Part shown: in pieces, positions 1 to 64,000 of the stretch
Layout of the letters: every line of letters begins with the position of its first letter
How positions within the stretch are numbered: position 1 is the first letter of the stretch
Notes under the pieces: model-generated
Told to the model about the DNA's origin: nothing
What the model saw: only the letters and a program-made list of their open reading frames with translations
The model's database searches: none
Made by a program: the position numbers and the translations under genes
Origin: Arcobacter sp.
GTDB taxonomy: Bacteria; Campylobacterota; Campylobacteria; Campylobacterales; Arcobacteraceae
Reading direction: 5' to 3'
DNA length: 64,000 nucleotides
Assembly: GCA_020048055.1 (NCBI GenBank)
Contig: JAIFNA010000003.1
Location: 186,001-250,000 of the forward strand

Positions 1-202
1 TATTATCTTGCTTACCTTTTTTGATAACATCAAAAGTAAACTCATCAAGCTTATCTTTATCAACTGTATTATTTTTTCCAAGAGCGGTGCTTGTTTTTAA
101 GTCTGTAATATTTTGATTCTCTTTTACCAAACCAAACGAAGCAACATTTATGCTTACTACAAGTAAACAAATCTTAACTAACTTTAATGTGCCAAGGCTC
201 AT
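1..202 (-). CDS. Secreted protein of unknown function, N-terminal fragment
   Basis: The gene starts at an ATG ending at 202 and runs off the left edge, so only about 67 codons are visible. The first 24 residues (MSLGTLKLVKICLLVVSINV, then ASFG) look like a Sec signal peptide, and the rest is polar and lysine/aspartate-rich. A GGAG motif lies six to seven bases upstream of the ATG, which decides the start. The gene overlaps the end of the upstream M15 peptidase gene by 29 bases, so the two are probably translated from one message. I do not recognise the family; a periplasmic or outer-membrane location is inferred from the signal peptide only. Confidence 0.6.
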   Translation of the reverse strand, partial: MSLGTLKLVKICLLVVSINVASFGLVKENQNITDLKTSTALGKNNTVDKDKLDEFTFDVIKKGKQDN

Positions 203-935
203 ATATAACTCCATCTGCATTATCAACTACATATCTAATATCAACATAGTTTAATTTTACTAAATTTTTAAATTCTTCCGTTTTTGCAAACTCTTCTGTA
301 AAGTTTCCTGCACCTAAACCTTTTTTTCCAACATCAAAATCGTGAATAGCGTGATATGTATAAGCAGGTGGAGCTATAACTTTTGAAGCTCCCGAAATAT
401 TTCCATCAAGTGAATAAATTTTATCAAGATATAAACTAATTTGTTTCGGGATAGCTCTAATTCCTGATGTTAAAACAATATCTCTGCCAACATCTTTAAT
501 TATCCTATTGTAGTCCTCAACAGGTTTGCCTTTAAATAAATATTGGCCAGTTGAGCCAATCTTTACAGTATCTTTTTCATCTATTTCATAAGTTATATAA
601 TCAATGATTTTTTTACCATAAAAGCCGTATTTAGTTGGGTCATCATAAAATAACTTATCCATAAAATCAAGTTCATCTTTCGTAAATTGACCTATTCTTG
701 AAGCACTTTTTGCAACAACCAGTACTTTATCAAGAGGAACCACATTAAAATTTGCATATCCTATATGATTTTTAACTTTATTTAATCTATTTCGCAAACT
801 CACAAGAGTCTTCCACTCATCTTTGGTGGTAAATATATCAGTATCTAGCACTGGTGGTATTGTTTCATATGCAAACATCTTAGTATTCAAAAGTGGGACA
901 CACGCCATAAGCCCCATAAATTGTCTACGATTCAT
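174..935 (-). CDS. M15-family peptidase (D-Ala-D-Ala carboxypeptidase-like) with Tat-type signal
   Basis: The 253-residue protein opens with a twin-arginine-like leader (MNRRQFMGLM) followed by a hydrophobic stretch, suggesting export in folded form. The C-terminal half carries the M15 pattern: an SGIRAIPKQ segment near residue 155, a YHAIHDFDVG motif near 193 that would supply the first zinc histidine and aspartate, and an EPWHI motif at the extreme C-terminus for the catalytic Glu and last zinc His. Family knowledge implies cleavage of D-Ala-D-Ala or related peptidoglycan peptides in the periplasm. The start follows the stop codon of the HIT gene directly. The substrate is inferred. The N-terminal 100 residues match nothing I know. 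Confidence 0.75.
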   Translation of the reverse strand: MNRRQFMGLMACVPLLNTKMFAYETIPPVLDTDIFTTKDEWKTLVSLRNRLNKVKNHIGYANFNVVPLDKVLVVAKSASRIGQFTKDELDFMDKLFYDDPTKYGFYGKKIIDYITYEIDEKDTVKIGSTGQYLFKGKPVEDYNRIIKDVGRDIVLTSGIRAIPKQISLYLDKIYSLDGNISGASKVIAPPAYTYHAIHDFDVGKKGLGAGNFTEEFAKTEEFKNLVKLNYVDIRYVVDNADGVIYEPWHIKVS

Positions 936-1310
936 CTATTTATTCCTTTCAAGCTGATCTTTTAAGTGTTGATAAAACTTATCTAATTTTAGTTCTAATT
1001 TACTTGTCCTCATTTTTGTACCCCATGTTGGTTCTGGAAAATAGCTGTCAGTTTCAAATCTTGCTTGAATATGAAAATGGACTTTTGGTAGATAATTCCC
1101 AAAAGAGGCTATATTTATCTTTGTTGGTTTAAAATATTTTATCATCTCTTTTTCACAAAAATCAATCATCTCCAACATCTCAACTCTAAGTTCAAAACTA
1201 CACTCACTAAATTCCTTATAGGGCTCAATTGTAAAAACTTTTACCCACGGAATCTCAAATGGTTCAATCTCAATTTTGAGATTTTTGCCAATAAAAATAG
1301 TATTTTCCAT
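936..1310 (-). CDS. HIT-family (histidine triad) protein
   Basis: This 124-residue protein has the motif HFHIQARF near residue 80, a histidine-triad signature of the H-x-H-x-Q type found in nucleotidyl hydrolases and transferases. The family binds nucleotides and cleaves or transfers nucleoside phosphates through the central His; the exact substrate cannot be read from the sequence. I place the start at the ATG ending at 1310, which overlaps the TGA of the DUF493 gene (TGATG), rather than at the TTG one codon earlier. It sits in a tight minus-strand run downstream of moaC and the DUF493 gene, so translational coupling is likely. Confidence 0.72.
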   Translation of the reverse strand: MENTIFIGKNLKIEIEPFEIPWVKVFTIEPYKEFSECSFELRVEMLEMIDFCEKEMIKYFKPTKINIASFGNYLPKVHFHIQARFETDSYFPEPTWGTKMRTSKLELKLDKFYQHLKDQLERNK

Positions 1311-1573
1311 CAAATAACCATCTTTATTTTCTCATGCTCATGCAAAACTTTGTGAAAATGTGTTCTATCATCGTCATTATGTACTAAAAGTTCTATATTT
1401 AAACTTTTAAATTTACCATTACTGCTTGCTTTTGAGTGGCTAACCTTGTGTTCTCTCTCTCCGAATACATCTTTTGCAATAAGATGACCATCATGTTCAT
1501 CATGAATTACAATTTTATAACACCACTCACAAGGGTAAACAAGCTCAAGCTTATGTTTATTTAAATCTATCAT
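1310..1573 (-). CDS. DUF493 family protein (HP0495/YbeD type)
   Basis: The 87-residue protein resembles the small HP0495/YbeD family of ferredoxin-like fold proteins: an N-terminal YPCEWCYKI strand, a central stretch and a closing segment around [13 protein letters not shown]. coli YbeD interacts with lipoate metabolism in some reports, but the role in this group is not established. The start ATG overlaps the moaC stop (ATGA), and the stop overlaps the next start, so it is an interior gene of the moaC-HIT-M15 run. The unusually many histidines in the last 20 residues are visible but unexplained. Confidence 0.72.
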
Positions 1574-2040
1574 CTATTGTATTCTCCACTTTTCCCGCCA
1601 CTTTTGTGCAACAAAGCTATTTCACTTATCACCATACTTTTATCTATCGCCTTTACCATATCATAAATAGTCAAAAGCCCTATACTAACACCCGTTAAAG
1701 CTTCCATCTCAACACCAGTTTGACCTTTTAATTTAGCTGTGACAGTAAGTCTAAAAGAGCAAATTTCATCTAGCTGTTCAACATCACAATTAATTCCACT
1801 TAATAAAAGAGGATGACACATTGGGATAAGTTCAGGTGTTTTTTTGGCTCCCATAATGCTTGCAATGACTGCTGTTTGTATCACTGGACCTTTTTTATTT
1901 TGATTTAAAACAACATTTAAAAAAGCCTCTTTTGACATAGTTATCGTTCCTGTTGCAACAGCTATTCTAGTTGTATCCTCTTTTAGAGATACATCTACCA
2001 TTTTTGCTCTATTGTGTTCATCAAGATGCGTGAGTGTCAT
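1570..2040 (-). CDS. moaC: Cyclic pyranopterin monophosphate synthase MoaC
   Basis: This 156-residue protein is a full-length MoaC, which turns the 3',8-cyclo-GTP product of MoaA into cyclic pyranopterin monophosphate in molybdenum cofactor synthesis. Visible family landmarks are the [10 protein letters not shown] segment near residue 76, [12 protein letters not shown] near 107 and [11 protein letters not shown] near 126, whose Asp and Lys are the conserved active-site pair. The gene opens the minus-strand run; a GAAAGATAGA stretch just upstream can serve as ribosome binding site. No other moa genes are in the window, so the pathway is completed elsewhere. It is divergent from rpsU, with 121 bases between. 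Confidence 0.95.
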
Positions 2041-2119
2041 ATTCTATCTTTCTTATTAATTTATTAAAAATCATTTTTGGGCTAGATTGTACAAAAGTTA
2101 AGATTAAGGGAAAATTAAC

Positions 2120-2125
2120 TAGAAT
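2120..2125 (+). promoter_or_regulatory. Candidate -10 element for rpsU
   Basis: TAGAAT lies 37 bases before the rpsU start, within an A/T-rich stretch followed by a GC-richer start region (CCGCG). Campylobacterota sigma-70 promoters rely mainly on the -10 box, so this is a plausible rpsU promoter. No strong -35 element was seen. Confidence 0.3.
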
Positions 2126-2161
2126 CCGCGTCCAATTTAAAAAGAAAGTGGGTGATGTACA

Positions 2162-2374
2162 GTGCCTGGTGTTAAAGTAAAAGAAAGCGAATCTTTTGAA
2201 GAAGCGTATAGAAGATTTAAAAAACAATGTGATAGAAGTTTAATCGTTACGGAAACAAGAGCAAGAAGATATTTCGAATCTAATCCTGAAAAGAAAAAGA
2301 AAGAAAAAATCAATGCTAAGAAAAAAATGATGAAAAAACTTTATATGTTAAGAAGATACGAATCAAAACTGTAG
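2162..2374 (+). CDS. rpsU: 30S ribosomal protein S21
   Basis: The 70-residue, highly basic protein matches bS21: the N-terminal segment [20 protein letters not shown], the RARRYFE helix and a lysine-rich tail. It binds the 30S platform and helps initiation. The start is GTG, directly followed by the invariant Pro-Gly of this phylum's S21; no upstream ATG fits. A GGGTGAT stretch eight to ten bases ahead is the only Shine-Dalgarno candidate. The gene stands alone between the divergent moaC and mqnP, and is followed by a clear terminator. Confidence 0.95.
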
Positions 2375-2403
2375 TCTAAAATATAAAATTAAAAATTTTA
2401 AAT

Positions 2404-2430
2404 CCTATCGTTTTTGCGATGGGCTTTTTT
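2404..2430 (+). terminator. Rho-independent terminator after rpsU
   Basis: A seven-base-pair stem CCTATCG/CGATGGG with a T-rich loop is followed by a C and a run of six T. It lies 30 bases after the rpsU stop and ends that transcript. Confidence 0.75.
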
Positions 2431-2433
2431 CTT

Positions 2434-2473
2434 TTCTTTATTTCTTTATTTCTTTATTTATTTATTTATTTTA
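2434..2473. repeat. TTTCTTTA/TTTA short tandem repeat
   Basis: Three copies of an eight-base unit TTTCTTTA merge into several TTTA units, between the rpsU terminator and mqnP. The tract could slip during replication. It sits about 30 bases upstream of the mqnP start. Confidence 0.7.
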
Positions 2474-2499
2474 GACTTTTTGTGTTGTAAAATAAATAT

Positions 2500-3357
2500 A
2501 TGAATAAAATATCAAAACTACTAAATGACTTTAACGAACTTGTGATGTTCAAACACTCTATCTTTTCACTACCGTTTATTTTTATTGCAATGATAGTAGC
2601 AGCCAATGGTTGGTTTGGATTTGAACTTTTAATTATGGGAATTTTAGCTGCCCTATCAGCTCGTAATTTTGCGATGGGATTTAACCGTTATCTTGACCGT
2701 GATATAGATGCCCTAAACCCTAGAACTGTAAATCGTCCAAGTGTTGATGGAAGACTAACTCCAAATCAAATCTATCTTTTTACTCTTATAAATGCGATTA
2801 TTTTCATAGTAGTCGCTTTTTTTGTAAATGACCTTGCTTTTTATCTCTCAATTCCTATCTTGATTGTGATTGGGAGTTACTCTTATTTCAAAAGATTTTC
2901 CGCTTTAGCTCATATTATCCTTGGTATTTCCCTTGGACTTACTCCAATTGCTGGGGTTGTGGCTGTAAGTGAAACTATCACTTTATGGAGTATTTATCTT
3001 TCAGTCGGTGTTATGTTTTGGGTTGCTGGGTTTGATTTACTTTATTCTTTGCAAGATATTGAGGTCGACAAAAAACTCGGACTTCATTCAATTCCATCAA
3101 AATTTGGAGCATCTAAAACGATGCTATTTTCAAAGATAATGCACATCCTAACTATCATTTTTTGGAGTTTATTTGTATATGAAGCGGAACTTGGAATTTT
3201 TGGATTTATTGCAATCTTTCTAAGTATCGTAATGCTTGCTTATGAACACTACCTTGTAAATAAAGATTTTACAAAGATTGATAAAGCTTTTTTTACAGTT
3301 AATGGGTATTTGGGAATTGTATTTTTTATGTTTATTATTTTGGATATTGTATTTTAG
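2500..3357 (+). CDS. mqnP: UbiA-family prenyltransferase, menaquinone biosynthesis MqnP type
   Basis: The 285-residue integral membrane protein has about eight hydrophobic segments and both Asp-rich prenyl-diphosphate motifs of the UbiA family: NRYLDRDIDA near residue 62 and DIEVDKKLG near 186. In Campylobacterota this family member prenylates the dehypoxanthine-futalosine-derived naphthoate in the futalosine menaquinone route; that assignment rests on lineage, because the sequence alone fits UbiA/MenA-type prenyltransferases generally. The ATG has only a weak ribosome binding site. A 52-codon open frame follows with no gap (TAG then ATG). Confidence 0.85.
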   Translation: MNKISKLLNDFNELVMFKHSIFSLPFIFIAMIVAANGWFGFELLIMGILAALSARNFAMGFNRYLDRDIDALNPRTVNRPSVDGRLTPNQIYLFTLINAIIFIVVAFFVNDLAFYLSIPILIVIGSYSYFKRFSALAHIILGISLGLTPIAGVVAVSETITLWSIYLSVGVMFWVAGFDLLYSLQDIEVDKKLGLHSIPSKFGASKTMLFSKIMHILTIIFWSLFVYEAELGIFGFIAIFLSIVMLAYEHYLVNKDFTKIDKAFFTVNGYLGIVFFMFIILDIVF

Positions 3358-3516
3358 ATGAAACACTTAAAAGGATTTTTTAACAGATACTTTTCACTCG
3401 CTATCATTGCGATGTACTCTACATTGCATAAACTAACACGAGTAGATAGTAACTTTCAATACCACATAAAAGCTTTTGAATATCAAGAGAGAAAAACTTC
3501 CCCACCCCTTTTTTAA
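3358..3516 (+). CDS. Small hypothetical protein (52 aa) directly after mqnP
   Basis: An ATG follows the mqnP stop codon without any intervening base and opens a 52-codon frame ending in TAA. The product begins MKHLKGFFNRYFSLAIIAMY, a basic amphipathic or membrane-associating helix, and ends in a polar, proline-containing tail. No family is recognised. The abutting start suggests translational coupling to mqnP. It could equally be a chance frame, since there is no separate Shine-Dalgarno motif. Confidence 0.4.
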   Translation: MKHLKGFFNRYFSLAIIAMYSTLHKLTRVDSNFQYHIKAFEYQERKTSPPLF

Positions 3517-3522
3517 ACATCA

Positions 3523-3555
3523 AATTAAGAATTAATAGTTAAAAATTAAGAATTA
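3523..3555. repeat. Tandem 12-bp direct repeat, 21-bp period, upstream of TonB receptor
   Basis: AATTAAGAATTA occurs at 3523-3534 and again at 3544-3555, exactly two helical turns apart. The pair lies just upstream of a hairpin and the TonB receptor gene. It may be a tandem regulator site; no regulator is identified. Confidence 0.5.
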
Positions 3556-3559
3556 TTGT

Positions 3560-3580
3560 GCGATTAAAAATCGCTTTTTT
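3560..3580 (+). terminator. Rho-independent terminator or attenuator before TonB receptor
   Basis: GCGAT/ATCGC forms a five-base-pair stem with a TAAAA loop, followed by six T. It ends only 20 bases before the receptor start codon, so it either closes the mqnP transcript or acts in the receptor leader. Confidence 0.6.
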
Positions 3581-3600
3581 ATAAAAAGGAAAAATCAAAT

Positions 3601-5457
3601 ATGCAAAAAAAAATCAGATTAAGTATAGCTACCGCACTTTTAGTGACGACGAGTGGTTATGGACAATTAGTAGAAGATTTAGGGATGATAACGGTTACAA
3701 GTGCTACAAAAAGTGAACAATCAATCAAAGATGTAACTTCAAATGTAGAAGTGATTACAGGTGCAGAACTTGAAGAAAAACATATCACAACCGTTTTGGA
3801 TGCTTTAAGACTAGGTGGAATTTCAATTGCACAAAGTGGTGGAATAGGGCAACAAAGTTCATTTTTTTTAAATGGGTTTAAGAGTGGGCATACTTTAGTT
3901 CTTATCGATGGAATTAAATACAACGACCCAACAACTACTGAAGGTCAAGCACAACTTGAACATTTAATGATAAGTGATATTGCTCAAATAGAGATAATCA
4001 AAGGGGCACAAAGTGGTATTTGGGGAGCAAATGCAGTTGCTGGAGTTATAAATATCATCACAAAAAAAGCAACAAAAGAACTTATCACAAATGTAAATAT
4101 TGAATTTGGAAGTAACAATACAAAAAAAACTGGTGCAAATATCTCTCAAAAAGTTGAGAAATTTTCTTACTTTTTAGGTGCAAATTATATCTCAACGGAT
4201 GGAATTTCAGCTCAAACACCAAGAGGAAAAAGTAGTGAAGACTATGAAGCTGATGGATACACAAATAAAACTCTCAATGGTAAATTTGGGTATGAGATAA
4301 CTGATAATGATGCAGTAAAATTTAACATTACAGATATAAATGCAAAAGTTGAATATGATCCTTCTGGAGAGCGAAATGAAATTGATAATGAAGTAACTCA
4401 AAAAAATAGACTTTACAAATTAGATTTACAACATAATTTCAATGATAAAAGCTATCTGCAAACAAGTTATGCAAAAACTAATTTCAATAAAGAAGACCCA
4501 CTAGGATATACAACAAAATTCAAAGGGAACAATCAAGAAATATCTCTTGATGGAAAAGTTGCTTATTCTTTGGATAGTTTTCTTTTATTGGGTACTATAA
4601 GTCAAAAAAGTGAAGATGAAATCAAAAATAAAGAGATAAAATCTACAGGATACTATCTTACAAATAGCAATATTTTTGATAAATTAATTTTAACAGAATC
4701 TTTAAGATTTGATAAATACGATTTGTTTGATGATGCGACAACTGGAAAAATTGGAGCTAAATATAATTTTGCACAAGATTTTAGTTTGAGCGGAAATTAC
4801 GGTACGGCTTATAAAGTGCCAGTTCTTTCTCAGATTTGGTACAATGCAACTTCAAACTTACAACCTGAAACTACAAAAAGTAGTGATATTACTTTAGAAA
4901 TTAAAAATCTCAAAGCTACATATTTTGAAAGCGTTACAACTAATTTAATTGAATGGAAAGACCCAACGCCATATAGTGCTACTTCAGATCATAGAGGGGA
5001 TACTCCACCAGGTACTGATAATAACACTTACGGAGATGATTATTACAATAATATTTCTGGAAAATCAAAATTTAAAGGATATGAAATAAGTTACAACAAT
5101 GAAATCCTCAATCATTTACTTTTAACTATAATATACAATAAACAATCTGCAAAAGACAAAGACGGGAAAGATTTAATCAGAAGAATCAAAGAAAGTGCAA
5201 AATTTAACCTTGATTTTTATGGGATAGAAAAACTACACCTAGGACTTTACACACAGTATATTGGCAAGAGAGAGGACTTGGGACAAGTCCAGACTGGAAA
5301 ATATACTTTAGTAAATACAGTTGCTAACTATGATGTTTCAAAAAATCTTAAGTCATATCTAAAAATTGATAACCTTACAGATAAATTCTATCAAGAAGTA
5401 GATGGTTATGGAACAATGGGGCGAACATTTACAGTTGGAATAAATGCAACTTTTTAA
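3601..5457 (+). CDS. TonB-dependent outer-membrane receptor, BtuB-like
   Basis: The 618-residue protein has a signal peptide (cleavage near residue 21), a TonB-box-like segment (MITVTSA near 29), a plug domain and a long beta-barrel ending in a terminal Phe, as outer-membrane proteins do. The plug reads like BtuB: GQQSSFFLNGF followed by LVLIDGIKYND near residue 102, then IEIIKGAQSGIWGANAVAG and VINIITKK. Family knowledge makes vitamin B12 or an iron complex the likely ligand; which one is not decidable from sequence. AAGGA lies nine bases before the ATG. A small membrane protein gene overlaps its end by 14 bases. Confidence 0.85.
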   Translation: MQKKIRLSIATALLVTTSGYGQLVEDLGMITVTSATKSEQSIKDVTSNVEVITGAELEEKHITTVLDALRLGGISIAQSGGIGQQSSFFLNGFKSGHTLVLIDGIKYNDPTTTEGQAQLEHLMISDIAQIEIIKGAQSGIWGANAVAGVINIITKKATKELITNVNIEFGSNNTKKTGANISQKVEKFSYFLGANYISTDGISAQTPRGKSSEDYEADGYTNKTLNGKFGYEITDNDAVKFNITDINAKVEYDPSGERNEIDNEVTQKNRLYKLDLQHNFNDKSYLQTSYAKTNFNKEDPLGYTTKFKGNNQEISLDGKVAYSLDSFLLLGTISQKSEDEIKNKEIKSTGYYLTNSNIFDKLILTESLRFDKYDLFDDATTGKIGAKYNFAQDFSLSGNYGTAYKVPVLSQIWYNATSNLQPETTKSSDITLEIKNLKATYFESVTTNLIEWKDPTPYSATSDHRGDTPPGTDNNTYGDDYYNNISGKSKFKGYEISYNNEILNHLLLTIIYNKQSAKDKDGKDLIRRIKESAKFNLDFYGIEKLHLGLYTQYIGKREDLGQVQTGKYTLVNTVANYDVSKNLKSYLKIDNLTDKFYQEVDGYGTMGRTFTVGINATF

Positions 5458-6028
5458 AAATATAAAAATAAGGGATTTTTTACAATATAAATTTCTAAAT
5501 TCAATTTTTACAGGACTCGCGATGGGTTCTGTATTTACGATTTATGGCTCATTAGAGCCATCAATTTTCTCAATTGGTGGGATATTTTTAGCAATTGGGC
5601 TTTTGATTGTTGCTAAATATTACACCAAAATTCTCAATCGTAACTCATTTTATCACATCTCTTTAGGGGTCGAAATCGTGATGTTTTTGATGGTTGGATA
5701 TTTTTTACTAAGCCCATACAACTACACAACAGCACTTTTAGTTTATCTCGGCTATCAAATCTCATTTGCATTTGGAAGTTATCTAGTAAGGGCTGAAAGT
5801 GTATTTTTTAATCGAATTAAACTTTTAAGCTTTATAGACATCGCCAAACAAAAAGGTTATTTATCAGGACTTGCCATCTCTTACATATTTTATGAGACAT
5901 TAAAATATTTTGGAATTGCAGACAATCAAAGTCAAGTTTACTATTTACATTTTGGGCTTTTGGTCATTGAAATTTTTGTTATTTTAAAACTTTATCGAGC
6001 CTTTAATCCACCTGTTTTAAAAAAATAG
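5444..6028 (+). CDS. Six-helix membrane protein, possible uptake partner of the TonB receptor
   Basis: The 194-residue protein consists almost entirely of six hydrophobic segments (around residues 17, 41, 70, 92, 136 and 165), the size of half a major-facilitator transporter. No family motif is recognised. Its start lies inside the last codons of the TonB receptor gene, so the two are co-translated, and a role in the same uptake process is a reasonable inference. The 3' end overlaps the convergent mntP gene by 12 bases. It could also be an unrelated inner-membrane protein. Confidence 0.65.
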   Translation: MQLFKNIKIRDFLQYKFLNSIFTGLAMGSVFTIYGSLEPSIFSIGGIFLAIGLLIVAKYYTKILNRNSFYHISLGVEIVMFLMVGYFLLSPYNYTTALLVYLGYQISFAFGSYLVRAESVFFNRIKLLSFIDIAKQKGYLSGLAISYIFYETLKYFGIADNQSQVYYLHFGLLVIEIFVILKLYRAFNPPVLKK

Positions 6029-6568
6029 GTGCGAAATAAGTATCTTGAAACCTATCAAAACGAGCGCAATGCCACCTATAAATTCGGCCTTACTCTCAAG
6101 AAAACTTCCACCTTTTGTCCCAATAAATACACCAACATAACTAAATACAAAAGTTATTAATCCAATAAGTATCATTGAAACAAATGGATTAAGTTCCATA
6201 AGCCCCAAAGTAAATCCAGCAGCCATAGCATCAATACTTGTCGCAATTGCTAAAATAAGCAAAACTTTGTTTGTAAAAGCTGTAAATTCATCTTCTGTAT
6301 TTTCACCAAAACTTTCGTAAATCATCTTCCCACCAATCAATGCCAACAAACAAAAAGCTACCCAATGGTCAAATTGTTCAATATAACTCCCAAGCCCAAC
6401 ACTTGCCAAATACCCAAAAAGAGGCATCAACCCTTGAAAGATTCCAAAAAATAGAGCCACTTTTAAAGCTAGTTTTTTATCAAAACTACCATTTTTTACA
6501 CCGATTCCAATAGCAACAGCAAACGCGTCCATACTAAGAGCTAAACTCAAAACAACAACTTCAATCAT
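6017..6568 (-). CDS. mntP: Putative manganese efflux pump MntP
   Basis: The 183-residue protein has six transmembrane segments and the two internally repeated signatures of the MntP (DUF204) family: LALSMDAFAVAIGIGV near residue 8 and ATSIDAMAAGFTLG near 109, each with the conserved Asp in a membrane helix. The family exports Mn2+ to avoid manganese toxicity. Full length. The 125 bases upstream show no recognisable manganese riboswitch. The convergent neighbour overlaps it by 12 bases. Confidence 0.9.
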   Translation of the reverse strand: MIEVVVLSLALSMDAFAVAIGIGVKNGSFDKKLALKVALFFGIFQGLMPLFGYLASVGLGSYIEQFDHWVAFCLLALIGGKMIYESFGENTEDEFTAFTNKVLLILAIATSIDAMAAGFTLGLMELNPFVSMILIGLITFVFSYVGVFIGTKGGSFLESKAEFIGGIALVLIGFKILISHLFF

Positions 6569-6694
6569 TAAATTTCCTACATTTTTTATATATTTTATTG
6601 TAACAAAAAAGATATTGTCTATTGATAAATTACGATATTAACGAAACACAAGGTACAATTATCAACCAAAATAAAGCTAGTACAAGGGGTCAAT

Positions 6695-7048
6695 ATGAAA
6701 AAAATCTTACTTATCACAACATTATTCGTTACCGCTGCATTAGGAAAAAATACCTATCAATTAAGTGAAATTGAGATGAAAAAAAATATCGCCTATCATC
6801 TAAAAACTCAAAAAAAGATAGATGGTGTTGCTATTGAACTTTATGAAACTGGGGAACTCATGAGTGAAAAAACTTTTAAAAATGGACTTTTAATTGATAT
6901 GAAAACATACAAAATCTCAGGCGCAATGGCTTCAAATGTGATATTTAAGAATGGAAAAGCAGTTGGCGGAAAACAATATTACGAAAATCCAAAAAAAGAC
7001 AGAATTCTTACAAATGCTGATTTTATGAGACTAAAGCTTGAATACTAA
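6695..7048 (+). CDS. Small secreted protein, weakly MORN/YwqK-like
   Basis: The 117-residue product has a clear signal peptide (MKKILLITTLFVTAALG, cleavage near residue 18). The mature part contains GVAIELYETGELMSEKTF near 44 and a second partly similar segment near 80, faintly resembling the G-x-x-x-x-Y-x-x-G-x-L repeat of YwqK/MORN proteins. AAGGGG lies seven bases before the ATG. The aminotransferase-like gene begins inside its last four codons. Function is unknown; periplasmic localisation is inferred. Confidence 0.65.
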   Translation: MKKILLITTLFVTAALGKNTYQLSEIEMKKNIAYHLKTQKKIDGVAIELYETGELMSEKTFKNGLLIDMKTYKISGAMASNVIFKNGKAVGGKQYYENPKKDRILTNADFMRLKLEY

Positions 7049-8012
7049 AAAACCAATTTTAGATGCGCGTGATTGTGTAAATTTTCTAACACCGCAAATA
7101 GAGATAAATTTTGATAATTTTGACAAAACAAAACGACACAATATTGATAAATTAAATAACCAAATTTCAAAAACATACAAAATCCTTAAGGAGCAATTTG
7201 AAATTTTTAATGGTTGTTTTGGTGGCGTTTATTCCATTTTTAATAGATTAAAACCAACTCATTGCACAATCTATGCACCTTGCGATAGGGAGTTTATAAA
7301 TATTGCTTCAAAATTTAATTGTGAAATTTCACTTATCAATAGATTTGAAAACATAGACACCGATATCAACAATGACACATTAGTGATATTTGCAAATCCC
7401 AGCTTTCCCGATGGAAAATTTTATAACTTAGAAAAATTACTGCTTTTTTGGAAAAATAAAAATGCAACAGTTTTAATTGATGAGTCATTTTTAGAATTTA
7501 CAAATGAAAAAAGCCTAAGTGAATCTTTATACAATTTTCCCAATATTTACATTTTAAAATCATTTGATAAGTTTTATGGATACACTATTGGATCACTTTC
7601 TTTAGTGATTTCAACTGTTTACAATATAAAAACTTTAAAGCTTTTTGAGCCAACAAATAAACTATCAGTTTTTGACATTAGGTACCTTAGTGAAATTTTA
7701 GAAGATAAGATTTTTAAAAAAATTACAAAAACATTGATTGTAAAAAATAGTATTTTACTAGAACACGCACTTAGAGAAACAGGTCTATGTGAATTTATCT
7801 ACCCTAGTAGAGTAAATTTTTTACTTGTAAAATTACTTCATATTAAAAGCAAAACAATAACAACAATGTTGGAAAAAAAAGGGATCTTAATTTTAGATTG
7901 TCAAGAGATTGACTTTTTAGATGATAGTTTTATTTTAATTACACTCAAAAGTGAAGAGGATACAAAACGGCTAAAAATAGATATAACTGAAGCGCTAGAA
8001 AATAAAAAGTAG
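7038..8012 (+). CDS. PLP-dependent aminotransferase homologue (CobC/CobD or HisC-like), degenerate
   Basis: The 324-residue protein has the fold-type I aminotransferase layout: FANPSFPDG near residue 117 in the position of NPNNPTG, LIDESFLEF near 148, and SFDKFYG near 175 with the presumptive PLP lysine. This is closest to the threonine-phosphate decarboxylase CobD/CobC and histidinol-phosphate aminotransferase group. The residues after the lysine read YTIGSL where the family has G-L-R-x-G, so the PLP-phosphate arginine is missing, and the usual C-terminal substrate-binding arginine is also not evident. Function is therefore open. The start is TTG, overlapping the preceding gene by 11 bases. 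The nearby BtuB-like receptor makes a cobalamin link possible. Confidence 0.65.
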   Translation: MNTKKPILDARDCVNFLTPQIEINFDNFDKTKRHNIDKLNNQISKTYKILKEQFEIFNGCFGGVYSIFNRLKPTHCTIYAPCDREFINIASKFNCEISLINRFENIDTDINNDTLVIFANPSFPDGKFYNLEKLLLFWKNKNATVLIDESFLEFTNEKSLSESLYNFPNIYILKSFDKFYGYTIGSLSLVISTVYNIKTLKLFEPTNKLSVFDIRYLSEILEDKIFKKITKTLIVKNSILLEHALRETGLCEFIYPSRVNFLLVKLLHIKSKTITTMLEKKGILILDCQEIDFLDDSFILITLKSEEDTKRLKIDITEALENKK

Positions 8013-8025
8013 AAAAATCTACTTT
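8006..8025. terminator. Hairpin between convergent aminotransferase-like gene and folE
   Basis: AAAGTAGA/TCTACTTT forms an eight-base-pair stem with an AAAA loop. It contains the stop codons of both convergent genes. T-runs on either side are short, so termination strength is uncertain. Confidence 0.4.
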
Positions 8026-8573
8026 CTAAAAGATGATGAGATTATAGACAAAAACTCATCTTTTGTTTTTTTATCTTTTTTAAATAAACCTCTAAGAGCT
8101 GAAGTTACAGTTGTTGAGCAAATCTTTTCAACCCCTCTCATCTCCATACACATATGTCTAGCATCAACAACAACAGCAACACCTTTTGGTTTTATTGCTT
8201 CATTGATAGCATCACAAATTTGCTCTGTTAATTGCTCTTGAATTTGAAGTCGTCTTGCAAAAACATCAACTACTCTAGGAATTTTGCTAAGTCCTACAAC
8301 TTTTCCATCAGGGATATAAGCAACATGAACTTTACCTATAATTGGAAGCATATGGTGTTCACACATACTATAAAATTCTATATCTTTAACAACAACCATC
8401 TCATCATTTGTAGTTGTAAAAAGTGCTTGATTTATGATTTCATGGGCATTTTGTTTGTAGCCACCACACATAAATTCCCAAGCTTTTCGAACCCTCTTTG
8501 GGGTGTCTTGCAAACCTTCTCTATTTAAATCTTCACCAATATGTTCTAATATTTTTTTAACTGCATTTTCCAT
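8019..8573 (-). CDS. folE: GTP cyclohydrolase I FolE
   Basis: This 184-residue protein is a typical FolE, which opens GTP to 7,8-dihydroneopterin triphosphate at the start of folate synthesis, or of queuosine synthesis via the same intermediate. Visible are the zinc and active-site motif [12 protein letters not shown] near residue 68, the VGLSKIPR loop near 93, and [11 protein letters not shown] near 138 providing the second zinc Cys and a catalytic Arg. Length and start are normal. It stands alone, convergent to the aminotransferase-like gene. Confidence 0.96.
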
Positions 8574-8632
8574 TTTTTACCTATAAATTATTTTTTAAAG
8601 TGCGATTGTAACAAAAAAGAAGTTCAAATTCA

Positions 8633-9739
8633 TCAAAACTTCTTCTCAAACATATATCCGACTTTAAACCTAAATGCCAAAAAATTCTCCAAAATTGCAA
8701 AAATAACAATAAAATTTATAAAACTACTACCACCATAACTAAAAAGAGGAAGTGGTATCCCAACAACAGGTGCAAAACCTATCACCATTAAGATATTTAC
8801 ACTCATATTAAAAAAAATAAGTAGTCCAATTCCTGTTGCAAAAACTGTAATCAAGTAGTCATTTTTATAATAAAAATTCATAAGCAACAAATAACAAACT
8901 AAAAGCAAATAGATAGCAACCAAACCAATTGCACCTAAAAAGCCATACCTCTCAACTACATAAGCAAAAATAAAATCGCTAGTTGCGATTGGTAAAAATT
9001 GTAACTGTGACTGCGTAGCATCTTCAGCCTCTTTACCCACTAGCCCTCCAGAACCAATAGCAATAACTGACTGCTGAACATGGTAACTAGGTTTTTCACT
9101 TAAAAAATCTGTAACTCTTTTCTTTTGATAATCTTTCATTCCGTACATATAAAAAAGTGGTCCAGCGATTGCTAGAAAAATAACGATTCCAACTAAAATT
9201 TTTTTATGAATTCCTGCAACAAAAAGTATCCCAAAACCAACAAGAGCCAGAACAAGCCCTGTTCCCAAATCTGGTTCAGTTGCAATAAGAATAAAAGGCA
9301 AAATAATAAAAAATGAAATATAGATAAACTCTTTTAGTCTGTATCCATCTTTAGGTGGTGGATTTTTATATATCAAAAAAGCCATCTGAAGGAGAAAAAT
9401 AGGCTTGAAAAGTTCTGAGGGCTGTATTGTTTGTCCAGTAAATGGTATCCCAATCCATCTAGTTGCACCCAGTCTGCTTTCGCCAATAATTAAAGTTGCC
9501 AAAAGTAGAACAATCCCAGACCAATAAAAAATTGGTACAAAATCGATTGTTTCCCGCAAAGGCAAAAGCAAAACAACTGTAAATAGAACACAAGCTACAA
9601 AGTAATAAATTAACTGCTTTTGTGATAACATCTCGCTTATTTCACCAACTAGAGTGTGAGACAAAATAATAAGTGGCAATATAAACAAGATTAGTTCATA
9701 ATTAAAGTGTGAAATTATTCGTTTATCAAAGAAATACAT
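8633..9739 (-). CDS. rodA: Peptidoglycan glycosyltransferase RodA (SEDS family)
   Basis: The 368-residue protein has about ten transmembrane segments and SEDS landmarks: GATRWIGIPF near residue 91, QPSELFK near 105, TEPDLGTG near 154, KPSYHVQQSVIAIGSGGL near 208 and PLPLFSYGGSSF near 324. RodA polymerises glycan strands with PBP2 in the elongasome. The short N-terminus and lack of an ftsW-like neighbourhood favour RodA over FtsW. It is divergent from the RluD-type gene, with 40 bases between starts. Confidence 0.9.
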   Translation of the reverse strand: MYFFDKRIISHFNYELILFILPLIILSHTLVGEISEMLSQKQLIYYFVACVLFTVVLLLPLRETIDFVPIFYWSGIVLLLATLIIGESRLGATRWIGIPFTGQTIQPSELFKPIFLLQMAFLIYKNPPPKDGYRLKEFIYISFFIILPFILIATEPDLGTGLVLALVGFGILFVAGIHKKILVGIVIFLAIAGPLFYMYGMKDYQKKRVTDFLSEKPSYHVQQSVIAIGSGGLVGKEAEDATQSQLQFLPIATSDFIFAYVVERYGFLGAIGLVAIYLLLVCYLLLMNFYYKNDYLITVFATGIGLLIFFNMSVNILMVIGFAPVVGIPLPLFSYGGSSFINFIVIFAILENFLAFRFKVGYMFEKKF

Positions 9740-9779
9740 AGCGGAACAATACCCGAAATAGGCTGAAAGAAAATCAACA

Positions 9780-10781
9780 ATGAACCAAAATTACATATCA
9801 GACACAGAGGATAGACTAGATAAATTTTTATCTTCATCGCTCAATCAAACACGAAATCAAATCGATGCTTTAATCAAAAAAGGTTGTGTTTTAATAAACA
9901 AAAAAGTAGCACTTAAAAGTGGGCAAAAATTAAAAATTGGACAAAATATTGAGATAACTTTTCCAATTGCTGAACAAACAAAAAGTAGCTTTAGCCAGGA
10001 GGAAATTTTAAAGCTAGATGTAAAAATTATCTATGAAGATGAATACATTTTAGTCATAGATAAACCAATTGGATTGGTTGTCCACGATGCACCAAGTGTA
10101 CATGAGGCAACACTTGTAGATTGGTTAAAAGTAAAAAATATCTCCCTTTCAACATTAAGTGGTGAAGAGAGACATGGGATTGTTCATAGACTAGACAAAG
10201 GAACAAGTGGGCTTTTGGTTGTTGCTAAAACAAATGAAGCTCATCAAAAACTATCATCTCAACTAGAAGATAAAAGTATGGGGCGATATTATATAGCTTG
10301 TATAGACATACCCCTGAAAAATGACATTGTAGTTGAAAAACCAATTGGAAGAAATCCAAACCAAAGACTAAAGATGACGATTGTAAACGATGGAAAATTT
10401 GCAAAAACCGCTTTTAAAAAACTAATTGAAAATAAAAATACTGAAGATAATTCACATAAATATGAATTAATTTGCGCAAAACTATTTACAGGGAGAACTC
10501 ACCAAATTAGAGTCCATTTAGAATCTATCGGACGAAGGATACTTGGAGATGATTTATACGGTTTTAAGGGCAAAGATAGTAGTATAGAAAGAATTTTTTT
10601 GCACGCTTATAGCTTATATTTGCGTCATCCAATTACAAATGAAAGTTTTGAATTTGTGTCACCAATACCACAAAATATGCAAAACCTATTAAATAAAAAC
10701 TTTGATGAAGGAACAATGAATGAAAAAATTAATAAAGAGTTTATCTCTGCTTGTTTTACTGATACTAGCAACTGGATGTGA
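9780..10781 (+). CDS. RluA/RluD-family 23S rRNA pseudouridine synthase
   Basis: The 333-residue protein has an N-terminal S4 RNA-binding domain (residues about 10-70) and a RluA-type catalytic domain with HRLDKGTSGLLVVAKT near 140, whose Asp is the catalytic nucleophile, and GRTHQIRVHLESIGRRILGD near 238. It isomerises specific uridines of 23S rRNA; RluD-like activity is likely from the domain order. The last 20 codons are shared, in another frame, with the signal sequence of the next gene (62-base overlap), so its C-terminal tail beyond about residue 313 is atypical. Confidence 0.88.
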   Translation: MNQNYISDTEDRLDKFLSSSLNQTRNQIDALIKKGCVLINKKVALKSGQKLKIGQNIEITFPIAEQTKSSFSQEEILKLDVKIIYEDEYILVIDKPIGLVVHDAPSVHEATLVDWLKVKNISLSTLSGEERHGIVHRLDKGTSGLLVVAKTNEAHQKLSSQLEDKSMGRYYIACIDIPLKNDIVVEKPIGRNPNQRLKMTIVNDGKFAKTAFKKLIENKNTEDNSHKYELICAKLFTGRTHQIRVHLESIGRRILGDDLYGFKGKDSSIERIFLHAYSLYLRHPITNESFEFVSPIPQNMQNLLNKNFDEGTMNEKINKEFISACFTDTSNWM

Positions 10782-12036
10782 AACTGGTAAAAATCTTCAA
10801 ACACCGAGTAGCGAACCAAAGATTGATCCAAATATAGCTGTTGTGGATGTAAAAACATTCAAGATGATACAAGATATAAAAGCAGTAAGCCTTGAGTGGG
10901 TTGGTAGCTCAAAAGAGAATATCAATGGTTACCATATTTACAGAAAAGACCTTGATAAAACTGACTCAAGATTTGTAAGAGTTGGAACTGTTGAAGATAA
11001 ATATGCTAAGCACTTTGTTGATGACAACCTAGAGCCAAATAGCCAATACGCATATTGCATCTCTACAATTGGGGAAAATAATTTTGAATCAAATCCAAGT
11101 GATGCAAGAGCTATTAGGACCTATCCATTATTTGAATCTGTTGCATTTATTGATGCGTCGAGTAACTTGCCAAGAAAAGTAAGGGTTCAATGGCGACCTC
11201 ATGAATTAATATCAATCAAAGAGTATATTTTAGAAAAAAGCACTCCAACTGAAGCTGAGTGGAAACAACTTACAAAAGTTAACAACAGACTTAATGTTGA
11301 ATTTATAGATAAAGACTTAAAAGACAATGCAACATACAACTACAGAATTAAAGCGGTAAGTTTTGATGGTATAGAATCGCTTCCAAGTGACATAGCAACC
11401 GCTACGACCAAAGCACTTCCTTTAGCAATTGGCGGACTTGAAGCAACCCAAAACGAACCCCAAAAAATTATTTTAAAATGGTCACCAACAACACAAAAAG
11501 ATGCGATTGCTTATAACATCTATGTAAGTAATGATGCAGAAAAAGGATTTAAACTTATCCATAAGGCTTCATTAAGTGACAATACATTTGAACATAGCAT
11601 AACCGAAAATGACAAGACAAATTATTACAAAATTACAACTCTTGACAAAGATGCTCTTGAAACAGATATAAAACTTTTAGCACCAACTATGGGAAAAACT
11701 CTTTCGGCACCGCTTCAACCAACAATTACTCTAGCTCAAATAAATACAAGTGGTGTGATTTTAAATTGGACAAAAGGTGACGAAAGAGCTGTTTCATATA
11801 ATGTTTATAAGAAAGTAAGAGAGAGTTTTTTTAGATCAAGTGAAACAATGATTAAAGATACTAAAGCCCTAAGAGTTGAAGACCCTGAGGTTATAAGAGG
11901 TATTGACTACTCATACGAAATAGAGGCTGTTGATAAATTTGGTCTTGTATCAAAAAGAACAAAACCAGCCACACTAACTATGCCAAAATTAATCGAGCAA
12001 AAACCAGAACCAAAACAAACACAATCTCAAAACTAA
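10720..12036 (+). CDS. Fibronectin type III repeat lipoprotein
   Basis: The 438-residue product begins with a lipoprotein signal sequence ending in the lipobox LATGC (Cys near residue 20). The mature part contains about four fibronectin type III-like repeats of roughly 90 residues, each with a pattern such as WxxS...Y.IYRK...Y.I.A (for example SLEWVGSS near 58, VQWRPHEL near 155, LKWSPTTQ near 250, LNWTKGDE near 347). Such proteins are envelope-anchored and probably bind partners or polymers; no enzymatic domain is seen. AAGGA precedes the ATG. It lies between the pseudouridine synthase and trmB. Confidence 0.82.
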   Translation: MKKLIKSLSLLVLLILATGCETGKNLQTPSSEPKIDPNIAVVDVKTFKMIQDIKAVSLEWVGSSKENINGYHIYRKDLDKTDSRFVRVGTVEDKYAKHFVDDNLEPNSQYAYCISTIGENNFESNPSDARAIRTYPLFESVAFIDASSNLPRKVRVQWRPHELISIKEYILEKSTPTEAEWKQLTKVNNRLNVEFIDKDLKDNATYNYRIKAVSFDGIESLPSDIATATTKALPLAIGGLEATQNEPQKIILKWSPTTQKDAIAYNIYVSNDAEKGFKLIHKASLSDNTFEHSITENDKTNYYKITTLDKDALETDIKLLAPTMGKTLSAPLQPTITLAQINTSGVILNWTKGDERAVSYNVYKKVRESFFRSSETMIKDTKALRVEDPEVIRGIDYSYEIEAVDKFGLVSKRTKPATLTMPKLIEQKPEPKQTQSQN

Positions 12037-12047
12037 GATAATTCAGA

Positions 12048-13226
12048 ATGCCTCATATTATCACCAAAAAACACACTAACCTAAAAACTCCATCTTCAAA
12101 AGATGGGGTTAACTTTAACTTTATTGCTACCAACCCAAAAGAAGATAAAATATCTGTTACCGTTGATGGGAAAACTTTTTTACTTACAAAACTAGAAAAA
12201 AATGGAAATCATCTTATAAAACTTGATGTAACAACACGAGTAACACCAATAAGCATTGCAAAACAAGCGTTAAAAGCATATAGTGAACTAACAAATTGTG
12301 AAATTATCTCATCAAATATAGCGCAAAGCAAAACAAAACTTGAACCGCAAAAAGAATATTTAAAAGATATAAGTTACTTTGTTGAGGATTTCAAAACAAC
12401 AAAAGAAGTTTGTGTTGAAGTTGGTTTTGGAAGTGGAAGACACCTTTTGTATCAAGCAAAAACAAATCCAAATAAACTTTATATTGGACTTGAAATTCAT
12501 ACTCCCTCGATTGAACAAGTTTTAAAACAAGTACGAATTGAAAATATTGAAAATATTTTGGTTGTAAATTATGATGCGAGATTGTTTTTGGAATTTATTG
12601 CTTCAAATTCAATAAACCAAATATTTGTCCATTTTCCTGTTCCTTGGGATAAAAAACCCCATCGTCGTGTTATGAGCTTAGAGTTTATAAATGAAGCTTT
12701 ACGGGTTTTAAATATTGAGGGTTCACTTGAACTTAGAACCGATAGTCCACTTTACTACGAATACTCAAAAGAGCTATATGAAAACTATCGAGAAAAAAGC
12801 ATTATCTCGAAAAACCAAGATTTAGAGATAAGTAGCAAATATGAAGACAGATGGAAAAGGATGGGTAAAGATATTTGGAATTTGACAATATATGCAGATA
12901 AACTTTCAAAAGAAATTGCTTTAGAGAAAAATTTCACATTTGATATCAAAAATAGCTACACTTTTGATAAGTTAGTAGAGAAATTACCAGCCAAACCAAT
13001 AGTAGGTGAAGATTTTATGTTTCATTTTTCCCATCCATTTAAAATAAGTGAAACAAGTGGAATTATCCATGTTAGCATGGGTAGCTTTAATAAACCATTC
13101 TCAATTTATCTATTTGTAAATGGTGAAAAAATTTCATACTTTATAACCCTTCCAGTACCAACAAGCTCAAACCATAAAGCACATAAACAAATAATGAAAA
13201 TACTAAAAGATGAGGATACAAAGTGA
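12048..13226 (+). CDS. trmB: tRNA (guanine-N7)-methyltransferase TrmB
   Basis: The 392-residue protein is the long Campylobacterota form of TrmB, which makes m7G46 in the variable loop of tRNA. The central catalytic domain shows the SAM motif EVGFGSGRHLLYQAK near residue 124 and the family motif HFPVPWDKKPHRRV near 199. About 115 residues precede and about 130 follow this core, as in relatives from this phylum. Its stop overlaps the ftsE start (GTGA). Confidence 0.93.
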   Translation: MPHIITKKHTNLKTPSSKDGVNFNFIATNPKEDKISVTVDGKTFLLTKLEKNGNHLIKLDVTTRVTPISIAKQALKAYSELTNCEIISSNIAQSKTKLEPQKEYLKDISYFVEDFKTTKEVCVEVGFGSGRHLLYQAKTNPNKLYIGLEIHTPSIEQVLKQVRIENIENILVVNYDARLFLEFIASNSINQIFVHFPVPWDKKPHRRVMSLEFINEALRVLNIEGSLELRTDSPLYYEYSKELYENYREKSIISKNQDLEISSKYEDRWKRMGKDIWNLTIYADKLSKEIALEKNFTFDIKNSYTFDKLVEKLPAKPIVGEDFMFHFSHPFKISETSGIIHVSMGSFNKPFSIYLFVNGEKISYFITLPVPTSSNHKAHKQIMKILKDEDTK

Positions 13227-13882
13227 TACACGCAAATAATTTATGCCTTAGCTATGATGGTAAAAAAGATATTATCCATAATGGAAGATTTCATATTAAA
13301 GAAAAAGATTTTGTATTTATTACAGGCTCAAGCGGAAGTGGAAAATCTACACTTTTAAAATCATTTTATGGCGGGATTGATCCACGAAATGGGACGCTTC
13401 TTATCAATAAAATCAATATGCAAAAAGCTGGGAAAAGTCAAATTAGGGCACTTAGAAAAAATATTGGTATCATTTTTCAAGACTACAAACTTATTAAAGA
13501 GTACACAGTTGAAGAAAATATAATGTTACCACTTCAACTAAATGATTATAACGACAAAAAATCATTAGAACAAGCAAAAAAACTATTAAAACATGTAAAA
13601 TTAACCCAAAAAGGACATTTTTTTCCAGATGAACTTAGTGGTGGAGAACAACAAAGAGCAGCTGTTGGAAGAGCCTTAGCGCACAATCCAAAACTGATTT
13701 TAGCAGATGAACCAACTGGAAATCTTGATGATTATTCAGCTGAACTTGTGTGGAGTTTACTTAGAAAAGCAAATGAGCAATTAGGGATAACAGTTGTTGT
13801 TGTAACGCACCGAATTCCAGATAATTTTGGACTAAGTTATAGAAAGTTTGATCTTTTATCGGGAGAAATTTATGAGTCTTAA
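13223..13882 (+). CDS. ftsE: Cell-division ABC ATPase FtsE
   Basis: The 219-residue ABC ATPase carries Walker [10 protein letters not shown] near residue 36, the Q-loop at FQDYKL near 87, the signature [15 protein letters not shown] near 138, and Walker [13 protein letters not shown] near 160. With FtsX it forms the divisome ABC complex that couples cytoplasmic ATP hydrolysis to activation of periplasmic cell-wall hydrolases. It starts with GTG, with GAGG seven bases upstream, overlapping the trmB stop, and its end overlaps ftsX. The order ftsE-ftsX-M23 gene confirms identity over other LolD/MacB-like ATPases. Confidence 0.92.
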
Positions 13883-14687
13883 AAGATTTTTATCATTTAG
13901 TTTACCACTTATTATTATGCTATTTTCATTTGCTATTTATGTATCAATTTCAAAAATGATTACATCGTATGAGCAAACAATTACAAACGATTATTCAATA
14001 GTAATTGTAAGCACAACACCAACAACCAAGGAGGCTGTTGAAGATTCAATCTCATTTAATCTAAAAGATATGAAAACAATATCAAGATATGAAATTTTGG
14101 CTGATTTAAAAAAAGATTTAACAGATGGCTCTTTTGCCCTGCTTCAAGTAAAATTACCATATTTTTATACTCTAACACTAAGTGAATTTCCAACTTCATC
14201 TGCATTAGATCAAATTAAAAAAGAACTTTTAGCCATCAACGGCATGAAATCTGTTGAGACATTTTCAAAAGATCACGACAATGTTTACTCTTTATTTTTA
14301 TTTACAAAATCAGTAACTGCGACAATGCTTGTATTTATGATTATTTTCACCCTTTTCATAATCTCGAATCAGATAAATCTATGGTTTTATGAACATTCAG
14401 AAAGATTACACATTATCAATCTTCATGGTGGCTCTTTACTCTTTGGAGCAAAACCAATTATAAAACTAGCACTTATCAGTGGCTTATTTGCTGGGGCTGT
14501 TGTTATTGGGGCTGTTTTTTACATTCACGAAAATTATTCAATTATTTTTGAGCCAGAAATATCAAAACTAATTACACAAAGTGCAATAATTTACACACCA
14601 ATTGAGGTAGGAACAGTGATATTTTTATCACTATTTATCTCATTTGCTACTGTATTTGGCGTACTTATAAAACACAGGTTTAAATAG
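13872..14687 (+). CDS. ftsX: Cell-division membrane protein FtsX
   Basis: The 271-residue protein has the FtsX topology: one N-terminal transmembrane helix (about residues 6-27), a periplasmic domain of roughly 120 residues, then three helices near 155, 200 and 245. It transmits FtsE ATPase cycles to periplasmic hydrolase activators. I choose the ATG at 13872, preceded by GGGAGAAATTT, over an in-frame codon eight triplets earlier, giving an 11-base overlap with ftsE. The sequence is diverged, but gene order supports it. Confidence 0.88.
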   Translation: MSLKRFLSFSLPLIIMLFSFAIYVSISKMITSYEQTITNDYSIVIVSTTPTTKEAVEDSISFNLKDMKTISRYEILADLKKDLTDGSFALLQVKLPYFYTLTLSEFPTSSALDQIKKELLAINGMKSVETFSKDHDNVYSLFLFTKSVTATMLVFMIIFTLFIISNQINLWFYEHSERLHIINLHGGSLLFGAKPIIKLALISGLFAGAVVIGAVFYIHENYSIIFEPEISKLITQSAIIYTPIEVGTVIFLSLFISFATVFGVLIKHRFK

Positions 14688-14690
14688 TTG

Positions 14691-16043
14691 ATGGCGAAAT
14701 TTTTATTTTTACCTATTATTATTTTTGGATTTTTATTTGGTGCTGATATTAAAAAGATTGAGCAAAAAATTATCTATAACAAATCAATACTCGACCAAAC
14801 AAAAGAAGCCAAAAATCAAACAAATAGCAAAATAAAAATTTTAGCAAACGAACTAAGCAAAGAGGAGGAAGTTTTTGAGCAATTACAAACAAATCTCAAT
14901 ACAATCTCAACAAAAATTTCTGCAAATAAAAATCAGTTACAAACTGCAAAAGTGACAATTAATGAACTCAATCAAAAATCAAAAACAATTGAGCAATATA
15001 TAGCTTATGTTGAAAATAGTATTGTATCTTCAGTTGTAGACAAATACACAATGACTCTTGGTAAAAATATCATCAATAAAAAATCAGCAAAGGATATTGT
15101 AGAAAAAGAGAAAATGCAACTTATATTTGAAAACTCTAAAGATGCCATTATGAAATCTAATCTTCAATATTTTCAAGTAACAACTCTTAAAAACGAAAAT
15201 GATGCAAAACGCAAAAATTTAGAAAGCTTTATCTCGAGTGGTGAAGCTGAAGAGAAAAAATATAGCGAACTTAAAAAAGAAAAAGAGGTAAAAGTATCAA
15301 CCCTAAAAGAGAAGCACAAAAGCTACCAACAAGAACTAAAAGCTATCGTAAAGCAACAAAATGATTTAAGCAGACTTCTTACACAACTAAATATCGTAAA
15401 AGAAACTGAACTGGAAAAAATCAAAAAAGAGGAAATTAGAAGAAAAAAAGAGGAGCTTAAAAGAGCAAAAGCAGAAGAGCTAAGGCTAGCCAAAGAGAAA
15501 AAATCAAAAACAGATCCAGTACAAATTAGCCAAATAACAAAAGAGCAACAAATAAATTCAAAAGATATAAAAATACTTTCAAAAGAGATATTAGAAAATG
15601 ATGCGGATATGAAAGTAAGAAACATAGGGGATACAAATCAAGGGGTAAAAACTATATCATCTGCTGGGATAAAAATTCAAGCGCCTCTAAGTTCATACAC
15701 TGTGGTAAAGAAATTTGGTGAATATTTTGATCCTATTTATAAAATCAAACTGCACAACGATTCAGTTACGCTAAAATCAAATGGACAAAATGACAAAGTT
15801 TATAGTGCATTAAAAGGTCAAGTTGTTTATGCAAAAAACGATGCTGGGTCTTTAGGAAATGTAGTTATTTTAAAACATCCTGGTGATATACACACAATAT
15901 ACTCAAGGCTTAGTCAAATTGCACCAACAATAACAGTTGGCAGAGCAATACCACAAGGCTATGTAGTTGGTCGAATTGAAGATACACTCGTCTTTCAAGC
16001 AACAAAAAGCAATCGTTACCTAAATCCAGAGGAGTTATTTTGA
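14691..16043 (+). CDS. EnvC-like murein hydrolase activator (degenerate M23/LytM domain)
   Basis: The 450-residue protein starts with a signal peptide (MAKFLFLPIIIFGFLFG), continues as a long coiled coil (about residues 20-300, rich in Lys/Glu) and ends in a LytM/M23 domain (about 325-450). Zinc-binding residues expected in active M23 enzymes (H-x3-D and H-x-H) are not present: the corresponding places read KLHNDSV and IYSRLS. This matches EnvC, which lacks catalytic zinc and activates amidases when FtsEX pulls on its coiled coil. Directly after ftsX, with the ATG three bases past the stop; an in-frame TTG is ignored. Its stop overlaps the next start. Confidence 0.87.
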   Translation: MAKFLFLPIIIFGFLFGADIKKIEQKIIYNKSILDQTKEAKNQTNSKIKILANELSKEEEVFEQLQTNLNTISTKISANKNQLQTAKVTINELNQKSKTIEQYIAYVENSIVSSVVDKYTMTLGKNIINKKSAKDIVEKEKMQLIFENSKDAIMKSNLQYFQVTTLKNENDAKRKNLESFISSGEAEEKKYSELKKEKEVKVSTLKEKHKSYQQELKAIVKQQNDLSRLLTQLNIVKETELEKIKKEEIRRKKEELKRAKAEELRLAKEKKSKTDPVQISQITKEQQINSKDIKILSKEILENDADMKVRNIGDTNQGVKTISSAGIKIQAPLSSYTVVKKFGEYFDPIYKIKLHNDSVTLKSNGQNDKVYSALKGQVVYAKNDAGSLGNVVILKHPGDIHTIYSRLSQIAPTITVGRAIPQGYVVGRIEDTLVFQATKSNRYLNPEELF

Positions 16044-17017
16044 AAGCATTAGCCTTATTTAGTGGTGGACTTGATTCTACACTTGCCATGAAAGTTATAA
16101 TAGACCAAGGGATTGAAGTTATAGCTATCCATGTTGACACTGGCTTTGGCTCGATTGGTGATAGAGTAAGCTATATGAAAAGAATGTGTGAACATATTGG
16201 AGCAAAATTTGAAATTTTGAATCTACAAGAAGCTTATCTTGAAGAGGTTTTATTTGAACCAAAATATGGCTATGGAAACAACTTCAATCCTTGTATAGAT
16301 TGTCATGGTTTTATGTTTCGCCACACAAGTAAATTATTAGAAAAATACGATGCTTCTTTTATGATAAGTGGTGAAGTTGTGGGGCAACGCCCAATGAGTC
16401 AAACAAAAGATGCAATGTTAAGGGTTCAAAAACTAAGCGGAAGTGAAGAACTTGTTGTCCGACCACTTAGTGGAAAATTGCTTCCTCCAACAAAACCAGA
16501 ACTTGAAGGGTGGATAAAAAGGGAGAATTTACTTGATTTTTGGGGAAGGGGTAGAAGTCGCCAATTCAAATTTGCAAAAGAGATTGGACTCGAAAATTTT
16601 GAACACCCATCTGGTGGATGCCTGCTTACAGATGTTCAATTTAGTGCAAGGTTAAGAGATTTTGTTGCAAACGATACCCTTGAAGTTGATGATATTGATA
16701 CATTAAAAATTGGTAGACAACTAAGGCTTCCAGATGGAGCTAAACTTGTTATTGGGAGAAAACAAGAGGAAAATATGATACTTGAAGCAACAAAAAGTAA
16801 AAAATACTTAAAAGGTAGAATTGTAGATGCAACGGGACCTTTTGTTTTATTGTCAAAAAATGCAAGTGAAAGTGATAAAAAACTAGCTGGTGATTTTATT
16901 GTAACTTACGGCAAAACAGAATCCAATAAAGTTTACGAAATCAACTTTGGTGAGCTTATCATTACTGGAATTAGGCTAGAAAACAAAGACGCAATGCAAC
17001 CTTATATTCTAATGTAA
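16040..17017 (+). CDS. PP-loop ATPase, tRNA thiolase-like (MnmA/ThiI-related) with DUF814-like C-terminus
   Basis: The 325-residue protein opens with the adenylating PP-loop ALFSGGLDST (residues 5-14). Two cysteines in NPCIDCHGF near residue 93 and a further Cys in GGCLLTD near 195 resemble the pairs used in MnmA/ThiI/TtuA-type sulfur transfer. The last 110 residues (from about KIGRQLRLPDGAK) look like an RNA-binding extension of the NFACT-R/DUF814 kind. The likely role is ATP-dependent modification of tRNA, probably thiolation; the target is unknown and this is not canonical MnmA. The start is TTG overlapping the EnvC-like stop. Confidence 0.72.
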   Translation: MKALALFSGGLDSTLAMKVIIDQGIEVIAIHVDTGFGSIGDRVSYMKRMCEHIGAKFEILNLQEAYLEEVLFEPKYGYGNNFNPCIDCHGFMFRHTSKLLEKYDASFMISGEVVGQRPMSQTKDAMLRVQKLSGSEELVVRPLSGKLLPPTKPELEGWIKRENLLDFWGRGRSRQFKFAKEIGLENFEHPSGGCLLTDVQFSARLRDFVANDTLEVDDIDTLKIGRQLRLPDGAKLVIGRKQEENMILEATKSKKYLKGRIVDATGPFVLLSKNASESDKKLAGDFIVTYGKTESNKVYEINFGELIITGIRLENKDAMQPYILM

Positions 17018-17138
17018 ATATTAATTGATTTTCTCATGAAAAGGAATTGCTAGCCTAACTAGTTTCTAATTTTATCTCATTTGAAATCTATCTTCGCTAT
17101 CCTTTTCCCCTAGAAATCATACAAAGTCAGGTAAAAAA

Positions 17139-18029
17139 ATGTCAAATAATAAATTTTTCGGTGCGCATGTAAGTGCTAGTGGTGGTGTCCAAAATGCACC
17201 TTTAAATGCGATTGCTATTGGTGCAAAAGCTTTTGCCTTGTTTACAAAAAATCAAAAAAGATGGGAAGGGACTCCGCTTGATTCCAAAACACTCGATGAA
17301 TGGTTTAAAAATCTTGAATTCAGTGGAATTTTGCCAAAACATATCCTTCCGCATGATAGTTATCTTATAAATCTTGGACATCATGATAGTGATAGTTTAG
17401 AAAAAAGTAGAGTTGCCTTTATAGATGAGATTAGACGATGTGAAACTTTAGGACTTGATAGATTAAATTTTCACCCAGGTAGTCACCTTCAAAAGTTTGG
17501 CAAAAAAGATCCTAATCTTGATGAGCTTACTTATAGTGCCGAAATAGAGTGTCTTGAAACTATCTCAGAATCTATAAACATAGCACTTGATAAAACAAAT
17601 GGTGTGATTGCTGTTATTGAAAATACAGCTGGTCAAGGTAGTAACCTTGGATATAAATTTGAACATCTTGCTTATATCATAGATAAAGTTGAAGATAAAA
17701 GTCGTATTGGCGTATGTATAGATACTTGCCATATGTTTACAGCAGGTTATGACATAAGAACAAAAGAGGCTTATGATAAAACTTGGAAAGAGTTTGATAA
17801 AGTTGTGGGGCGAGAATTTTTAAAAGGTATGCATATAAACGACAGTAAACCGCCACTTGGAGCTAAAGTTGACCGCCATGAAAGTTTAGGACTTGGATAT
17901 ATTGGGATTGATGCTTTTAGCTTTATCGCAAACGATGAAAGAATGGATGATATTCCACTCATCTTAGAAACTCCAAATGAAGAGCTTTGGAAAGATGAGA
18001 TAAAAAAACTATACTCGTTAGTTAAATAA
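17139..18029 (+). CDS. nfo: Endonuclease IV Nfo (AP endonuclease)
   Basis: The 296-residue TIM-barrel protein has the AP endonuclease family 2 signatures: GAHVSASGG at the N-terminus, LNFHPGSH near residue 108, [14 protein letters not shown] near 158, [15 protein letters not shown] near 190 and [10 protein letters not shown] near 228, together holding the three zinc ions. It incises abasic sites in base excision repair. Length is normal. A 121-base gap separates it from the PP-loop gene; a promoter probably lies there but no clear motif was chosen. Confidence 0.96.
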
Positions 18030-18030
18030 T

Positions 18031-19416
18031 TTATTTATTTGGTGTTGTTGGAGTTTTAGCCGTTGGAGACTCTGAAATAACCTCTCCACCAATAGATTTT
18101 TTTAAAACAAGTTCTTTTTGAAGCAGATTATTTTGATTTAAATCAATAGAGTCCTGCGAATCCAAATAACTCAAACTCAACTCCAAAAAATCGAGTTTTG
18201 ATGAAATACCAAAATCAACTTTGTTTTTTAAAATACCTAATTTATTTTTAACAATATCTCCATAAGAAACAACATATAAATATTGATTTTTTTGTTTTTC
18301 ATAAATATCATAGTTACTTTGCACTTCAATAAAAGCGTTATTTACCGTTTTTATATAATTATCAAGTGCTTGTTCTTTTTTAATTTCACTCTCTTTAACT
18401 AGTTTATCAACTTTTGGTATATCAAAAATATTCCACATAATTGTAGGCGTAATCGACCAAGATGGAGCAACCGAGCTATATGAACCATTACTACCACTTA
18501 TTCCACCAAAGGCTCCAATTGAAACATTTGGATAGTAAAGCGTTTTAACAAGTGAAATTTTGGCATTTTTATCTATTAAATTTTGTTCACTTATTTGAAT
18601 ATCAAATCTTTTTTCAAGTTGATTTGAAGCTATTTGTTGCGGAATGCCAATTGGTTTAATAGACTTTTCAAGGACAAAATTCTCATCTTTACCTATGTAA
18701 ATTTTCAAAGCTTTTAAATAATTTTCTTTTGTAATTTCAAAAGTATTATAGTTTTGTTTTTCAAGCTCAATTTTCCCATCTATATCCAACGATGGCAAAA
18801 TAGTATCTAATCCATTTTGATATCGTTCCTTATAAATCTCTTTTATCTCTTTTAAGATTGCGATTTTCTTTTTTATTGTTTCTAATTTATTGTTCGCATA
18901 AAGAATATTTCCATAAAGTGAAGCTATCTCAAATGAAATAGTTGAATGCAAAACTGCCAAATTTTCTTTTGCTATAACTATATTTGCACTATCAATCTCA
19001 AGTGTTTTCTCCATTTTTCCTAAATAATCAAACTCAAATGTACTAAGTTTTAACCCTAATTTATTTGTAGTTTGAGCTTTTCCGCTGCTATTTGTTTTAG
19101 AAAGTGAATCCTCTACACCACCTGAAGGATTAAAAGATGATTTATCAATATCGTATGAATTTAAAGCCAATGCTAACTGTTTGGAAACAATTGAAATATC
19201 TTTGTTGTTAGCAAATGCTTTCAAAATTAACTCTTCAAGATTTCCATTTTCATATCCTTTCCACCACTCAACCATTGTTAAATTATTATCAGCTTTTGTA
19301 ATGTTTTTTGTTTCTAATAACTCTAGTCCTTGTGGCTTAGAATACTTAGGGCCAAGTGCATTACCACAACCGATAAACAAAAAAGCGATAAAAGAAGTAA
19401 ATATTATATTTTTCAT
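18031..19416 (-). CDS. Outer-membrane efflux lipoprotein (NodT/TolC family) of RND system
   Basis: The 461-residue product starts with a lipoprotein signal (LFIGC lipobox near residue 17) and GPKYSKP, as in CmeC/OprM/NodT proteins. Two repeated outer-membrane-efflux domains follow, rich in coiled coil (about 60-240 and 265-440). The C-terminus ends in a Pro/Thr-rich tail. It forms the exit duct of the tripartite pump encoded just upstream, whose stop its start overlaps by four bases. Confidence 0.9.
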   Translation of the reverse strand: MKNIIFTSFIAFLFIGCGNALGPKYSKPQGLELLETKNITKADNNLTMVEWWKGYENGNLEELILKAFANNKDISIVSKQLALALNSYDIDKSSFNPSGGVEDSLSKTNSSGKAQTTNKLGLKLSTFEFDYLGKMEKTLEIDSANIVIAKENLAVLHSTISFEIASLYGNILYANNKLETIKKKIAILKEIKEIYKERYQNGLDTILPSLDIDGKIELEKQNYNTFEITKENYLKALKIYIGKDENFVLEKSIKPIGIPQQIASNQLEKRFDIQISEQNLIDKNAKISLVKTLYYPNVSIGAFGGISGSNGSYSSVAPSWSITPTIMWNIFDIPKVDKLVKESEIKKEQALDNYIKTVNNAFIEVQSNYDIYEKQKNQYLYVVSYGDIVKNKLGILKNKVDFGISSKLDFLELSLSYLDSQDSIDLNQNNLLQKELVLKKSIGGEVISESPTAKTPTTPNK

Positions 19417-22400
19417 TTTGCAAACTTTCTAAGGAGATATTCTCGCGCCCTAAGGACAAAGAAATAGATATAAGGGATAAAGTACCTCTCAATAAATGTA
19501 GCTGCAATCATACCTCCAAGCAAACCAATTCCAATAGCTTTACGACTCTCAGCGCCAGCGCCAGAACTAAACACAAGTGGTAAAATTCCAAAAATAAATG
19601 CAATTGAAGTCATCATCATAGGGCGATACCTAATTTTGGCAGCTTGTTTTGTAGCTTCATACAATTCAACACCATTTTTTCTAAGTTGCTCAGCAAACTC
19701 AACAATCAAAATTGCATTTTTTGAAGACAACGCAATCATAGTGAGTAGCCCAATTGAAAAATAAACATCTCGTGGCATCTTAAAAAATATATCGGCTATA
19801 TAAGCTGCACCAAACGCACCAAAAATTCCAAATACCACAGATAACAAAACAGAAAACGGCAATATAAAGCTGTTGTACTGAATAGTTAAAACCAAAAATA
19901 CTACAATAACACTAAAAGCAAAAATCAAAACCCCTTTACCTTGCGTTAACTTCTCCTGATACGACACCCCTTCCCATTCCAAACCAAATCCACTTGGAAG
20001 ATTTAAAGCTTCCATCTCCGCTATCTCCATTCCAGCAGCAGTTCCTGCACTTTGGATTGTCATGGCTGAAATTGAATTTGATAAAACACCATTAAAATGT
20101 TCAACCTTAGATGGTGCCATCGTATCTGTTATAAATCCAATTTCAGATATTGGAACCAAAACCCCTTTGTTATTTTTTACATAGATGTTTTGTAAAGCAT
20201 CAGGGGTTGCTCTATATTTTCCATCAGCTTGAACTTGTACCCAATAAAGATGGTTATCTTTTTCAAATTGATTTACATTTGAATATCCAATCGAATCTTG
20301 CAAAACACTATAAACATCAGCTATTGAAATCCCCATCGCTTTTGCTTTGTTTCTATCAAGTTCCAGATACAAAGTTGGCGAATTTGTTTTTGTTGTATTT
20401 TTTGCCATCATAAAGTTTTCTTTGTATTTTGATAATGAACTAGCAAAATTATCACTAACTGTTGCTAGCTCAAAAGGTGTTGCATCCCCATAACCTACGA
20501 GTTTTATTTGAAGTCCACTACTTCTTCCAAGCCCTCTAATTGCAGGTGGTTGCATCAACATTATTTGTGCTTCATTGATATGTTGAGTTTTTTTTGTTAA
20601 CCTCTTAATTAAACTATCAACACTACTATTTTTATCTCCTCTATCACTCCACAAAGTAAGTCTAGTATATATCATCGCACTATTTGGGCTATCACTTCCA
20701 ACCATAGCAACTACATTTTGAACCTCGGGTTCTTTTTTATAAATTTTCTCTATATCCTCTATAACTTTCAGTGTTCTTTGAACCGAGGCACCCTCAGGCA
20801 AAGAAACTGTTGTTATAAATACACCTTGATCCTCTTGTGGCAAAAAAGTTGATGGTATTTTTGTACTTGCATAATAGATAAATCCAAAAAACAGTAGATA
20901 AACGAAAAAAGCTGTTTTGTATCTATTGATTAATTTCATAGAGAAATCTACATAATTAACGGTGATTTTAGAAAAATAGTTGTCAAATTTTTCAAACCAA
21001 GGATGTTTTTTCTCTTCATGTTTTAAAATAATTGAGCAAAGCGCTGGAGACAATATAAGTGCTACAAGCCCTGAAAATACAACTGAAACTGCTATTGTTA
21101 AAGAGAATTGTTTATAAAGTTCCCCTAAAATTCCCCCAACAAACATAGTGGGGATAAATACTGAAATAATAACAAGGACGATTGCAATAATTGGACTTGA
21201 AATTTGTTTCATCGCTTTTATTGAAGCTTCATAAGGTGATAATTTTTCACTTTTCATAATCCTCTCAATATTTTCAACAACAACAATGGCATCATCAACA
21301 ACAATCCCGATAGATAAAACAAGTCCAAAAAGGGTTAAAGTGTTGATTGAAAAACCAAAAATATACATACCAATAAATGCACCCATTATAGAAACAGGGA
21401 TTGCTAAAATTGGGATAATGCTAACCCTAAGTGAATGCAAAAAGAAAAATACAACCAAAGACACAAGCAACAATGCCTCTGCAAAAGTTTTTAAAACCTC
21501 ATAAATTGATAGCTCCACAAATGTTGTTGTGTCGTAGGGGATACGATACTCTATCCCTTTTGGGAAATCTTGTGAAAGTTTTTCAACCACCTCTTTCACA
21601 TTTTTAGCTGTATCAAGAGCATTTGCATCTGGGTCTGCAAAGATACCAATCAATACAGTTGGTTTACCATTTAATCTCCCTGCAAACTCATAATTTGTAG
21701 TTCCTAATTCAACTTTAGCTACATCTTTAATGCTTACTAAGCTTCCATTGTCATTTGTTTTGATAACAATATTTTCAAAATCACCCACACTTGAAAGTCG
21801 CCCTTTGGATTTTAACATCAAAGTTATCACTTGCCCTTGTGGTGCTGGTTCTGAGCCAATTCTTCCAATTGAGACTTGCCCATTTTGTTCGGTTATTGCT
21901 AGATTGATATCTTTTGATGTTATCCCATAAGATGCCATTTTGACAGGATCAGTCCATATTCTCATCGAATAATCTTTTTGTCCAAAAATATTTGCTTCCC
22001 CTGCTCCATCAATTGTTTTGATTTTTTTAATCATAAAATTTGAAGCATAATTGCTAAGTGCGATTTGATTTACTGAATTATCAGGGGAGTGAAGAGCAAC
22101 AATAAGTAAAATATCTGATGTTTTTTTCTTTATAGATACACCTAAAGTTTTAACAATAGCTGGGATTGTGGAAGTTGCATTTTGGACACGATTTTGTATC
22201 TCTGTATATGCATCATTTACATCTGTCCCTATCTCAAATGTACAAGTTATCTCCGCTTTTCCTGAATTACTAGCACTTGATGAGATATACATAAGTCCTG
22301 GTATTCCAGAGAGCTGTGTTTCGATAGGATCAATCACCGAAGTAGCAATTGTTGAGGCATCAGCTCCTGGATAAGTTGCATTGATTGAAATTGTCGGTGG

Positions 22401-22520
22401 TGTTAATTTTGGATATTGAGATATTGGCATTGAAAAAATAGAAATAAAACCAAAAACAACAACCATAATTGCTAGCGCAATCGAAATTGCTGGTCTTTTT
22501 ATAAAATATTCTGAAATCAT
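19413..22520 (-). CDS. RND-family multidrug efflux inner-membrane pump (HAE1 type)
   Basis: The 1035-residue protein has standard RND length and architecture: one N-terminal helix, a large porter domain, six helices, a second porter domain and five to six helices. The proton relay is intact, with GIVVDDAIVVVENIERIM near residue 402 and SSKNAILIVEFAEQL near 935. It exchanges protons for hydrophobic drugs or solvents, as AcrB and CmeB do; the substrate is unknown. Adaptor and outer-membrane genes flank it with four-base overlaps. Confidence 0.95.
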   Translation of the reverse strand: MISEYFIKRPAISIALAIMVVVFGFISIFSMPISQYPKLTPPTISINATYPGADASTIATSVIDPIETQLSGIPGLMYISSSASNSGKAEITCTFEIGTDVNDAYTEIQNRVQNATSTIPAIVKTLGVSIKKKTSDILLIVALHSPDNSVNQIALSNYASNFMIKKIKTIDGAGEANIFGQKDYSMRIWTDPVKMASYGITSKDINLAITEQNGQVSIGRIGSEPAPQGQVITLMLKSKGRLSSVGDFENIVIKTNDNGSLVSIKDVAKVELGTTNYEFAGRLNGKPTVLIGIFADPDANALDTAKNVKEVVEKLSQDFPKGIEYRIPYDTTTFVELSIYEVLKTFAEALLLVSLVVFFFLHSLRVSIIPILAIPVSIMGAFIGMYIFGFSINTLTLFGLVLSIGIVVDDAIVVVENIERIMKSEKLSPYEASIKAMKQISSPIIAIVLVIISVFIPTMFVGGILGELYKQFSLTIAVSVVFSGLVALILSPALCSIILKHEEKKHPWFEKFDNYFSKITVNYVDFSMKLINRYKTAFFVYLLFFGFIYYASTKIPSTFLPQEDQGVFITTVSLPEGASVQRTLKVIEDIEKIYKKEPEVQNVVAMVGSDSPNSAMIYTRLTLWSDRGDKNSSVDSLIKRLTKKTQHINEAQIMLMQPPAIRGLGRSSGLQIKLVGYGDATPFELATVSDNFASSLSKYKENFMMAKNTTKTNSPTLYLELDRNKAKAMGISIADVYSVLQDSIGYSNVNQFEKDNHLYWVQVQADGKYRATPDALQNIYVKNNKGVLVPISEIGFITDTMAPSKVEHFNGVLSNSISAMTIQSAGTAAGMEIAEMEALNLPSGFGLEWEGVSYQEKLTQGKGVLIFAFSVIVVFLVLTIQYNSFILPFSVLLSVVFGIFGAFGAAYIADIFFKMPRDVYFSIGLLTMIALSSKNAILIVEFAEQLRKNGVELYEATKQAAKIRYRPMMMTSIAFIFGILPLVFSSGAGAESRKAIGIGLLGGMIAATFIERYFIPYIYFFVLRAREYLLRKFAK

Positions 22521-23554
22521 TTTACTATTTGCACTTTCGCTTTATCTTTAAGATTTACAATCCCAGTTTTTGCTATCAAGTCATTTTGCGTAACACCTGC
22601 TACAACTTCAATATTTCCCTCAACCCAACTTTTGGTTTCAATTTTTGTAATTTTTGCCGTATTATTTTTGATTACATAAACAGATCTTCCATCTTTTCCT
22701 TGAACCAAACACTCCTGAGGTAAAAATAAACCCTCTTTTGGTTTACTTTTATAAGTAAACTTTCCCATTGTTCCAATATAAATTTTCTCTTTTGAACTAA
22801 ATTCATATCTACATTTCACCATTCCAGAACTGTCACTAACAGGATCACAATATTTCAAGTTTCCAGTAAACTTATTGTTTGAAATAATTATCTCACCATT
22901 TTGTGGTTTATCATCACTTGATGGGAGCATAAGTGAGAAATATAGAGGATTTGCACTATATATTTGAGTTAAATTTGATCCTCCAGCTTGGACAAACGCA
23001 CCAACTTGTTGTTGACTTTTTTCTACATAACCACTAATTGGAGCTTTGATTGAGGTGAAAGAAATATCAAGTTTTAATTTTGCACTTTGTGCATCAAGGG
23101 AGAGATTAAGAGCTTTCTCTTTTTCAATTTGTGTTGAAATATTATCAAGCTCTTGTTCTGTTGCTCCACCAATTTTTAATAATTTTTCGATTCTAGCTTT
23201 ATTTTTTTCAAGATTTGATAAGGTGAGTTTTGACTGAAGTACCGTAGCATTTAGACTTGCTAACTCATTTTTTAGTTTTCTATCATCTATTTTATAAAGC
23301 ATATCACCAGCTTTTACAAATGAGCCATCACTAAAATACTGATTTTCTATAAATCCATCGATTCTATTTTTTATCTGAATAACTTTTGGTGATTCAACCA
23401 TTCCATTCATTTCATTATTTGCTGAACTATTTTGCAAAAATGGGGAAACTACTGTAATTTTTGGAACTTGTTCCTCTTTTTTCATTTGTGGTTTTGACTC
23501 ACAACCAATAAAAAACAAACCCATAAATAATAACGCTACACAAATTTTTACCAT
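22517..23554 (-). CDS. RND periplasmic adaptor (membrane-fusion) lipoprotein
   Basis: The 345-residue protein begins with a lipoprotein signal ending FFIGC, then has the HlyD/AcrA arrangement: a lipoyl half (IDGFIENQYFSDGSFVKAGD near 65), an alpha-helical hairpin (about 95-155), the second lipoyl half (ITSIKAPISGYVEKSQQQVG near 165) and beta-barrel and proximal domains. It links the inner pump to the outer duct. I choose the ATG at 23554, with GGA five bases upstream, over a TTG three codons earlier. First gene of the operon. Confidence 0.9.
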   Translation of the reverse strand: MVKICVALLFMGLFFIGCESKPQMKKEEQVPKITVVSPFLQNSSANNEMNGMVESPKVIQIKNRIDGFIENQYFSDGSFVKAGDMLYKIDDRKLKNELASLNATVLQSKLTLSNLEKNKARIEKLLKIGGATEQELDNISTQIEKEKALNLSLDAQSAKLKLDISFTSIKAPISGYVEKSQQQVGAFVQAGGSNLTQIYSANPLYFSLMLPSSDDKPQNGEIIISNNKFTGNLKYCDPVSDSSGMVKCRYEFSSKEKIYIGTMGKFTYKSKPKEGLFLPQECLVQGKDGRSVYVIKNNTAKITKIETKSWVEGNIEVVAGVTQNDLIAKTGIVNLKDKAKVQIVK

Positions 23555-23594
23555 ATTTTCCAACTTTTTATTTTTTGATTTAAAAGATTATCAT

Positions 23595-23633
23595 AAGGAT
23601 ATTAATCAACAGCTAATATAACTCTTTATCCTT
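23595..23633. promoter_or_regulatory. Inverted repeat AAGGATA...TATCCTT between RND operon and rimO
   Basis: A seven-base perfect inverted repeat with 25 bases between arms sits in the only non-coding stretch between the divergent efflux operon and rimO. It could be an operator for the pump, but no local regulator gene of TetR or MarR type is present. Confidence 0.25.
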
Positions 23634-23691
23634 AGCAATAATCAATGAAGATTTGGTATTATTGCCAAAAATTTAAAATTAGGTACTAATT

Positions 23692-25011
23692 ATGGAGAAA
23701 AAACTACATCTTGTGAGCCTTGGCTGTACTAAAAACTTAATCGATAGTGAAGTTATGCTTGGGAGACTTAAAGAGTACAAAATAACAGATGATGTAAGTG
23801 ATGCTGACCTTATTATAGTAAATACATGTGGCTTTATTGAGAGCGCAAAAGAGGAATCACTAAATACAATCTTTACGCTACATGATGAAAGGAAAGAGGG
23901 TTCTGTTCTTGTAATGGCTGGGTGTCTTAGTCAAAGATACAAGGATGAACTTCAAAATGAACTAAGTGAAGTTGATATTTTTACAGGTGTTGGTGATTAT
24001 GATGTAATTGATAAGCTTGTTGAAGAGAAAAGGAGTCAATTTAGCCCTAAAGTTTTCCTAGCCGATGAGACTTTAGATAGAGTTGTAACTGGCTCAAATT
24101 TTCATGCATACATCAAATTAAGTGAAGGTTGCAACCAATCTTGTGCATTTTGCGCCATACCTAATTTTAAGGGGAAACTAAATAGTAGAACTTTAGAATC
24201 TATTGAAACAGAACTAACAAATATGGTTAAAAATGGTTACTATGATTTCTCTTTTGTAAGTCAAGATAGTAGCTCATTTTTGCGAGATCACGATATCAAC
24301 GATGGACTTATAAGGCTAATTAACATGGTTGAAAAAATTGATGGGGTTAAAAGTGCAAGAATTCTCTATCTATACCCTTCAACCACTACCTTACAATTAA
24401 TCGAGAAAATAGCCTCAAGCAAAATATTTCATACGTATTTCGATATGCCACTCCAACATATCTCAAACAATATGTTAAAAATAATGAAAAGAGGCAAAGG
24501 GAGCGATAAACTAAAAGAACTTATGGATGCGATGAGAAAAACACCTAATTCATTTGTTAGAAGTACCTTTATTGTTGGACATCCTGGGGAAAGTGAAGAG
24601 GATTTTGATGAGCTTTGCAATTATGTAAAAGAATATCAATTCGACAGAGCGAATGTATTTAGTTATAGCGATGAAGAAGACACAAGTGCTTACGATATAA
24701 AAAATAAAATTCCTCAAAATACGATAGATAAAAGAGCTGAAATTTTAGGTGAATTAATCAAAGAATCAACAATAAAAAGTATGCAAAAAGATATAGGCAG
24801 TGAGTGTTTTGTTGTTGTTGAGGGGTACAGTAGTGAGCACGATTTGCTTTTGAGTGCTAGAAAAATATCTTGGGAGCGGGAGATTGATGGTGAGATATAT
24901 ATCAATGAAAATGAACTTGATACACAAATTGAATTTGGAAAAATCTATCAAGCAAAGATTACCGAGCTAGCTGGAGATAAGCTTTTGGGGACAATTGTTG
25001 CAAAAGGGTAG
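23692..25011 (+). CDS. rimO: Ribosomal protein S12 methylthiotransferase RimO
   Basis: The 439-residue protein has the three methylthiotransferase domains. An N-terminal UPF0004 domain supplies Cys residues in LGCTKNLIDSE, NTCGFIESAKEES and AGCLSQRY; the radical SAM core has CNQSCAFCAIP near residue 144; a C-terminal TRAM domain starts near 370. The N-terminal motif and lack of an MiaB-type start favour RimO, which methylthiolates an Asp of ribosomal protein S12. The DUF309 gene starts inside its last codons. Confidence 0.93.
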   Translation: MEKKLHLVSLGCTKNLIDSEVMLGRLKEYKITDDVSDADLIIVNTCGFIESAKEESLNTIFTLHDERKEGSVLVMAGCLSQRYKDELQNELSEVDIFTGVGDYDVIDKLVEEKRSQFSPKVFLADETLDRVVTGSNFHAYIKLSEGCNQSCAFCAIPNFKGKLNSRTLESIETELTNMVKNGYYDFSFVSQDSSSFLRDHDINDGLIRLINMVEKIDGVKSARILYLYPSTTTLQLIEKIASSKIFHTYFDMPLQHISNNMLKIMKRGKGSDKLKELMDAMRKTPNSFVRSTFIVGHPGESEEDFDELCNYVKEYQFDRANVFSYSDEEDTSAYDIKNKIPQNTIDKRAEILGELIKESTIKSMQKDIGSECFVVVEGYSSEHDLLLSARKISWEREIDGEIYINENELDTQIEFGKIYQAKITELAGDKLLGTIVAKG

Positions 25012-25327
25012 TGTTGGAATTGATGAATTTATAGAGTTGATTAAAAACAATCACTTTGTAGAAGCTCATGAGGTACTAGAAGATGAGTGGAAAGAGCTTA
25101 AAAAATCAAACCAAAAAGATAAAGCAAAATTTATTCAAGCCCTTATAAATGGTGCAACTGCAATAGCTTTATGGATAAAAAAAAGACCGGAACCATCTTT
25201 GAGGGTTTGGGAAGTTTTACAAAAAAATAAACATTTGATTAATGAACTTGAATTTTTAGATAAAGAGAAATATTTTCTCGCTATAAATATCCTTGAGGAA
25301 AAATTTACCTCCAAAAATAATCTTTAA
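24995..25327 (+). CDS. DUF309 family protein
   Basis: The 110-residue protein has the DUF309 signature EAHEVLEDEWKEL near residue 22 and a helix-rich remainder. The biochemical role of the family is not known. It begins at TTG inside the rimO end (17-base overlap), with GGGG about six bases upstream, so it depends on rimO transcription. The 3' end overlaps the convergent unknown gene by four bases. Confidence 0.75.
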   Translation: MLQKGSVGIDEFIELIKNNHFVEAHEVLEDEWKELKKSNQKDKAKFIQALINGATAIALWIKKRPEPSLRVWEVLQKNKHLINELEFLDKEKYFLAINILEEKFTSKNNL

Positions 25328-25812
25328 TCTTGTTCTGCCACCATTGTTGAGTAATAAAGCAAAAAAGATGCCTCAATTGGTGTCCATATTGTTTGTTGCT
25401 TAAGTGTTATCTCTGTTGCTAATTTTGATACATTTTCTGCATACTTAGAAACAATATCCCCAACATTTAGTTTAACACTATTTATATTATGGTTTAAAAT
25501 AGATTGTGGAAATACTTTTTGATTATCTGCAACAAAAAAATCAACTTTCCCTTTTAAAAACTGCAACATAACTCCAATTTGATAAGAGTGATAACATTCT
25601 ATATTTAATGCTTTTTTGTCATCTTTTTTGTACCCCAATGATGAGTATATTGAAAATTCATCCTTCAACATATCTTTAATTTTGTTTTTATCAATTTTTG
25701 CTATTACGAACGGTAATTCAAGTTTTGCTAACTGAACATAATCAATAGGGAAACTTTTTTTTCTTTTTTTTTTCTCACGATAAAAGAAACTAAAATAATT
25801 CGACCAATACAT
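25324..25812 (-). CDS. Hypothetical protein with T8/T10 tract near its start
   Basis: I do not recognise this 162-residue protein. It begins MYWSNYFSFFYREKKKRKKS; the lysine stretch is encoded by A8 and A10 runs. The rest is mixed alpha/beta with no signal peptide or membrane helix (for example FVIAKIDKNKIKDMLKDEF near 36 and KVDFFVADNQKVFP near 90). A single-base slip in the runs would abolish it. A GGA about 11 bases before the ATG is a weak ribosome binding site. It is alone and divergent from motA. Confidence 0.55.
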   Translation of the reverse strand: MYWSNYFSFFYREKKKRKKSFPIDYVQLAKLELPFVIAKIDKNKIKDMLKDEFSIYSSLGYKKDDKKALNIECYHSYQIGVMLQFLKGKVDFFVADNQKVFPQSILNHNINSVKLNVGDIVSKYAENVSKLATEITLKQQTIWTPIEASFLLYYSTMVAEQD

Positions 25813-26007
25813 TTCTATAAAATCCTTTTTCCATATTTGGGCTGAAAGAATACCATTTTTTCACTTTGTTTAAATTGTCATAAGAATATTGGAAAATCCT
25901 TTGTTTAGGACATTTTAGAGGATAAAAAGCATTAATATTTAATTTATGATTAATACAATACAATACCTACTTTATAAAAATACTATTAAAAATTATTGGG
26001 GATTAAA

Positions 26008-26763
26008 ATGGATTTAACGGTTTTACTTGGTACCCTAGGTGCCCTTGCTTCAATTGCAATTGGAGATTTAATGGAGGGTGGAAATCCTGCACATGTTATC
26101 CATATCACTTCACTTATTATAGTTTTCCCAACAGCACTTTGCGCAGCTGCCGTTGGTACAGAATCTCACGCATTATCTGCTGCTTTTAAAGAGATAAAAA
26201 TAGTATTTACAAAATCAAAAGCTGATACCCCTGCTAGAATAAAACAAATTGTAGAATTTGCAGTTATTGTAAAAAAGAATGGTGTTTTAGCTCTTGAGGC
26301 TGAAGCTGCAAATATTGATGATGATTTTTTTAAAGAAGCCATTAGCATGGTAGTTGATGGTTCAAAAGAGGAACAAATAGAAGAATTTCTTGATCCAATC
26401 ATTGAAGAAACAGAACACTACTACCATGGTGCAACTCACTATTGGCTACTTACAGGGGAAACTTGCCCAGTAATTGGACTTATTGGAGCCGTTTTGGGAC
26501 TAATTCTAGCTCTAGCAAAACTTGATAATCCAGCTGAAATGGCAAAAGGTATTGCAGGGGCGTTTACTGCAACAGTTACAGGAATTGCTGGAGCATATAT
26601 ATTCTTTGGTCCCTGGGGAAATAAATTAAAAGGGAAAGCTCATCTTATAGTTCATGAAAAAAAAGTTATTATGGAAGGTGCAAAAGGCTTAGCTAGAGGT
26701 GATTCTCCAAGTGTTTTAGAGACTAGACTTAAAAATATGATAACCGCCATGCCTTCAAAATAA
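26008..26763 (+). CDS. motA: Flagellar motor stator protein MotA
   Basis: The 251-residue protein has four transmembrane segments in the MotA pattern (about residues 3-20, 30-48, 150-170, 185-205) and a cytoplasmic loop of about 95 residues. The PVIGLIGAVLGLILAL and GIAGAFTATVTGIAGA segments are typical. With MotB it forms the proton-driven stator. The ATG at 26008 follows GGGG with six bases between; an in-frame TTG four codons earlier is rejected. motB follows after 11 bases. Confidence 0.96.
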   Translation: MDLTVLLGTLGALASIAIGDLMEGGNPAHVIHITSLIIVFPTALCAAAVGTESHALSAAFKEIKIVFTKSKADTPARIKQIVEFAVIVKKNGVLALEAEAANIDDDFFKEAISMVVDGSKEEQIEEFLDPIIEETEHYYHGATHYWLLTGETCPVIGLIGAVLGLILALAKLDNPAEMAKGIAGAFTATVTGIAGAYIFFGPWGNKLKGKAHLIVHEKKVIMEGAKGLARGDSPSVLETRLKNMITAMPSK

Positions 26764-26774
26764 CGGATAGATAA

Positions 26775-27533
26775 GTGGCAAAAAAGTGTAAAAAATGTGA
26801 ATGCCCTGCTGGTGAAAAGTGGGCTGTTCCTTTTGCTGACTTTCTTAGTCTTCTCCTTGCTCTTTTTATTGCACTTTATGCTATCGCATCTGTAAACTCT
26901 GAAAAACAGGCTGCTCTAAAAGAGGAATTTTTAAAAATTTATGGAATGAATACAGATTCCCAAACAATGGCAGAGCAACAAGAAGATACTCAAGTTGCAA
27001 CAACAACTGAGGAGCCAACAGAAGGAGAACAAGGCAAAAGTGAACAAATGGCAGCGCAAATCAATGAATTACAAGAAAGCATAGAGAGTGGTAATTTTGC
27101 ACAAGCTGCAGATGGTACTTTTCTTAGCACCCCTATTTTTATCTTATTTGAAAGTGGAAAAGCAGAAATTACAACACCAGCTTCACAATCATTCTTAAAA
27201 AGTATCGCAAAAATAGTATCATTTTTACCACAAAATACAGAGATAAATTTAAAAGGCTTTGCAAGTGAAACTGAAATAGCAAATTCACAATATCAAGATA
27301 GCCTAGAATTATCAACAGCTAGAGCCAATAATGTAATAAGGGAATTAATAAAACTTGGCGTTCCCAAAGAGAAGCTATTTTCAAGTGGGTTTGGTTCAAA
27401 AAATTCAAACAAATCAGATACTACAAATTCAAATAGTAAAGTTGAACTTGAACTCAAAATGCTAAATGCAACTGATGAGATGATGACGCAAGAGGAAGCT
27501 ACAACTATTTTTGATGAAGCACTTCAAAAGTAA
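26775..27533 (+). CDS. motB: Flagellar motor stator protein MotB
   Basis: The 252-residue protein begins with a cysteine-containing CPAGEKWAVPFADF segment and a single transmembrane helix carrying the proton-binding Asp of ADFLSLLLALF near residue 21. A variable linker and an OmpA-like peptidoglycan-binding domain follow (about 115-240, with GFASETEIANSQ and LSTARANNV). It anchors the stator to the wall. It starts with GTG. The N-terminal CPAGEKW motif is shared with Helicobacter MotB. Confidence 0.95.
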   Translation: MAKKCKKCECPAGEKWAVPFADFLSLLLALFIALYAIASVNSEKQAALKEEFLKIYGMNTDSQTMAEQQEDTQVATTTEEPTEGEQGKSEQMAAQINELQESIESGNFAQAADGTFLSTPIFILFESGKAEITTPASQSFLKSIAKIVSFLPQNTEINLKGFASETEIANSQYQDSLELSTARANNVIRELIKLGVPKEKLFSSGFGSKNSNKSDTTNSNSKVELELKMLNATDEMMTQEEATTIFDEALQK

Positions 27534-27551
27534 TACCTAAAAGCCACAAGA

Positions 27552-28052
27552 ATGGGTAAAATTAAAAAAATACACAACCTATCATTGCAATACAATCATC
27601 AAAATAGATGTACGAAATCAAAATGTGATATGACAAAAATGTCTCACAAAGGTTTTGTTTATCTTATATCATTTACTATTTTTTTCCACCTAGGAAGAGT
27701 ACTTGATATTTTTCCAAAAGAGTTTTTATTTGAAATACCACGAATTAATAATTTAAATGACTTTTACGGAACCATAATCTCAGTAATCTTGAATTGCTTA
27801 ATTTTGCTTATTGCTTCAGATAAAGCCCAACTTATAGATATAAACCTAAAGATAAGTCAAAAAGTTACAAATGTAATATTGTGGGTTTCTTTTGTAATGT
27901 TTTTATTAACAGCTACTGGGTATATGTTTGGAAAAACTATATTTGAAAGATATATATTAGTTGCAACTTCATTTTTTCTAGCCTATTTTGTGATGCTAAT
28001 TGCACTTAATAATGAGAATGAGCCATACAAAAAAGAGGTAGTAAGCAATTAG
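27552..28052 (+). CDS. Hypothetical four-helix membrane protein downstream of motB
   Basis: The 166-residue protein has a polar, cysteine-containing N-terminus of about 33 residues, then hydrophobic segments near 37, 75, 107 and 135, and a charged tail. No family is recognised. The ATG at 27552 lies 18 bases after motB with a weak ribosome binding site; an internal ATG near residue 27 is a possible true start. Linkage to motility is only positional. Confidence 0.5.
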   Translation: MGKIKKIHNLSLQYNHQNRCTKSKCDMTKMSHKGFVYLISFTIFFHLGRVLDIFPKEFLFEIPRINNLNDFYGTIISVILNCLILLIASDKAQLIDINLKISQKVTNVILWVSFVMFLLTATGYMFGKTIFERYILVATSFFLAYFVMLIALNNENEPYKKEVVSN

Positions 28053-28058
28053 AAGAGT

Positions 28059-28319
28059 TTATTTATTTCCACTCAACTCCCTGCCAACTTCTTTTAAAGC
28101 CTCAATTCTTTCTCCTCTTTTTTCATACGATTCCTTAATTTTTTCAGGATCATCAATAACAGCTTTCTTAATACTATAATGTGATTTTTGTGCGGTCTGA
28201 TCTTCACTTTTTAAAAATGCAAAATCATCTTTTCCAGACATTTCTCTATCAAATAAAATAACAGCAGCAAAACTAACTAAAAAAATAAAAAATAAAAAGT
28301 ATTTCAACCAACTAGGCAT
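28059..28319 (-). CDS. Small single-pass membrane protein
   Basis: The 86-residue product has one N-terminal transmembrane helix (about residues 6-24) and a charged, helix-rich remainder that would be outside the cytoplasm or anchored. No known family. It is convergent to the preceding gene and has its own 167-base upstream region shared with the divergent anion channel gene. Confidence 0.55.
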   Translation of the reverse strand: MPSWLKYFLFFIFLVSFAAVILFDREMSGKDDFAFLKSEDQTAQKSHYSIKKAVIDDPEKIKESYEKRGERIEALKEVGRELSGNK

Positions 28320-28486
28320 AGTCTGTCCTCTATTTTTCTTTGTTTTTGTTTCATCTTTAACCTCGTTTTATAATTTATATATTTTACCATACCCTTGGTA
28401 TATTCCAAATTCTAAATTATAAATTTAAATTAGAGTAATAGCCATTATGTTATAATTTTATAATATTTTTATTATAAGGCTTAACT

Positions 28487-29458
28487 ATGAAAGAACAAGA
28501 GATTTACTGCAAACAAAACAGACTAGAATTTTTTCCCATTATGATGTACGCTATTACTATGGGACTTGGCGGACTAACTATCGTCTATCAAAAAGCTCAT
28601 ATTTGGCTAACATTTCCATCAATCATAGGGACGATTTTAAGTTATGTGACAATGGTTACATTTATTATTATTTCAGCTATATATATGGGGAAATATTTTA
28701 AATATAAACAAGCTGTTATTTTAGAGTTTAACCACCCGATTCGTATCAATTTTTTTGCTGCAATATCTATCTCATTACTTATGCAAGCAATTATTTTTAA
28801 AGAGATTTATTTGCCTCTAAGTGCCTTCTTTTGGTATGTTGGAGTGGTTTTACATTTTGCTCTAACTATGCATACGATATCATTTTGGATCAATAAAAAT
28901 CAAAAATTAGATCATTCAAATCCTGCTTGGTTTATCCCTATTGTTGGAAATCTCCTTATACCTGTTGGTGGCATTGGATTTGCAAGCAGTGGGATATTGA
29001 ATTATTTTTTTAGTATTGGGATATTTTTTTGGATTATACTTTTTGCTCTTGTTTTAAATAGAATAATTTTTCATCATCAACTTGCAACAAAATTTATCCC
29101 AACGCTCTTTATATTTATTGCTCCCCCATCTGTTGCTTTTTTGGCTTATATGAAACTTTACGAAACGCTTGATATTTTGGCATTAATGCTTTTTAATCTA
29201 GGGTTATTTTTTACTTTTTTAGTTGCTTTTATGTATAAAAGTTTTATAAATATCAAGTTTTTCATCTCTTGGTGGGCTTTTGTTTTTCCAATCGCTGCAA
29301 TAACTATAAGCTCAATGCTTATGTTCCATCACACACACGATTTTGGACTACTTGCATTATCTTATGTGTTAATTTTTATTTTGACAATGATTGTTTTGAT
29401 TGTCTCATACAACACTATTTTAAATATTACAAGACGAGATATTTGCGTAGAAGAGTAG
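28487..29458 (+). CDS. SLAC1/TDT-family anion channel or transporter (TehA-like)
   Basis: The 323-residue protein has about ten transmembrane segments and a segment typical of TehA/SLAC1 transporters, NPAWFIPIVGNLLIPVGG near residue 145. Members conduct or transport small anions and some confer tellurite or sulfite handling; the substrate is not determined. The gene is monocistronic; GGC before the ATG is only a weak ribosome site. It ends convergent to the gspF-like gene, with a GTAGCT/AGCTAC hairpin at 29455-29475 spanning the stops. Confidence 0.8.
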   Translation: MKEQEIYCKQNRLEFFPIMMYAITMGLGGLTIVYQKAHIWLTFPSIIGTILSYVTMVTFIIISAIYMGKYFKYKQAVILEFNHPIRINFFAAISISLLMQAIIFKEIYLPLSAFFWYVGVVLHFALTMHTISFWINKNQKLDHSNPAWFIPIVGNLLIPVGGIGFASSGILNYFFSIGIFFWIILFALVLNRIIFHHQLATKFIPTLFIFIAPPSVAFLAYMKLYETLDILALMLFNLGLFFTFLVAFMYKSFINIKFFISWWAFVFPIAAITISSMLMFHHTHDFGLLALSYVLIFILTMIVLIVSYNTILNITRRDICVEE

Positions 29459-30619
29459 CTATCTTATAAAGCTACCCATCTCCCAAATTGGTGTCATAAT
29501 TGCCAGAACCAACCATAAAACTATTGCTGAAATTATCACAACAAAAAATGGAGTCAAAAATGCAACAAAGTTATCGATATAACCAGAAAGCTCTCTTTTG
29601 TTGATATTTTGTAGGTTGTGTAAAATCTCCTCTAGCCTATTTGACTGTTCACCAACAAGCAACATTCTAAGGGTTACTTCATTAAATATGTTGCGGTTTG
29701 AAAATGCATCATGGATTGATTTACCATCATTTAATTCTTGAATAATAAAACTTATCTGCTCCTCAACAAAAAGATTATCTGTTGTCTCTTTTGCGTAAAC
29801 TAAAGTCTCTTGAAATTTATTTTTTGATTTCATTATTAAATATATACTCAAAAACAATTTATAAAAAATCATATAACGATACATTTTACTGAAATATGGA
29901 ATATAAAGAAATATCATTTTGTGGAAAAAATAACGAAATTTGATAAAGACAAAAACAATAACTAAAAAAGCAACGAAAAAAACAAATAAAATCAACAAAT
30001 AATGTTCATACAAACTATTTTTGACAAATAATAAGATTGTTGTACTGAGCGGTAAGTTTGCTCCAAATTGAGTAAAAAGATGCTCAAATTTTGGAACTAC
30101 AAGGGTAAAAATTGTAAAGATTGAAACTATAAGCGATATTACCAAGACGATTGGATAGCGAAGCGCTTTTCCTATACTTTGTTTTAATTTTTGATTTTCA
30201 TCTAAAAGTTCATAAAGTGATGAGATGGAGTTTGCTAGGTTGCTATTTTCCTCTCCTAACTTTATAAAAACAAGAGGCAAATAGCCTAATATTTTCCTAT
30301 GAATTTCAAGGGATTTGTGTATTGGTTGTCCGTCAAGTAAACTTTTGCTGATTGTTTCTAAAATATCTTTTTTTACACCATTTTTGCTTGATTTGATTAA
30401 AATCTCAACAACATCTTTAAGTGGCAATTTTGAAGCTAACATCATATCCATCTCATAAAACAAACCAACAATATCACCGCTTTTATCTTTTAGATTAAAT
30501 GAAAAATCAACATCCCTTAGTTCCTTTACTTTTATGACATCTGCTGATATTTCATCTTTGATATCAACTATTTTGGAGTCAAGTTTTCCATCTTTTTGAA
30601 AATAAACTTTATATTTCAT
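29459..30619 (-). CDS. Type II secretion/type IV pilus inner-membrane protein, GspF/PilC-like
   Basis: The 386-residue protein has two repeats of the T2SSF domain (about residues 60-185 and 265-380), each followed by membrane helices, with landmarks such as GQPIHKSLEIH and QSIGKALRYPIVLVIS. GspF/PilC is the polytopic core of the assembly platform. I start at the ATG ending 30619; a GTG five codons earlier is possible, and neither has a clear Shine-Dalgarno. The start lies in the final codons of the E-like ATPase gene. Confidence 0.85.
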   Translation of the reverse strand: MKYKVYFQKDGKLDSKIVDIKDEISADVIKVKELRDVDFSFNLKDKSGDIVGLFYEMDMMLASKLPLKDVVEILIKSSKNGVKKDILETISKSLLDGQPIHKSLEIHRKILGYLPLVFIKLGEENSNLANSISSLYELLDENQKLKQSIGKALRYPIVLVISLIVSIFTIFTLVVPKFEHLFTQFGANLPLSTTILLFVKNSLYEHYLLILFVFFVAFLVIVFVFIKFRYFFHKMIFLYIPYFSKMYRYMIFYKLFLSIYLIMKSKNKFQETLVYAKETTDNLFVEEQISFIIQELNDGKSIHDAFSNRNIFNEVTLRMLLVGEQSNRLEEILHNLQNINKRELSGYIDNFVAFLTPFFVVIISAIVLWLVLAIMTPIWEMGSFIR

Positions 30620-32015
30620 GGGAGTAATATTCACTCATTGAAGTTGTTCCATCTAACACTTTTGTGTAAATATTTTCATTGATTGTTTTGTATTTAAGAT
30701 AAGCCAATATGTTTTCAATATCAACTTGATTTATCATCTTTGCAACTTCATCATCAACTTGTAAATACTCAGTTACAATAGTTCTTCCATCATAACCACT
30801 AAAATTACATTTTGGACAACCAACACTTCTATAAGTTTTAATGCCGCTCTCGTCTATTTCCTCTTTACAGTATGGACAAAGAACTCTTATAAGTTTTTGA
30901 GACACAATAAGCCTTAAAACCGAAGCTATCAAATATGCTTTGGCATCAAGATCTAAAAGGCGATTTATAGTCTTAATTGCATCATTTGTGTGTAAAGTTG
31001 CGATTACTAGATGTCCAGTCAAAGAGGCTTGAATTGCTATTTTTAAAGCGTTCTCATCTCGTATCTCCCCTATCATAATTACATCTGGGTCTTGCCTTAG
31101 GATATTTTTTAAAACAATCTCATAACTAAGCCCTATCTCCTCATTTATCTGAACTTGCATAACTCCATCTATATTGTATTCGATTGGGTCTTCTATTGTT
31201 ATTATTTTTTTATTTTTCCTATCTAATTCATTTAGAATTGAATACATTGTTGTTGTTTTACCACTTCCTGTTGCCCCTGTTACTAAAATCATACCGTGTG
31301 AAAAATTGATATTTTTTAAAATAGCCCCGTAAACATCTTTAGAAAAACCAATATTTTCAAGCCCTAAAAACGCTTTTTTGTTATCTAAAATACGAACAAC
31401 AATAGACTCGCCACAAATTGTAGGCAAAATCGATACTCTAAAATCAAAATCAACTCCATCAAGATTTTGTGAAAATCTACCATTTTGTGGAACTCTTTTT
31501 TGTGAAATATCTAAAGATGAAAACATTTTCAAAGAAGAGCTTAAAATAGGATACAAACCAATATCAAAACGGAAAAACTGACTCAATTTGCCATCTATTC
31601 TAAATCTTATAATTATTGCATTTTTTAGTGTTTCAAAATGTATATCACTGCTTCTAAAACTTATTGCACAAAGAAACAACATTTTTAGAAACTCTTTTAT
31701 ATGAGATTCATAAAAATTACTATCTTCAAGCCCTACAGATTTAGATGCTATATTAAATAGTGAATATTTATAAGTTAAATTGTGCAGCTCAAAGTCCAAC
31801 ATCTTTTGTGTGATATTGATATACTTTAAAGGTTTAGAAAAAAGTTTATCTTTGTTTTTTGCAAATTCAGATTTATCAACAACTGCAATAAGTATAAATA
31901 TCTCAAACTCCATAATTGGCAAAAAACAAAACTCTTTTAACATCTCAATTGAAATTTTATTTACAAACCCATAGTCGATAAGATAGCTATCAAGATCTTC
32001 AATCCCATCAATCAT
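30609..32015 (-). CDS. Type II secretion/type IV pilus assembly ATPase, GspE/PilB-like
   Basis: The 468-residue ATPase has Walker A GATGSGKTT near residue 230, ITIEDPIEYN (Asp box) near 256, Walker B DPDVIMIGEIRD near 290, and a His box around LVIATLHTNDA near 315. A tetracysteine zinc motif (CPYC and CPKC, near 370 and 395) is typical of GspE/PilB. It drives pseudopilus or pilus polymerisation. AAAGGAG lies seven bases before the ATG at 32015. The N-terminal domain is short and diverged. Confidence 0.9.
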   Translation of the reverse strand: MIDGIEDLDSYLIDYGFVNKISIEMLKEFCFLPIMEFEIFILIAVVDKSEFAKNKDKLFSKPLKYINITQKMLDFELHNLTYKYSLFNIASKSVGLEDSNFYESHIKEFLKMLFLCAISFRSSDIHFETLKNAIIIRFRIDGKLSQFFRFDIGLYPILSSSLKMFSSLDISQKRVPQNGRFSQNLDGVDFDFRVSILPTICGESIVVRILDNKKAFLGLENIGFSKDVYGAILKNINFSHGMILVTGATGSGKTTTMYSILNELDRKNKKIITIEDPIEYNIDGVMQVQINEEIGLSYEIVLKNILRQDPDVIMIGEIRDENALKIAIQASLTGHLVIATLHTNDAIKTINRLLDLDAKAYLIASVLRLIVSQKLIRVLCPYCKEEIDESGIKTYRSVGCPKCNFSGYDGRTIVTEYLQVDDEVAKMINQVDIENILAYLKYKTINENIYTKVLDGTTSMSEYYSHEI

Positions 32016-32811
32016 CAAACATCTCCTTTATAGCAACTTTCCCATTCTTTTCCAATGTCAATTTATCTTTTTCAATTGCAACAATTTTATATCCATCAAA
32101 ACTTTGACCAATTTTTAGCCATTCACCACCAACCAAAACATATTCACCAACAATTGCGATTGTTTTTGATCTTGGCAAAACCTCAACATAGCTATCATCA
32201 ATCGCCTCATCAAAATTTATATTTTCGCTTTTTATATCTACTGCTTTTTTCTCGCCTTCAATCTTTTCTTGCTTAACTTGTATTGTTGGCTTATCGATTA
32301 TAACAACTTTTTGACTTTCTTCATCCAAATTAGCATCACTTTTTTTGGCATCTATAATTTGAAACAATTTAATATCGGCTACCTTATCCTTATCCCCAAA
32401 TGTGACCGTTAAAGATTTATTTCTCACTTCCAAAATAGTTTTTGCAATCAAATTATTATCCTTTTCCTCCAGCTCTAAAGATAGAACTTTTGTTGTTTTT
32501 TCAATAATCTTTAAAAATAAAATAACTAGTGGCTCACTTCCAATGAGCTCCAATGATAATCTACTTTTATCAAAATGAAACGCCTCAATTTTAATCCCAA
32601 TATCATTTGCCAATTTTTCATAAGATTGCAAAATCAAAATATGTGATTTTTCATCAATCACTTCACTATTAATATTTGTAAATTGTATGACTTTATCTAC
32701 TTTTGATGGTGGGAAATTTAGCCAGAAAAGTAAAAAAACAAAAAGTGGTAAAGTATACAAGATAAATTTTTCTCTAGTCGGTAACGCAACAAAATAGGTA
32801 TTAAAATTCAA
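32008..32811 (-). CDS. Secretion-platform protein, GspM/PilO- and GspC/PilP-like features
   Basis: The 267-residue protein has one N-terminal transmembrane helix (about residues 17-35), a periplasmic alpha/beta domain (50-150), a charged linker (160-205) and a C-terminal all-beta domain (215-267, with VGEYVLVGGEWLKIGQ) like the HR domain of GspC/PilP. This layout suggests a fused or shortened PilO plus PilP component. Sequence similarity is weak, so the call rests on topology and gene order. I choose TTG at 32811, preceded by AGAGG at six bases, overlapping the upstream gene by 11. Confidence 0.55.
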   Translation of the reverse strand: MNFNTYFVALPTREKFILYTLPLFVFLLFWLNFPPSKVDKVIQFTNINSEVIDEKSHILILQSYEKLANDIGIKIEAFHFDKSRLSLELIGSEPLVILFLKIIEKTTKVLSLELEEKDNNLIAKTILEVRNKSLTVTFGDKDKVADIKLFQIIDAKKSDANLDEESQKVVIIDKPTIQVKQEKIEGEKKAVDIKSENINFDEAIDDSYVEVLPRSKTIAIVGEYVLVGGEWLKIGQSFDGYKIVAIEKDKLTLEKNGKVAIKEMFDD

Positions 32812-33673
32812 TTTCCACCTCTGCCAAAACAAAATCACCACCAATTTGTACAATTTTTATAATTTTTACACCATTAACATCACTAGCCAAAAAATTGTAT
32901 AAATTATCTTTCTTTCCAAAAAAAGATGTATAGATTTTAGTTTCACATTTGAATGATTTTAAACTTAGACCATATCTCTTAATTCCCTCCCCAAGCTTAA
33001 TCAAAGCTGGCATCACTAATCTTTTTTGCTCATTTATATCTATTTCATTTGATTTGACAAAAATAGGGCGTTGTTCACTTTGATTAAATCCATAAAAATA
33101 AAAGAATCCAAATATAGCCAAAGAAAAATAAATTAAAAAAATATGTCCATCATATCTTGTTTCAATTTTTTTAAAATTCAAATAAGCCGTAGCTCTATAT
33201 TGTTTTTTATATTCCATAAATAACTCATAGGAGATGTGATAGATATTAGATACTTCAAAACTATATGTAAAGTTGATATATTGTTCGATATCTTCTTGGC
33301 TATAATTCTTATTTTCTTTAAAAAGATGTAATTTACCATCACAAAAAATAGCAAAAAACTCTTTTGTAATAAAAATATCATACCCTATTGGCTCAATCTC
33401 AAGCTCTTTGTAGTATTGCTCTAAAAATTGGGGTTCCAAAACAACTCTTTTTTTATTTGTGGAAAAAAGATAAATCTCATAAGTTTTACTCTTCTCAATA
33501 TAAATAAAATAAACAACTGGGGTTTTTGGAATTACAATTTTGGATTGGATAAGTGATGTTTGTAAAAATGAGTTAAGATATTTTGGTTTAATCTCTTCTG
33601 TAACTTGTTTTGTTATGTGTGATATTTGTTTAAGTTGGATAATTTGTGGATTAATATCTCTAAACCACTTCAT
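32801..33673 (-). CDS. Secretion-platform protein, GspL/PilM-N-like topology
   Basis: The 290-residue protein has a cytoplasmic part of about 185 residues, one transmembrane helix (about 186-205, IFLIYFSLAIFGFFYFYGF) and a periplasmic ferredoxin-like part (about 215-290). This is the arrangement of GspL or a PilM-PilN fusion, placed ahead of the M/C-like and E-like genes. I see no actin-like ATP motif. The function is inferred from topology and neighbours. It follows era after 37 bases. Confidence 0.5.
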   Translation of the reverse strand: MKWFRDINPQIIQLKQISHITKQVTEEIKPKYLNSFLQTSLIQSKIVIPKTPVVYFIYIEKSKTYEIYLFSTNKKRVVLEPQFLEQYYKELEIEPIGYDIFITKEFFAIFCDGKLHLFKENKNYSQEDIEQYINFTYSFEVSNIYHISYELFMEYKKQYRATAYLNFKKIETRYDGHIFLIYFSLAIFGFFYFYGFNQSEQRPIFVKSNEIDINEQKRLVMPALIKLGEGIKRYGLSLKSFKCETKIYTSFFGKKDNLYNFLASDVNGVKIIKIVQIGGDFVLAEVEIEF

Positions 33674-33710
33674 AAGAAAACCTATAAAATGTGGTTTAGA
33701 TAGCGATTCA

Positions 33711-34589
33711 TCAGAAATCGTATCCTAATTCTCTAAGACCCTCTTTATTTTTACTCCAGCCTCTTTTAACAGAGACAAAAAGTTCAAGATAAACTGTTTT
33801 ACCGATTAGTTTTTCAATTTTTTTTCTAGCATTTAAGCCTATTCTTTTTATAGCAACTCCACCTTCGCCTATAATCATCCCTTTTTGAGTTTGTTTTTCA
33901 ACAATTATTGTTGCTTTAATAACTTCAACTTTTGGTTTCTCTTCTACTTTATTAATAATAACATCAGCTTCGTAAGGTATTTCGTCACTGATATTATCAA
34001 AAACGGATTCTCTTATGAATTCCCTATAAATATCTCTTAGATTAGTTGTTGTTAAAATTTCTGTATCAAAAAGATATGGTTGTTCTGGAAGATACTTTAT
34101 AACTTCATCTAAAAGATGATGTTGCTTTTTCCCTTTTTTGATCGAAATTGGGATTATCGCTTTAAACTTATCGTTGTATTTTTGATATTCATCCATTTTT
34201 GCCATAACTTCGCCACTTGTAACAAAGTCTGTTTTGGTAAGCAAAAGTAGATGTGGGGTATCTTTTTTTTGTTCATCTAAAAATCTTTCATAATGAACTA
34301 TTTTATCTGTAACAGGTGCTAAAAAAAGTATTAAATCACACTCCCCAATAGCTTTTAAAGCTTCTTCTAGCATAAACTGATTAATAAGCTTCTCTTGATG
34401 ATGAAGCCCTGGAGTATCCACAAAAATAATCTGATCATCACCATGCATAACGATTGTATTTGATCTTTTTCGTGTTGCATTTGCTTTATGTGATACCATG
34501 TTTATTTTTTCACCAACAAGCCAGTTTAAAAGTGAACTTTTACCAGCATTTGGACGACCGATGGTGCTTACATAACCACATTTTGTCAT
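33711..34589 (-). CDS. era: GTPase Era
   Basis: The 292-residue protein has the G domain motifs GRPNAGKSS (G1, residue 11), VDTPGLHH (G3, near 57), TKTD (G4, near 116) in place of the common NKxD, and a C-terminal KH domain with GEGGVAIKRIG near 245. Era binds the 3' end of 16S rRNA and helps 30S maturation. Length is normal. The T-K-T-D variant is worth noting but occurs in some GTPases. Confidence 0.94.
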   Translation of the reverse strand: MTKCGYVSTIGRPNAGKSSLLNWLVGEKINMVSHKANATRKRSNTIVMHGDDQIIFVDTPGLHHQEKLINQFMLEEALKAIGECDLILFLAPVTDKIVHYERFLDEQKKDTPHLLLLTKTDFVTSGEVMAKMDEYQKYNDKFKAIIPISIKKGKKQHHLLDEVIKYLPEQPYLFDTEILTTTNLRDIYREFIRESVFDNISDEIPYEADVIINKVEEKPKVEVIKATIIVEKQTQKGMIIGEGGVAIKRIGLNARKKIEKLIGKTVYLELFVSVKRGWSKNKEGLRELGYDF

Positions 34590-34651
34590 ATTATTTTATC
34601 CTTACTTTTTGCATTAAACTATTAAGATTTGCATAATTTTGAAGTTTATCA

Positions 34652-35365
34652 TTATTCAACTAAAAACATAACTAAATTAGCCCAAAATAAGCCAATATAC
34701 TCATGCCAAGCTTTTTGTGTTTTATTAAGACTGTATCCATCTGGTAAAGAGATAAAACTATCGCTATCTTTGATTAAAAAATCAGTTGGAGCTGGAGTTG
34801 GCAGTAGCCCCTCTTGTTTAAAAATCAACATAGCTCTTTTCATATGATATGCCGAAGTTACAAGAACAAAAGGTTCATCTTTTAAAACTTCTTTTATATT
34901 TTTTGCTTCCTCTTTTGTATCTTTTGGTTTTGGGTATTGGATTATATTTTCCTCTTTAATCCCTATCTCTCTTAATATATTTGCACTCTTAATTGCCTCA
35001 GGAGTTTCTCCTCTACCTTCATAGCCAGAAGTTATTATTTTTGCTCCACCAAGTTCTTTATAAATTCGTAAAACCTCCCACCCACGGTTTTCCATATCAC
35101 CACCCAAAAATACTATATATTTCGTATCTTTTGGGATATTATTTAGTTTTTGATAACTATTCTCTAGTGGCTGGAGTATAAAATTTGCAAAAGATGAATG
35201 GGAAACAATAGCTATCCATATAAATCCTGTAACTAAAAACCATTTCCCTTTTTGGACTTTCTTTTTTAATACAAAATATATCCCCAATGAAAAAATAATT
35301 AGTCCAATAGAAAACGGCATAAGCAATGACGCAATAAGTTTTTTTATAATAAATAATATCTCCAT
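34652..35365 (-). CDS. YdcF/ElyC-family (DUF218) envelope protein
   Basis: The 237-residue protein has two N-terminal transmembrane segments (about residues 10-30 and 40-58) and a DUF218 domain with YIVFLGGDMENRGWEV near 84, ITSGYEGRGETPEA near 108 and LVTSAYHMKRAM near 162. The family acts in envelope biogenesis, ElyC being linked to undecaprenyl-phosphate and glycan synthesis. Substrate unknown. The ABC ATPase gene ends eight bases upstream, so the two may share a message. Confidence 0.82.
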   Translation of the reverse strand: MEILFIIKKLIASLLMPFSIGLIIFSLGIYFVLKKKVQKGKWFLVTGFIWIAIVSHSSFANFILQPLENSYQKLNNIPKDTKYIVFLGGDMENRGWEVLRIYKELGGAKIITSGYEGRGETPEAIKSANILREIGIKEENIIQYPKPKDTKEEAKNIKEVLKDEPFVLVTSAYHMKRAMLIFKQEGLLPTPAPTDFLIKDSDSFISLPDGYSLNKTQKAWHEYIGLFWANLVMFLVE

Positions 35366-35373
35366 ATTTTTCC

Positions 35374-35961
35374 TTACTTTACATTTTCTATATCTATAAT
35401 TTCATCGCTACACCATTGAGCTAAATCATAGTCATGAGTAATCAAAAGCAATCCAAACTTATCTTTAAAATCAAGCAAAGTTTTCATCACTTCAAATGCT
35501 AATATATTATCCAAAGCACTTAGTGGCTCATCAGCCAATATTAAATCTGGTTTCATTAAAATTGAGCGTATTATACTGCATCTTTGAAGTTGCCCACCAC
35601 TTAGTTTATGTGGCATCTGATTAAATAGTTCAAAATTTAAACCAAATTTTTTTAGCAAAATATCGAGATCAGCAAACGACTCAACAACATCATTTACTTG
35701 TTCGTATATTGTATAAGTTGGATGAAAAGAGCTATATGGGTCTTGAAATATTGAGCTAATATTTTTATGTTTTATAATCCCATTGTTTGGTTTTAGATTA
35801 TTAGTGATTAACTCAAAAAGTGTACTTTTTCCACTTCCACTACTTCCAACAATACTTTTTATCTCACCTTTATGAAGCGATAAATTAAAATTTTTATAGA
35901 TTTGATTCTCTTGTGAGTAGCTAAATGATAGCTCTTTGATGTTTAAAACTTCTTTTTTCAT
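35374..35961 (-). CDS. ABC transporter ATP-binding protein (oligopeptide/nickel type, short)
   Basis: The 195-residue ATPase has Walker [10 protein letters not shown] near residue 39, a FQDPYSSFHP Q-loop near 70 as in Opp/Dpp/Nik ATPases, the signature LSGGQLQRCS near 118 and Walker B LILADEPLSALD near 138. It lacks the C-terminal oligopeptide-binding extension and is shorter than the usual 250-270 residues. No permease or binding protein lies next to it, so its partner is unknown. An orphan or a truncated family member. Confidence 0.78.
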   Translation of the reverse strand: MKKEVLNIKELSFSYSQENQIYKNFNLSLHKGEIKSIVGSSGSGKSTLFELITNNLKPNNGIIKHKNISSIFQDPYSSFHPTYTIYEQVNDVVESFADLDILLKKFGLNFELFNQMPHKLSGGQLQRCSIIRSILMKPDLILADEPLSALDNILAFEVMKTLLDFKDKFGLLLITHDYDLAQWCSDEIIDIENVK

Positions 35962-36038
35962 ATCACTGATTTTACACTAAGAATAATTAAAGTTTATACG
36001 TTGTAATATTTTCCCTAAATTAAAAATAGGAGACAAAG

Positions 36039-36311
36039 ATGAAAAAAATTGTATTAGCTACATTAGTATGTGGAGTTGCAGCATTTGGTGCTGTTGAATT
36101 AGGTGCTTGTAAAGGTTGTCATGGACAAAACTTTGAAAAAGCTGCATTAGGAAAATCTAAAATTGTTAAAGATATGACTAAAGCTGAAGTTACTAAATCA
36201 CTTCAAGGCTACAAAGCTGGAACTTACGGTGGAGCTATGGCTGGTGTTATGAAAGGTCAAGTTGCCAAATACAGTGATGCTGATTTAGCTAGCACAGGTA
36301 TCGGAAAATAA
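36039..36311 (+). CDS. Small periplasmic cytochrome c (class I, c553-like)
   Basis: The 90-residue precursor has a signal peptide (cleavage near residue 17) and one haem-binding motif CKGCH near residue 24, with a candidate axial Met in GVMKGQVA near 70. This is a soluble electron carrier of the periplasm. AGGAGA precedes the ATG. A strong terminator follows, so the gene is monocistronic. Confidence 0.92.
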   Translation: MKKIVLATLVCGVAAFGAVELGACKGCHGQNFEKAALGKSKIVKDMTKAEVTKSLQGYKAGTYGGAMAGVMKGQVAKYSDADLASTGIGK

Positions 36312-36334
36312 TTTTATCATTTGATAAAACCATA

Positions 36335-36366
36335 AAAGCCTAGCTATTTTAGCTAGGCTTTTTTTA
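36335..36366 (+). terminator. Rho-independent terminator after cytochrome c gene
   Basis: AAAGCCTAGCT and AGCTAGGCTTT form an 11-base-pair stem with a short ATTTT-type loop, followed by a T run. It may act on both strands, as the convergent histidine kinase gene ends 29 bases further on. Confidence 0.85.
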
Positions 36367-36394
36367 TATTCGGATTATTACTTTTGTGTTATTG

Positions 36395-37924
36395 CTAGAA
36401 AGTCAATGGAATCTTTATAACAAATACTGCTCCGTATTCTTCATTTTCATTGTAAATAAAGCTCATATTTTGTGCTAACAATTCTCCCATAAAATGATCT
36501 TGCACAATTTGTGCGCACATATAAAGTCCGATGCCTGTTCCATCATTTTTCTCTTTTGTTGTAAAGTATGGATTAAATATTTTACCGATAATTTCACTAG
36601 GAATTCCTCCTCCATTATCTTGAATTGTTATCAATATATCGTTCGGCAATTTTTTTAGATTTATCAAAATAATCCTATTGCGAATGTCGTTTTCAATAAA
36701 TATATCTTTTGCATTATTTAAAATATTCAAAATAACTTGAGAAAGTTCTCCCCTAAGACCATTCAAGACTATTGTTTCATCTAAATCAAAATAAACATTA
36801 ATATCATGAATTTCAAATCCATATCTTGCAATAGAGTATATGTCATTAATCACATCGCTAACTATAAAATCAGTTTTAATTGTAGTTTGATTTAGGAAGT
36901 TTCTAAAATCATCAATTGTATCTGAAAGAAATTGTGTTGTTTGCACTATTCCATCCATTGTTTCATCAATATCTTCTTCACCCAAAATTCCCAAATTATG
37001 TTTCAACTTAAATCCACTTGCTCTTACGCTTATTCCATTTAATGGTTGCCTCCACTGATGAGCTATATTTTGAACCATTTCACCAAGTGCAGCCAATCTT
37101 GCATTGTGCTGAACTATAATATTTTGAATTTTATTTTTTTCAACCTCCTGATGTACACGTAATTCCAAAGTATCATTTAGTTCCCTTAGCTCTTCTGTTT
37201 TTTTAACCACCTCGTTATCTAATCTCATATTGTAATCTTTTTTTAATTTATCTGCCTCCAAGAGTTTACATCTTGCATTTTCAAAATTATTTCCTACAAG
37301 ACCAATTTCATCCTTAATTCTCCATTCATAGTTACTCGTTAAATCATTATTTGCAAATGAATTTGCTTGAGCATTTAATTTTTTGAGTGGTCTTAATATT
37401 TTCCAATACAATAAAATCAAAATAAAAAGTGTTGTAAATAAAAGTTGTGATACAAAAATATAAAATAGTCTTTTTTTATTTGATTGAAGATTTTCCATAA
37501 CATAATAATCACTCATATTAATTTTTAAAATTCCAAGCGGTTTTCCATTATAAACAATCTCTTTTTTGAAATAAACTAAATTTGTTCCATCAGGTGATAC
37601 ATTTGAACATGATACAAATACTTGTTTTGAAAGATAATCATACACTTTAATATCAGCAACAGATCTATTGACGCATACTGCCTCAACAAGTTCACCTGCA
37701 AGATCTTGACGAAGATCCCAAAGATGTCCACCAAGTCCAACTTCAAGGGTGGATTGAATATCTTCACCAAGCTTTATTAGTTCTTTTGTTTTAAGCTCTG
37801 TTTCTATTCCGATTAAAATTGTCCAAGATATAAATACTGGTAAAAATATTCCAAATGTAACACCAGATAAAATAATGTAAATAAGTTTTAAATTTAGAAA
37901 AAACTGTATGACACGATTTACCAT
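36395..37924 (-). CDS. Membrane sensor histidine kinase with HAMP domain
   Basis: The 509-residue protein has two transmembrane helices (about residues 10-32 and 150-175) bracketing a periplasmic sensing domain of about 110 residues, a HAMP-like segment, a coiled coil and a kinase core. The H-box reads QNIAHQWRQPLNG near residue 283, with N-box NAKDIF, DNGGGI and GTGIGLYM motifs following. The periplasmic domain has two cysteines. No response regulator is adjacent. It is divergent from the solute-binding protein gene. AAAGG at six bases supports the start at 37924 over 37939. Confidence 0.85.
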   Translation of the reverse strand: MVNRVIQFFLNLKLIYIILSGVTFGIFLPVFISWTILIGIETELKTKELIKLGEDIQSTLEVGLGGHLWDLRQDLAGELVEAVCVNRSVADIKVYDYLSKQVFVSCSNVSPDGTNLVYFKKEIVYNGKPLGILKINMSDYYVMENLQSNKKRLFYIFVSQLLFTTLFILILLYWKILRPLKKLNAQANSFANNDLTSNYEWRIKDEIGLVGNNFENARCKLLEADKLKKDYNMRLDNEVVKKTEELRELNDTLELRVHQEVEKNKIQNIIVQHNARLAALGEMVQNIAHQWRQPLNGISVRASGFKLKHNLGILGEEDIDETMDGIVQTTQFLSDTIDDFRNFLNQTTIKTDFIVSDVINDIYSIARYGFEIHDINVYFDLDETIVLNGLRGELSQVILNILNNAKDIFIENDIRNRIILINLKKLPNDILITIQDNGGGIPSEIIGKIFNPYFTTKEKNDGTGIGLYMCAQIVQDHFMGELLAQNMSFIYNENEEYGAVFVIKIPLTF

Positions 37925-38023
37925 TAAGTACCTTTGCATGTTGTTTTTAAATAATAATGAGATTACATTTTAATTACTTTAAGATATTATTATATAATTT
38001 TATTTAAAAACAAGGATATCCTT

Positions 38024-38743
38024 ATGAACATTTTATTATTAGTTTTATTAATATCAATATCACTTTTTGGGAGTAAATTTAAAATAATGACAGAAGATCT
38101 TCCGCCGCAAAATTATCTTGATAAAAAGGGAGAACTTAAAGGTTTTAGCGTTGAAGTTGTAAATCTAATTTTAAAAAGATTAGGATATAACGACGAAAAA
38201 ATAGAAGTTGTCCCTTGGAGCAGAGGTATTGCAACACTTGAAAGTGAACCAAATGCAATCCTTTTTAGTATGGCGTTTACACCTGAGCGAGCAGAAAAAT
38301 TTAAACTAGTTTACCCAATGGCGATAGCAAAAACTTATTTCTTCACCCATAAGGATAGTAAAGTAAAAATTACGGATATTGATGATGCAAAAAAATATAA
38401 GCAAGGTGTTGTCAAAGATTTTTCTCAGCATAAAAACTTAATTAAGGAAGGTTTTACTGATTTTGATTTTTCTCCAGATGTTGAAACGATGGTGCAAAAA
38501 GCTATTTTTAAAAGGGTTGAAGTAATATCTTTGATACCATTTCAATTGTATTCAGAAGAATTTACCCATCTAGATGTTAAATCACTCAAAAAAATAGATC
38601 TATCTTATACGGAAAGCAAACATACAATTGGATTCAATAGAGCATTTCCAGACAGTGAAATAAAAAAATGGCAAATTGAACTTGATAAAATAAAAGCTTC
38701 CGGAGAATTTGATAGGATTTTTAAAAAATATGTGAAAGAGTAA
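38024..38743 (+). CDS. Periplasmic solute-binding protein, family 3
   Basis: The 239-residue protein has a signal peptide (about residues 1-16) and the family 3 amino-acid-type fold: YLDKKGELKGFSVEVVNLI near 28, PWSRGIATLE near 63 and FTPERAEKFKLVYP near 84. No transporter genes are near. Its position divergent to an orphan histidine kinase suggests it might sense ligand for signalling or respond to it; that is inference. Confidence 0.82.
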   Translation: MNILLLVLLISISLFGSKFKIMTEDLPPQNYLDKKGELKGFSVEVVNLILKRLGYNDEKIEVVPWSRGIATLESEPNAILFSMAFTPERAEKFKLVYPMAIAKTYFFTHKDSKVKITDIDDAKKYKQGVVKDFSQHKNLIKEGFTDFDFSPDVETMVQKAIFKRVEVISLIPFQLYSEEFTHLDVKSLKKIDLSYTESKHTIGFNRAFPDSEIKKWQIELDKIKASGEFDRIFKKYVKE

Positions 38744-38760
38744 GCTATTAATTCTAAAAT

Positions 38761-38795
38761 AAAAAAGCCCGAGTAAATCTACTCGGGCTTTTTTA
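38761..38795. terminator. Bidirectional terminator between solute-binding protein and rpsO
   Basis: AAGCCCGAGTA and TACTCGGGCTT form a long GC-rich stem with an AATC loop, flanked by six A and six T. It can end both the plus-strand gene and rpsO. Confidence 0.9.
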
Positions 38796-38813
38796 TCATG
38801 TAAAAAACTAAAA

Positions 38814-39086
38814 TTATTTAGCTCTAATTCCTAAATCTTGTACTAATTTAACAAATGTAGCATATTTTGTTCTTCTTAAATATGTTAGAAGTCTTTTTCT
38901 TTTTCCAACCATTTTTAAAAGTCCAAGTCTTGATGAATGGTCTTTTTTATTGATTTTTAAGTGTTCTGTTAAAACTACAATTTGTTTTGTTAAAATAGCG
39001 ATTTGAACTTCCGCTGAACCTGTATCTTTCTCATCTCTTCTGTATGTTGAGATTATCTCTTGTTTTATGTCCTGATCTAAAGCCAT
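38814..39086 (-). CDS. rpsO: 30S ribosomal protein S15
   Basis: The 90-residue protein is a full uS15, with [14 protein letters not shown] near residue 23, the [22 protein letters not shown] core near 50 and the C-terminal helix. It binds the 16S central domain early in assembly. I use the second ATG, five bases after AGGAGG, which gives the family length; the upstream in-frame codons are leader. Confidence 0.96.
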
Positions 39087-39165
39087 CATGACCTCCTTGA
39101 TTGGTATATTTGTATTCAATTATCAGTAAAGTTGATAAAAGTTTGGAAGAGTAGCTAAATGCCTC

Positions 39166-39714
39166 TTATACTTTCTTTAAAAAACAAGATAATAATACAA
39201 TCCTTGTTCCATTAACTTTACCCTCAACTTGTTCAGGATTACCATTTAAAATAATTCCCTTAACAAGAGTTCCCCTTTTAGCTGTAAAGTTTGCCCCTTT
39301 AACTTCTAAATCTTTGATAATTGTAACGCTATCACCTTGATTTAAAACTGTTCCATTACTATCTTTTGGGAGTTCTTGAGTCTCACTACTTTCTACTTCA
39401 CTATCAGCCCAAGCCTTAATATCATCTTCAAGATAAAGCATATCAAGTAATTCTTGATTGTTTAGTTTTTTTAATAATCTGTAAGAAACTACTTGAACAG
39501 CTGGTATTTCACTCCACATACTATCACCCAAACATCTAAAATGATTCGAATCTAATACAACATTACCATCTATTTGATTACGACAAGTATCACATACACA
39601 AATCGTTTGTTCAATACTCCCATTGCTTGGTGTAACTTCTAAAGTACTTAAATTTTCCACAGAACCACACAATTCACACTTATGATTTGCTCTTTCTAAT
39701 AATTTTGAATCCAT
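39166..39714 (-). CDS. PhnA/YjdM-family zinc-ribbon protein
   Basis: The 182-residue protein has an N-terminal zinc ribbon with CELCGS near residue 13 and CVCDTC near 34, a central acidic linker and a C-terminal domain starting near GDSVTIIKDLEVKGA (about 126), which is the conserved PhnA part. Despite the name, the family has no firm role in phosphonate use. It stands alone between rpsO and the tRNA. Confidence 0.85.
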   Translation of the reverse strand: MDSKLLERANHKCELCGSVENLSTLEVTPSNGSIEQTICVCDTCRNQIDGNVVLDSNHFRCLGDSMWSEIPAVQVVSYRLLKKLNNQELLDMLYLEDDIKAWADSEVESSETQELPKDSNGTVLNQGDSVTIIKDLEVKGANFTAKRGTLVKGIILNGNPEQVEGKVNGTRIVLLSCFLKKV

Positions 39715-39836
39715 TTTTTCTCTCTTGTTTTTAATTAATGTGGGATATTACACTTGTTTTACTTCTTTAGCAATAAACTACAAAATAGTGATTGATTTGT
39801 TTGAAATATAAAGAATTGTTTGATTTTATTTTTTGA

Positions 39837-39911
39837 TGGAGCGGGAGACGGGATTCGAACCCGCGACCCCAACCTTGGCAAGGTTGTGCTCTACCCCTGA
39901 GCTACTCCCGC
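39837..39911 (-). tRNA. tRNA-Gly (GCC anticodon)
   Basis: The minus strand folds into a full cloverleaf: a seven-base-pair acceptor stem GCGGGAG/CTCCCGC, D-arm with AGCTCAGGGGTAGAG, anticodon stem CAACC/GGTTG enclosing TTGCCAA (anticodon GCC), T-arm GCGGGTTCGAATCCCGT, discriminator T and an encoded CCA end. It reads glycine codons GGC and GGU. Confidence 0.98.
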
Positions 39912-40005
39912 ATCGTTTCTTTTAAAGAGTTGGGATTTTAGCAAAAATATTTTATTTTGTAAAGTATTTTTGCTAATTTTGTTATTTTTTTACCAAAAGG
40001 TTAGT

Positions 40006-41967
40006 TTATCTTTTAACGATCTCTTCAATTTTTCCAACAATTGAAGGGTCTTCAAGAGTTGAAGTGTCTTGAGTTATAGCTTCACCTTTTACGATACTTC
40101 GAAGAATTCTTCTCATAATTTTTCCACTTCTTGTTTTTGGTAAATCTGGCACGAACGCCATCTCATCACAAAGCGCAATCGCTCCGATCTCATTTTTAAT
40201 TATTTTATTTATCTCTTTAGAAAGCTCAAGCTCATCAGCCACTTGGTTCGCTTCAACACTAACTGTTGATTTTAAAACAATGTAAGCAAAAATCCCCTCG
40301 CCTTTAATATCGTGAGGTTTCCCTACAACTGCAACTGCTGCTACATTTGGATGCTTTTTGATAGCTGATTCAACTTCTGCCGTTCCCATTCTATGCCCCG
40401 AAACATTGATAACATCATCAGTTCGTCCTGTGATTGTGATATATTTATCTTCACTCATCATTGCACCATCTCCTGTAAAATAAACAGGCTTTCCATCTTT
40501 TTTACAATCTCCAAAATAAGATTTTACAAATCTTTCGCTATCTCCCCAAATATTTCTAATCATTGATGGCCATGGTTTTGCAATACACATAAACCCTTTT
40601 TCACCTATTTCAGTTGGTGTACCATCCGCTTCAATAATTTCAGCCATAATCCCAGGAAGTGCAAATGTTGCACATGCTGGTTTAATAGGGGTAGCCGCAG
40701 GAAGTGGAGATATCATATGTCCACCCGTCTCAGTTTGCCAATAAGTATCTACGATAGAACATTGGCTTCCACCAACCTCTTCGTAGTACCATTTCCATGC
40801 TGGTGGATCTATTGGCTCACCAACAGTTCCTAAAATTCTAAGAGAACTTAAATCATATTTACTTGGCTCATCTGCACCCATTTTATGAAGCATTCTAATT
40901 GCTGTTGGTGCTGTATAGAATTGATTGATTTTATACTCTTCAACCATTTTCCAACATCTTCCAGCATCAGGGAAAGTTGGCACTCCTTCAAACATCACTG
41001 TTGTTGCACCTGCTGCAAGTGGTCCATATACTATATAAGTATGGCCTGTAATCCAACCTACATCGGCAGTGCACCAGTAAGTATCGTTATCTTTGATGTC
41101 AAATACCCATTCCATTGTCATTTGAGCCCAAAGGATATATCCAGCACTACTATGTTGCACCCCTTTTGGTTTTCCTGTGCTTCCTGAAGTATAAAGCAAG
41201 AAAAGCGGGTCTTCACTATCCATCATCTCAGGCTCACATTTACTTGATTCGTTTTTGATAAGTTCATTATAACTATAATCTCTTCCAGATACCCAAGTGA
41301 TATCTTCCCCATTTCTCTCAACTACACATACTTTTTTAACACATTCACAACCACTTTTTAATGCTTCATCAACAACTGGTTTAAGCATATATGGCTGACC
41401 TTTTCTAAAAGCACCGTCACTTGTTACAACAAGTTTAGCTTCAGCATCGATAATTCTATCTTTTAGGGCTTCCGCACTAAATCCACCAAATACGATAGAG
41501 TGGATAGCACCAATTTTTGCACACGCAAGCATAGTGATAGCAGCTTCAGGAATCATCGGCATGTAAACAACTACACGATCACCTTTTTGGATATCAAATT
41601 GGTTTTTAAACATATTTGCAGTTTTATTTACTTCATACGCTAACTCTCTATAAGTTATTATTCTGCTATCACCATTGTCACCTTCAAAAATAATTGCTGC
41701 TTTATTTTTTTTGGTAGCCAAATGTCTATCCACACATTGGTGGGTAACATTCATTTTTCCACCAACGAACCATTTATAAAATGGTGAATTAGATTCATCC
41801 AAAACAGTATCATATGGCTTAAACCAGTCTATTTTTTCATTCGCAAATCTTCCCCAAGTTCCCTCGTAGTCATCTTTAAATTCGTCCATAAGCTCATTAT
41901 ACTCACACATATTTTTAAATGCTGGGTTTTTAAATCTTGATTTAATCGGATTGAAAATATTACTCAT
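40006..41967 (-). CDS. acs: Acetyl-coenzyme A synthetase
   Basis: The 653-residue AMP-forming ligase has normal length and the motifs [15 protein letters not shown] near residue 264, [14 protein letters not shown] near 415 and [13 protein letters not shown] near 613, whose first Lys after Gly is the regulatory acetylation site in this family. It makes acetyl-CoA from acetate. GGAG precedes the ATG. Divergent from the RsuA-type gene across a 251-base non-coding stretch. Confidence 0.97.
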
Positions 41968-42081
41968 CTTTAGTCTCCATTTTTAGTTTAATTATTAGTA
42001 AAATTGATTATAAGTGTAGTGTATAGCATTTTAATAGCATTTGAATTTTCATTTAATCTATAAAATTCTTATGTAAAATTG

Positions 42082-42096
42082 GTTACTTTTTGTAAC
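42082..42096. promoter_or_regulatory. Inverted repeat GTTAC-N5-GTAAC between acs and pseudouridine synthase
   Basis: A perfect five-base inverted repeat with a TTTTT spacer lies 115 bases upstream of the acs start. It is a candidate operator for acs or its divergent neighbour. No cognate regulator is recognised; the rest of this 251-base stretch shows only A/T-rich promoter-like sequence. Confidence 0.3.
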
Positions 42097-42218
42097 AAAA
42101 AAATTACTTTTTCCAGTTCATTTGTGTTTTAAAGGAAATATTTCAACAAAAATCAATACACAAAATCTTCTAAAAGGTGTTAAACGCTAATATTCCAAAA
42201 AATATTAAAGGCTTTAAA

Positions 42219-42902
42219 ATGGAGATCAAACGATTAGATGGATTCTTATCTAAACTTGGCTATTGCTCAAGGGGAGATGCTAGAAAATTTCTTAAAATCC
42301 ATGAAGTTAAAGATGGGGAGATTAGAATTTTTGACCCATCAAAAAAAGTGCTTCATAGCTCAATTACAATAGACAATGAGACATTAGACCCGCTCTCATT
42401 AACGATTTTGATGTATAAGCCAAAAGATGTGGTATGTTCTCACGACGATAGCGGAAAGCTTATCTATTCATTGCTTCCGCCAAGATGGCAAAATAGAAAT
42501 CCAAAAATCTCAACAATTGGAAGATTAGACAAAGACACAACAGGAGCAATTTTAATTAGTGACGATGGTGAATTAAACCATCATCTAACTAGTCCAAAAA
42601 AAGATATACCAAAAGTTTATAAAGTAACACTAGCACACCCTATAAGTGATGACGCGATAGAGATTTTAACAAAAGGTGGGCTTATTTTAAATGGCGATGG
42701 AAAACCACTTTTACCTGCAAAATTAATTAAAATTGATGAGACCACTATACTTTTAGAGATAGTTGAGGGGAGATATCATCAGGTAAAAAGAATGCTTGGT
42801 GCTGTTAAAAATAGAGTTGTCCAACTACACCGAGAAAGTTTTGGGGAGTTTGGGCTTGATGGATTACAAATTGGGGAATATAAAATTTTAACTTTAAAGT
42901 AG
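42219..42902 (+). CDS. RsuA/RluB-family pseudouridine synthase
   Basis: The 227-residue protein has an N-terminal S4 domain (RLDGFLSKLGYCSRGDARKF) and a catalytic domain with GRLDKDTTGAILISDDGEL near residue 101 (catalytic Asp) and GRYHQVKRMLGAV near 180. It isomerises a uridine in rRNA; RsuA (16S U516) is likely, but RluB/E/F cannot be excluded. I choose the ATG at 42219, seven bases after AAAGG, over an earlier in-frame codon. Confidence 0.88.
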   Translation: MEIKRLDGFLSKLGYCSRGDARKFLKIHEVKDGEIRIFDPSKKVLHSSITIDNETLDPLSLTILMYKPKDVVCSHDDSGKLIYSLLPPRWQNRNPKISTIGRLDKDTTGAILISDDGELNHHLTSPKKDIPKVYKVTLAHPISDDAIEILTKGGLILNGDGKPLLPAKLIKIDETTILLEIVEGRYHQVKRMLGAVKNRVVQLHRESFGEFGLDGLQIGEYKILTLK

Positions 42903-42953
42903 TTGGAGTTAAAAAATTGTTAAAATATAGACGATTTTAAAAAAGGATTGATT

Positions 42954-44138
42954 ATGAATTTAGAAAATATAGATAAAAATTATGTGCTACAAACTTATGC
43001 GCGAAATTATGTAAACTTCAAAAAAGGTGATAATGCAACACTCTTTGATGATACAAATAAAGAATATATCGATTTTACAAGTGGAATTGGTGTTGTTTCT
43101 GTTGGACATGGAAACAAAAAAGTTGCAAACGCAATATATGAACAGATATCAAATATTACACACATCTCTAACCTTTTTATGATTGAACCGCAAGCACTTT
43201 TAGCTCAAAAAATTAATTCATTAAGTGGTTATGATGTTGGTGTTTTTTTTGCAAATAGTGGAGCTGAAGCCAATGAAGGCGCTATTAAGATGGCTAGAAA
43301 ATACGGAAGAACAAAAGGTGAACATAAAAGATACAAAATCATAACACTTGAACACTCATTTCACGGCAGAACAATCTCAACAGTAAAAGCAACAGGGCAA
43401 ACAAAATTTCACAGTGATTTTTTTGCGCCATATCCAGATGGCTTTAGTTTTGTAGCAAACCTTGAAGCTATATATCAAGAGATAGATAATGAAACAGTTG
43501 CTGTTATGCTTGAGCTTATCCAAGGGGAAGGTGGAGTGAGTCCATTTGATAAATATGAAATTCAAAAATTAAGTGCTTATCTAAAAACAAAAGATATATT
43601 ATTGATTGTTGATGAAGTTCAAACTGGTGTATTTAGAAGTGGAGAATTTTTAACATCAAAACTTTATGAAATTGAACCCGACATTGTAACTCTAGCAAAA
43701 GGTTTAGGCGGCGGTGTCCCAATTGGAGCGATACTTACAAAACACAAAGAGCTCCTTAGTGCGGGAGATCACGGAAGTACATTTGGCGGAAATTATCTTG
43801 TAACTTCTGCTTCTTTAAGTGTTTTAGAGATTTTAGAAGGGCTCAAAAGTAGCCACCAATTAGATGAAACAATCAACTATTTTGACATAAAATTAACTAG
43901 TTTACTCAACAAATATCCAACAACCATGGAATACAGTACAGGTATCGGGCTTATGAGAGGGATTAAAATTAAAGATGATGAAACCTTAGGAAAAATTGTC
44001 CAAGAAGCTTTTAAAGCTGGTGTTTTAGTCCTTAAAAGCGGGAGAAGCACACTTAGATTTTTACCTCCATTAACAATCACAAAAGATGAAATCGATAAGG
44101 GATTTAAAAGGTTAGAAGATGCCATACAGACTATTTAG
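42954..44138 (+). CDS. argD: Acetylornithine aminotransferase ArgD
   Basis: The 394-residue class III aminotransferase has NSGAEANEGAIKMARK near residue 101, HSFHGRT near 135, LLIVDEVQTGVFRSGEF near 216 and the PLP lysine in LAKGLGGGVPIGA near 245. It transaminates N-acetylglutamate semialdehyde in arginine synthesis, and often also serves lysine synthesis. GGA precedes the ATG at 42954 by six bases. Its end overlaps the TolC-like gene by 20 bases. Confidence 0.92.
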   Translation: MNLENIDKNYVLQTYARNYVNFKKGDNATLFDDTNKEYIDFTSGIGVVSVGHGNKKVANAIYEQISNITHISNLFMIEPQALLAQKINSLSGYDVGVFFANSGAEANEGAIKMARKYGRTKGEHKRYKIITLEHSFHGRTISTVKATGQTKFHSDFFAPYPDGFSFVANLEAIYQEIDNETVAVMLELIQGEGGVSPFDKYEIQKLSAYLKTKDILLIVDEVQTGVFRSGEFLTSKLYEIEPDIVTLAKGLGGGVPIGAILTKHKELLSAGDHGSTFGGNYLVTSASLSVLEILEGLKSSHQLDETINYFDIKLTSLLNKYPTTMEYSTGIGLMRGIKIKDDETLGKIVQEAFKAGVLVLKSGRSTLRFLPPLTITKDEIDKGFKRLEDAIQTI

Positions 44139-45282
44139 TCTATCTTTTATCCTTTTGTCTTCAATTGTTTTTGGAGATGAACTTAAATTATTAGAGACTC
44201 AAAAAAATTCGATTGAACTTTCAAAAACAAAAGCCCTAGAAGATAGTGAAGCAAAAAAATATGAATGGATAAATCCAATAAATTTTCAAACTTCATATTA
44301 TGAAAATGAGCATCTAGGATATGGCTTTAACTCTAAAATATCAATAAATCAGCCGATTTTCAAAAGTGGTGCTATTGAAAGTTCTATGAAATTTGCCCAA
44401 AACTTACTTTATTCAACAAATATTTCAATTGAAATACAGAAGAAAAAACTAATAAAAGATGCTATAAATATCGCCTTTAATCTTAAAAAAATAGATTTAC
44501 AACTTGAACAAACAACGCTTTTATTAGAAAATGCAAAGATAGATTTAAAAATCAAAAAAGAGAGTGTAGCTTATGGTTTGCTTGATATATCTTTTTTAAA
44601 TAATGCGATTTTAAATCAAAACAATATTGAAGCAAAATTATTAGAGTTAAATTTTACAAAAGAAAACTACCTAAACAGCTTTAAAAATCTCTCCTCCCAA
44701 AATCCTTACGAATTAACCTTGCCAGTGCTTTTCATAGTTACAAAAGATGAATTTAAAAAAAATAACCTTGAAATGAAACAAAATGAGCTTCAAACAAAAA
44801 ACAAAGAGGAGCAAATTACAATAACCTCTTCAAGATTTTTGCCATCTTTTAATATAAATGGCTCATACGAAATGGACCATAAAAACGAAAATAAAACAAA
44901 CAATCAACTAGGGGCAGCACTTACTATTCCACTTGATTTTAACTACTATGCGAATCAAAAAAGTGCTAAAGTTGATTTTTTAAAATCAAAACAAGATCTA
45001 GAGATACTAAATAAAAAAGAGGAGATTTTTTTTAATTCAAGCAAATTAAAACTAAATTTACTTGAGTCAAAAATCAAATTAGCAAAAGAAAATATTGAAC
45101 TTTACGATTCACTCCTAAAACAAAATATTGAACTCTCAACAATTGGAGCCAAAACAAAAGATGATATTTTGATTTTGAAAAATACAAAAAATAGCGAGCG
45201 ACTCAACTTATCAATCTATGAGATTGAAAAACAAATTGAACTTCTTGAAATATATGGGAAAATAGAAAATGAAACAATTTAG
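44119..45282 (+). CDS. TolC-like outer-membrane efflux protein
   Basis: The 387-residue product has a signal peptide (about residues 1-19), then a TolC-family arrangement: strand-rich FQTSYYENEHLGYGFNSKI near 56, INQPIFKSGAIESSM near 75 and two long coiled-coil halves. It is shorter than TolC (about 430-490) and no pump or adaptor gene is adjacent. It lies between argD and the methyltransferase with overlapping ends, so it is expressed with housekeeping genes. The cargo is unknown. Confidence 0.78.
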   Translation: MPYRLFSLSFILLSSIVFGDELKLLETQKNSIELSKTKALEDSEAKKYEWINPINFQTSYYENEHLGYGFNSKISINQPIFKSGAIESSMKFAQNLLYSTNISIEIQKKKLIKDAINIAFNLKKIDLQLEQTTLLLENAKIDLKIKKESVAYGLLDISFLNNAILNQNNIEAKLLELNFTKENYLNSFKNLSSQNPYELTLPVLFIVTKDEFKKNNLEMKQNELQTKNKEEQITITSSRFLPSFNINGSYEMDHKNENKTNNQLGAALTIPLDFNYYANQKSAKVDFLKSKQDLEILNKKEEIFFNSSKLKLNLLESKIKLAKENIELYDSLLKQNIELSTIGAKTKDDILILKNTKNSERLNLSIYEIEKQIELLEIYGKIENETI

Positions 45283-46279
45283 CAACTATTTTAATGATTG
45301 GCTTTATGGTGATGATGGCTACTATTCAAACTACAAAACAATAGGTAAAGATGGTGACTTTTTTACAGCAGTTAGTGCTAGTAAACTGTTTGGGGGAGCC
45401 ATTGCTAAACGAATAATTGAGACAATTGAGAGTGGTTTTGTAAGCAAAAATACAACCATACTAGAAATTGGCGCACACCATGGTTACTTGATGGCGGATA
45501 TTATCCAATTTATCTACACTTTAAAACCAGAACTTCTCAAGACTTTAACTTTTGGTATTTTAGAAAGATATGAAAATCTACAAACAAAACAAAAAAACTA
45601 CCTAGAAGAATCATTTGGTAATGCTATAACTTTTCTCCACTACTCAAAATTTGAAGACATAAACTTAAAAGAGGCAATTGTAGTAGCGAATGAGATTTTT
45701 GACGCTTTCCCTTGCGAACTTGTTTATCAAAAAGATGGGTTACTTGAGCAAGCATTTGTAGAGGATAATAAGATTATTTTTTTAAAGTCACAAAACGATG
45801 AACTAATAGAGATTTGCAAAAACCACAATATCACTAAAGGGGAGGTTTCTTTAGAATTTTTACCGTTTGCACAAGAGCTATCAAAAGCTATTGAAAAATT
45901 TGAATTTATCACATTTGATTATGGTGACCACTTTGCTAGAAACGATTTTTCTTGTAGAGTTTACAGCAAACATAGTGTTTATCCTATCTTTGAAGAAAAT
46001 CTACCGCTACATGAGTTATTTAAAAAATCAGATATCACTTATGATGTGAATTTTTCTTTTTTAATTGAGTGTTTTAAAAAAGCTGGTATCTCAAATATTA
46101 TCTACGAGACACAACTAAAAGGGCTTGTGAGATTTGGAATTATAGAGCTACTAGAGATACTACTTAAAAATAGTGATGAAAAAACTTACCTAAGGGAAGC
46201 CAATAAAGTAAAAACACTACTTGAACCAACAGGTATGGGGGATAGATTCAAGGTAGCAGTTTTTAGAAAAACTAATTAA
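45269..46279 (+). CDS. SAM-dependent methyltransferase, MidA/NDUFAF7 family (DUF185)
   Basis: The 336-residue protein shows the DUF185 layout: DGDFFTAVSASKLFGGAIAK near residue 28, SAM-binding EIGAHHGYLMADI near 66 and ANEIFDAFPCELVY near 141. In mitochondria this family methylates an arginine of a complex I subunit; a bacterial role at the homologous NADH:quinone oxidoreductase is inferred. The start overlaps the TolC-like stop by 14 bases. Confidence 0.85.
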   Translation: MKQFSNYFNDWLYGDDGYYSNYKTIGKDGDFFTAVSASKLFGGAIAKRIIETIESGFVSKNTTILEIGAHHGYLMADIIQFIYTLKPELLKTLTFGILERYENLQTKQKNYLEESFGNAITFLHYSKFEDINLKEAIVVANEIFDAFPCELVYQKDGLLEQAFVEDNKIIFLKSQNDELIEICKNHNITKGEVSLEFLPFAQELSKAIEKFEFITFDYGDHFARNDFSCRVYSKHSVYPIFEENLPLHELFKKSDITYDVNFSFLIECFKKAGISNIIYETQLKGLVRFGIIELLEILLKNSDEKTYLREANKVKTLLEPTGMGDRFKVAVFRKTN

Positions 46280-46354
46280 TGAATCCCTAAAAATAATATC
46301 AAAAGTAAGAAAAATGTATAATCTCCGCTTTATAAAAACAATGGAATTTGGTAT

Positions 46355-47668
46355 ATGGAATATTTAATAGTTAGCTTTACTCACAAAAATACTGATATAG
46401 GTACAAGGGAGAAGCTATCATTTGGAAATGAGTTAGAAAAAGAGCTTTTTTTAAAACAAACTTTAGAATCTGAAAATATCAACGAAGCGATGATTATCTC
46501 AACTTGCAACAGGATAGAGCTGATTGCTAGCGTTAAATGTTGTGTAAACTCATCAAATACTCTCTTAAAGCTATTTGCACGCCATTCAAATATAGAGTTT
46601 CATGAGCTTTTTGAAAAAGCTGATATTTATGAAAATATGGCAGCTATTTACCACCTTTTTACAGTAGCATCATCACTTGATAGCCTTGTAGTTGGGGAAA
46701 CACAAATAGCAGGGCAACTAAAAGATTCTTTTAGATTTGCTTTGCAAAAAGAGTTTGCTTCCCAAAAACTATCCCGTGTAATCAATTTTGCATTCAAATG
46801 TGCAGCAAAAGTGAGAAATATAACAAGACTTGGTACTGGTTCTGTTTCTGTTGCATCAACTGCTGTATCCAAAGCAAAACAACTATTCAAAGAGAAATCA
46901 GGGGCAAAAGCTCTAGTAATTGGTGCTGGAGAGATGAGCGAACTAGCTTGTAGACATCTTTTAAAAAGTGGTTTTGATGTTGTGCTTTGTAGTAGAAATA
47001 TCAAAAAAGCAAGGATTGTGGCACACTCTATCACAACAGATGGAAATGGTGAAACATACTCTATGTCCCAAATTGAAGTGAAACCATACGATGAACTTAA
47101 CTCACTCCTGAATTCAATGGAGCTTCTTGTTACTGCAACCTCAGCTCCATATCCGATTATTAAAAAAGAGATGGTTAAAGAGACTTTATTTACAAGACAT
47201 TGGTTTGATATTGCACTTCCTAGAGATATTGAAGAGATAAATATCTCTGGACTAAATATTTACAGTGTTGATGATTTACAATGTATAGTTGATGAAACTT
47301 TAGAGCTTCGAGCTAGTCAAGCAAAAGAAGCTTACAGCATCGTTGGAGCTATGAGTGAGGAGTTTTTTGTATGGCTTCAGTCACTTTCTGTTGAGCCGAT
47401 TATTAAAAATATCAGAACCAAAAGCGATATGATAATTGAAAAAAAACTACAAGCAGCTATAAAAAAACGATTTATAGAGAAAAAAGATGAAGAAAACATC
47501 AAAAAACTTTGTCAAACAATTATGGCTGAGTTTTTACACACACCAACAAAAAAATTAAAAGAGGTTTCAGTCACCCTAAAAGGTGATGAGGTATTAACAA
47601 CTGCACAAAATCTTTTCGGAATCGAGCTTAACGATGAACAAACAAACAATTACAAGGAAATAAATTAA
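46355..47668 (+). CDS. hemA: Glutamyl-tRNA reductase HemA
   Basis: The 437-residue protein has STCNRIELI near residue 49 with the catalytic Cys, [13 protein letters not shown] near 110, the NADPH-binding [14 protein letters not shown] near 190, and a C-terminal dimerisation domain. It reduces Glu-tRNA to glutamate-1-semialdehyde, the first committed step of haem and corrin synthesis. proS follows after one base. Confidence 0.96.
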
Positions 47669-47669
47669 A

Positions 47670-49370
47670 ATGAAATTCTCAAAACTTTTTATACCAACAA
47701 CAAAAGAGACGCCAAGCGATGCAACACTTCCAAGTCACCAATTTTTGCTTCGTGCTGGATTTATCAGCACAAGCGGAAGTGGGCTTTATAACTATCTGCC
47801 ATTAGGGAAAATCGTACTGGACAAGATAAGAAATGTAGTAAAAGAGGAGCTTGATAATAGTGGAGCTCATGAAGTTCAACTTTCATTTGTAACTCCAATT
47901 GAATTTTGGGAAAACAGTGGAAGAGCATCTAAAATGGGACTTGAAATGCTTAGAATCAAAGATAGAAAAAATAATGGTTTTGTACTTAGCCCAACAAATG
48001 AAGAAGCAATGGTTGAGCTAGTAAAAAACAGGGTTACAAGCTACAAGGATTTACCATTAAATCTTTATCAAATAAACACAAAGTTTAGAGATGAAGCACG
48101 ACCAAGATTTGGGCTTATGAGAGGTAGAGAATTTTTAATGAAAGATGGTTACTCATTTCATTCCGACGTAGAAGATATGAGACGAGAATTTCATCTTATG
48201 GAGGAGACTTACAAAAAAATCTTCGCTAGACTTGGACTTGATTTTAGAATAGTTGATGCTGATAGTGGAGCTATTGGTGGAACTGGAAGTAAAGAGTTTC
48301 ATGTACTAGCTGATAGTGGAGAGGATACTATTGTTGTATGTGATAGCTGTAACTATGGGGCAAATATTGAAGCAGCCAAAAGAGTGCCTCGACAAATTGG
48401 AGAGAAACAAACCCTACAAAGCGGAAAAGTTCACACGCCAGATACAAAAACGATTGAAGAATTGAGTGCATTTTTGCAAATCTTGCCATCTCAAACAATC
48501 AAAGCGGTTATCAAAAAAGCTATTTATGAAGATGTGACAAAAGTAGCAGTATTTTTTGTACGAGGAGATGATGAGCTTGAAGAGACAAAAGCTTGCAATA
48601 GCATAAATGCTTTGGAGCTAGTTGATATTAGCGAAGATGCGATAGTAGAAGCTGGACTTGTTGCTGGGTATGTTGGAATAAAAGAGCTTCCATCAAATGT
48701 AATTTTTAAAATAGATAGCGAGCTAAAAGATGAAAATGATATGGTTTGCGGGGCAAATGAAGCACATTACCACCTGGCTGGCATTGATGTTTGCTGTATG
48801 GGCGATGATGTTTATTTTGATTTAATAGCCGTTAAAGAGGGTGATATTTGTGAATGTTGTGGTGGAAAACTAAGCTACACAAAAGGGATAGAAGTTGGGC
48901 ATATCTTCCAACTTGGAGACAAATATTCAAAAGCCCTAGGAGCAAACTTTTTAGACAACAATGGAAAAAGTAAGCCATTTGAAATGGGAACTTACGGGAT
49001 TGGGGTTAGTCGTTTGATTGCCGCTACGATTGAGCAAAGTCATGATGAAAAAGGCTGTATTTGGACAAAAGAAACAGCACCATTTTTTGTGGATATCATC
49101 ATCTCAAATGGGAAAAATGAAGAGGAGCTTGAAGCTGGAACTAAAATCTATGAAGAGTTAAAATCTGCTGGGATTGAAGTTGTACTTGACGATAGAGTTA
49201 AAGAGAGATTTGGATTTAAGATGGGTGATTTTGAACTTATTGGGTTCCCTTATGCAGTTGTAGTTGGAAAAAAGCTGCAAGAGGGGTTGGTTGAGCTAGT
49301 AAATAGAAAAACTGGTGAAAACGAGGATATTGCATTAAGTGATATTGTTGAAGCTATCAAAACCAAATAA
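47670..49370 (+). CDS. proS: Prolyl-tRNA synthetase ProS (bacterial type)
   Basis: The 566-residue class II synthetase has motif 1 near residue 60, motif 2 ([17 protein letters not shown] near 136), an editing insertion domain (about 220-400, with [13 protein letters not shown]) and motif 3 plus anticodon-binding domain (from about 440, with [14 protein letters not shown]). Full length. It charges tRNA-Pro and clears mischarged alanine. Directly after hemA. Confidence 0.97.
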
Positions 49371-49376
49371 AAATTT

Positions 49377-51257
49377 ATGAAAAGTCTGCAACTGCAAAAT
49401 TTAATCACAAAAAACATCTCCCTAAAAGGGGACAATACTGAAGCTAAGCGCTTGGAGATAAAAGAGTATTTTTTAAAAACTTACGCACTTTTTGAAGAGC
49501 TTTTTAAAATATTTCAAAGAGATGATGTTTTTTATGAGCAACCTGAAAAATTAAGGCATCCACTTATATTTTATTTTGGACACACTGCTACTTTTTATAT
49601 AAATAAACTAATTTTGGCAGGTGTTTTAGACAAAAGAATCAATCCCCATTTTGAATCAATATTTGCTATTGGTGTTGATGAGATGAGTTGGGACGACCTA
49701 AATCAATCAAACTACAAATGGCCCTTAATTGATGAAGTAAAAGAGTATCGAGAAAAAACAAAACAAGTTATTTTAAACTTAATAGATACACTACAATTTA
49801 CCCTTCCCATAACTTGGCAATCTCCGATATGGATAGTTATGATGGGGATAGAGCATGAAAGGATTCATCTTGAAACCTCATCAGTTTTACACAGGCAACT
49901 TGATTTTAAATTTATAAAACCAAACCCTATTTTTCAAGATTGTACCAACTTTAAAGATACACCAAAAAACTCTTTTGTAGATGTATCTGGTGGCGATATT
50001 AAACTTGGAAAAAGGAAAGAAGATGATTTTTATGGTTGGGACAATGAATATGGGGAAGCAAATTTTCAAGTTGATGATTTTAAAGCCTCAAAATACCTAA
50101 CGTCAAATGGAGAATTTTTAGAATTTATCAAAGATGGTGGCTACCAAAATGATACCTTATGGGATGACGAAGGGCTTAGATGGAGAAACTATACAAAAGT
50201 AACTCATCCAGTTTTTTGGATCAAAAAAGATGAAGATTACTTTTTAAGAACTATACAAAATGTTATACCATTGCCTCTCAATTGGGCTGTTGAAGTAAAT
50301 TACCTTGAAGCCTTGGCGTTTTGCAAATGGAAATCTTTACAAGAAAATAAGATAATCACACTACCTAGTGAAGCTATGTGGTACAAAATTTATGAAGTTT
50401 CAAATCTAAACGATAAGCTTTTCTTGGAAAATAAAGTGTATGCAAATATCAACCTTGAACACTATTGCTCGCCTTGTTCGGTTGATGAATTCAGACATGG
50501 TGATTTTTATGATGTGGTAGGAAATGTTTGGCAATGGACAACCACCACAATAGATGGCTACTTAGGGTTTGAAGTTCACCCGATTTATGATGATTTCTCA
50601 GTTCCAACATTTGATAGACGACATAATATTATAAAAGGTGGATCTTTTATAAGTACTGGAAATGAAGTTCTAAAAACATCAAGATACGCCTTTAGAAGAC
50701 ATTTTTATCAACATGCCGGCTTTAGATACGTAGAGGTTTCAAAAGAACACAAAGATGATATTGAGATTTTAAAAGATGAGATTGTGTTTCGTGATAGTGA
50801 ATTTTTCTCAAATACTGTAAATGAGATATTGCCGTACAAAAAAGAAGCTCACAAAAGTTGCCTTAATCTTGGATGCGATTATGGAAAGAGCGCATGCTTA
50901 CTCTCTTTAAACTTTGAAAACATTACAGGGATAGATTTTACAGCTAGAAATATCCTAAGCGCGCAAAAGAATTTAGAGCTTTTAAAACAAACAAATATCG
51001 AATTTTGGCAAGGTGATAGTTGCAACTTAAAGCCACATTTTAAAGGGTTTGATTTTATACTTTATACAAATAATTTTGAAGAGATATACAATCTAAATCA
51101 TCTGCTTAAGGATATTCCAAATAGATTAAATAGTGGTGGGATTGTTGTATTTGCTTTTAAACATTTCACAAAAACTGATGAATTAAAAAGTATTTTAGAG
51201 GGAAAATTGCACCTTGTTGCAATTAATTCAAAATTTAGCGTTTGGGAAAACAAATGA
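49377..51257 (+). CDS. ovoA: OvoA, 5-histidylcysteine sulfoxide synthase with methyltransferase domain
   Basis: The 626-residue protein has three parts: a DinB-like iron-binding domain with GIEHERIHLETSS near residue 155 (H-x3-H-x-E) and an earlier His in FGHTATF, a formylglycine-generating-enzyme-like domain (about 200-455, with DVVGNVWQWTTTT near 380 and GGSFISTGNEV), and a C-terminal SAM methyltransferase domain (about 480-626, NLGCDYGKSACLLS). OvoA joins cysteine to histidine C5 using oxygen and then methylates the thiohistidine. The N-terminus matches OvoA proteins, so the ATG six bases after proS fits. The lyase gene overlaps its stop. Confidence 0.9.
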   Translation: MKSLQLQNLITKNISLKGDNTEAKRLEIKEYFLKTYALFEELFKIFQRDDVFYEQPEKLRHPLIFYFGHTATFYINKLILAGVLDKRINPHFESIFAIGVDEMSWDDLNQSNYKWPLIDEVKEYREKTKQVILNLIDTLQFTLPITWQSPIWIVMMGIEHERIHLETSSVLHRQLDFKFIKPNPIFQDCTNFKDTPKNSFVDVSGGDIKLGKRKEDDFYGWDNEYGEANFQVDDFKASKYLTSNGEFLEFIKDGGYQNDTLWDDEGLRWRNYTKVTHPVFWIKKDEDYFLRTIQNVIPLPLNWAVEVNYLEALAFCKWKSLQENKIITLPSEAMWYKIYEVSNLNDKLFLENKVYANINLEHYCSPCSVDEFRHGDFYDVVGNVWQWTTTTIDGYLGFEVHPIYDDFSVPTFDRRHNIIKGGSFISTGNEVLKTSRYAFRRHFYQHAGFRYVEVSKEHKDDIEILKDEIVFRDSEFFSNTVNEILPYKKEAHKSCLNLGCDYGKSACLLSLNFENITGIDFTARNILSAQKNLELLKQTNIEFWQGDSCNLKPHFKGFDFILYTNNFEEIYNLNHLLKDIPNRLNSGGIVVFAFKHFTKTDELKSILEGKLHLVAINSKFSVWENK

Positions 51258-52423
51258 AAATAAAATCTATCAATTTTGACAAAATAATCGATAGAAAAAA
51301 TACAGACTCAGTAAAATATGATGGGCTTCAAAGCTACTTTGGAGTTGCTGATGTAAAACCTTTATGGGTGGCTGATATGGATTTTGCCATACCAACTTGT
51401 GTCCAAAAAGCACTAAAACAAAAACTAAAACAACAAATATTTGGATACGAAATACCAAGCAATAGTACTTTTGAAGCTATCATCAACTGGCAAAAAAGAA
51501 ATGATTTATCTCTTCAAAAAGAGGATATTCTTATCTGCTCTGGGGTTGTCCCATCTTTAAAAGTTGCTGTTGAAGCTTTTAGTGATATTGGTGATGAAAT
51601 TATCGTTTTTCCACCTGTTTATTTTCCATTTTTTAGTGTGATTAAAGAGAGTAATCGAGAGTTGATTGAAAGCAATCTTGTTTTAAAAGAGGGAAAATAT
51701 GAGATAGATTTTGAAGATTTTAACTCAAAAATTACGCCCAAAACAAAAATATTACTCATTTGTTCCCCTCACAATCCAGTTGGGAGAGTTTGGAGCAAAG
51801 AGGAACTTACAAAACTAGATGAAATTTGTAAAAAACACAATATTTTAGTAGTTTCTGATGAGATTCATAGTGATTTGGTTTTTTCAAAATTTACCTCATT
51901 CGCATCTATAAATAAAGCTTCACTTATCTTAAACGCACCAAGCAAAACATTTAATGTTGCTGGTTTTAACACCTCATACGCCTTCTCTTTTGATGAAGTT
52001 ATTTTAGAAAAATTTAAACAAAAAGCAAAACAAAACCACATAACCTCACTAAATTCAATCTCAAATGCACTTCTGCAAAGTTGTTATAGCCATGATGCTC
52101 AAGTTTGGCTTAGTGAGCTTTTAAAATATTTACAATCAAACATCAAATTCACTGAAAAGTATTTTGCCAAAAATTATCCAGAAATTAAGGTTATAAAAAG
52201 TGAAGCAACTTACCTTTTATGGCTTAACTTTAAAGATATAAAACTAAAGCATAAGAAAATCAAAGAAATACTCTTAAATAGAGCAAAAGTTGCCCTTAAT
52301 GATGGTGTATCATTTGGTTCAAACGGAAAATATTTTTTTAGGCTAAATGTAGCTTTGCCAAAAAAAGAATTAAAACTAGCACTAAAAAATATACTCAAAT
52401 CTTTTCACAAGTTACAAAACTAA
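51254..52423 (+). CDS. ovoB: PatB/MalY-type PLP C-S lyase, likely OvoB
   Basis: The 389-residue fold-type I PLP enzyme has VADMDFAIPTC near residue 41, CSPHNPVGRVW near 170, VVSDEIHSDLVF near 201 and the PLP lysine in NAPSKTFNVAGFN near 231, as in the MalY/PatB cystathionine beta-lyases. Directly after ovoA, with an ATGA overlap, it most likely cleaves the cysteine sulfoxide conjugate to 5-thiohistidine. A general cystathionine beta-lyase role cannot be excluded. An earlier TTG is rejected in favour of the ATG. Confidence 0.8.
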   Translation: MKIKSINFDKIIDRKNTDSVKYDGLQSYFGVADVKPLWVADMDFAIPTCVQKALKQKLKQQIFGYEIPSNSTFEAIINWQKRNDLSLQKEDILICSGVVPSLKVAVEAFSDIGDEIIVFPPVYFPFFSVIKESNRELIESNLVLKEGKYEIDFEDFNSKITPKTKILLICSPHNPVGRVWSKEELTKLDEICKKHNILVVSDEIHSDLVFSKFTSFASINKASLILNAPSKTFNVAGFNTSYAFSFDEVILEKFKQKAKQNHITSLNSISNALLQSCYSHDAQVWLSELLKYLQSNIKFTEKYFAKNYPEIKVIKSEATYLLWLNFKDIKLKHKKIKEILLNRAKVALNDGVSFGSNGKYFFRLNVALPKKELKLALKNILKSFHKLQN

Positions 52424-52536
52424 ACAGTTTTATTGCAAAATATATCAAATGAATATTTTAGAAATTACAATTAAGACTGAATTTATCTTGTTTAATTAAA
52501 CTTCCTCCACTTAAAATAAAAAACAAAAGGAAAAAT

Positions 52537-53091
52537 ATGGCAACAGTAACATTTAAAAACGACATCGTTTGTAATTTAGCAGGAAATGAAATTAAAGTAG
52601 GGGATTTAGCTCCAATCGTAACAGTAGTAAACTGTAACCCAATGCTTCAAAACGAAACAATCGGTGGAGCTGGTAAAGTTCAAATGGTAATCGCAGTACC
52701 TTCACTTGACACTGGTGTTTGTGATGCTGAAACTAGAAGATTCAATGTTGAAGCTGCTAACCTTTCTGGTGTAGAAGTTATCACTGTATCTATGGATTTA
52801 CCATTTGCTGCTGCTAGATGGTGTGGAGCTGCTGGAATTGAAAACTTAAAAGTTTGTTCAGATTTCAGAAACAAAGATTTTGCTAACGCTTATGGTGTTT
52901 TACTTGCTGATGGACCATTAGCTGGAATCACTGCTAGAGTTATCTTTGTAATTGATGAAGATGGAAAAGTTTGTTACAAACAAGTTGTTCCTGAAATTAC
53001 AAGTGAGCCTGATTATGCTGAAGCTTTAGCGGCAGCTGCATCTGCTGCTCCAGCTAAATCTGCTTGTTGTGGTGGAGGACACTGTTCATAA
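52537..53091 (+). CDS. tpx: Thiol peroxidase Tpx with cysteine-rich C-terminal tail
   Basis: The 184-residue protein has the Tpx core: peroxidatic Cys in SLDTGVCDAETRRF near residue 60 and resolving Cys in KVCSDFR near 109. It reduces hydroperoxides with thioredoxin. The C-terminus departs from the family: after PDYAEAL comes an Ala-rich linker and SACCGGGHCS, which adds three cysteines and a histidine. Codon use is highly biased and AAAGGAAAAAT precedes the ATG, suggesting strong expression. Monocistronic, with a terminator. Confidence 0.9.
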   Translation: MATVTFKNDIVCNLAGNEIKVGDLAPIVTVVNCNPMLQNETIGGAGKVQMVIAVPSLDTGVCDAETRRFNVEAANLSGVEVITVSMDLPFAAARWCGAAGIENLKVCSDFRNKDFANAYGVLLADGPLAGITARVIFVIDEDGKVCYKQVVPEITSEPDYAEALAAAASAAPAKSACCGGGHCS

Positions 53092-53116
53092 TCTTTGAAC
53101 AGTTTTCTTTAAAACA

Positions 53117-53152
53117 AAAAAAAGGGGTAGTCAAATTGACTAGCCCTTTTTT
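53117..53152 (+). terminator. Rho-independent terminator after tpx
   Basis: AAAAGGGGTAGTC and GACTAGCCCTTTT pair with one G-G mismatch around an AAATT loop, followed by T residues. It closes tpx and may serve the convergent HEPN gene. Confidence 0.8.
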
Positions 53153-53213
53153 AATTACTTATTGATAAAAAAATAAAATCATTCCTGCTTGAATTTTACT
53201 TATTATCGTTATC

Positions 53214-53609
53214 TTATTTTATATCTCCAACCCTATCATCTAGCGAAGCTGAAAATTCATATTTCTGGGCAATAAAACTAGCCACTTTTAACAATTCAGG
53301 AAGCCCATATCTTATAGCTGTTTCTATTATTGCTAGATTTACACCTTCATAATCATGAGCTATAAATGTTCTTGTGTCATAAATGCCTTTTAAATCATCC
53401 AAAGAAAAATATTCAAGCAAAAGAGAATTTTCTTTTTTTAATTTATCAAATTGTTCAGCAATTGCTATAAAGTGCATTAAAATCGCTGGTCGATAGACCT
53501 CTTTGTCTGCCAAGGCTTTTGATACTTTATTGTCAAAGTTTGAAATTATATTTTGAATATGTGAGATTTTTTCTATGATGGTCGTGATTCTTCGTATATC
53601 TTTAGACAT
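53214..53609 (-). CDS. HEPN-domain toxin, HepT-like
   Basis: The 131-residue all-helical protein contains RTFIAHDY near residue 79, the R-x4-H-x-Y motif of HepT RNases. In characterised pairs the nucleotidyltransferase adds AMP to that tyrosine to silence the toxin. The start lies eight bases inside the upstream nucleotidyltransferase gene. Acts on RNA in the cytoplasm. Confidence 0.85.
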   Translation of the reverse strand: MSKDIRRITTIIEKISHIQNIISNFDNKVSKALADKEVYRPAILMHFIAIAEQFDKLKKENSLLLEYFSLDDLKGIYDTRTFIAHDYEGVNLAIIETAIRYGLPELLKVASFIAQKYEFSASLDDRVGDIK

Positions 53610-53913
53610 AAATAGCCTTTGAAACTATCTCACTTTTTATTTTTTCATTAAGTCCACAAGGAGATGTGAAGTCAATCTTTGCATGAAATAAGGCTGATAA
53701 TTCATCTTGTATCTCCAAAACTTTTGAGACTGAACGAAAGCCTTTGTATTTTTCTAAAAAAAAATTATCTACATCATAAAGCAAATCTATATCACTTGAA
53801 TTATTTTGTGAATTTGTAGCATAAGAACCAAAAAGTGCAATGATATTAAATCCATCTTGTTGATATTTTGGTTTAAGATTTTTTAATGTATCTATCACAA
53901 ATTTTGTTTCCAT
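53602..53913 (-). CDS. Minimal nucleotidyltransferase antitoxin, MntA-like
   Basis: The 103-residue protein has the minimal nucleotidyltransferase motif: GSYATNSQNNSSDIDLL near residue 28 (G-S-x10-D-x-D) and a further Asp in KIDFTS near 84. It is the antitoxin partner of the HEPN gene that overlaps its end and would inactivate it by AMPylation. It leads the operon; the true start may be as given. Confidence 0.85.
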   Translation of the reverse strand: METKFVIDTLKNLKPKYQQDGFNIIALFGSYATNSQNNSSDIDLLYDVDNFFLEKYKGFRSVSKVLEIQDELSALFHAKIDFTSPCGLNEKIKSEIVSKAIYV

Positions 53914-54045
53914 ATCATAGTCCTTTGTTTTGATTTTAAATCAATCTCAAAGATTATAACCTTATTTTTCTAAAAAATTATCCGCGCTTGGTGAGGTTGA
54001 CTTGGGTTGACTTAGCTTCAATTGATAAGTTGTTCAAAGCTTCGG

Positions 54046-54080
54046 AAATTGGCTTTTCAAGACACAAGAATAGCCAATTT
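54046..54080. repeat. Nine-base inverted repeat downstream of frameshifted gene
   Basis: AAATTGGCT and AGCCAATTT lie 17 bases apart just after the end of the frameshifted gene. No T run follows, so it may be a stabilising hairpin rather than a terminator. The rest of the 172 bases to the MntA-like start holds nothing else clear except a GGTTGACTT repeat pair. Confidence 0.4.
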
Positions 54081-54087
54081 GCGAGAG

Positions 54088-55183
54088 TTAATATCTCGTT
54101 ACGCCAGTTATTTCATCCATAAAAAGTGGCATCAAATCTTGCGGAACTCTTGGTAAAGTTTGATTTCTTTGTTGACTTTTTAGCCCATCTCTTCCTGCAT
54201 CGATGACAACTAAATTTCCATCAACTTTCCAAACAATCCCACCGACAACATAATCTCCAGCTTTTAAACTTTTTTGAAATTTTGGAACAGTCGTCGTTTT
54301 CCAAAGCTTTTTCAACTTGCTTTGCTTTTTCGGCATATTCTTTTTCTTGTTGTTTATTTTTTATCTCTCTTTCATTTTCATCAATTCTTCTTTGGCGATA
54401 ATCTTTTACATTATTTATATATCGCTCCTCAGCATCTTTTTCGTATTTATACACATCAATATCATATGGTTTTGAAAGCTGTCGAAGTTTTTCAAATAAA
54501 TTATTTGCATTGGATAAATATTTATCATATTCTTCAATTGTTGCTGTATCTCTATGTTTAGACCAATTAAACATTTCATTTTCTTCAATTTGTTTTATTT
54601 CTGCTTCGTTTTGAGTTTTTTCTTGATTGTATTTTGCTTGACGAATTTCTTCATCTTGTTTTTCTTGCACTCTTATTCTTAACTCTTCCTCGTCTCGTTT
54701 TGCTTTTTCTTCACTCTCTTTTACTTCAGGATATATCGTCTTAAGTTTTTCTTTATATTCACTAATACTGTTAATTTCTGGACAAATATTTTCTAATTCA
54801 CTTTTATGAAGTGTGTGCATTTGATACTTTGTCCAGTGAGAATCATCATCAAGTAAAGAAATAATTTTACCAAATGATTTATAGTCATATGAGTAATAAA
54901 ATTTTGATATTTTCTCTTTATATTTTTTGTTAATTATTCTAATGTTGATATTAGCAGAATCAGCAGAATCATACCATTTTTCTAACTTTTCAACAGAAAT
55001 AATATCGTCATCAGCTTTAGCATAATAATAATTAAGTGATTTACATTCTAAATCCATGTCATTAATAAATTCATTTATTTCTTCAACTTTTGGGTCTATT
55101 GGATTGCCTTTTGCTATATCATCACTAATCCCAGCAAATGATAGGGAGCAAAAAGCCCCTAATATAAGTAGTTTTTTAATCAT
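54088..55183 (-). pseudogene. Secreted coiled-coil protein gene interrupted by a single-base frameshift
   Basis: One open frame starts at 55183 (signal peptide MIKKLLILGAFCSLSFAG, then about 300 residues with a Lys/Glu-rich coiled coil near 155-300) and stops at 54221 after a nonsense-looking tail rich in W, R and C. A second frame to 54088 carries a natural-looking end, GDYVVGGIVWKVDGNLVVID and on to GVTRY. The two join if the six-T run at 54270-54275 (A6 on the coding strand) is five bases long, giving a product of about 364 residues. This is a homopolymer indel: a real disruption, a phase-variable switch or a read error. Family unknown. Confidence 0.75.
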
Positions 55184-55205
55184 ATTTTATTTCCTATCAC
55201 ATCAA

Positions 55206-55577
55206 TCATAAGCTATCAAGATGCTGTCGCAACTCTTTTTCTCGCTCGATTACTCTTCTTGTTTTTGTTTCTAAAGTTCCAAAAGTTACAATATTTGAAC
55301 AATTTCCACTTAAACACTCAATTGACTCTTCAATTTCTCGTTCTGTATCGACAAATTGTAACCAAGCTTTTTGTGATTTTTTCAAGTTGGCTTTCATGTC
55401 TGGGTTGAGTTTTTTCATCAATTGACCGTAGGTAAGATTTAGTTTTTTATCTGCTTTTTCATATTCGCTATAAATACACTCATTTATCTCATCTCTTCCC
55501 ATTGGATTGTTGCAATTTGTAGCAAATAAATTTAAACTAAGTACAAAAGTTAATAATGCAAATTTTAAAGATTTCAT
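55206..55577 (-). CDS. LprI-like (DUF1311) secreted protein
   Basis: The 123-residue precursor has a signal peptide (about residues 1-19) and the DUF1311/LprI pattern: four cysteines, a YGQLMKKLNPDMKANLKKSQ helix and QKAWLQFVD near residue 70. Family members include a mycobacterial lysozyme inhibitor; many others have no known target. Periplasmic or surface location is inferred. It overlaps the GIY-YIG gene by four bases. Confidence 0.85.
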   Translation of the reverse strand: MKSLKFALLTFVLSLNLFATNCNNPMGRDEINECIYSEYEKADKKLNLTYGQLMKKLNPDMKANLKKSQKAWLQFVDTEREIEESIECLSGNCSNIVTFGTLETKTRRVIEREKELRQHLDSL

Positions 55578-55984
55578 TTGTTTGTTTCCTCTTTTTTTGG
55601 TGGCATTGAACGATTGAGTGGCGGAAGTTCTTTGTGTTTTTCATAATATTCACTTAGCTTTTCATATTCTTTTTGAGCCAATTCTGTGTTATCAACTTTT
55701 TCCACAGCTATTGAAATTGCACCGTATTTTTCAAGCACATATTTGTAAACATTCTCAAAATATTTTTTTTCTATATCTAACGATTTCCCTTTGATATATC
55801 TTTCTCGTAGACTTTGTGTTGTTTTTCCGATATACAAAATATCACTTTCACCACAAACTCTCGGTATATTACTTTCGGTTTTCCAAATATAGATTATCCC
55901 TTTGTCTGTTGAATTTGTTTGCAGAAGCTCTACAAATTGTTTTTCAAAGTCTTCCGCATTTGTGGCTGTAATTTTATTTTTCAT
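55574..55984 (-). CDS. GIY-YIG domain protein
   Basis: The 136-residue protein shows a GIY-YIG-like nuclease pattern: GIIYIWKTE near residue 28, then DILYIGKTTQSLRERY near 48, a helix with a possible catalytic Glu near 105, and a Pro-rich end. It lacks further domains, so it could be a small nuclease, as in stand-alone members of this fold. It sits upstream of the LprI-like gene, an unusual pairing. Confidence 0.7.
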   Translation of the reverse strand: MKNKITATNAEDFEKQFVELLQTNSTDKGIIYIWKTESNIPRVCGESDILYIGKTTQSLRERYIKGKSLDIEKKYFENVYKYVLEKYGAISIAVEKVDNTELAQKEYEKLSEYYEKHKELPPLNRSMPPKKEETNK

Positions 55985-56005
55985 AATTTCATATTTCCTT
56001 TACAT

Positions 56006-56440
56006 TTATCTTGGTGGTACATTTGCATATAAATCTTCTAAAAACATATTGATTTGTTGTTGACTAGAATCAATACTCCTTTTTTCTCCATTTATAGTTA
56101 CTAAATCAGTTCCCATGTAAGTTATTTCAAAAGTACCATCTTTGTTAATGGTAAATTGAATGACTTTGGACGAACTTTTAATATGAGGTTTCCATGTACA
56201 GGTATCTGGAAGCTTATCAATATCCACATCACAATCAACCTGAACCACTTTCTTGCCATTATCTGTTTCTAAATCTGACCATTTTACACTTTTAAAATAT
56301 TTGTACTTTTCAAAAGCATCACCAATTGTTATTGATTTATCAAATTCCAAAGTAGAAGTTTTTACAGTAGAAATATCACTACAACCTGTCAACATAAATA
56401 AGGCAAATAACCCTATCAATAATTTTTTCATCAAATCCAT
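56006..56440 (-). CDS. Small lipoprotein of unknown function
   Basis: The 144-residue precursor has a lipoprotein signal ending MLTGC (Cys near residue 20). The mature part contains two further Cys around CDVDIDKLPDTC near 79 and strands near the end; no family is recognised. A GGA six bases upstream supports the ATG at 56440. It is likely anchored in the envelope. Confidence 0.7.
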   Translation of the reverse strand: MDLMKKLLIGLFALFMLTGCSDISTVKTSTLEFDKSITIGDAFEKYKYFKSVKWSDLETDNGKKVVQVDCDVDIDKLPDTCTWKPHIKSSSKVIQFTINKDGTFEITYMGTDLVTINGEKRSIDSSQQQINMFLEDLYANVPPR

Positions 56441-56475
56441 TTTTTATCCTTTTTTAATATTTTAAAACTATTGGC

Positions 56476-56871
56476 TTACCACCAAAAGTCCTCACCCAAA
56501 ACAACTTTTCTATAATAATCAATGTTCCCGTTGATAGTTGGAATTAATACCCCTAGAATTATTGAACCAAAAAACAATGGAACACTGTCTAGTGAAATAG
56601 CTACTTGCTGAACGATAGTGTATGCCACAACGATAAGAATAGCTTTTTTCCACATACCTTTAGACAAATAGAAAAAAATACTAAAAAGCAATCCGTAAAC
56701 ACTGTATTTTGTCCAAAAAGGTAAAGCTTTGTATTTGGCTTTGTCTCCAAATTCTGGTGCCCATCCTCCACCAATCGGTTTTGTTTCTGCTATTGCTAAA
56801 AACTTTTCTTTCCAGCTTGGCACAATGACTAGTGCTTCAATTTTTTCTTTTTCTTCCACTTTTTTCTCCAT
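56476..56871 (-). CDS. DUF2628-like membrane protein
   Basis: The 131-residue protein has a charged N-terminus of about 15 residues, then a segment with KALPFWTKYSVYGLLFSIFF and three hydrophobic helices (about 52-70, 75-93, 95-115). This fits the small DUF2628 family, whose role is unknown. On the coding strand TATAAT ends only five bases before the ATG and no Shine-Dalgarno is present, so the message may be leaderless. Confidence 0.6.
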   Translation of the reverse strand: MEKKVEEKEKIEALVIVPSWKEKFLAIAETKPIGGGWAPEFGDKAKYKALPFWTKYSVYGLLFSIFFYLSKGMWKKAILIVVAYTIVQQVAISLDSVPLFFGSIILGVLIPTINGNIDYYRKVVLGEDFWW

Positions 56872-56944
56872 GTTAAATTATAGTTTTTTAAGCTATTTCA
56901 ACTATTATCAATTCAAATAATATAAAAAATACCTTTCAAATCAA

Positions 56945-56967
56945 AAGTACAATTGTACTTAAAGTAC
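56945..56967. promoter_or_regulatory. Palindromic GTAC operator upstream of XRE regulator
   Basis: AAGTACAATTGTACTT at 56945-56960 is a perfect 16-base palindrome, followed at once by a further AAAGTAC half-site to 56967. It lies between the divergent DUF2628-like and XRE genes, 100 bases before the XRE start. It is a likely binding site for that regulator. Confidence 0.6.
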
Positions 56968-57066
56968 AGAAATGTATCTAATATAAAATTCATATTTGCT
57001 TATTAATACAATGAATATACCTATAAAATATACTATAGATACAAAAAAGTAGGATGAGTATTTACA

Positions 57067-57528
57067 ATGGAAGTATATGAAAAAATTAATTTGTATCTTA
57101 AGGACAAAAAAATATCTAAAAAAGAATTCGCGAGGCAGTTATTGAGTTCCAATGTTAAATTAAAAAATACAGGCGATATTCCATCTGAAAATACTATTTA
57201 TGCCTATCTAAACGGTAGAATAGGATTAAAAATCGAACTAATTCCATACATAGCAGAAGTGTTAAATATCCCTGAACAGTTGCTTTTTGATGATAGTTTG
57301 AGAGCTAGAAAAAACTATCTCAAATATATACTTGATAATGCTTCGAGTGAGGAGAAAGAGTTTGTGAAGTCAAAAGTATGTGCGGAGCAAATAGCTAGGA
57401 TAACTATTCCGCAAGATAGATTTCATAAAATCCAAGATTTACTTGTGTATGCCCCTGAGATATTTTTGGATGAATTGGAAAAAACATTGAGAAATTACAA
57501 AGATTTGACTATGAAGTTTAAAAAATAA
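57067..57528 (+). CDS. XRE-type helix-turn-helix regulator
   Basis: The 153-residue protein has an N-terminal helix-turn-helix domain of the Cro/C1 type (about residues 5-70): KKISKKEFARQLL and IPSENTIYAYLNGRIGLKIE. A C-terminal helical part of about 80 residues probably dimerises. It is well placed to repress itself and the divergent membrane protein gene through the palindrome at 56945. Ligand unknown. Last gene of the accessory patch. Confidence 0.82.
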   Translation: MEVYEKINLYLKDKKISKKEFARQLLSSNVKLKNTGDIPSENTIYAYLNGRIGLKIELIPYIAEVLNIPEQLLFDDSLRARKNYLKYILDNASSEEKEFVKSKVCAEQIARITIPQDRFHKIQDLLVYAPEIFLDELEKTLRNYKDLTMKFKK

Positions 57529-57598
57529 ATTTATATAGTTTGTCCTAGTTTTGGATTTCTTTGTGATAATCGTAAGGTTAACTTAGCTGTCCACCCCG

Positions 57599-58543
57599 TT
57601 AGTCAAAAAATTTATTTTTTTCTAAAATAGCAATCCCCTCTTTAATTGAAGCAACACTTGTTAAAAATTTATTTTTTGTTTCTATATCTAATTCAAGCTC
57701 AATAATCTTTTCACAACCATTGGCCCCAAGGACAATAGGGACGCCAACACTAACATCTTTACAACCATATTCACCTTGCAGCATCACAGATGAAGGGATA
57801 ACAATCCTTGAGTCATCTAAAATCGCTTGAACCACAACAGTAATCGCACGCCCTGGTGCATAATAAGCAGATGTTCCAAGATGTTTTACAATCTCAGCAC
57901 CACCTTCTTTTGTTTTTTGGATAATATCATCCATATCATTTTTCCCTATTAATTGAGAAAGTGGAATACCTCCAACAGCTGAAATTTCAGGAAGAGGTAT
58001 CATATTTTCACCATGATCTCCGATAACAATAGCCCGTGTCTGCCCTGGACCAAAACCAACTTTTTTATTTATTTGGTATGCCATTCGAGAAATATCTAAT
58101 GCACCAGCCATCCCAATAATTCTATTTCTGTCCCAATTTGTAAGACGATGGATAACATAACTCATCACGTCAAGTGGATTTGCGACACACAAAATAATCG
58201 CATTTGGAGAATATTTTACAATATCACCAACTACACTTTTGATAATTTTTGCATTTATCATTAAAAGATCTTCCCTTGTCATATCGCTTTTTCGTGGAAC
58301 ACCAGCAGTTATAACAACAATATCACAATTACTCATCTCCCCTAAAGTCATAGCGTGTGTTACAACTGTCCCTTGTGGTGAATAAGTTGTTGATTGTCCA
58401 ATGTCAATCGCCTTTCCTTTTGCAATATCTGGAAAAATATCATACATAATAACCTCATGGCAAGTTCCAAGAAGCGTCAAACTATAAGCCGCTGTTGCTC
58501 CAACAAACCCAGAACCAACTATTCCAACTTTTCTACCTATCAT
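57599..58543 (-). CDS. mdh: Malate dehydrogenase (lactate/malate dehydrogenase family)
   Basis: The 314-residue protein has the NAD-binding VGIVGSGFVGATAAYSL at residue 6, GVPRKSDMTREDLLMIN near 80 with the Arg that selects malate over lactate, CVANPLDVMSYV near 117 and GDHGENMIPLPE near 176 with the catalytic His. It interconverts malate and oxaloacetate. AGGA six bases before the ATG at 58543 decides the start over a longer in-frame extension. Divergent from the response regulator. Confidence 0.94.
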   Translation of the reverse strand: MIGRKVGIVGSGFVGATAAYSLTLLGTCHEVIMYDIFPDIAKGKAIDIGQSTTYSPQGTVVTHAMTLGEMSNCDIVVITAGVPRKSDMTREDLLMINAKIIKSVVGDIVKYSPNAIILCVANPLDVMSYVIHRLTNWDRNRIIGMAGALDISRMAYQINKKVGFGPGQTRAIVIGDHGENMIPLPEISAVGGIPLSQLIGKNDMDDIIQKTKEGGAEIVKHLGTSAYYAPGRAITVVVQAILDDSRIVIPSSVMLQGEYGCKDVSVGVPIVLGANGCEKIIELELDIETKNKFLTSVASIKEGIAILEKNKFFD

Positions 58544-58650
58544 TTTAAATCCTATTGTATTTCTTTTATTGATGTGGGATTTTACCACTCCCAACTTCTA
58601 GCTAAGTTAAATTACTCTATTTTATTTACAAATTTACTATAATTGCAACC

Positions 58651-59337
58651 ATGAATAAAAATAAACACACATTTGGCAAAGTATTACTGCTTGAGGATGA
58701 CTATACACTTAGTGAAATAATACAAGAGTCATTAGAGGAAGAGGGCTATAAGGTAATACCAGCTTACGATGGTGAAGAAGTTTTTGAAAAAATATATGAA
58801 CATAGTTTTGATATTTTTTTATTTGATGTCAAAGTTCCATTTAAAAATGGTTTTGATATTTTAAATGAACTGAGAAACGATAATAATTTCACCCCCACAA
58901 TATTTATCACCTCACTATCTTCAATAGAAGATTTATCAAAAGCGTACACAATTGGATGTGACGATTATTTAAGAAAACCTTTTGAACTAGAGGAGTTAAA
59001 ATTTCGTATCCAGACGCTATTAAAAAGAAATCTAATCCAAAGAATTGCAACTGATAAAGTTCATATTTTTGATGATATATATTTTGAATTTCAAAAAAAC
59101 AAATTGTCATCAAAAGATTCAAGTACAATTTTAACACCAAAAGAATCAAAAATTCTAAAAGCACTACTCAAAAATAGAAATGAGATTGTTTCAAATGATA
59201 TTCTTTTTAAAACAGCGTGGGATTACAATGATGAATACTCCGAGGAGAGTTTACGAACACACATAAAAGCCCTCAGAAAATTATTAGGAAAAGATAAAAT
59301 TTTAAATTTTAGAGCACAAGGATATATGCTTTGTTAA
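58651..59337 (+). CDS. OmpR-family response regulator
   Basis: The 228-residue protein has a receiver domain with acidic pocket ED near residue 15, phosphorylated Asp in FLFDVKVPFKNG near 56, TSLSS near 89 and Lys in YLRKPF near 108. A winged-helix DNA-binding domain follows (about 135-228, LTPKESKILKALL and SLRTHIKALRKLLG). The kinase starts seven bases before its end, so the pair forms one system. Target genes unknown. Confidence 0.93.
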   Translation: MNKNKHTFGKVLLLEDDYTLSEIIQESLEEEGYKVIPAYDGEEVFEKIYEHSFDIFLFDVKVPFKNGFDILNELRNDNNFTPTIFITSLSSIEDLSKAYTIGCDDYLRKPFELEELKFRIQTLLKRNLIQRIATDKVHIFDDIYFEFQKNKLSSKDSSTILTPKESKILKALLKNRNEIVSNDILFKTAWDYNDEYSEESLRTHIKALRKLLGKDKILNFRAQGYMLC

Positions 59338-60488
59338 AGGCTGAAAAAAAATCACTATTTCAATTTGTTGCTTTATTTGTAATTTTAAACTTTGTTTTTC
59401 TCACAATATCATCTATTTTTTATTTTAAATATCAAAAAAATATCTACCTTGATTTTAATGAAAAAACAATGGCACTATATGCGAAAAGAGTTGCCAATAA
59501 AACAATAGATTCAAAAAATCTAGATGATTTAATATCTAAAATTCCTATTGATACAAGATTTAGTGTAATCTTTATAGCAAAAGATACTATTATCTATAAC
59601 ACATCAATGCACAAAGAGATTGATTTTAAAGATGGCTTTTTTGAATTTGAGCAATATCTTCAATATGCACAACCAATACAAATGAGACATCTAAAAAAAA
59701 TAGATTACATCGTAGTACATAGAGATGGCTTAACAAAAGAGTTGAACGAAACAAAAGATTCTATTTTGATTTTCTGGCTTTTTGCATTTATTTTTATCTC
59801 AATTGGGACAATTTTACTCTCTCGACTTTTTTTACGACCACTTAGAGACTACATACAAAAATTGGATAAATTCATTCAAGACACAACTCACGAATTAAAC
59901 ACTCCGTTATCTGTTATTTTGATGAGCATACAAAGGATGAATACTGATAACTTAGATGATAAAAACAAAAAACATCTCCAAAGAATTAGCGTTGCATCAA
60001 AAACCATATCAACCCTATACAATGATTTGACTTTTTTGGTTCAACAAAAAGCACTTCAAGACAATATTGAAGAATTTAATATTGCTCCACTTATGAAAGA
60101 AAGAATATCTTACTTTAAAGAGCTAGCTGATGCAAAAAATATAACTATAAAAGAGTACCTCAATGATGTAATATTAAAAATTGACAAAACAAAACTCACA
60201 AGAATAGTAGACAACCTACTCTCCAATGCAATAAAATACAACAAAAGAAATGGGACAATTGATGTTTTCTTAGATGATAAAAGCTTAAAAATAAAAGACA
60301 CTGGAATTGGAATTAAGGAAGATGAAATTGAAGATGCTTTTAAACTTTATACAAGACTTGATCAAGCCAATGGTGGTTTTGGTATTGGTTTAAATCTTAT
60401 AAAACTAATTTGCGATGAGTATAAATTTCAAATTAAAGTTAATTCAAAACTAGGAATTGGAACTACATTTGAAATTATTTTTATTTAA
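59331..60488 (+). CDS. Sensor histidine kinase, partner of the OmpR regulator
   Basis: The 385-residue kinase has two transmembrane helices (about residues 10-30 and 143-163), a periplasmic domain of about 110 residues, an H-box DTTHELNTPLSVIL near 184, N-box DNLLSNAIKYN near 288, and G-boxes DTGIGIKEDE and NGGFGIGLNLIK. It starts at TTG overlapping the regulator by seven bases. The signal is unknown. Confidence 0.9.
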   Translation: MLKAEKKSLFQFVALFVILNFVFLTISSIFYFKYQKNIYLDFNEKTMALYAKRVANKTIDSKNLDDLISKIPIDTRFSVIFIAKDTIIYNTSMHKEIDFKDGFFEFEQYLQYAQPIQMRHLKKIDYIVVHRDGLTKELNETKDSILIFWLFAFIFISIGTILLSRLFLRPLRDYIQKLDKFIQDTTHELNTPLSVILMSIQRMNTDNLDDKNKKHLQRISVASKTISTLYNDLTFLVQQKALQDNIEEFNIAPLMKERISYFKELADAKNITIKEYLNDVILKIDKTKLTRIVDNLLSNAIKYNKRNGTIDVFLDDKSLKIKDTGIGIKEDEIEDAFKLYTRLDQANGGFGIGLNLIKLICDEYKFQIKVNSKLGIGTTFEIIFI

Positions 60489-60575
60489 ACATAAACACTT
60501 CACATAAAAATCACACTCTTAATATATAATTTTTTTCAAGGTATATATTATGCCAAATAAAAACAAGGAGACAAA

Positions 60576-60734
60576 ATGAAAAAATTACTTGCAATCGTTG
60601 CTGTATTAGGTTTAACTGCTATGTTCGCTTCTGAAGCTGCTAAAGCTCCAGTTAAAGCTGCTAAAACTGAAGTTAAAGCTGACGCTAACACAACAAAAAA
60701 AGCTGAAAAAAAAGCTGAAAAACCAGCTAAATAA
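60576..60734 (+). CDS. Small secreted Ala/Lys-rich protein (52 aa)
   Basis: A 52-codon frame starts at an ATG six bases after AAGGAG and ends in TAA. The product has a signal peptide (MKKLLAIVAVLGLTAMFA) and a mature part of Ala, Lys and Glu only with few other residues, in repeated KA and KAEK units. It resembles small periplasmic basic proteins such as acid-shock or histone-like peptides, but no family is assigned. Strong ribosome site and a terminator-like hairpin suggest a real, well expressed gene. Confidence 0.75.
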   Translation: MKKLLAIVAVLGLTAMFASEAAKAPVKAAKTEVKADANTTKKAEKKAEKPAK

Positions 60735-60763
60735 TTTTAAAATCGCTTTAAGCGATTTTAAAA
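60735..60763. terminator. Long hairpin after the Ala/Lys-rich gene
   Basis: TTTTAAAATCGCT and AGCGATTTTAAAA form a 13-base-pair stem with a TTA loop, starting at the first base after the stop codon. The stem's own TTTTAAAA end supplies a short T run. Confidence 0.65.
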
Positions 60764-60872
60764 CTCTATAATCCATATACTACTAACAAAAATTTTACAC
60801 CGAATAAACAATGCATCACTTAGAACACTAATTGTAAATTAGATTTTGCATTTTTGAGCTATAATCTTCCCA

Positions 60873-61742
60873 ATGAAATCAACCAACAATAAACAACTTT
60901 TATCAAATAAAAAATTAGCCGGGATAATATTGCGTCCAAATAGCAAAGAACTTAAAGATACTTATTTCAATATAAAACAAACTTTTGAAGAGTTTGGCAT
61001 TTCAACTATTTTAGACCAAGCAAGCAGTTCAATGATAGGGGAAAGCAAAGGTTTTCGATTTGATGAACTAGCTTTAAAATCTGACTTTTTAGTAACCATT
61101 GGTGGAGATGGAACACTTATCTCTGTTGCTAGAAGAAGCATCTATTTTGATAAACCGATTTTAGGGATAAATCTAGGCACGTTAGGTTTTCTGACATCTG
61201 TATTACCAAGTGAACTTAGTCTTTTTTTAAAAAGATTTTTAGAAGATGACTATAAAATCGATGAAAGAATGATGATAAATGCCTCAATAAATGGAAATAA
61301 AACAATTGCATTTAATGACATTGTTATAAAAGGTAAATCGGTCATACATATGGTAAATATAGATGCCTTTGTTGGGGATAAAAAATTTAATAGCTACTAT
61401 GGCGATGGACTTGTAATATCAACCCCAACAGGCTCAACTGCCTACAATCTAAGTAGTGGTGGACCAGTGGTTTATCCACTAACTGATGCTTTTATCGTAA
61501 CTCCGATCTCGGCTCATTCTCTCACACAAAGACCAATCGTTTTACCATCTGATTTTGAAATTACTCTACAAACAAACGATACTGATGGAGCTATTGTATT
61601 AATTGATGGTCAAGATATACATGAGCTAAATGCTGGGGAGATTGTAAAAGTAAAAATTGCACCTTTCAAATCAAAGCTCATAAGAGCAAAAGAGAGAGAT
61701 TATTTTTCCGTTTTAAACCAAAAACTAAATTGGGGCAAATAA
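60873..61742 (+). CDS. nadK: NAD kinase NadK
   Basis: The 289-residue protein has the family motifs GGDGTLISVARR near residue 75, NLGTLGFLT near 98, and PTGSTAYNLSSGGPVVYP near 185 for NAD binding. It phosphorylates NAD to NADP. Length is normal. Upstream A/T-rich sequence includes a TATAAT (60767-60772) between the hairpin and the gene, a plausible but unproven promoter. Confidence 0.95.
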   Translation: MKSTNNKQLLSNKKLAGIILRPNSKELKDTYFNIKQTFEEFGISTILDQASSSMIGESKGFRFDELALKSDFLVTIGGDGTLISVARRSIYFDKPILGINLGTLGFLTSVLPSELSLFLKRFLEDDYKIDERMMINASINGNKTIAFNDIVIKGKSVIHMVNIDAFVGDKKFNSYYGDGLVISTPTGSTAYNLSSGGPVVYPLTDAFIVTPISAHSLTQRPIVLPSDFEITLQTNDTDGAIVLIDGQDIHELNAGEIVKVKIAPFKSKLIRAKERDYFSVLNQKLNWGK

Positions 61743-61955
61743 TTCTCCTCAGCAAAGCAGTTCCAATAGTATATTTATTAGACACCAAATAAAATCTTTT
61801 TAATATAAAATGCTACTTTAAACGTTTAGTTTGTAACTTTTAAAAATTTAAAAAGCAAACCAATACTATTACAAGAGAAGATGGATATACTTATCTTTTA
61901 ATATTGTTGCACAACAACCTAGTTCTAATTAACCAAAATCCTAAAGGGGAATCAA

Positions 61956-64000
61956 ATGGCATTAAAAGTTTCAATATCACATAAAACTGAGTACAAATAC
62001 GATAGATTGGTAAACCTAAGTCCACACATTATAAGACTTCGTCCAGCACCTCATAGCAGAACTCCAATTGAAGCATATTCACTTAAAATCAAGCCAGAAA
62101 ATCATTTTATTAATTGGCAACAAGACCCTTTTGGAAATTATATGGCAAGATTAGTGTTTCCTGAAAAAACAGATGAACTTAGTATTGATGTTGAGATAAT
62201 TGCCGATATGATTACAATTAATCCATTTGATTTTTTCGTTGAAGATAGCGCATCAAACTATCCATTTTCTTACAAAACTGATCTTCAAAAAGAATTATTT
62301 CCATATCTTGAACTTGATGAAAACACAGAAGCAATAAGGGAATTTGTATCAACAATTGACTTAAGTGAAAAACCAATAATTGATTTTTTGGTGGCATTAA
62401 ATCAAAAAATATACACCTATCTTAGCTACACCCTTAGACTTGAAGTTGGTGTTCAAAGTTGTGAACATACACTAGATTGCAAAACAGGAAGTTGTAGAGA
62501 TTTTGCTTGGCTTTTTGTTCAAGTACTTCGTCATCTTGGACTTGCATCAAGGTTTGTATCTGGGTATTTAGTCCAACTAAAAGCTGATGTAAAATCACTT
62601 GATGGAGAGAGTGGACCGGAAGAGGATTTTACAGATCTTCATGCTTGGACTGAAGTCTATATACCAGGAGCTGGTTGGGTTGGACTCGATAGTACAAGTG
62701 GACTTTTTGCTGGGGAAGGTCATATTCCACTTGCTTGTACACCACATTATAACTCAGCTCATGCTATTGAAGGGGCGAGTGATAAATGTGAAACCGAATT
62801 TAATTTTCTAAATAAAGTAACTAGAATATTTGAATCACCTCGTGTTACAAAACCTTATAGAGAGGAGCAATGGAAAGCTATCTATGAACTTGGATTTGAA
62901 GTTGATAAAGATTTAGAAACAAATGATGTAAGGCTCACTATGGGGGGTGAGCCAACTTTTGTAAGTATTGATGATATGGAAGCTCCAGAATGGAATACAA
63001 CAGCTGATGGCGAACACAAAAGAAAATTATCAAATGACCTTTCAAGAAAACTTTTGAGTTCTTACACAAATGGTGGATTATTGCATCACGCGCAAGGAAA
63101 ATGGTATCCAGGTGAACCAATTCCTAGATGGCAAACAAGTATTTACTGGAGAAAAGATGGTGTTGCCGTTTGGGAAAATCCTGAGCTTTTAGCTGATAAA
63201 AATAAAGATTATCCATTTACAACTGCTGATGCTAAAAAGTTTTTAAGTCATCTTTCTTTAGTTCTTGGAGTAAGTCCACAAAATATTGTTCCTGCTTTTG
63301 AAGACCCCGTTTACTATATTATGAAAGAAGCTGAAATGCCTCTTGATATCGACCCATTGGAGTTTGATTTAAAAGACTCACTTGAGAGGCAAACAATCGC
63401 ACAAAAACTCTCAAACGGTTTAAACAATGAAGTTGGATATGCTCTTCCACTTGGTTTTGGAAAAACAAAATGGTTAACTTGTCAATGGGAATTCAGAAGA
63501 AAACATATGTTTTTATCAGCAGGAAATTCTCCAATTGGTTTACGACTTCCACTCAGCTCACTTCTAGCAAAACCACATACAGAGCTTCTTAAAGCGTTTG
63601 CACTTGATCTATTTGCATCATACCCAGAACTTGGAAACTATAAAGAAAATGTAGAAAATAGAGCAAAAACAATAGATGATCAAACTACCCCACTAAACAC
63701 TTACTCCACTTTTGTAAAAACTGCAATATGTGCTGAAATTAGGGAAAATAAACTTTGCCTATTCTTGCCACCACTTGAAGATACTGAACAATTTTTAGAC
63801 CTTATCTCTTCAATTGAGGTAACTTCTAAAGAGTTAAATATGCCTGTGATACTAGAAGGGTACGAACCGCCACACGATTTAAGAACAGATAGGATAAAAG
63901 TAACTCCTGACCCAGGTGTAATTGAAGTAAATATCCAACCAGCAACTTCTTGGAAAGAGCTAAGCGATAATCTTACAATGCTTTATGAGGACGCAAGAGT
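61956..64000 (+). CDS. Transglutaminase-like/DUF2126 protein, 3' truncated by window
   Basis: The frame opens at an ATG after AAAGGGGAATCAA and stays open to the last base (681 codons visible). The N-terminal 90 residues are a bacterial transglutaminase N-domain (ISHKTEYKYDRLVNLSPH), followed by the transglutaminase core with catalytic Cys in TGSCRDFAWLF near 187 and His/Asp in DLHAWTEVYIPG and VGLDSTSG near 230. From about residue 325 the DUF2126 region begins (RLTMGGEPTFVSIDD). Such proteins, over 1000 residues long, are probably amide-modifying or proteolytic enzymes; the substrate is unknown. The 213 bases upstream hold no gene. Confidence 0.9.
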   Translation, partial: MALKVSISHKTEYKYDRLVNLSPHIIRLRPAPHSRTPIEAYSLKIKPENHFINWQQDPFGNYMARLVFPEKTDELSIDVEIIADMITINPFDFFVEDSASNYPFSYKTDLQKELFPYLELDENTEAIREFVSTIDLSEKPIIDFLVALNQKIYTYLSYTLRLEVGVQSCEHTLDCKTGSCRDFAWLFVQVLRHLGLASRFVSGYLVQLKADVKSLDGESGPEEDFTDLHAWTEVYIPGAGWVGLDSTSGLFAGEGHIPLACTPHYNSAHAIEGASDKCETEFNFLNKVTRIFESPRVTKPYREEQWKAIYELGFEVDKDLETNDVRLTMGGEPTFVSIDDMEAPEWNTTADGEHKRKLSNDLSRKLLSSYTNGGLLHHAQGKWYPGEPIPRWQTSIYWRKDGVAVWENPELLADKNKDYPFTTADAKKFLSHLSLVLGVSPQNIVPAFEDPVYYIMKEAEMPLDIDPLEFDLKDSLERQTIAQKLSNGLNNEVGYALPLGFGKTKWLTCQWEFRRKHMFLSAGNSPIGLRLPLSSLLAKPHTELLKAFALDLFASYPELGNYKENVENRAKTIDDQTTPLNTYSTFVKTAICAEIRENKLCLFLPPLEDTEQFLDLISSIEVTSKELNMPVILEGYEPPHDLRTDRIKVTPDPGVIEVNIQPATSWKELSDNLTMLYEDAR

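Follow-up and report, generated by a model that had tools for sequence, protein, structure and literature searches.

We interpret four genes that follow era in the genome of an Arcobacter species as probably encoding the inner-membrane half of a DNA-uptake type IV-filament machine, a counterpart of Cts, that would have come from an MSHA-type operon and be served by a secretin of the GspD type, a reading to which we give a probability of about 0.64. The genes, here called L, X, E and F, lie in a stretch of 64,000 nucleotides (the window) as four intact minus-strand open reading frames at 29459-33673, with overlaps of 53 bases between L and X, 11 between X and E and 26 between E and F.

L, 32801..33673, minus strand: 290 aa; GspL/MshI-like, with a cytoplasmic domain, one TM segment (178-196) and a small periplasmic domain (from ORF and hydropathy)
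X, 32008..32853, minus strand: 281 aa; predicted periplasmic fusion of a PilO/MshJ-like N-terminal part and a PilP/MshK/CtsR-like C-terminal part (TM 30-48)
E, 30609..32018, minus strand: 469 aa; assembly ATPase of the PilB/GspE/MshE/CtsE kind, without an MshEN domain (from T2SSE match and motifs)
F, 29459..30634, minus strand: 391 aa; inner-membrane platform protein of the PilC/GspF/MshG/CtsF kind, with three TMs (from T2SSF match and hydropathy)
era GTPase, 33711..34589, minus strand: MMR_HSR1 and KH_2 domains; a positional marker outside the machine

The operon is conserved far beyond chance. L-X-E-F was contiguous in 33 of 45 Arcobacteraceae loci (43 genomes; contig ends or insertions interrupt some of the loci), with era directly upstream of L in 29 and no more than two ORFs away in 34, and E orthologues (at least 450 bits against the E profile) were found in 92 of 104 Arcobacteraceae genomes, a count that includes broken copies in G003 and G007. 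The environmental species Arcobacter caeni likewise has era-L-X-E-F. No secretin gene was found in any of the 45 loci (723 kb in total), and in the window no secretin, pilin or prepilin peptidase gene, nor any prepilin motif match in a motif scan, was found beside the four genes. A first-pass annotation had proposed a reduced secretion or pilus platform with no secretin or pilin gene at the locus. The three secretin matches of the genome, its ten places with a prepilin motif over the family cut-off and its one prepilin peptidase all lie outside the window, and the proposal stands, relabeled as a reduced MSHA/Cts-type operon and not the T2SS of this genome.

The E-like ATPase and F-like membrane protein of that annotation were borne out by Pfam matches to T2SSE (4e-117) in E, which carries Walker A, Asp, Walker B and His boxes together with two CxxC pairs, and to T2SSF in two stretches of F (6.5e-33). 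The MshEN domain was not found in E; it was present in two scanned copies from other families (L145, L148). In the trees the Arcobacteraceae copies formed a single clade for E (100/100) and for F (98/98), and the E and F of the window both grouped apart from T2SS E and F. Each tree had three separate clades, and neither put Arcobacteraceae E and F beside the MSHA/Cts clade in preference to the T2SS clade.

The descent of the operon is hinted at by what other families keep at the same place. In seven loci of six other Campylobacterales families, the era-linked genes run A-B-C-secretin-ATPase-TPR-E-F, where A, B and C stand at the MshI, PilO/MshJ and PilP/CtsR positions; the MSHA operon has the order mshI-J-K-L-M-N-E-G. 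Of 16 other-family loci, 7 have era ahead of the full operon (L133, L142, L143, L144, L145, L146 and L148). The ctsR-D-P-X-E-F genes of C. jejuni correspond to the second half of this operon, and the protein sizes of L135 fit the published CtsR-D-P-X-E listing (PMC8308473). As a positional marker, era links the operon of the window with the full MSHA/Cts-type operon.

X aligned with B and then C, in that order, B and C being separate adjacent genes in the other families. By hhalign, the X family profile matched B at E 2.7e-9 (prob 96), C at 5.5e-15 (prob 98), T2SS C at 5.2e-6 and T2SS M at 1.4e-3, with decoys and reversed profiles at 0.11 or worse. Its C-terminal half also matched C/CtsR-position proteins by blastp (8e-6 for L141, 5e-4 for L136). 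Pfam gave only sub-threshold matches, to secretion-ring C-terminal domains, and a profile search of the PDB gave PilO (3jc8) at E 0.05, ranked behind two unrelated chains. Thus, judged by these profiles, X is a fusion of two genes of the MSHA/Cts-type operon (MshJ and MshK), as the first-pass annotation had surmised in describing a merger of PilO- and PilP-type parts. Hydropathy placed a weaker hydrophobic segment at 99-117, after the TM segment. The start codon of X is an uncertain TTG.

For L, to which the same annotation gave an L-like topology, the putative GspL/MshI-like identity comes from its place in the operon, its topology and a weak match in the C-terminal domain. That domain matched the MshI-position protein A at E 8.4e-5 (prob 60), T2SS M at 1.7e-4 (prob 49) and T2SS L at 1e-3 (prob 21), the best decoy being at 0.03. 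The N-terminal domain matched nothing, Pfam gave zero matches for L, and a PDB profile search gave no sensible match. AlphaFold models for a fold check of L and X (six sequences each) had mean pLDDT values of 41 and 47, too poor to use.

Compared with the era-linked MSHA operon, L-X-E-F keeps the place after era and the order of the remaining parts, and neither locus includes a prepilin peptidase gene. In contrast, MshL, MshM and MshN are gone, MshEN is gone from E, MshJ and MshK are fused, and the MshI-position protein has 290 aa, its counterparts in the seven era-linked loci 506-522 aa. No MshM-type ATPase was found in the window operon or, in a scan that used MshM-position references, in 27 family loci. 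There was no mshL secretin in the 45 family loci, and the T2SS secretin, the one of the genome's three secretins placed in the tree, fell outside the era-operon group. In the MSH pilus model mshA, E, G, L and M are mandatory (PMC6668835); the mshE and mshG positions are filled by E and F, and solitary prepilin genes exist in the genome, none assigned to MshA. Compared with Cts, E and F are homologous and adjacent, an E-F pair with a CtsR-type protein is present, the CtsR part being the C-terminal half of X, and the CtsE-like protein of L135 likewise has no MshEN domain. The differences are that CtsD-type secretin, CtsP and CtsX genes are absent from the operon, that the MshJ- and MshK-like parts are fused, that L is present, and that the secretin of the relatives is of the GspD type and encoded elsewhere. 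Since the MSHA-operon secretin, the MshM- and MshN-like genes and MshEN are gone and X is fused, L-X-E-F is a reduced MSHA/Cts-type operon and probably a competence-type platform.

An apparently complete T2SS is encoded elsewhere in the genome; it has a separate E on contig C3, a separate F on contig C2, and L, M, N and C assigned by gene order. Its T2SSG match lies with its F at C2:158.7-161 kb, not near L-X-E-F. The two systems are alike in their E, F and L-like parts and, presumably, in a GspD-type secretin partner; the window locus differs in having no secretin or pseudopilin genes. Because separate E and F genes belong to the T2SS, we rejected the assignment of L-X-E-F as its E-F part. 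In relatives, a lone GspD-type secretin was found in 51 of the 55 family genomes with E and without T2SS E, where type was called from the best blastp match, "lone" means no T2SS genes within 3-15 kb, and the counts cover the secretin matches listed and four scored candidates per genome, so that weak secretins and weaker ATPases are not all included. Among the other four, three fragmented genomes had no secretin among the matches listed (G017, G025, G046), and in G095 the secretin type was not called. In a tree, ten lone secretins from relatives and the T2SS GspDs formed one group (100/100) apart from the era-operon secretins, so the idea that the lone secretin is a displaced MshL/CtsD was rejected.

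Over all genomes there were 78 lone gspD loci, of which 45 had both flanks of the T2SS site, 13 had one and 20 had none; the same flanks enclosed 7 of 15 T2SS operons inspected, in seven relatives. That 45 of the 78 lie between flanks enclosing a whole T2SS in relatives argues that the operon was whittled to gspD repeatedly. In a quick tree, lone and T2SS-linked copies interleaved with nine changes, six of them forced by well-supported branches (L256, a duplicate of L212, was excluded). These remnants suggest that the platform uses a T2SS-type secretin pore, which many relatives keep after losing the rest of the T2SS. No lone GspD was found in the genome of the window, whose T2SS GspD may serve both machines. 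Sixteen genomes have T2SS and E with no lone GspD located; all secretin matches were seen in eight (G000, G010, G021, G036, G045, G049, G091, G099) and part of them in the others (G030, G033, G043, G048, G050, G051, G083, G092). In many T2SS-positive genomes a lone GspD also persists, and sharing is therefore no general rule among them. A lone GspD without E was found in the complete genome G067, in G041 and in four fragmented drafts (G018, G019, G065, G074). The complete genome G005 has lost E, and the one inspected of its two secretin matches is not GspD-type.

Several observations point to DNA uptake. Absence of E tends to coincide with absence of ComEC (Fisher 4e-4 in 104 genomes and 2.5e-4 in 89 at least 90% complete, fading to p 0.05 at 95% complete or more), in statistics that ignore kinship, score G028, with a single weak ComEC match, as having ComEC and include drafts, which lose genes together; G005 kept ComEC without E. 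In the genome of the window one prepilin gene precedes priA, as does the competence gene cj0683 in C. jejuni, and another lies beside proC; ctsT and proC likewise carry consecutive numbers, cj1077 and cj1076. The naturally transformable A. butzleri is reported to have a 453-aa ctsE homologue and a 396-aa pilG homologue, whose tags are neighbouring, as well as a secretin of 478 aa; such sizes were also seen here.

These comparisons show the gene content, the homology, the fusion, the losses and the GspD remnants, and from them we infer a filament, DNA uptake, docking and secretin sharing, in the following manner. The ancestor would be an MSHA-type operon from which MshL, MshM, MshN and, within E, the MshEN domain were lost while MshJ and MshK fused. 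E would hydrolyse ATP and drive F, and F would pull pilins into a short filament. Single genes at other sites, for example next to priA and next to proC, would supply these pilins, which the sole prepilin peptidase would trim. L would couple E to the periplasmic domain of X, and the PilP-like end of X would dock on the N0 domain of the outer-membrane secretin. That secretin would be of the T2SS GspD type: in T2SS-less relatives the lone gspD left from a dismantled operon and, in the organism of the window, most probably the GspD that belongs to the intact T2SS, common to both machines. DNA would pass the secretin with the filament and then enter via ComEC. The more specific proposal, to which we give about even odds, is that in Arcobacteraceae the DNA-uptake machine lost its own secretin and came to use that of a co-resident T2SS, that this dependence preserved gspD, alone at the old site, at each T2SS loss, and that here one GspD serves both protein export and DNA import. 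If true, a single outer-membrane pore would serve two machines whose different cargoes move opposite ways, a matter that bears on the recognition of inner-membrane partners by secretins and that single gene deletions could address. Close relatives in which one site carries either the entire T2SS operon or just gspD would then form a natural experiment. It would also explain why a competence-gene survey of A. butzleri found CtsP, CtsX and CtsR missing and a CtsD only 20.9% identical (PMC8308473). A parallel with a different client is phage CTXphi, which uses the T2SS secretin EpsD; there the second client is a phage, whereas the one proposed here is a cellular DNA-uptake filament.

The same genes could build an adhesive or motility pilus like MSHA, given that the gene order descends from an MSHA-type operon and that MSH systems are reported in Epsilonproteobacteria (PMC6668835). 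We consider this doubtful, as E has no MshEN domain and tends to go with ComEC, none of the three T2SSE-family ATPases found in the genome is PilT-sized, and a study of C. jejuni, which scored the uptake of fluorescently labelled DNA into the periplasm, describes CtsE as essential to transformation (PMC10046745). It is also rather unlikely that the platform pairs with a secretin other than GspD. A divergent secretin and a phage-like one are both in the genome and could in principle serve any filament, but the former sits in a pilus cluster (C2:248-266 kb) with its own E, a weak F match and prepilins. The latter (C2:83.7 kb), rejected as a partner, lies among genes resembling a filamentous prophage (Zot-like and replication-like ORFs, by sequence reading), and the T2SS-less relatives with E have a GspD-type secretin in 51 of 55 cases.

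The matches of X to T2SS GspC (E 5e-6) and of L to T2SS M (1.7e-4) would fit a second, slimmed platform serving the T2SS of the same genome; yet that T2SS has its own E and F and, by gene order, L, M, N and C, X fits the MSHA/Cts-position parts better (6e-15 and 3e-9), and 55 genomes that lack T2SS E still carry E, all of which makes such a role very improbable. Scarcely credible is a decaying, functionless relic in this organism: a dedicated secretin was not found and insertions interrupt the operon in four relatives, but the four frames are open, the catalytic motifs are whole and the gene order is kept across the family.

The four overlapping genes of the platform, L (L-like), X (PilO/PilP-like fusion), E (ATPase) and F (inner-membrane platform protein), adjoin a SLAC1-type transporter gene (Pfam) on the opposite strand:

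Window 29459-33673, minus strand: L-X-E-F, four overlapping genes, after era

E and F have clear Pfam assignments, and L and X, each with one clear TM segment, matched no Pfam family above cut-off. E carries the complete set of catalytic boxes and two CxxC pairs; a domain scan found no MshEN domain in it. As the first-pass annotation had stated, no secretin, prepilin or peptidase gene adjoins the operon. MotA-like and MotB-like genes lie side by side at window 25996-27533, by reading of the sequence.

The family holding L-X-E-F is Arcobacteraceae. All the evidence is comparative, and many of the family genomes are drafts. E orthologues were counted in 92 of 104 family genomes, including broken copies in G003 and G007, and as absent in 12 (G005, G018, G019, G041, G047, G052, G065, G067, G073, G074, G088 and G089). 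A search with one sequence found the L gene in 56 of the 104; the named records that align with L are Aliarcobacter MAGs and Arcobacter caeni, which gives the family its identity. Among 45 loci from 43 genomes, L-X-E-F is contiguous at 33, era is directly upstream of L at 29 and at most two ORFs away at 34, and a secretin gene is present at none. Three loci (L153, L154 and L163, in G037, G039 and G070) have one gene only between era and E, which could represent either a further fusion or the loss of L and X.

The sixteen E loci fetched from other families (L133-L148) bear on where the platform came from. At seven of these, representing six families, a full operon comes after era, in the order A - B - C - secretin - two or three genes - E - F, where A, B and C occupy the MshI, PilO/MshJ and PilP/MshK/CtsR positions (A 506-522, B 210-222, C 140-159, secretin 500-531, E 579-598 and F 411-417 aa). 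The msh operon has the order mshI-J-K-L-M-N-E-G, and the full era-linked operon follows it. At L145, Pfam PilO is matched by B (1.2e-4), and the secretin is followed by genes for an AAA ATPase (AAA_22, 2e-13) and for a TPR-like protein. The E of this locus contains an MshEN domain (1.4e-18), as does that of L148. MSH systems are reported from Epsilonproteobacteria in excerpts of PMC6668835. In the C. jejuni-like locus L135, C-secretin-ATPase-TPR-E-F measure 103-470-202-195-519-393 aa, in close agreement with CtsR, CtsD, CtsP, CtsX and CtsE of C. jejuni (105, 472, 202, 195 and 519 aa; PMC8308473, in part).

The suggestion that X merges PilO- and PilP-type parts was borne out by profile comparison, in which its N-terminal part matches B (E 2.7e-9, prob 96) and its C-terminal part matches C (5.5e-15, prob 98), with decoys and reversed profiles at 0.11 or worse; on these matches, X is a fused B and C. 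X scored 5.2e-6 (prob 86) against T2SS C and 1.4e-3 against T2SS M. L matches T2SS M (1.7e-4, prob 49) nearly as well as A, whose C-terminal end gives 8.4e-5 (prob 60), and decoys reach down to 0.03, so either may be its closest kin. The family copies of E form their own clade, as do those of F, each separate from T2SS and other-family copies, either of which may be the sister group; window E shares 42.5% identity with the best MSHA/Cts-type match and 38.0% with the best T2SS match.

The 2.0-Mb, 18-contig genome containing the window has three ATPases matched by PF00437, belonging to L-X-E-F, a divergent pilus cluster and an apparently complete T2SS split over contigs C3 and C2, and none of the three is of PilT size:

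C3: T2SS D, E and two pseudopilins
C3: T2SS L, M, N and C, named by order and size
C2:158.7-161 kb: T2SS G, H and F
C2:248-266 kb: divergent cluster resembling a type IV pilus system, with its own E, a weak F match, prepilins and a secretin scoring slightly under the Pfam threshold

The genome encodes a single prepilin peptidase and ComEC. A third secretin lies within C2:78-90 kb (L021), among genes that, read from their sequence, resemble a filamentous-phage prophage, one ORF being Zot-like.

Secretins (PF00263) occur in 100 of the 104 family genomes and the T2SS ATPase (T2SS E) in 43. Apart from the GspDs of T2SS operons, the family has lone GspD-type secretins (424-657 aa in whole copies), with no T2SS genes in the 3-15 kb fetched around them. 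The ten included in a 36-row tree group with T2SS GspD (100/100), and the era-operon secretins form a separate 100/100 group without them, which rules out the era-operon type for these ten; all four lone secretins scanned have the GspD N0 domain. In a 98-row quick tree with several long branches (78 lone, 17 T2SS-linked and 3 outgroup secretins), 9 changes between lone and T2SS-linked GspD are needed, 6 of them forced by well-supported branches. The site is flanked by IMPACT and a 236-aa gene on one side and by 204- and 364-aa genes on the other; both flanks were found at 45 of 78 lone-gspD loci, one at 13 and neither at 20, short contigs and short stretches included. In 7 of the 15 T2SS loci looked at (G010, G021, G030, G036, G083, G091 and G099), the T2SS operon itself stands between these flanks, with a few extra ORFs at some, and the T2SS locus of G069 has one of the flanks. 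G007, G035, G055, G068 and G094 have a lone gspD at the IMPACT site and a T2SS without such flanks. On the common flanks and the interleaved tree, the lone gspD at this site is the remnant of a T2SS operon, and such remnants arose several times. In G044, of the window's genus and without T2SS E, a lone GspD with unrelated neighbours is nested among the T2SS GspDs of the genus.

Lone GspD is present in 55 of 61 genomes without T2SS E, and in 51 of the 55 of these that have the platform E. The four exceptions (G017, G025, G046 and G095) are fragmented assemblies; the PF00263 search found no secretin in the first three and a match of unclassified type in G095. Of the six lacking both ATPases, four fragmented drafts (G018, G019, G065 and G074) have lone GspD, which was not found in G005 and G047. 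The complete genome G005 has lost E and has a transposase gene in the operon; of its two secretin matches, the one looked at is of another type than GspD, the second being weaker. Counting against a dependence between E and GspD, lone GspD is kept without E in G067 (complete, T2SS-positive) and G041. Sixteen T2SS-positive genomes that have E, including the window's, yielded no lone GspD; in eight of them, again including the window's, all secretin matches were inspected. ComEC and E occur together in 89 of the 104 genomes, with E only in 3, ComEC only in 7 (G005 and G067 among them) and neither in 5 (p 4e-4); the corresponding counts are 79/1/5/4 (p 2.5e-4) in the 89 genomes at least 90% complete and 76/0/3/1 (p 0.05) in the 80 at least 95% complete, kinship and draft quality being ignored throughout.

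On the simplest account of these patterns, the platform would have lost its original secretin, of MshL type, and come to use GspD, a use that would have protected gspD from loss. L-X-E-F is probably a competence machine, with L and X probably its unrecognised inner-membrane parts, because transformable A. butzleri is reported with ctsE, pilG and ctsD homologues of the sizes seen here. Excerpts of PMC8308473 describe A. butzleri as naturally transformable, with 453-aa ctsE and 396-aa pilG homologues under neighbouring locus tags, a 478-aa 'ctsD' 20.9% identical to CtsD, and ctsP, ctsX and ctsR not found; E, F and lone GspD here include copies of each of these lengths, a comparison made on size. 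In the window's genome, the one examined for pilin linkage, one solitary prepilin gene immediately precedes priA (C3:62.4 kb) and another adjoins proC (C15:73.4 kb). C. jejuni likewise has a prepilin-like gene, cj0683, ahead of priA; a two-hybrid assay shows its product interacting with CtsE, and strains that lack it take up almost no DNA (PMC10046745, in part). A table of PMC8308473 gives ctsT as cj1077, adjacent in numbering to proC (cj1076).

The principle of secretin co-option is already known, since PMC6668835 calls the co-option of secretins from other systems very common. Among the matches listed, titles and abstract openings on shared, orphan or co-opted secretins and on Arcobacter/Cts competence describe neither gspD standing alone where a T2SS operon was nor a T2SS secretin serving a DNA-uptake system, and a term search of the main text of an Arcobacteraceae comparative genomics study (PMC10336517) found secretin, T2SS and competence unmentioned.

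The family also has a second, recurrent type of secretin cluster, which includes a ~528-aa ATPase (L121, L123). Mobile elements break the L-X-E-F operon in four relatives of one genus, with Mu-like transposase genes in G003 (L080/L149) and G008 (L083/L150), where G008 has phage tail genes too. In G007 (L151-L152) E is split and tyrosine-recombinase genes lie next to it, and G005 (L165) has a DDE transposase; competence genes may be favoured targets of such elements.
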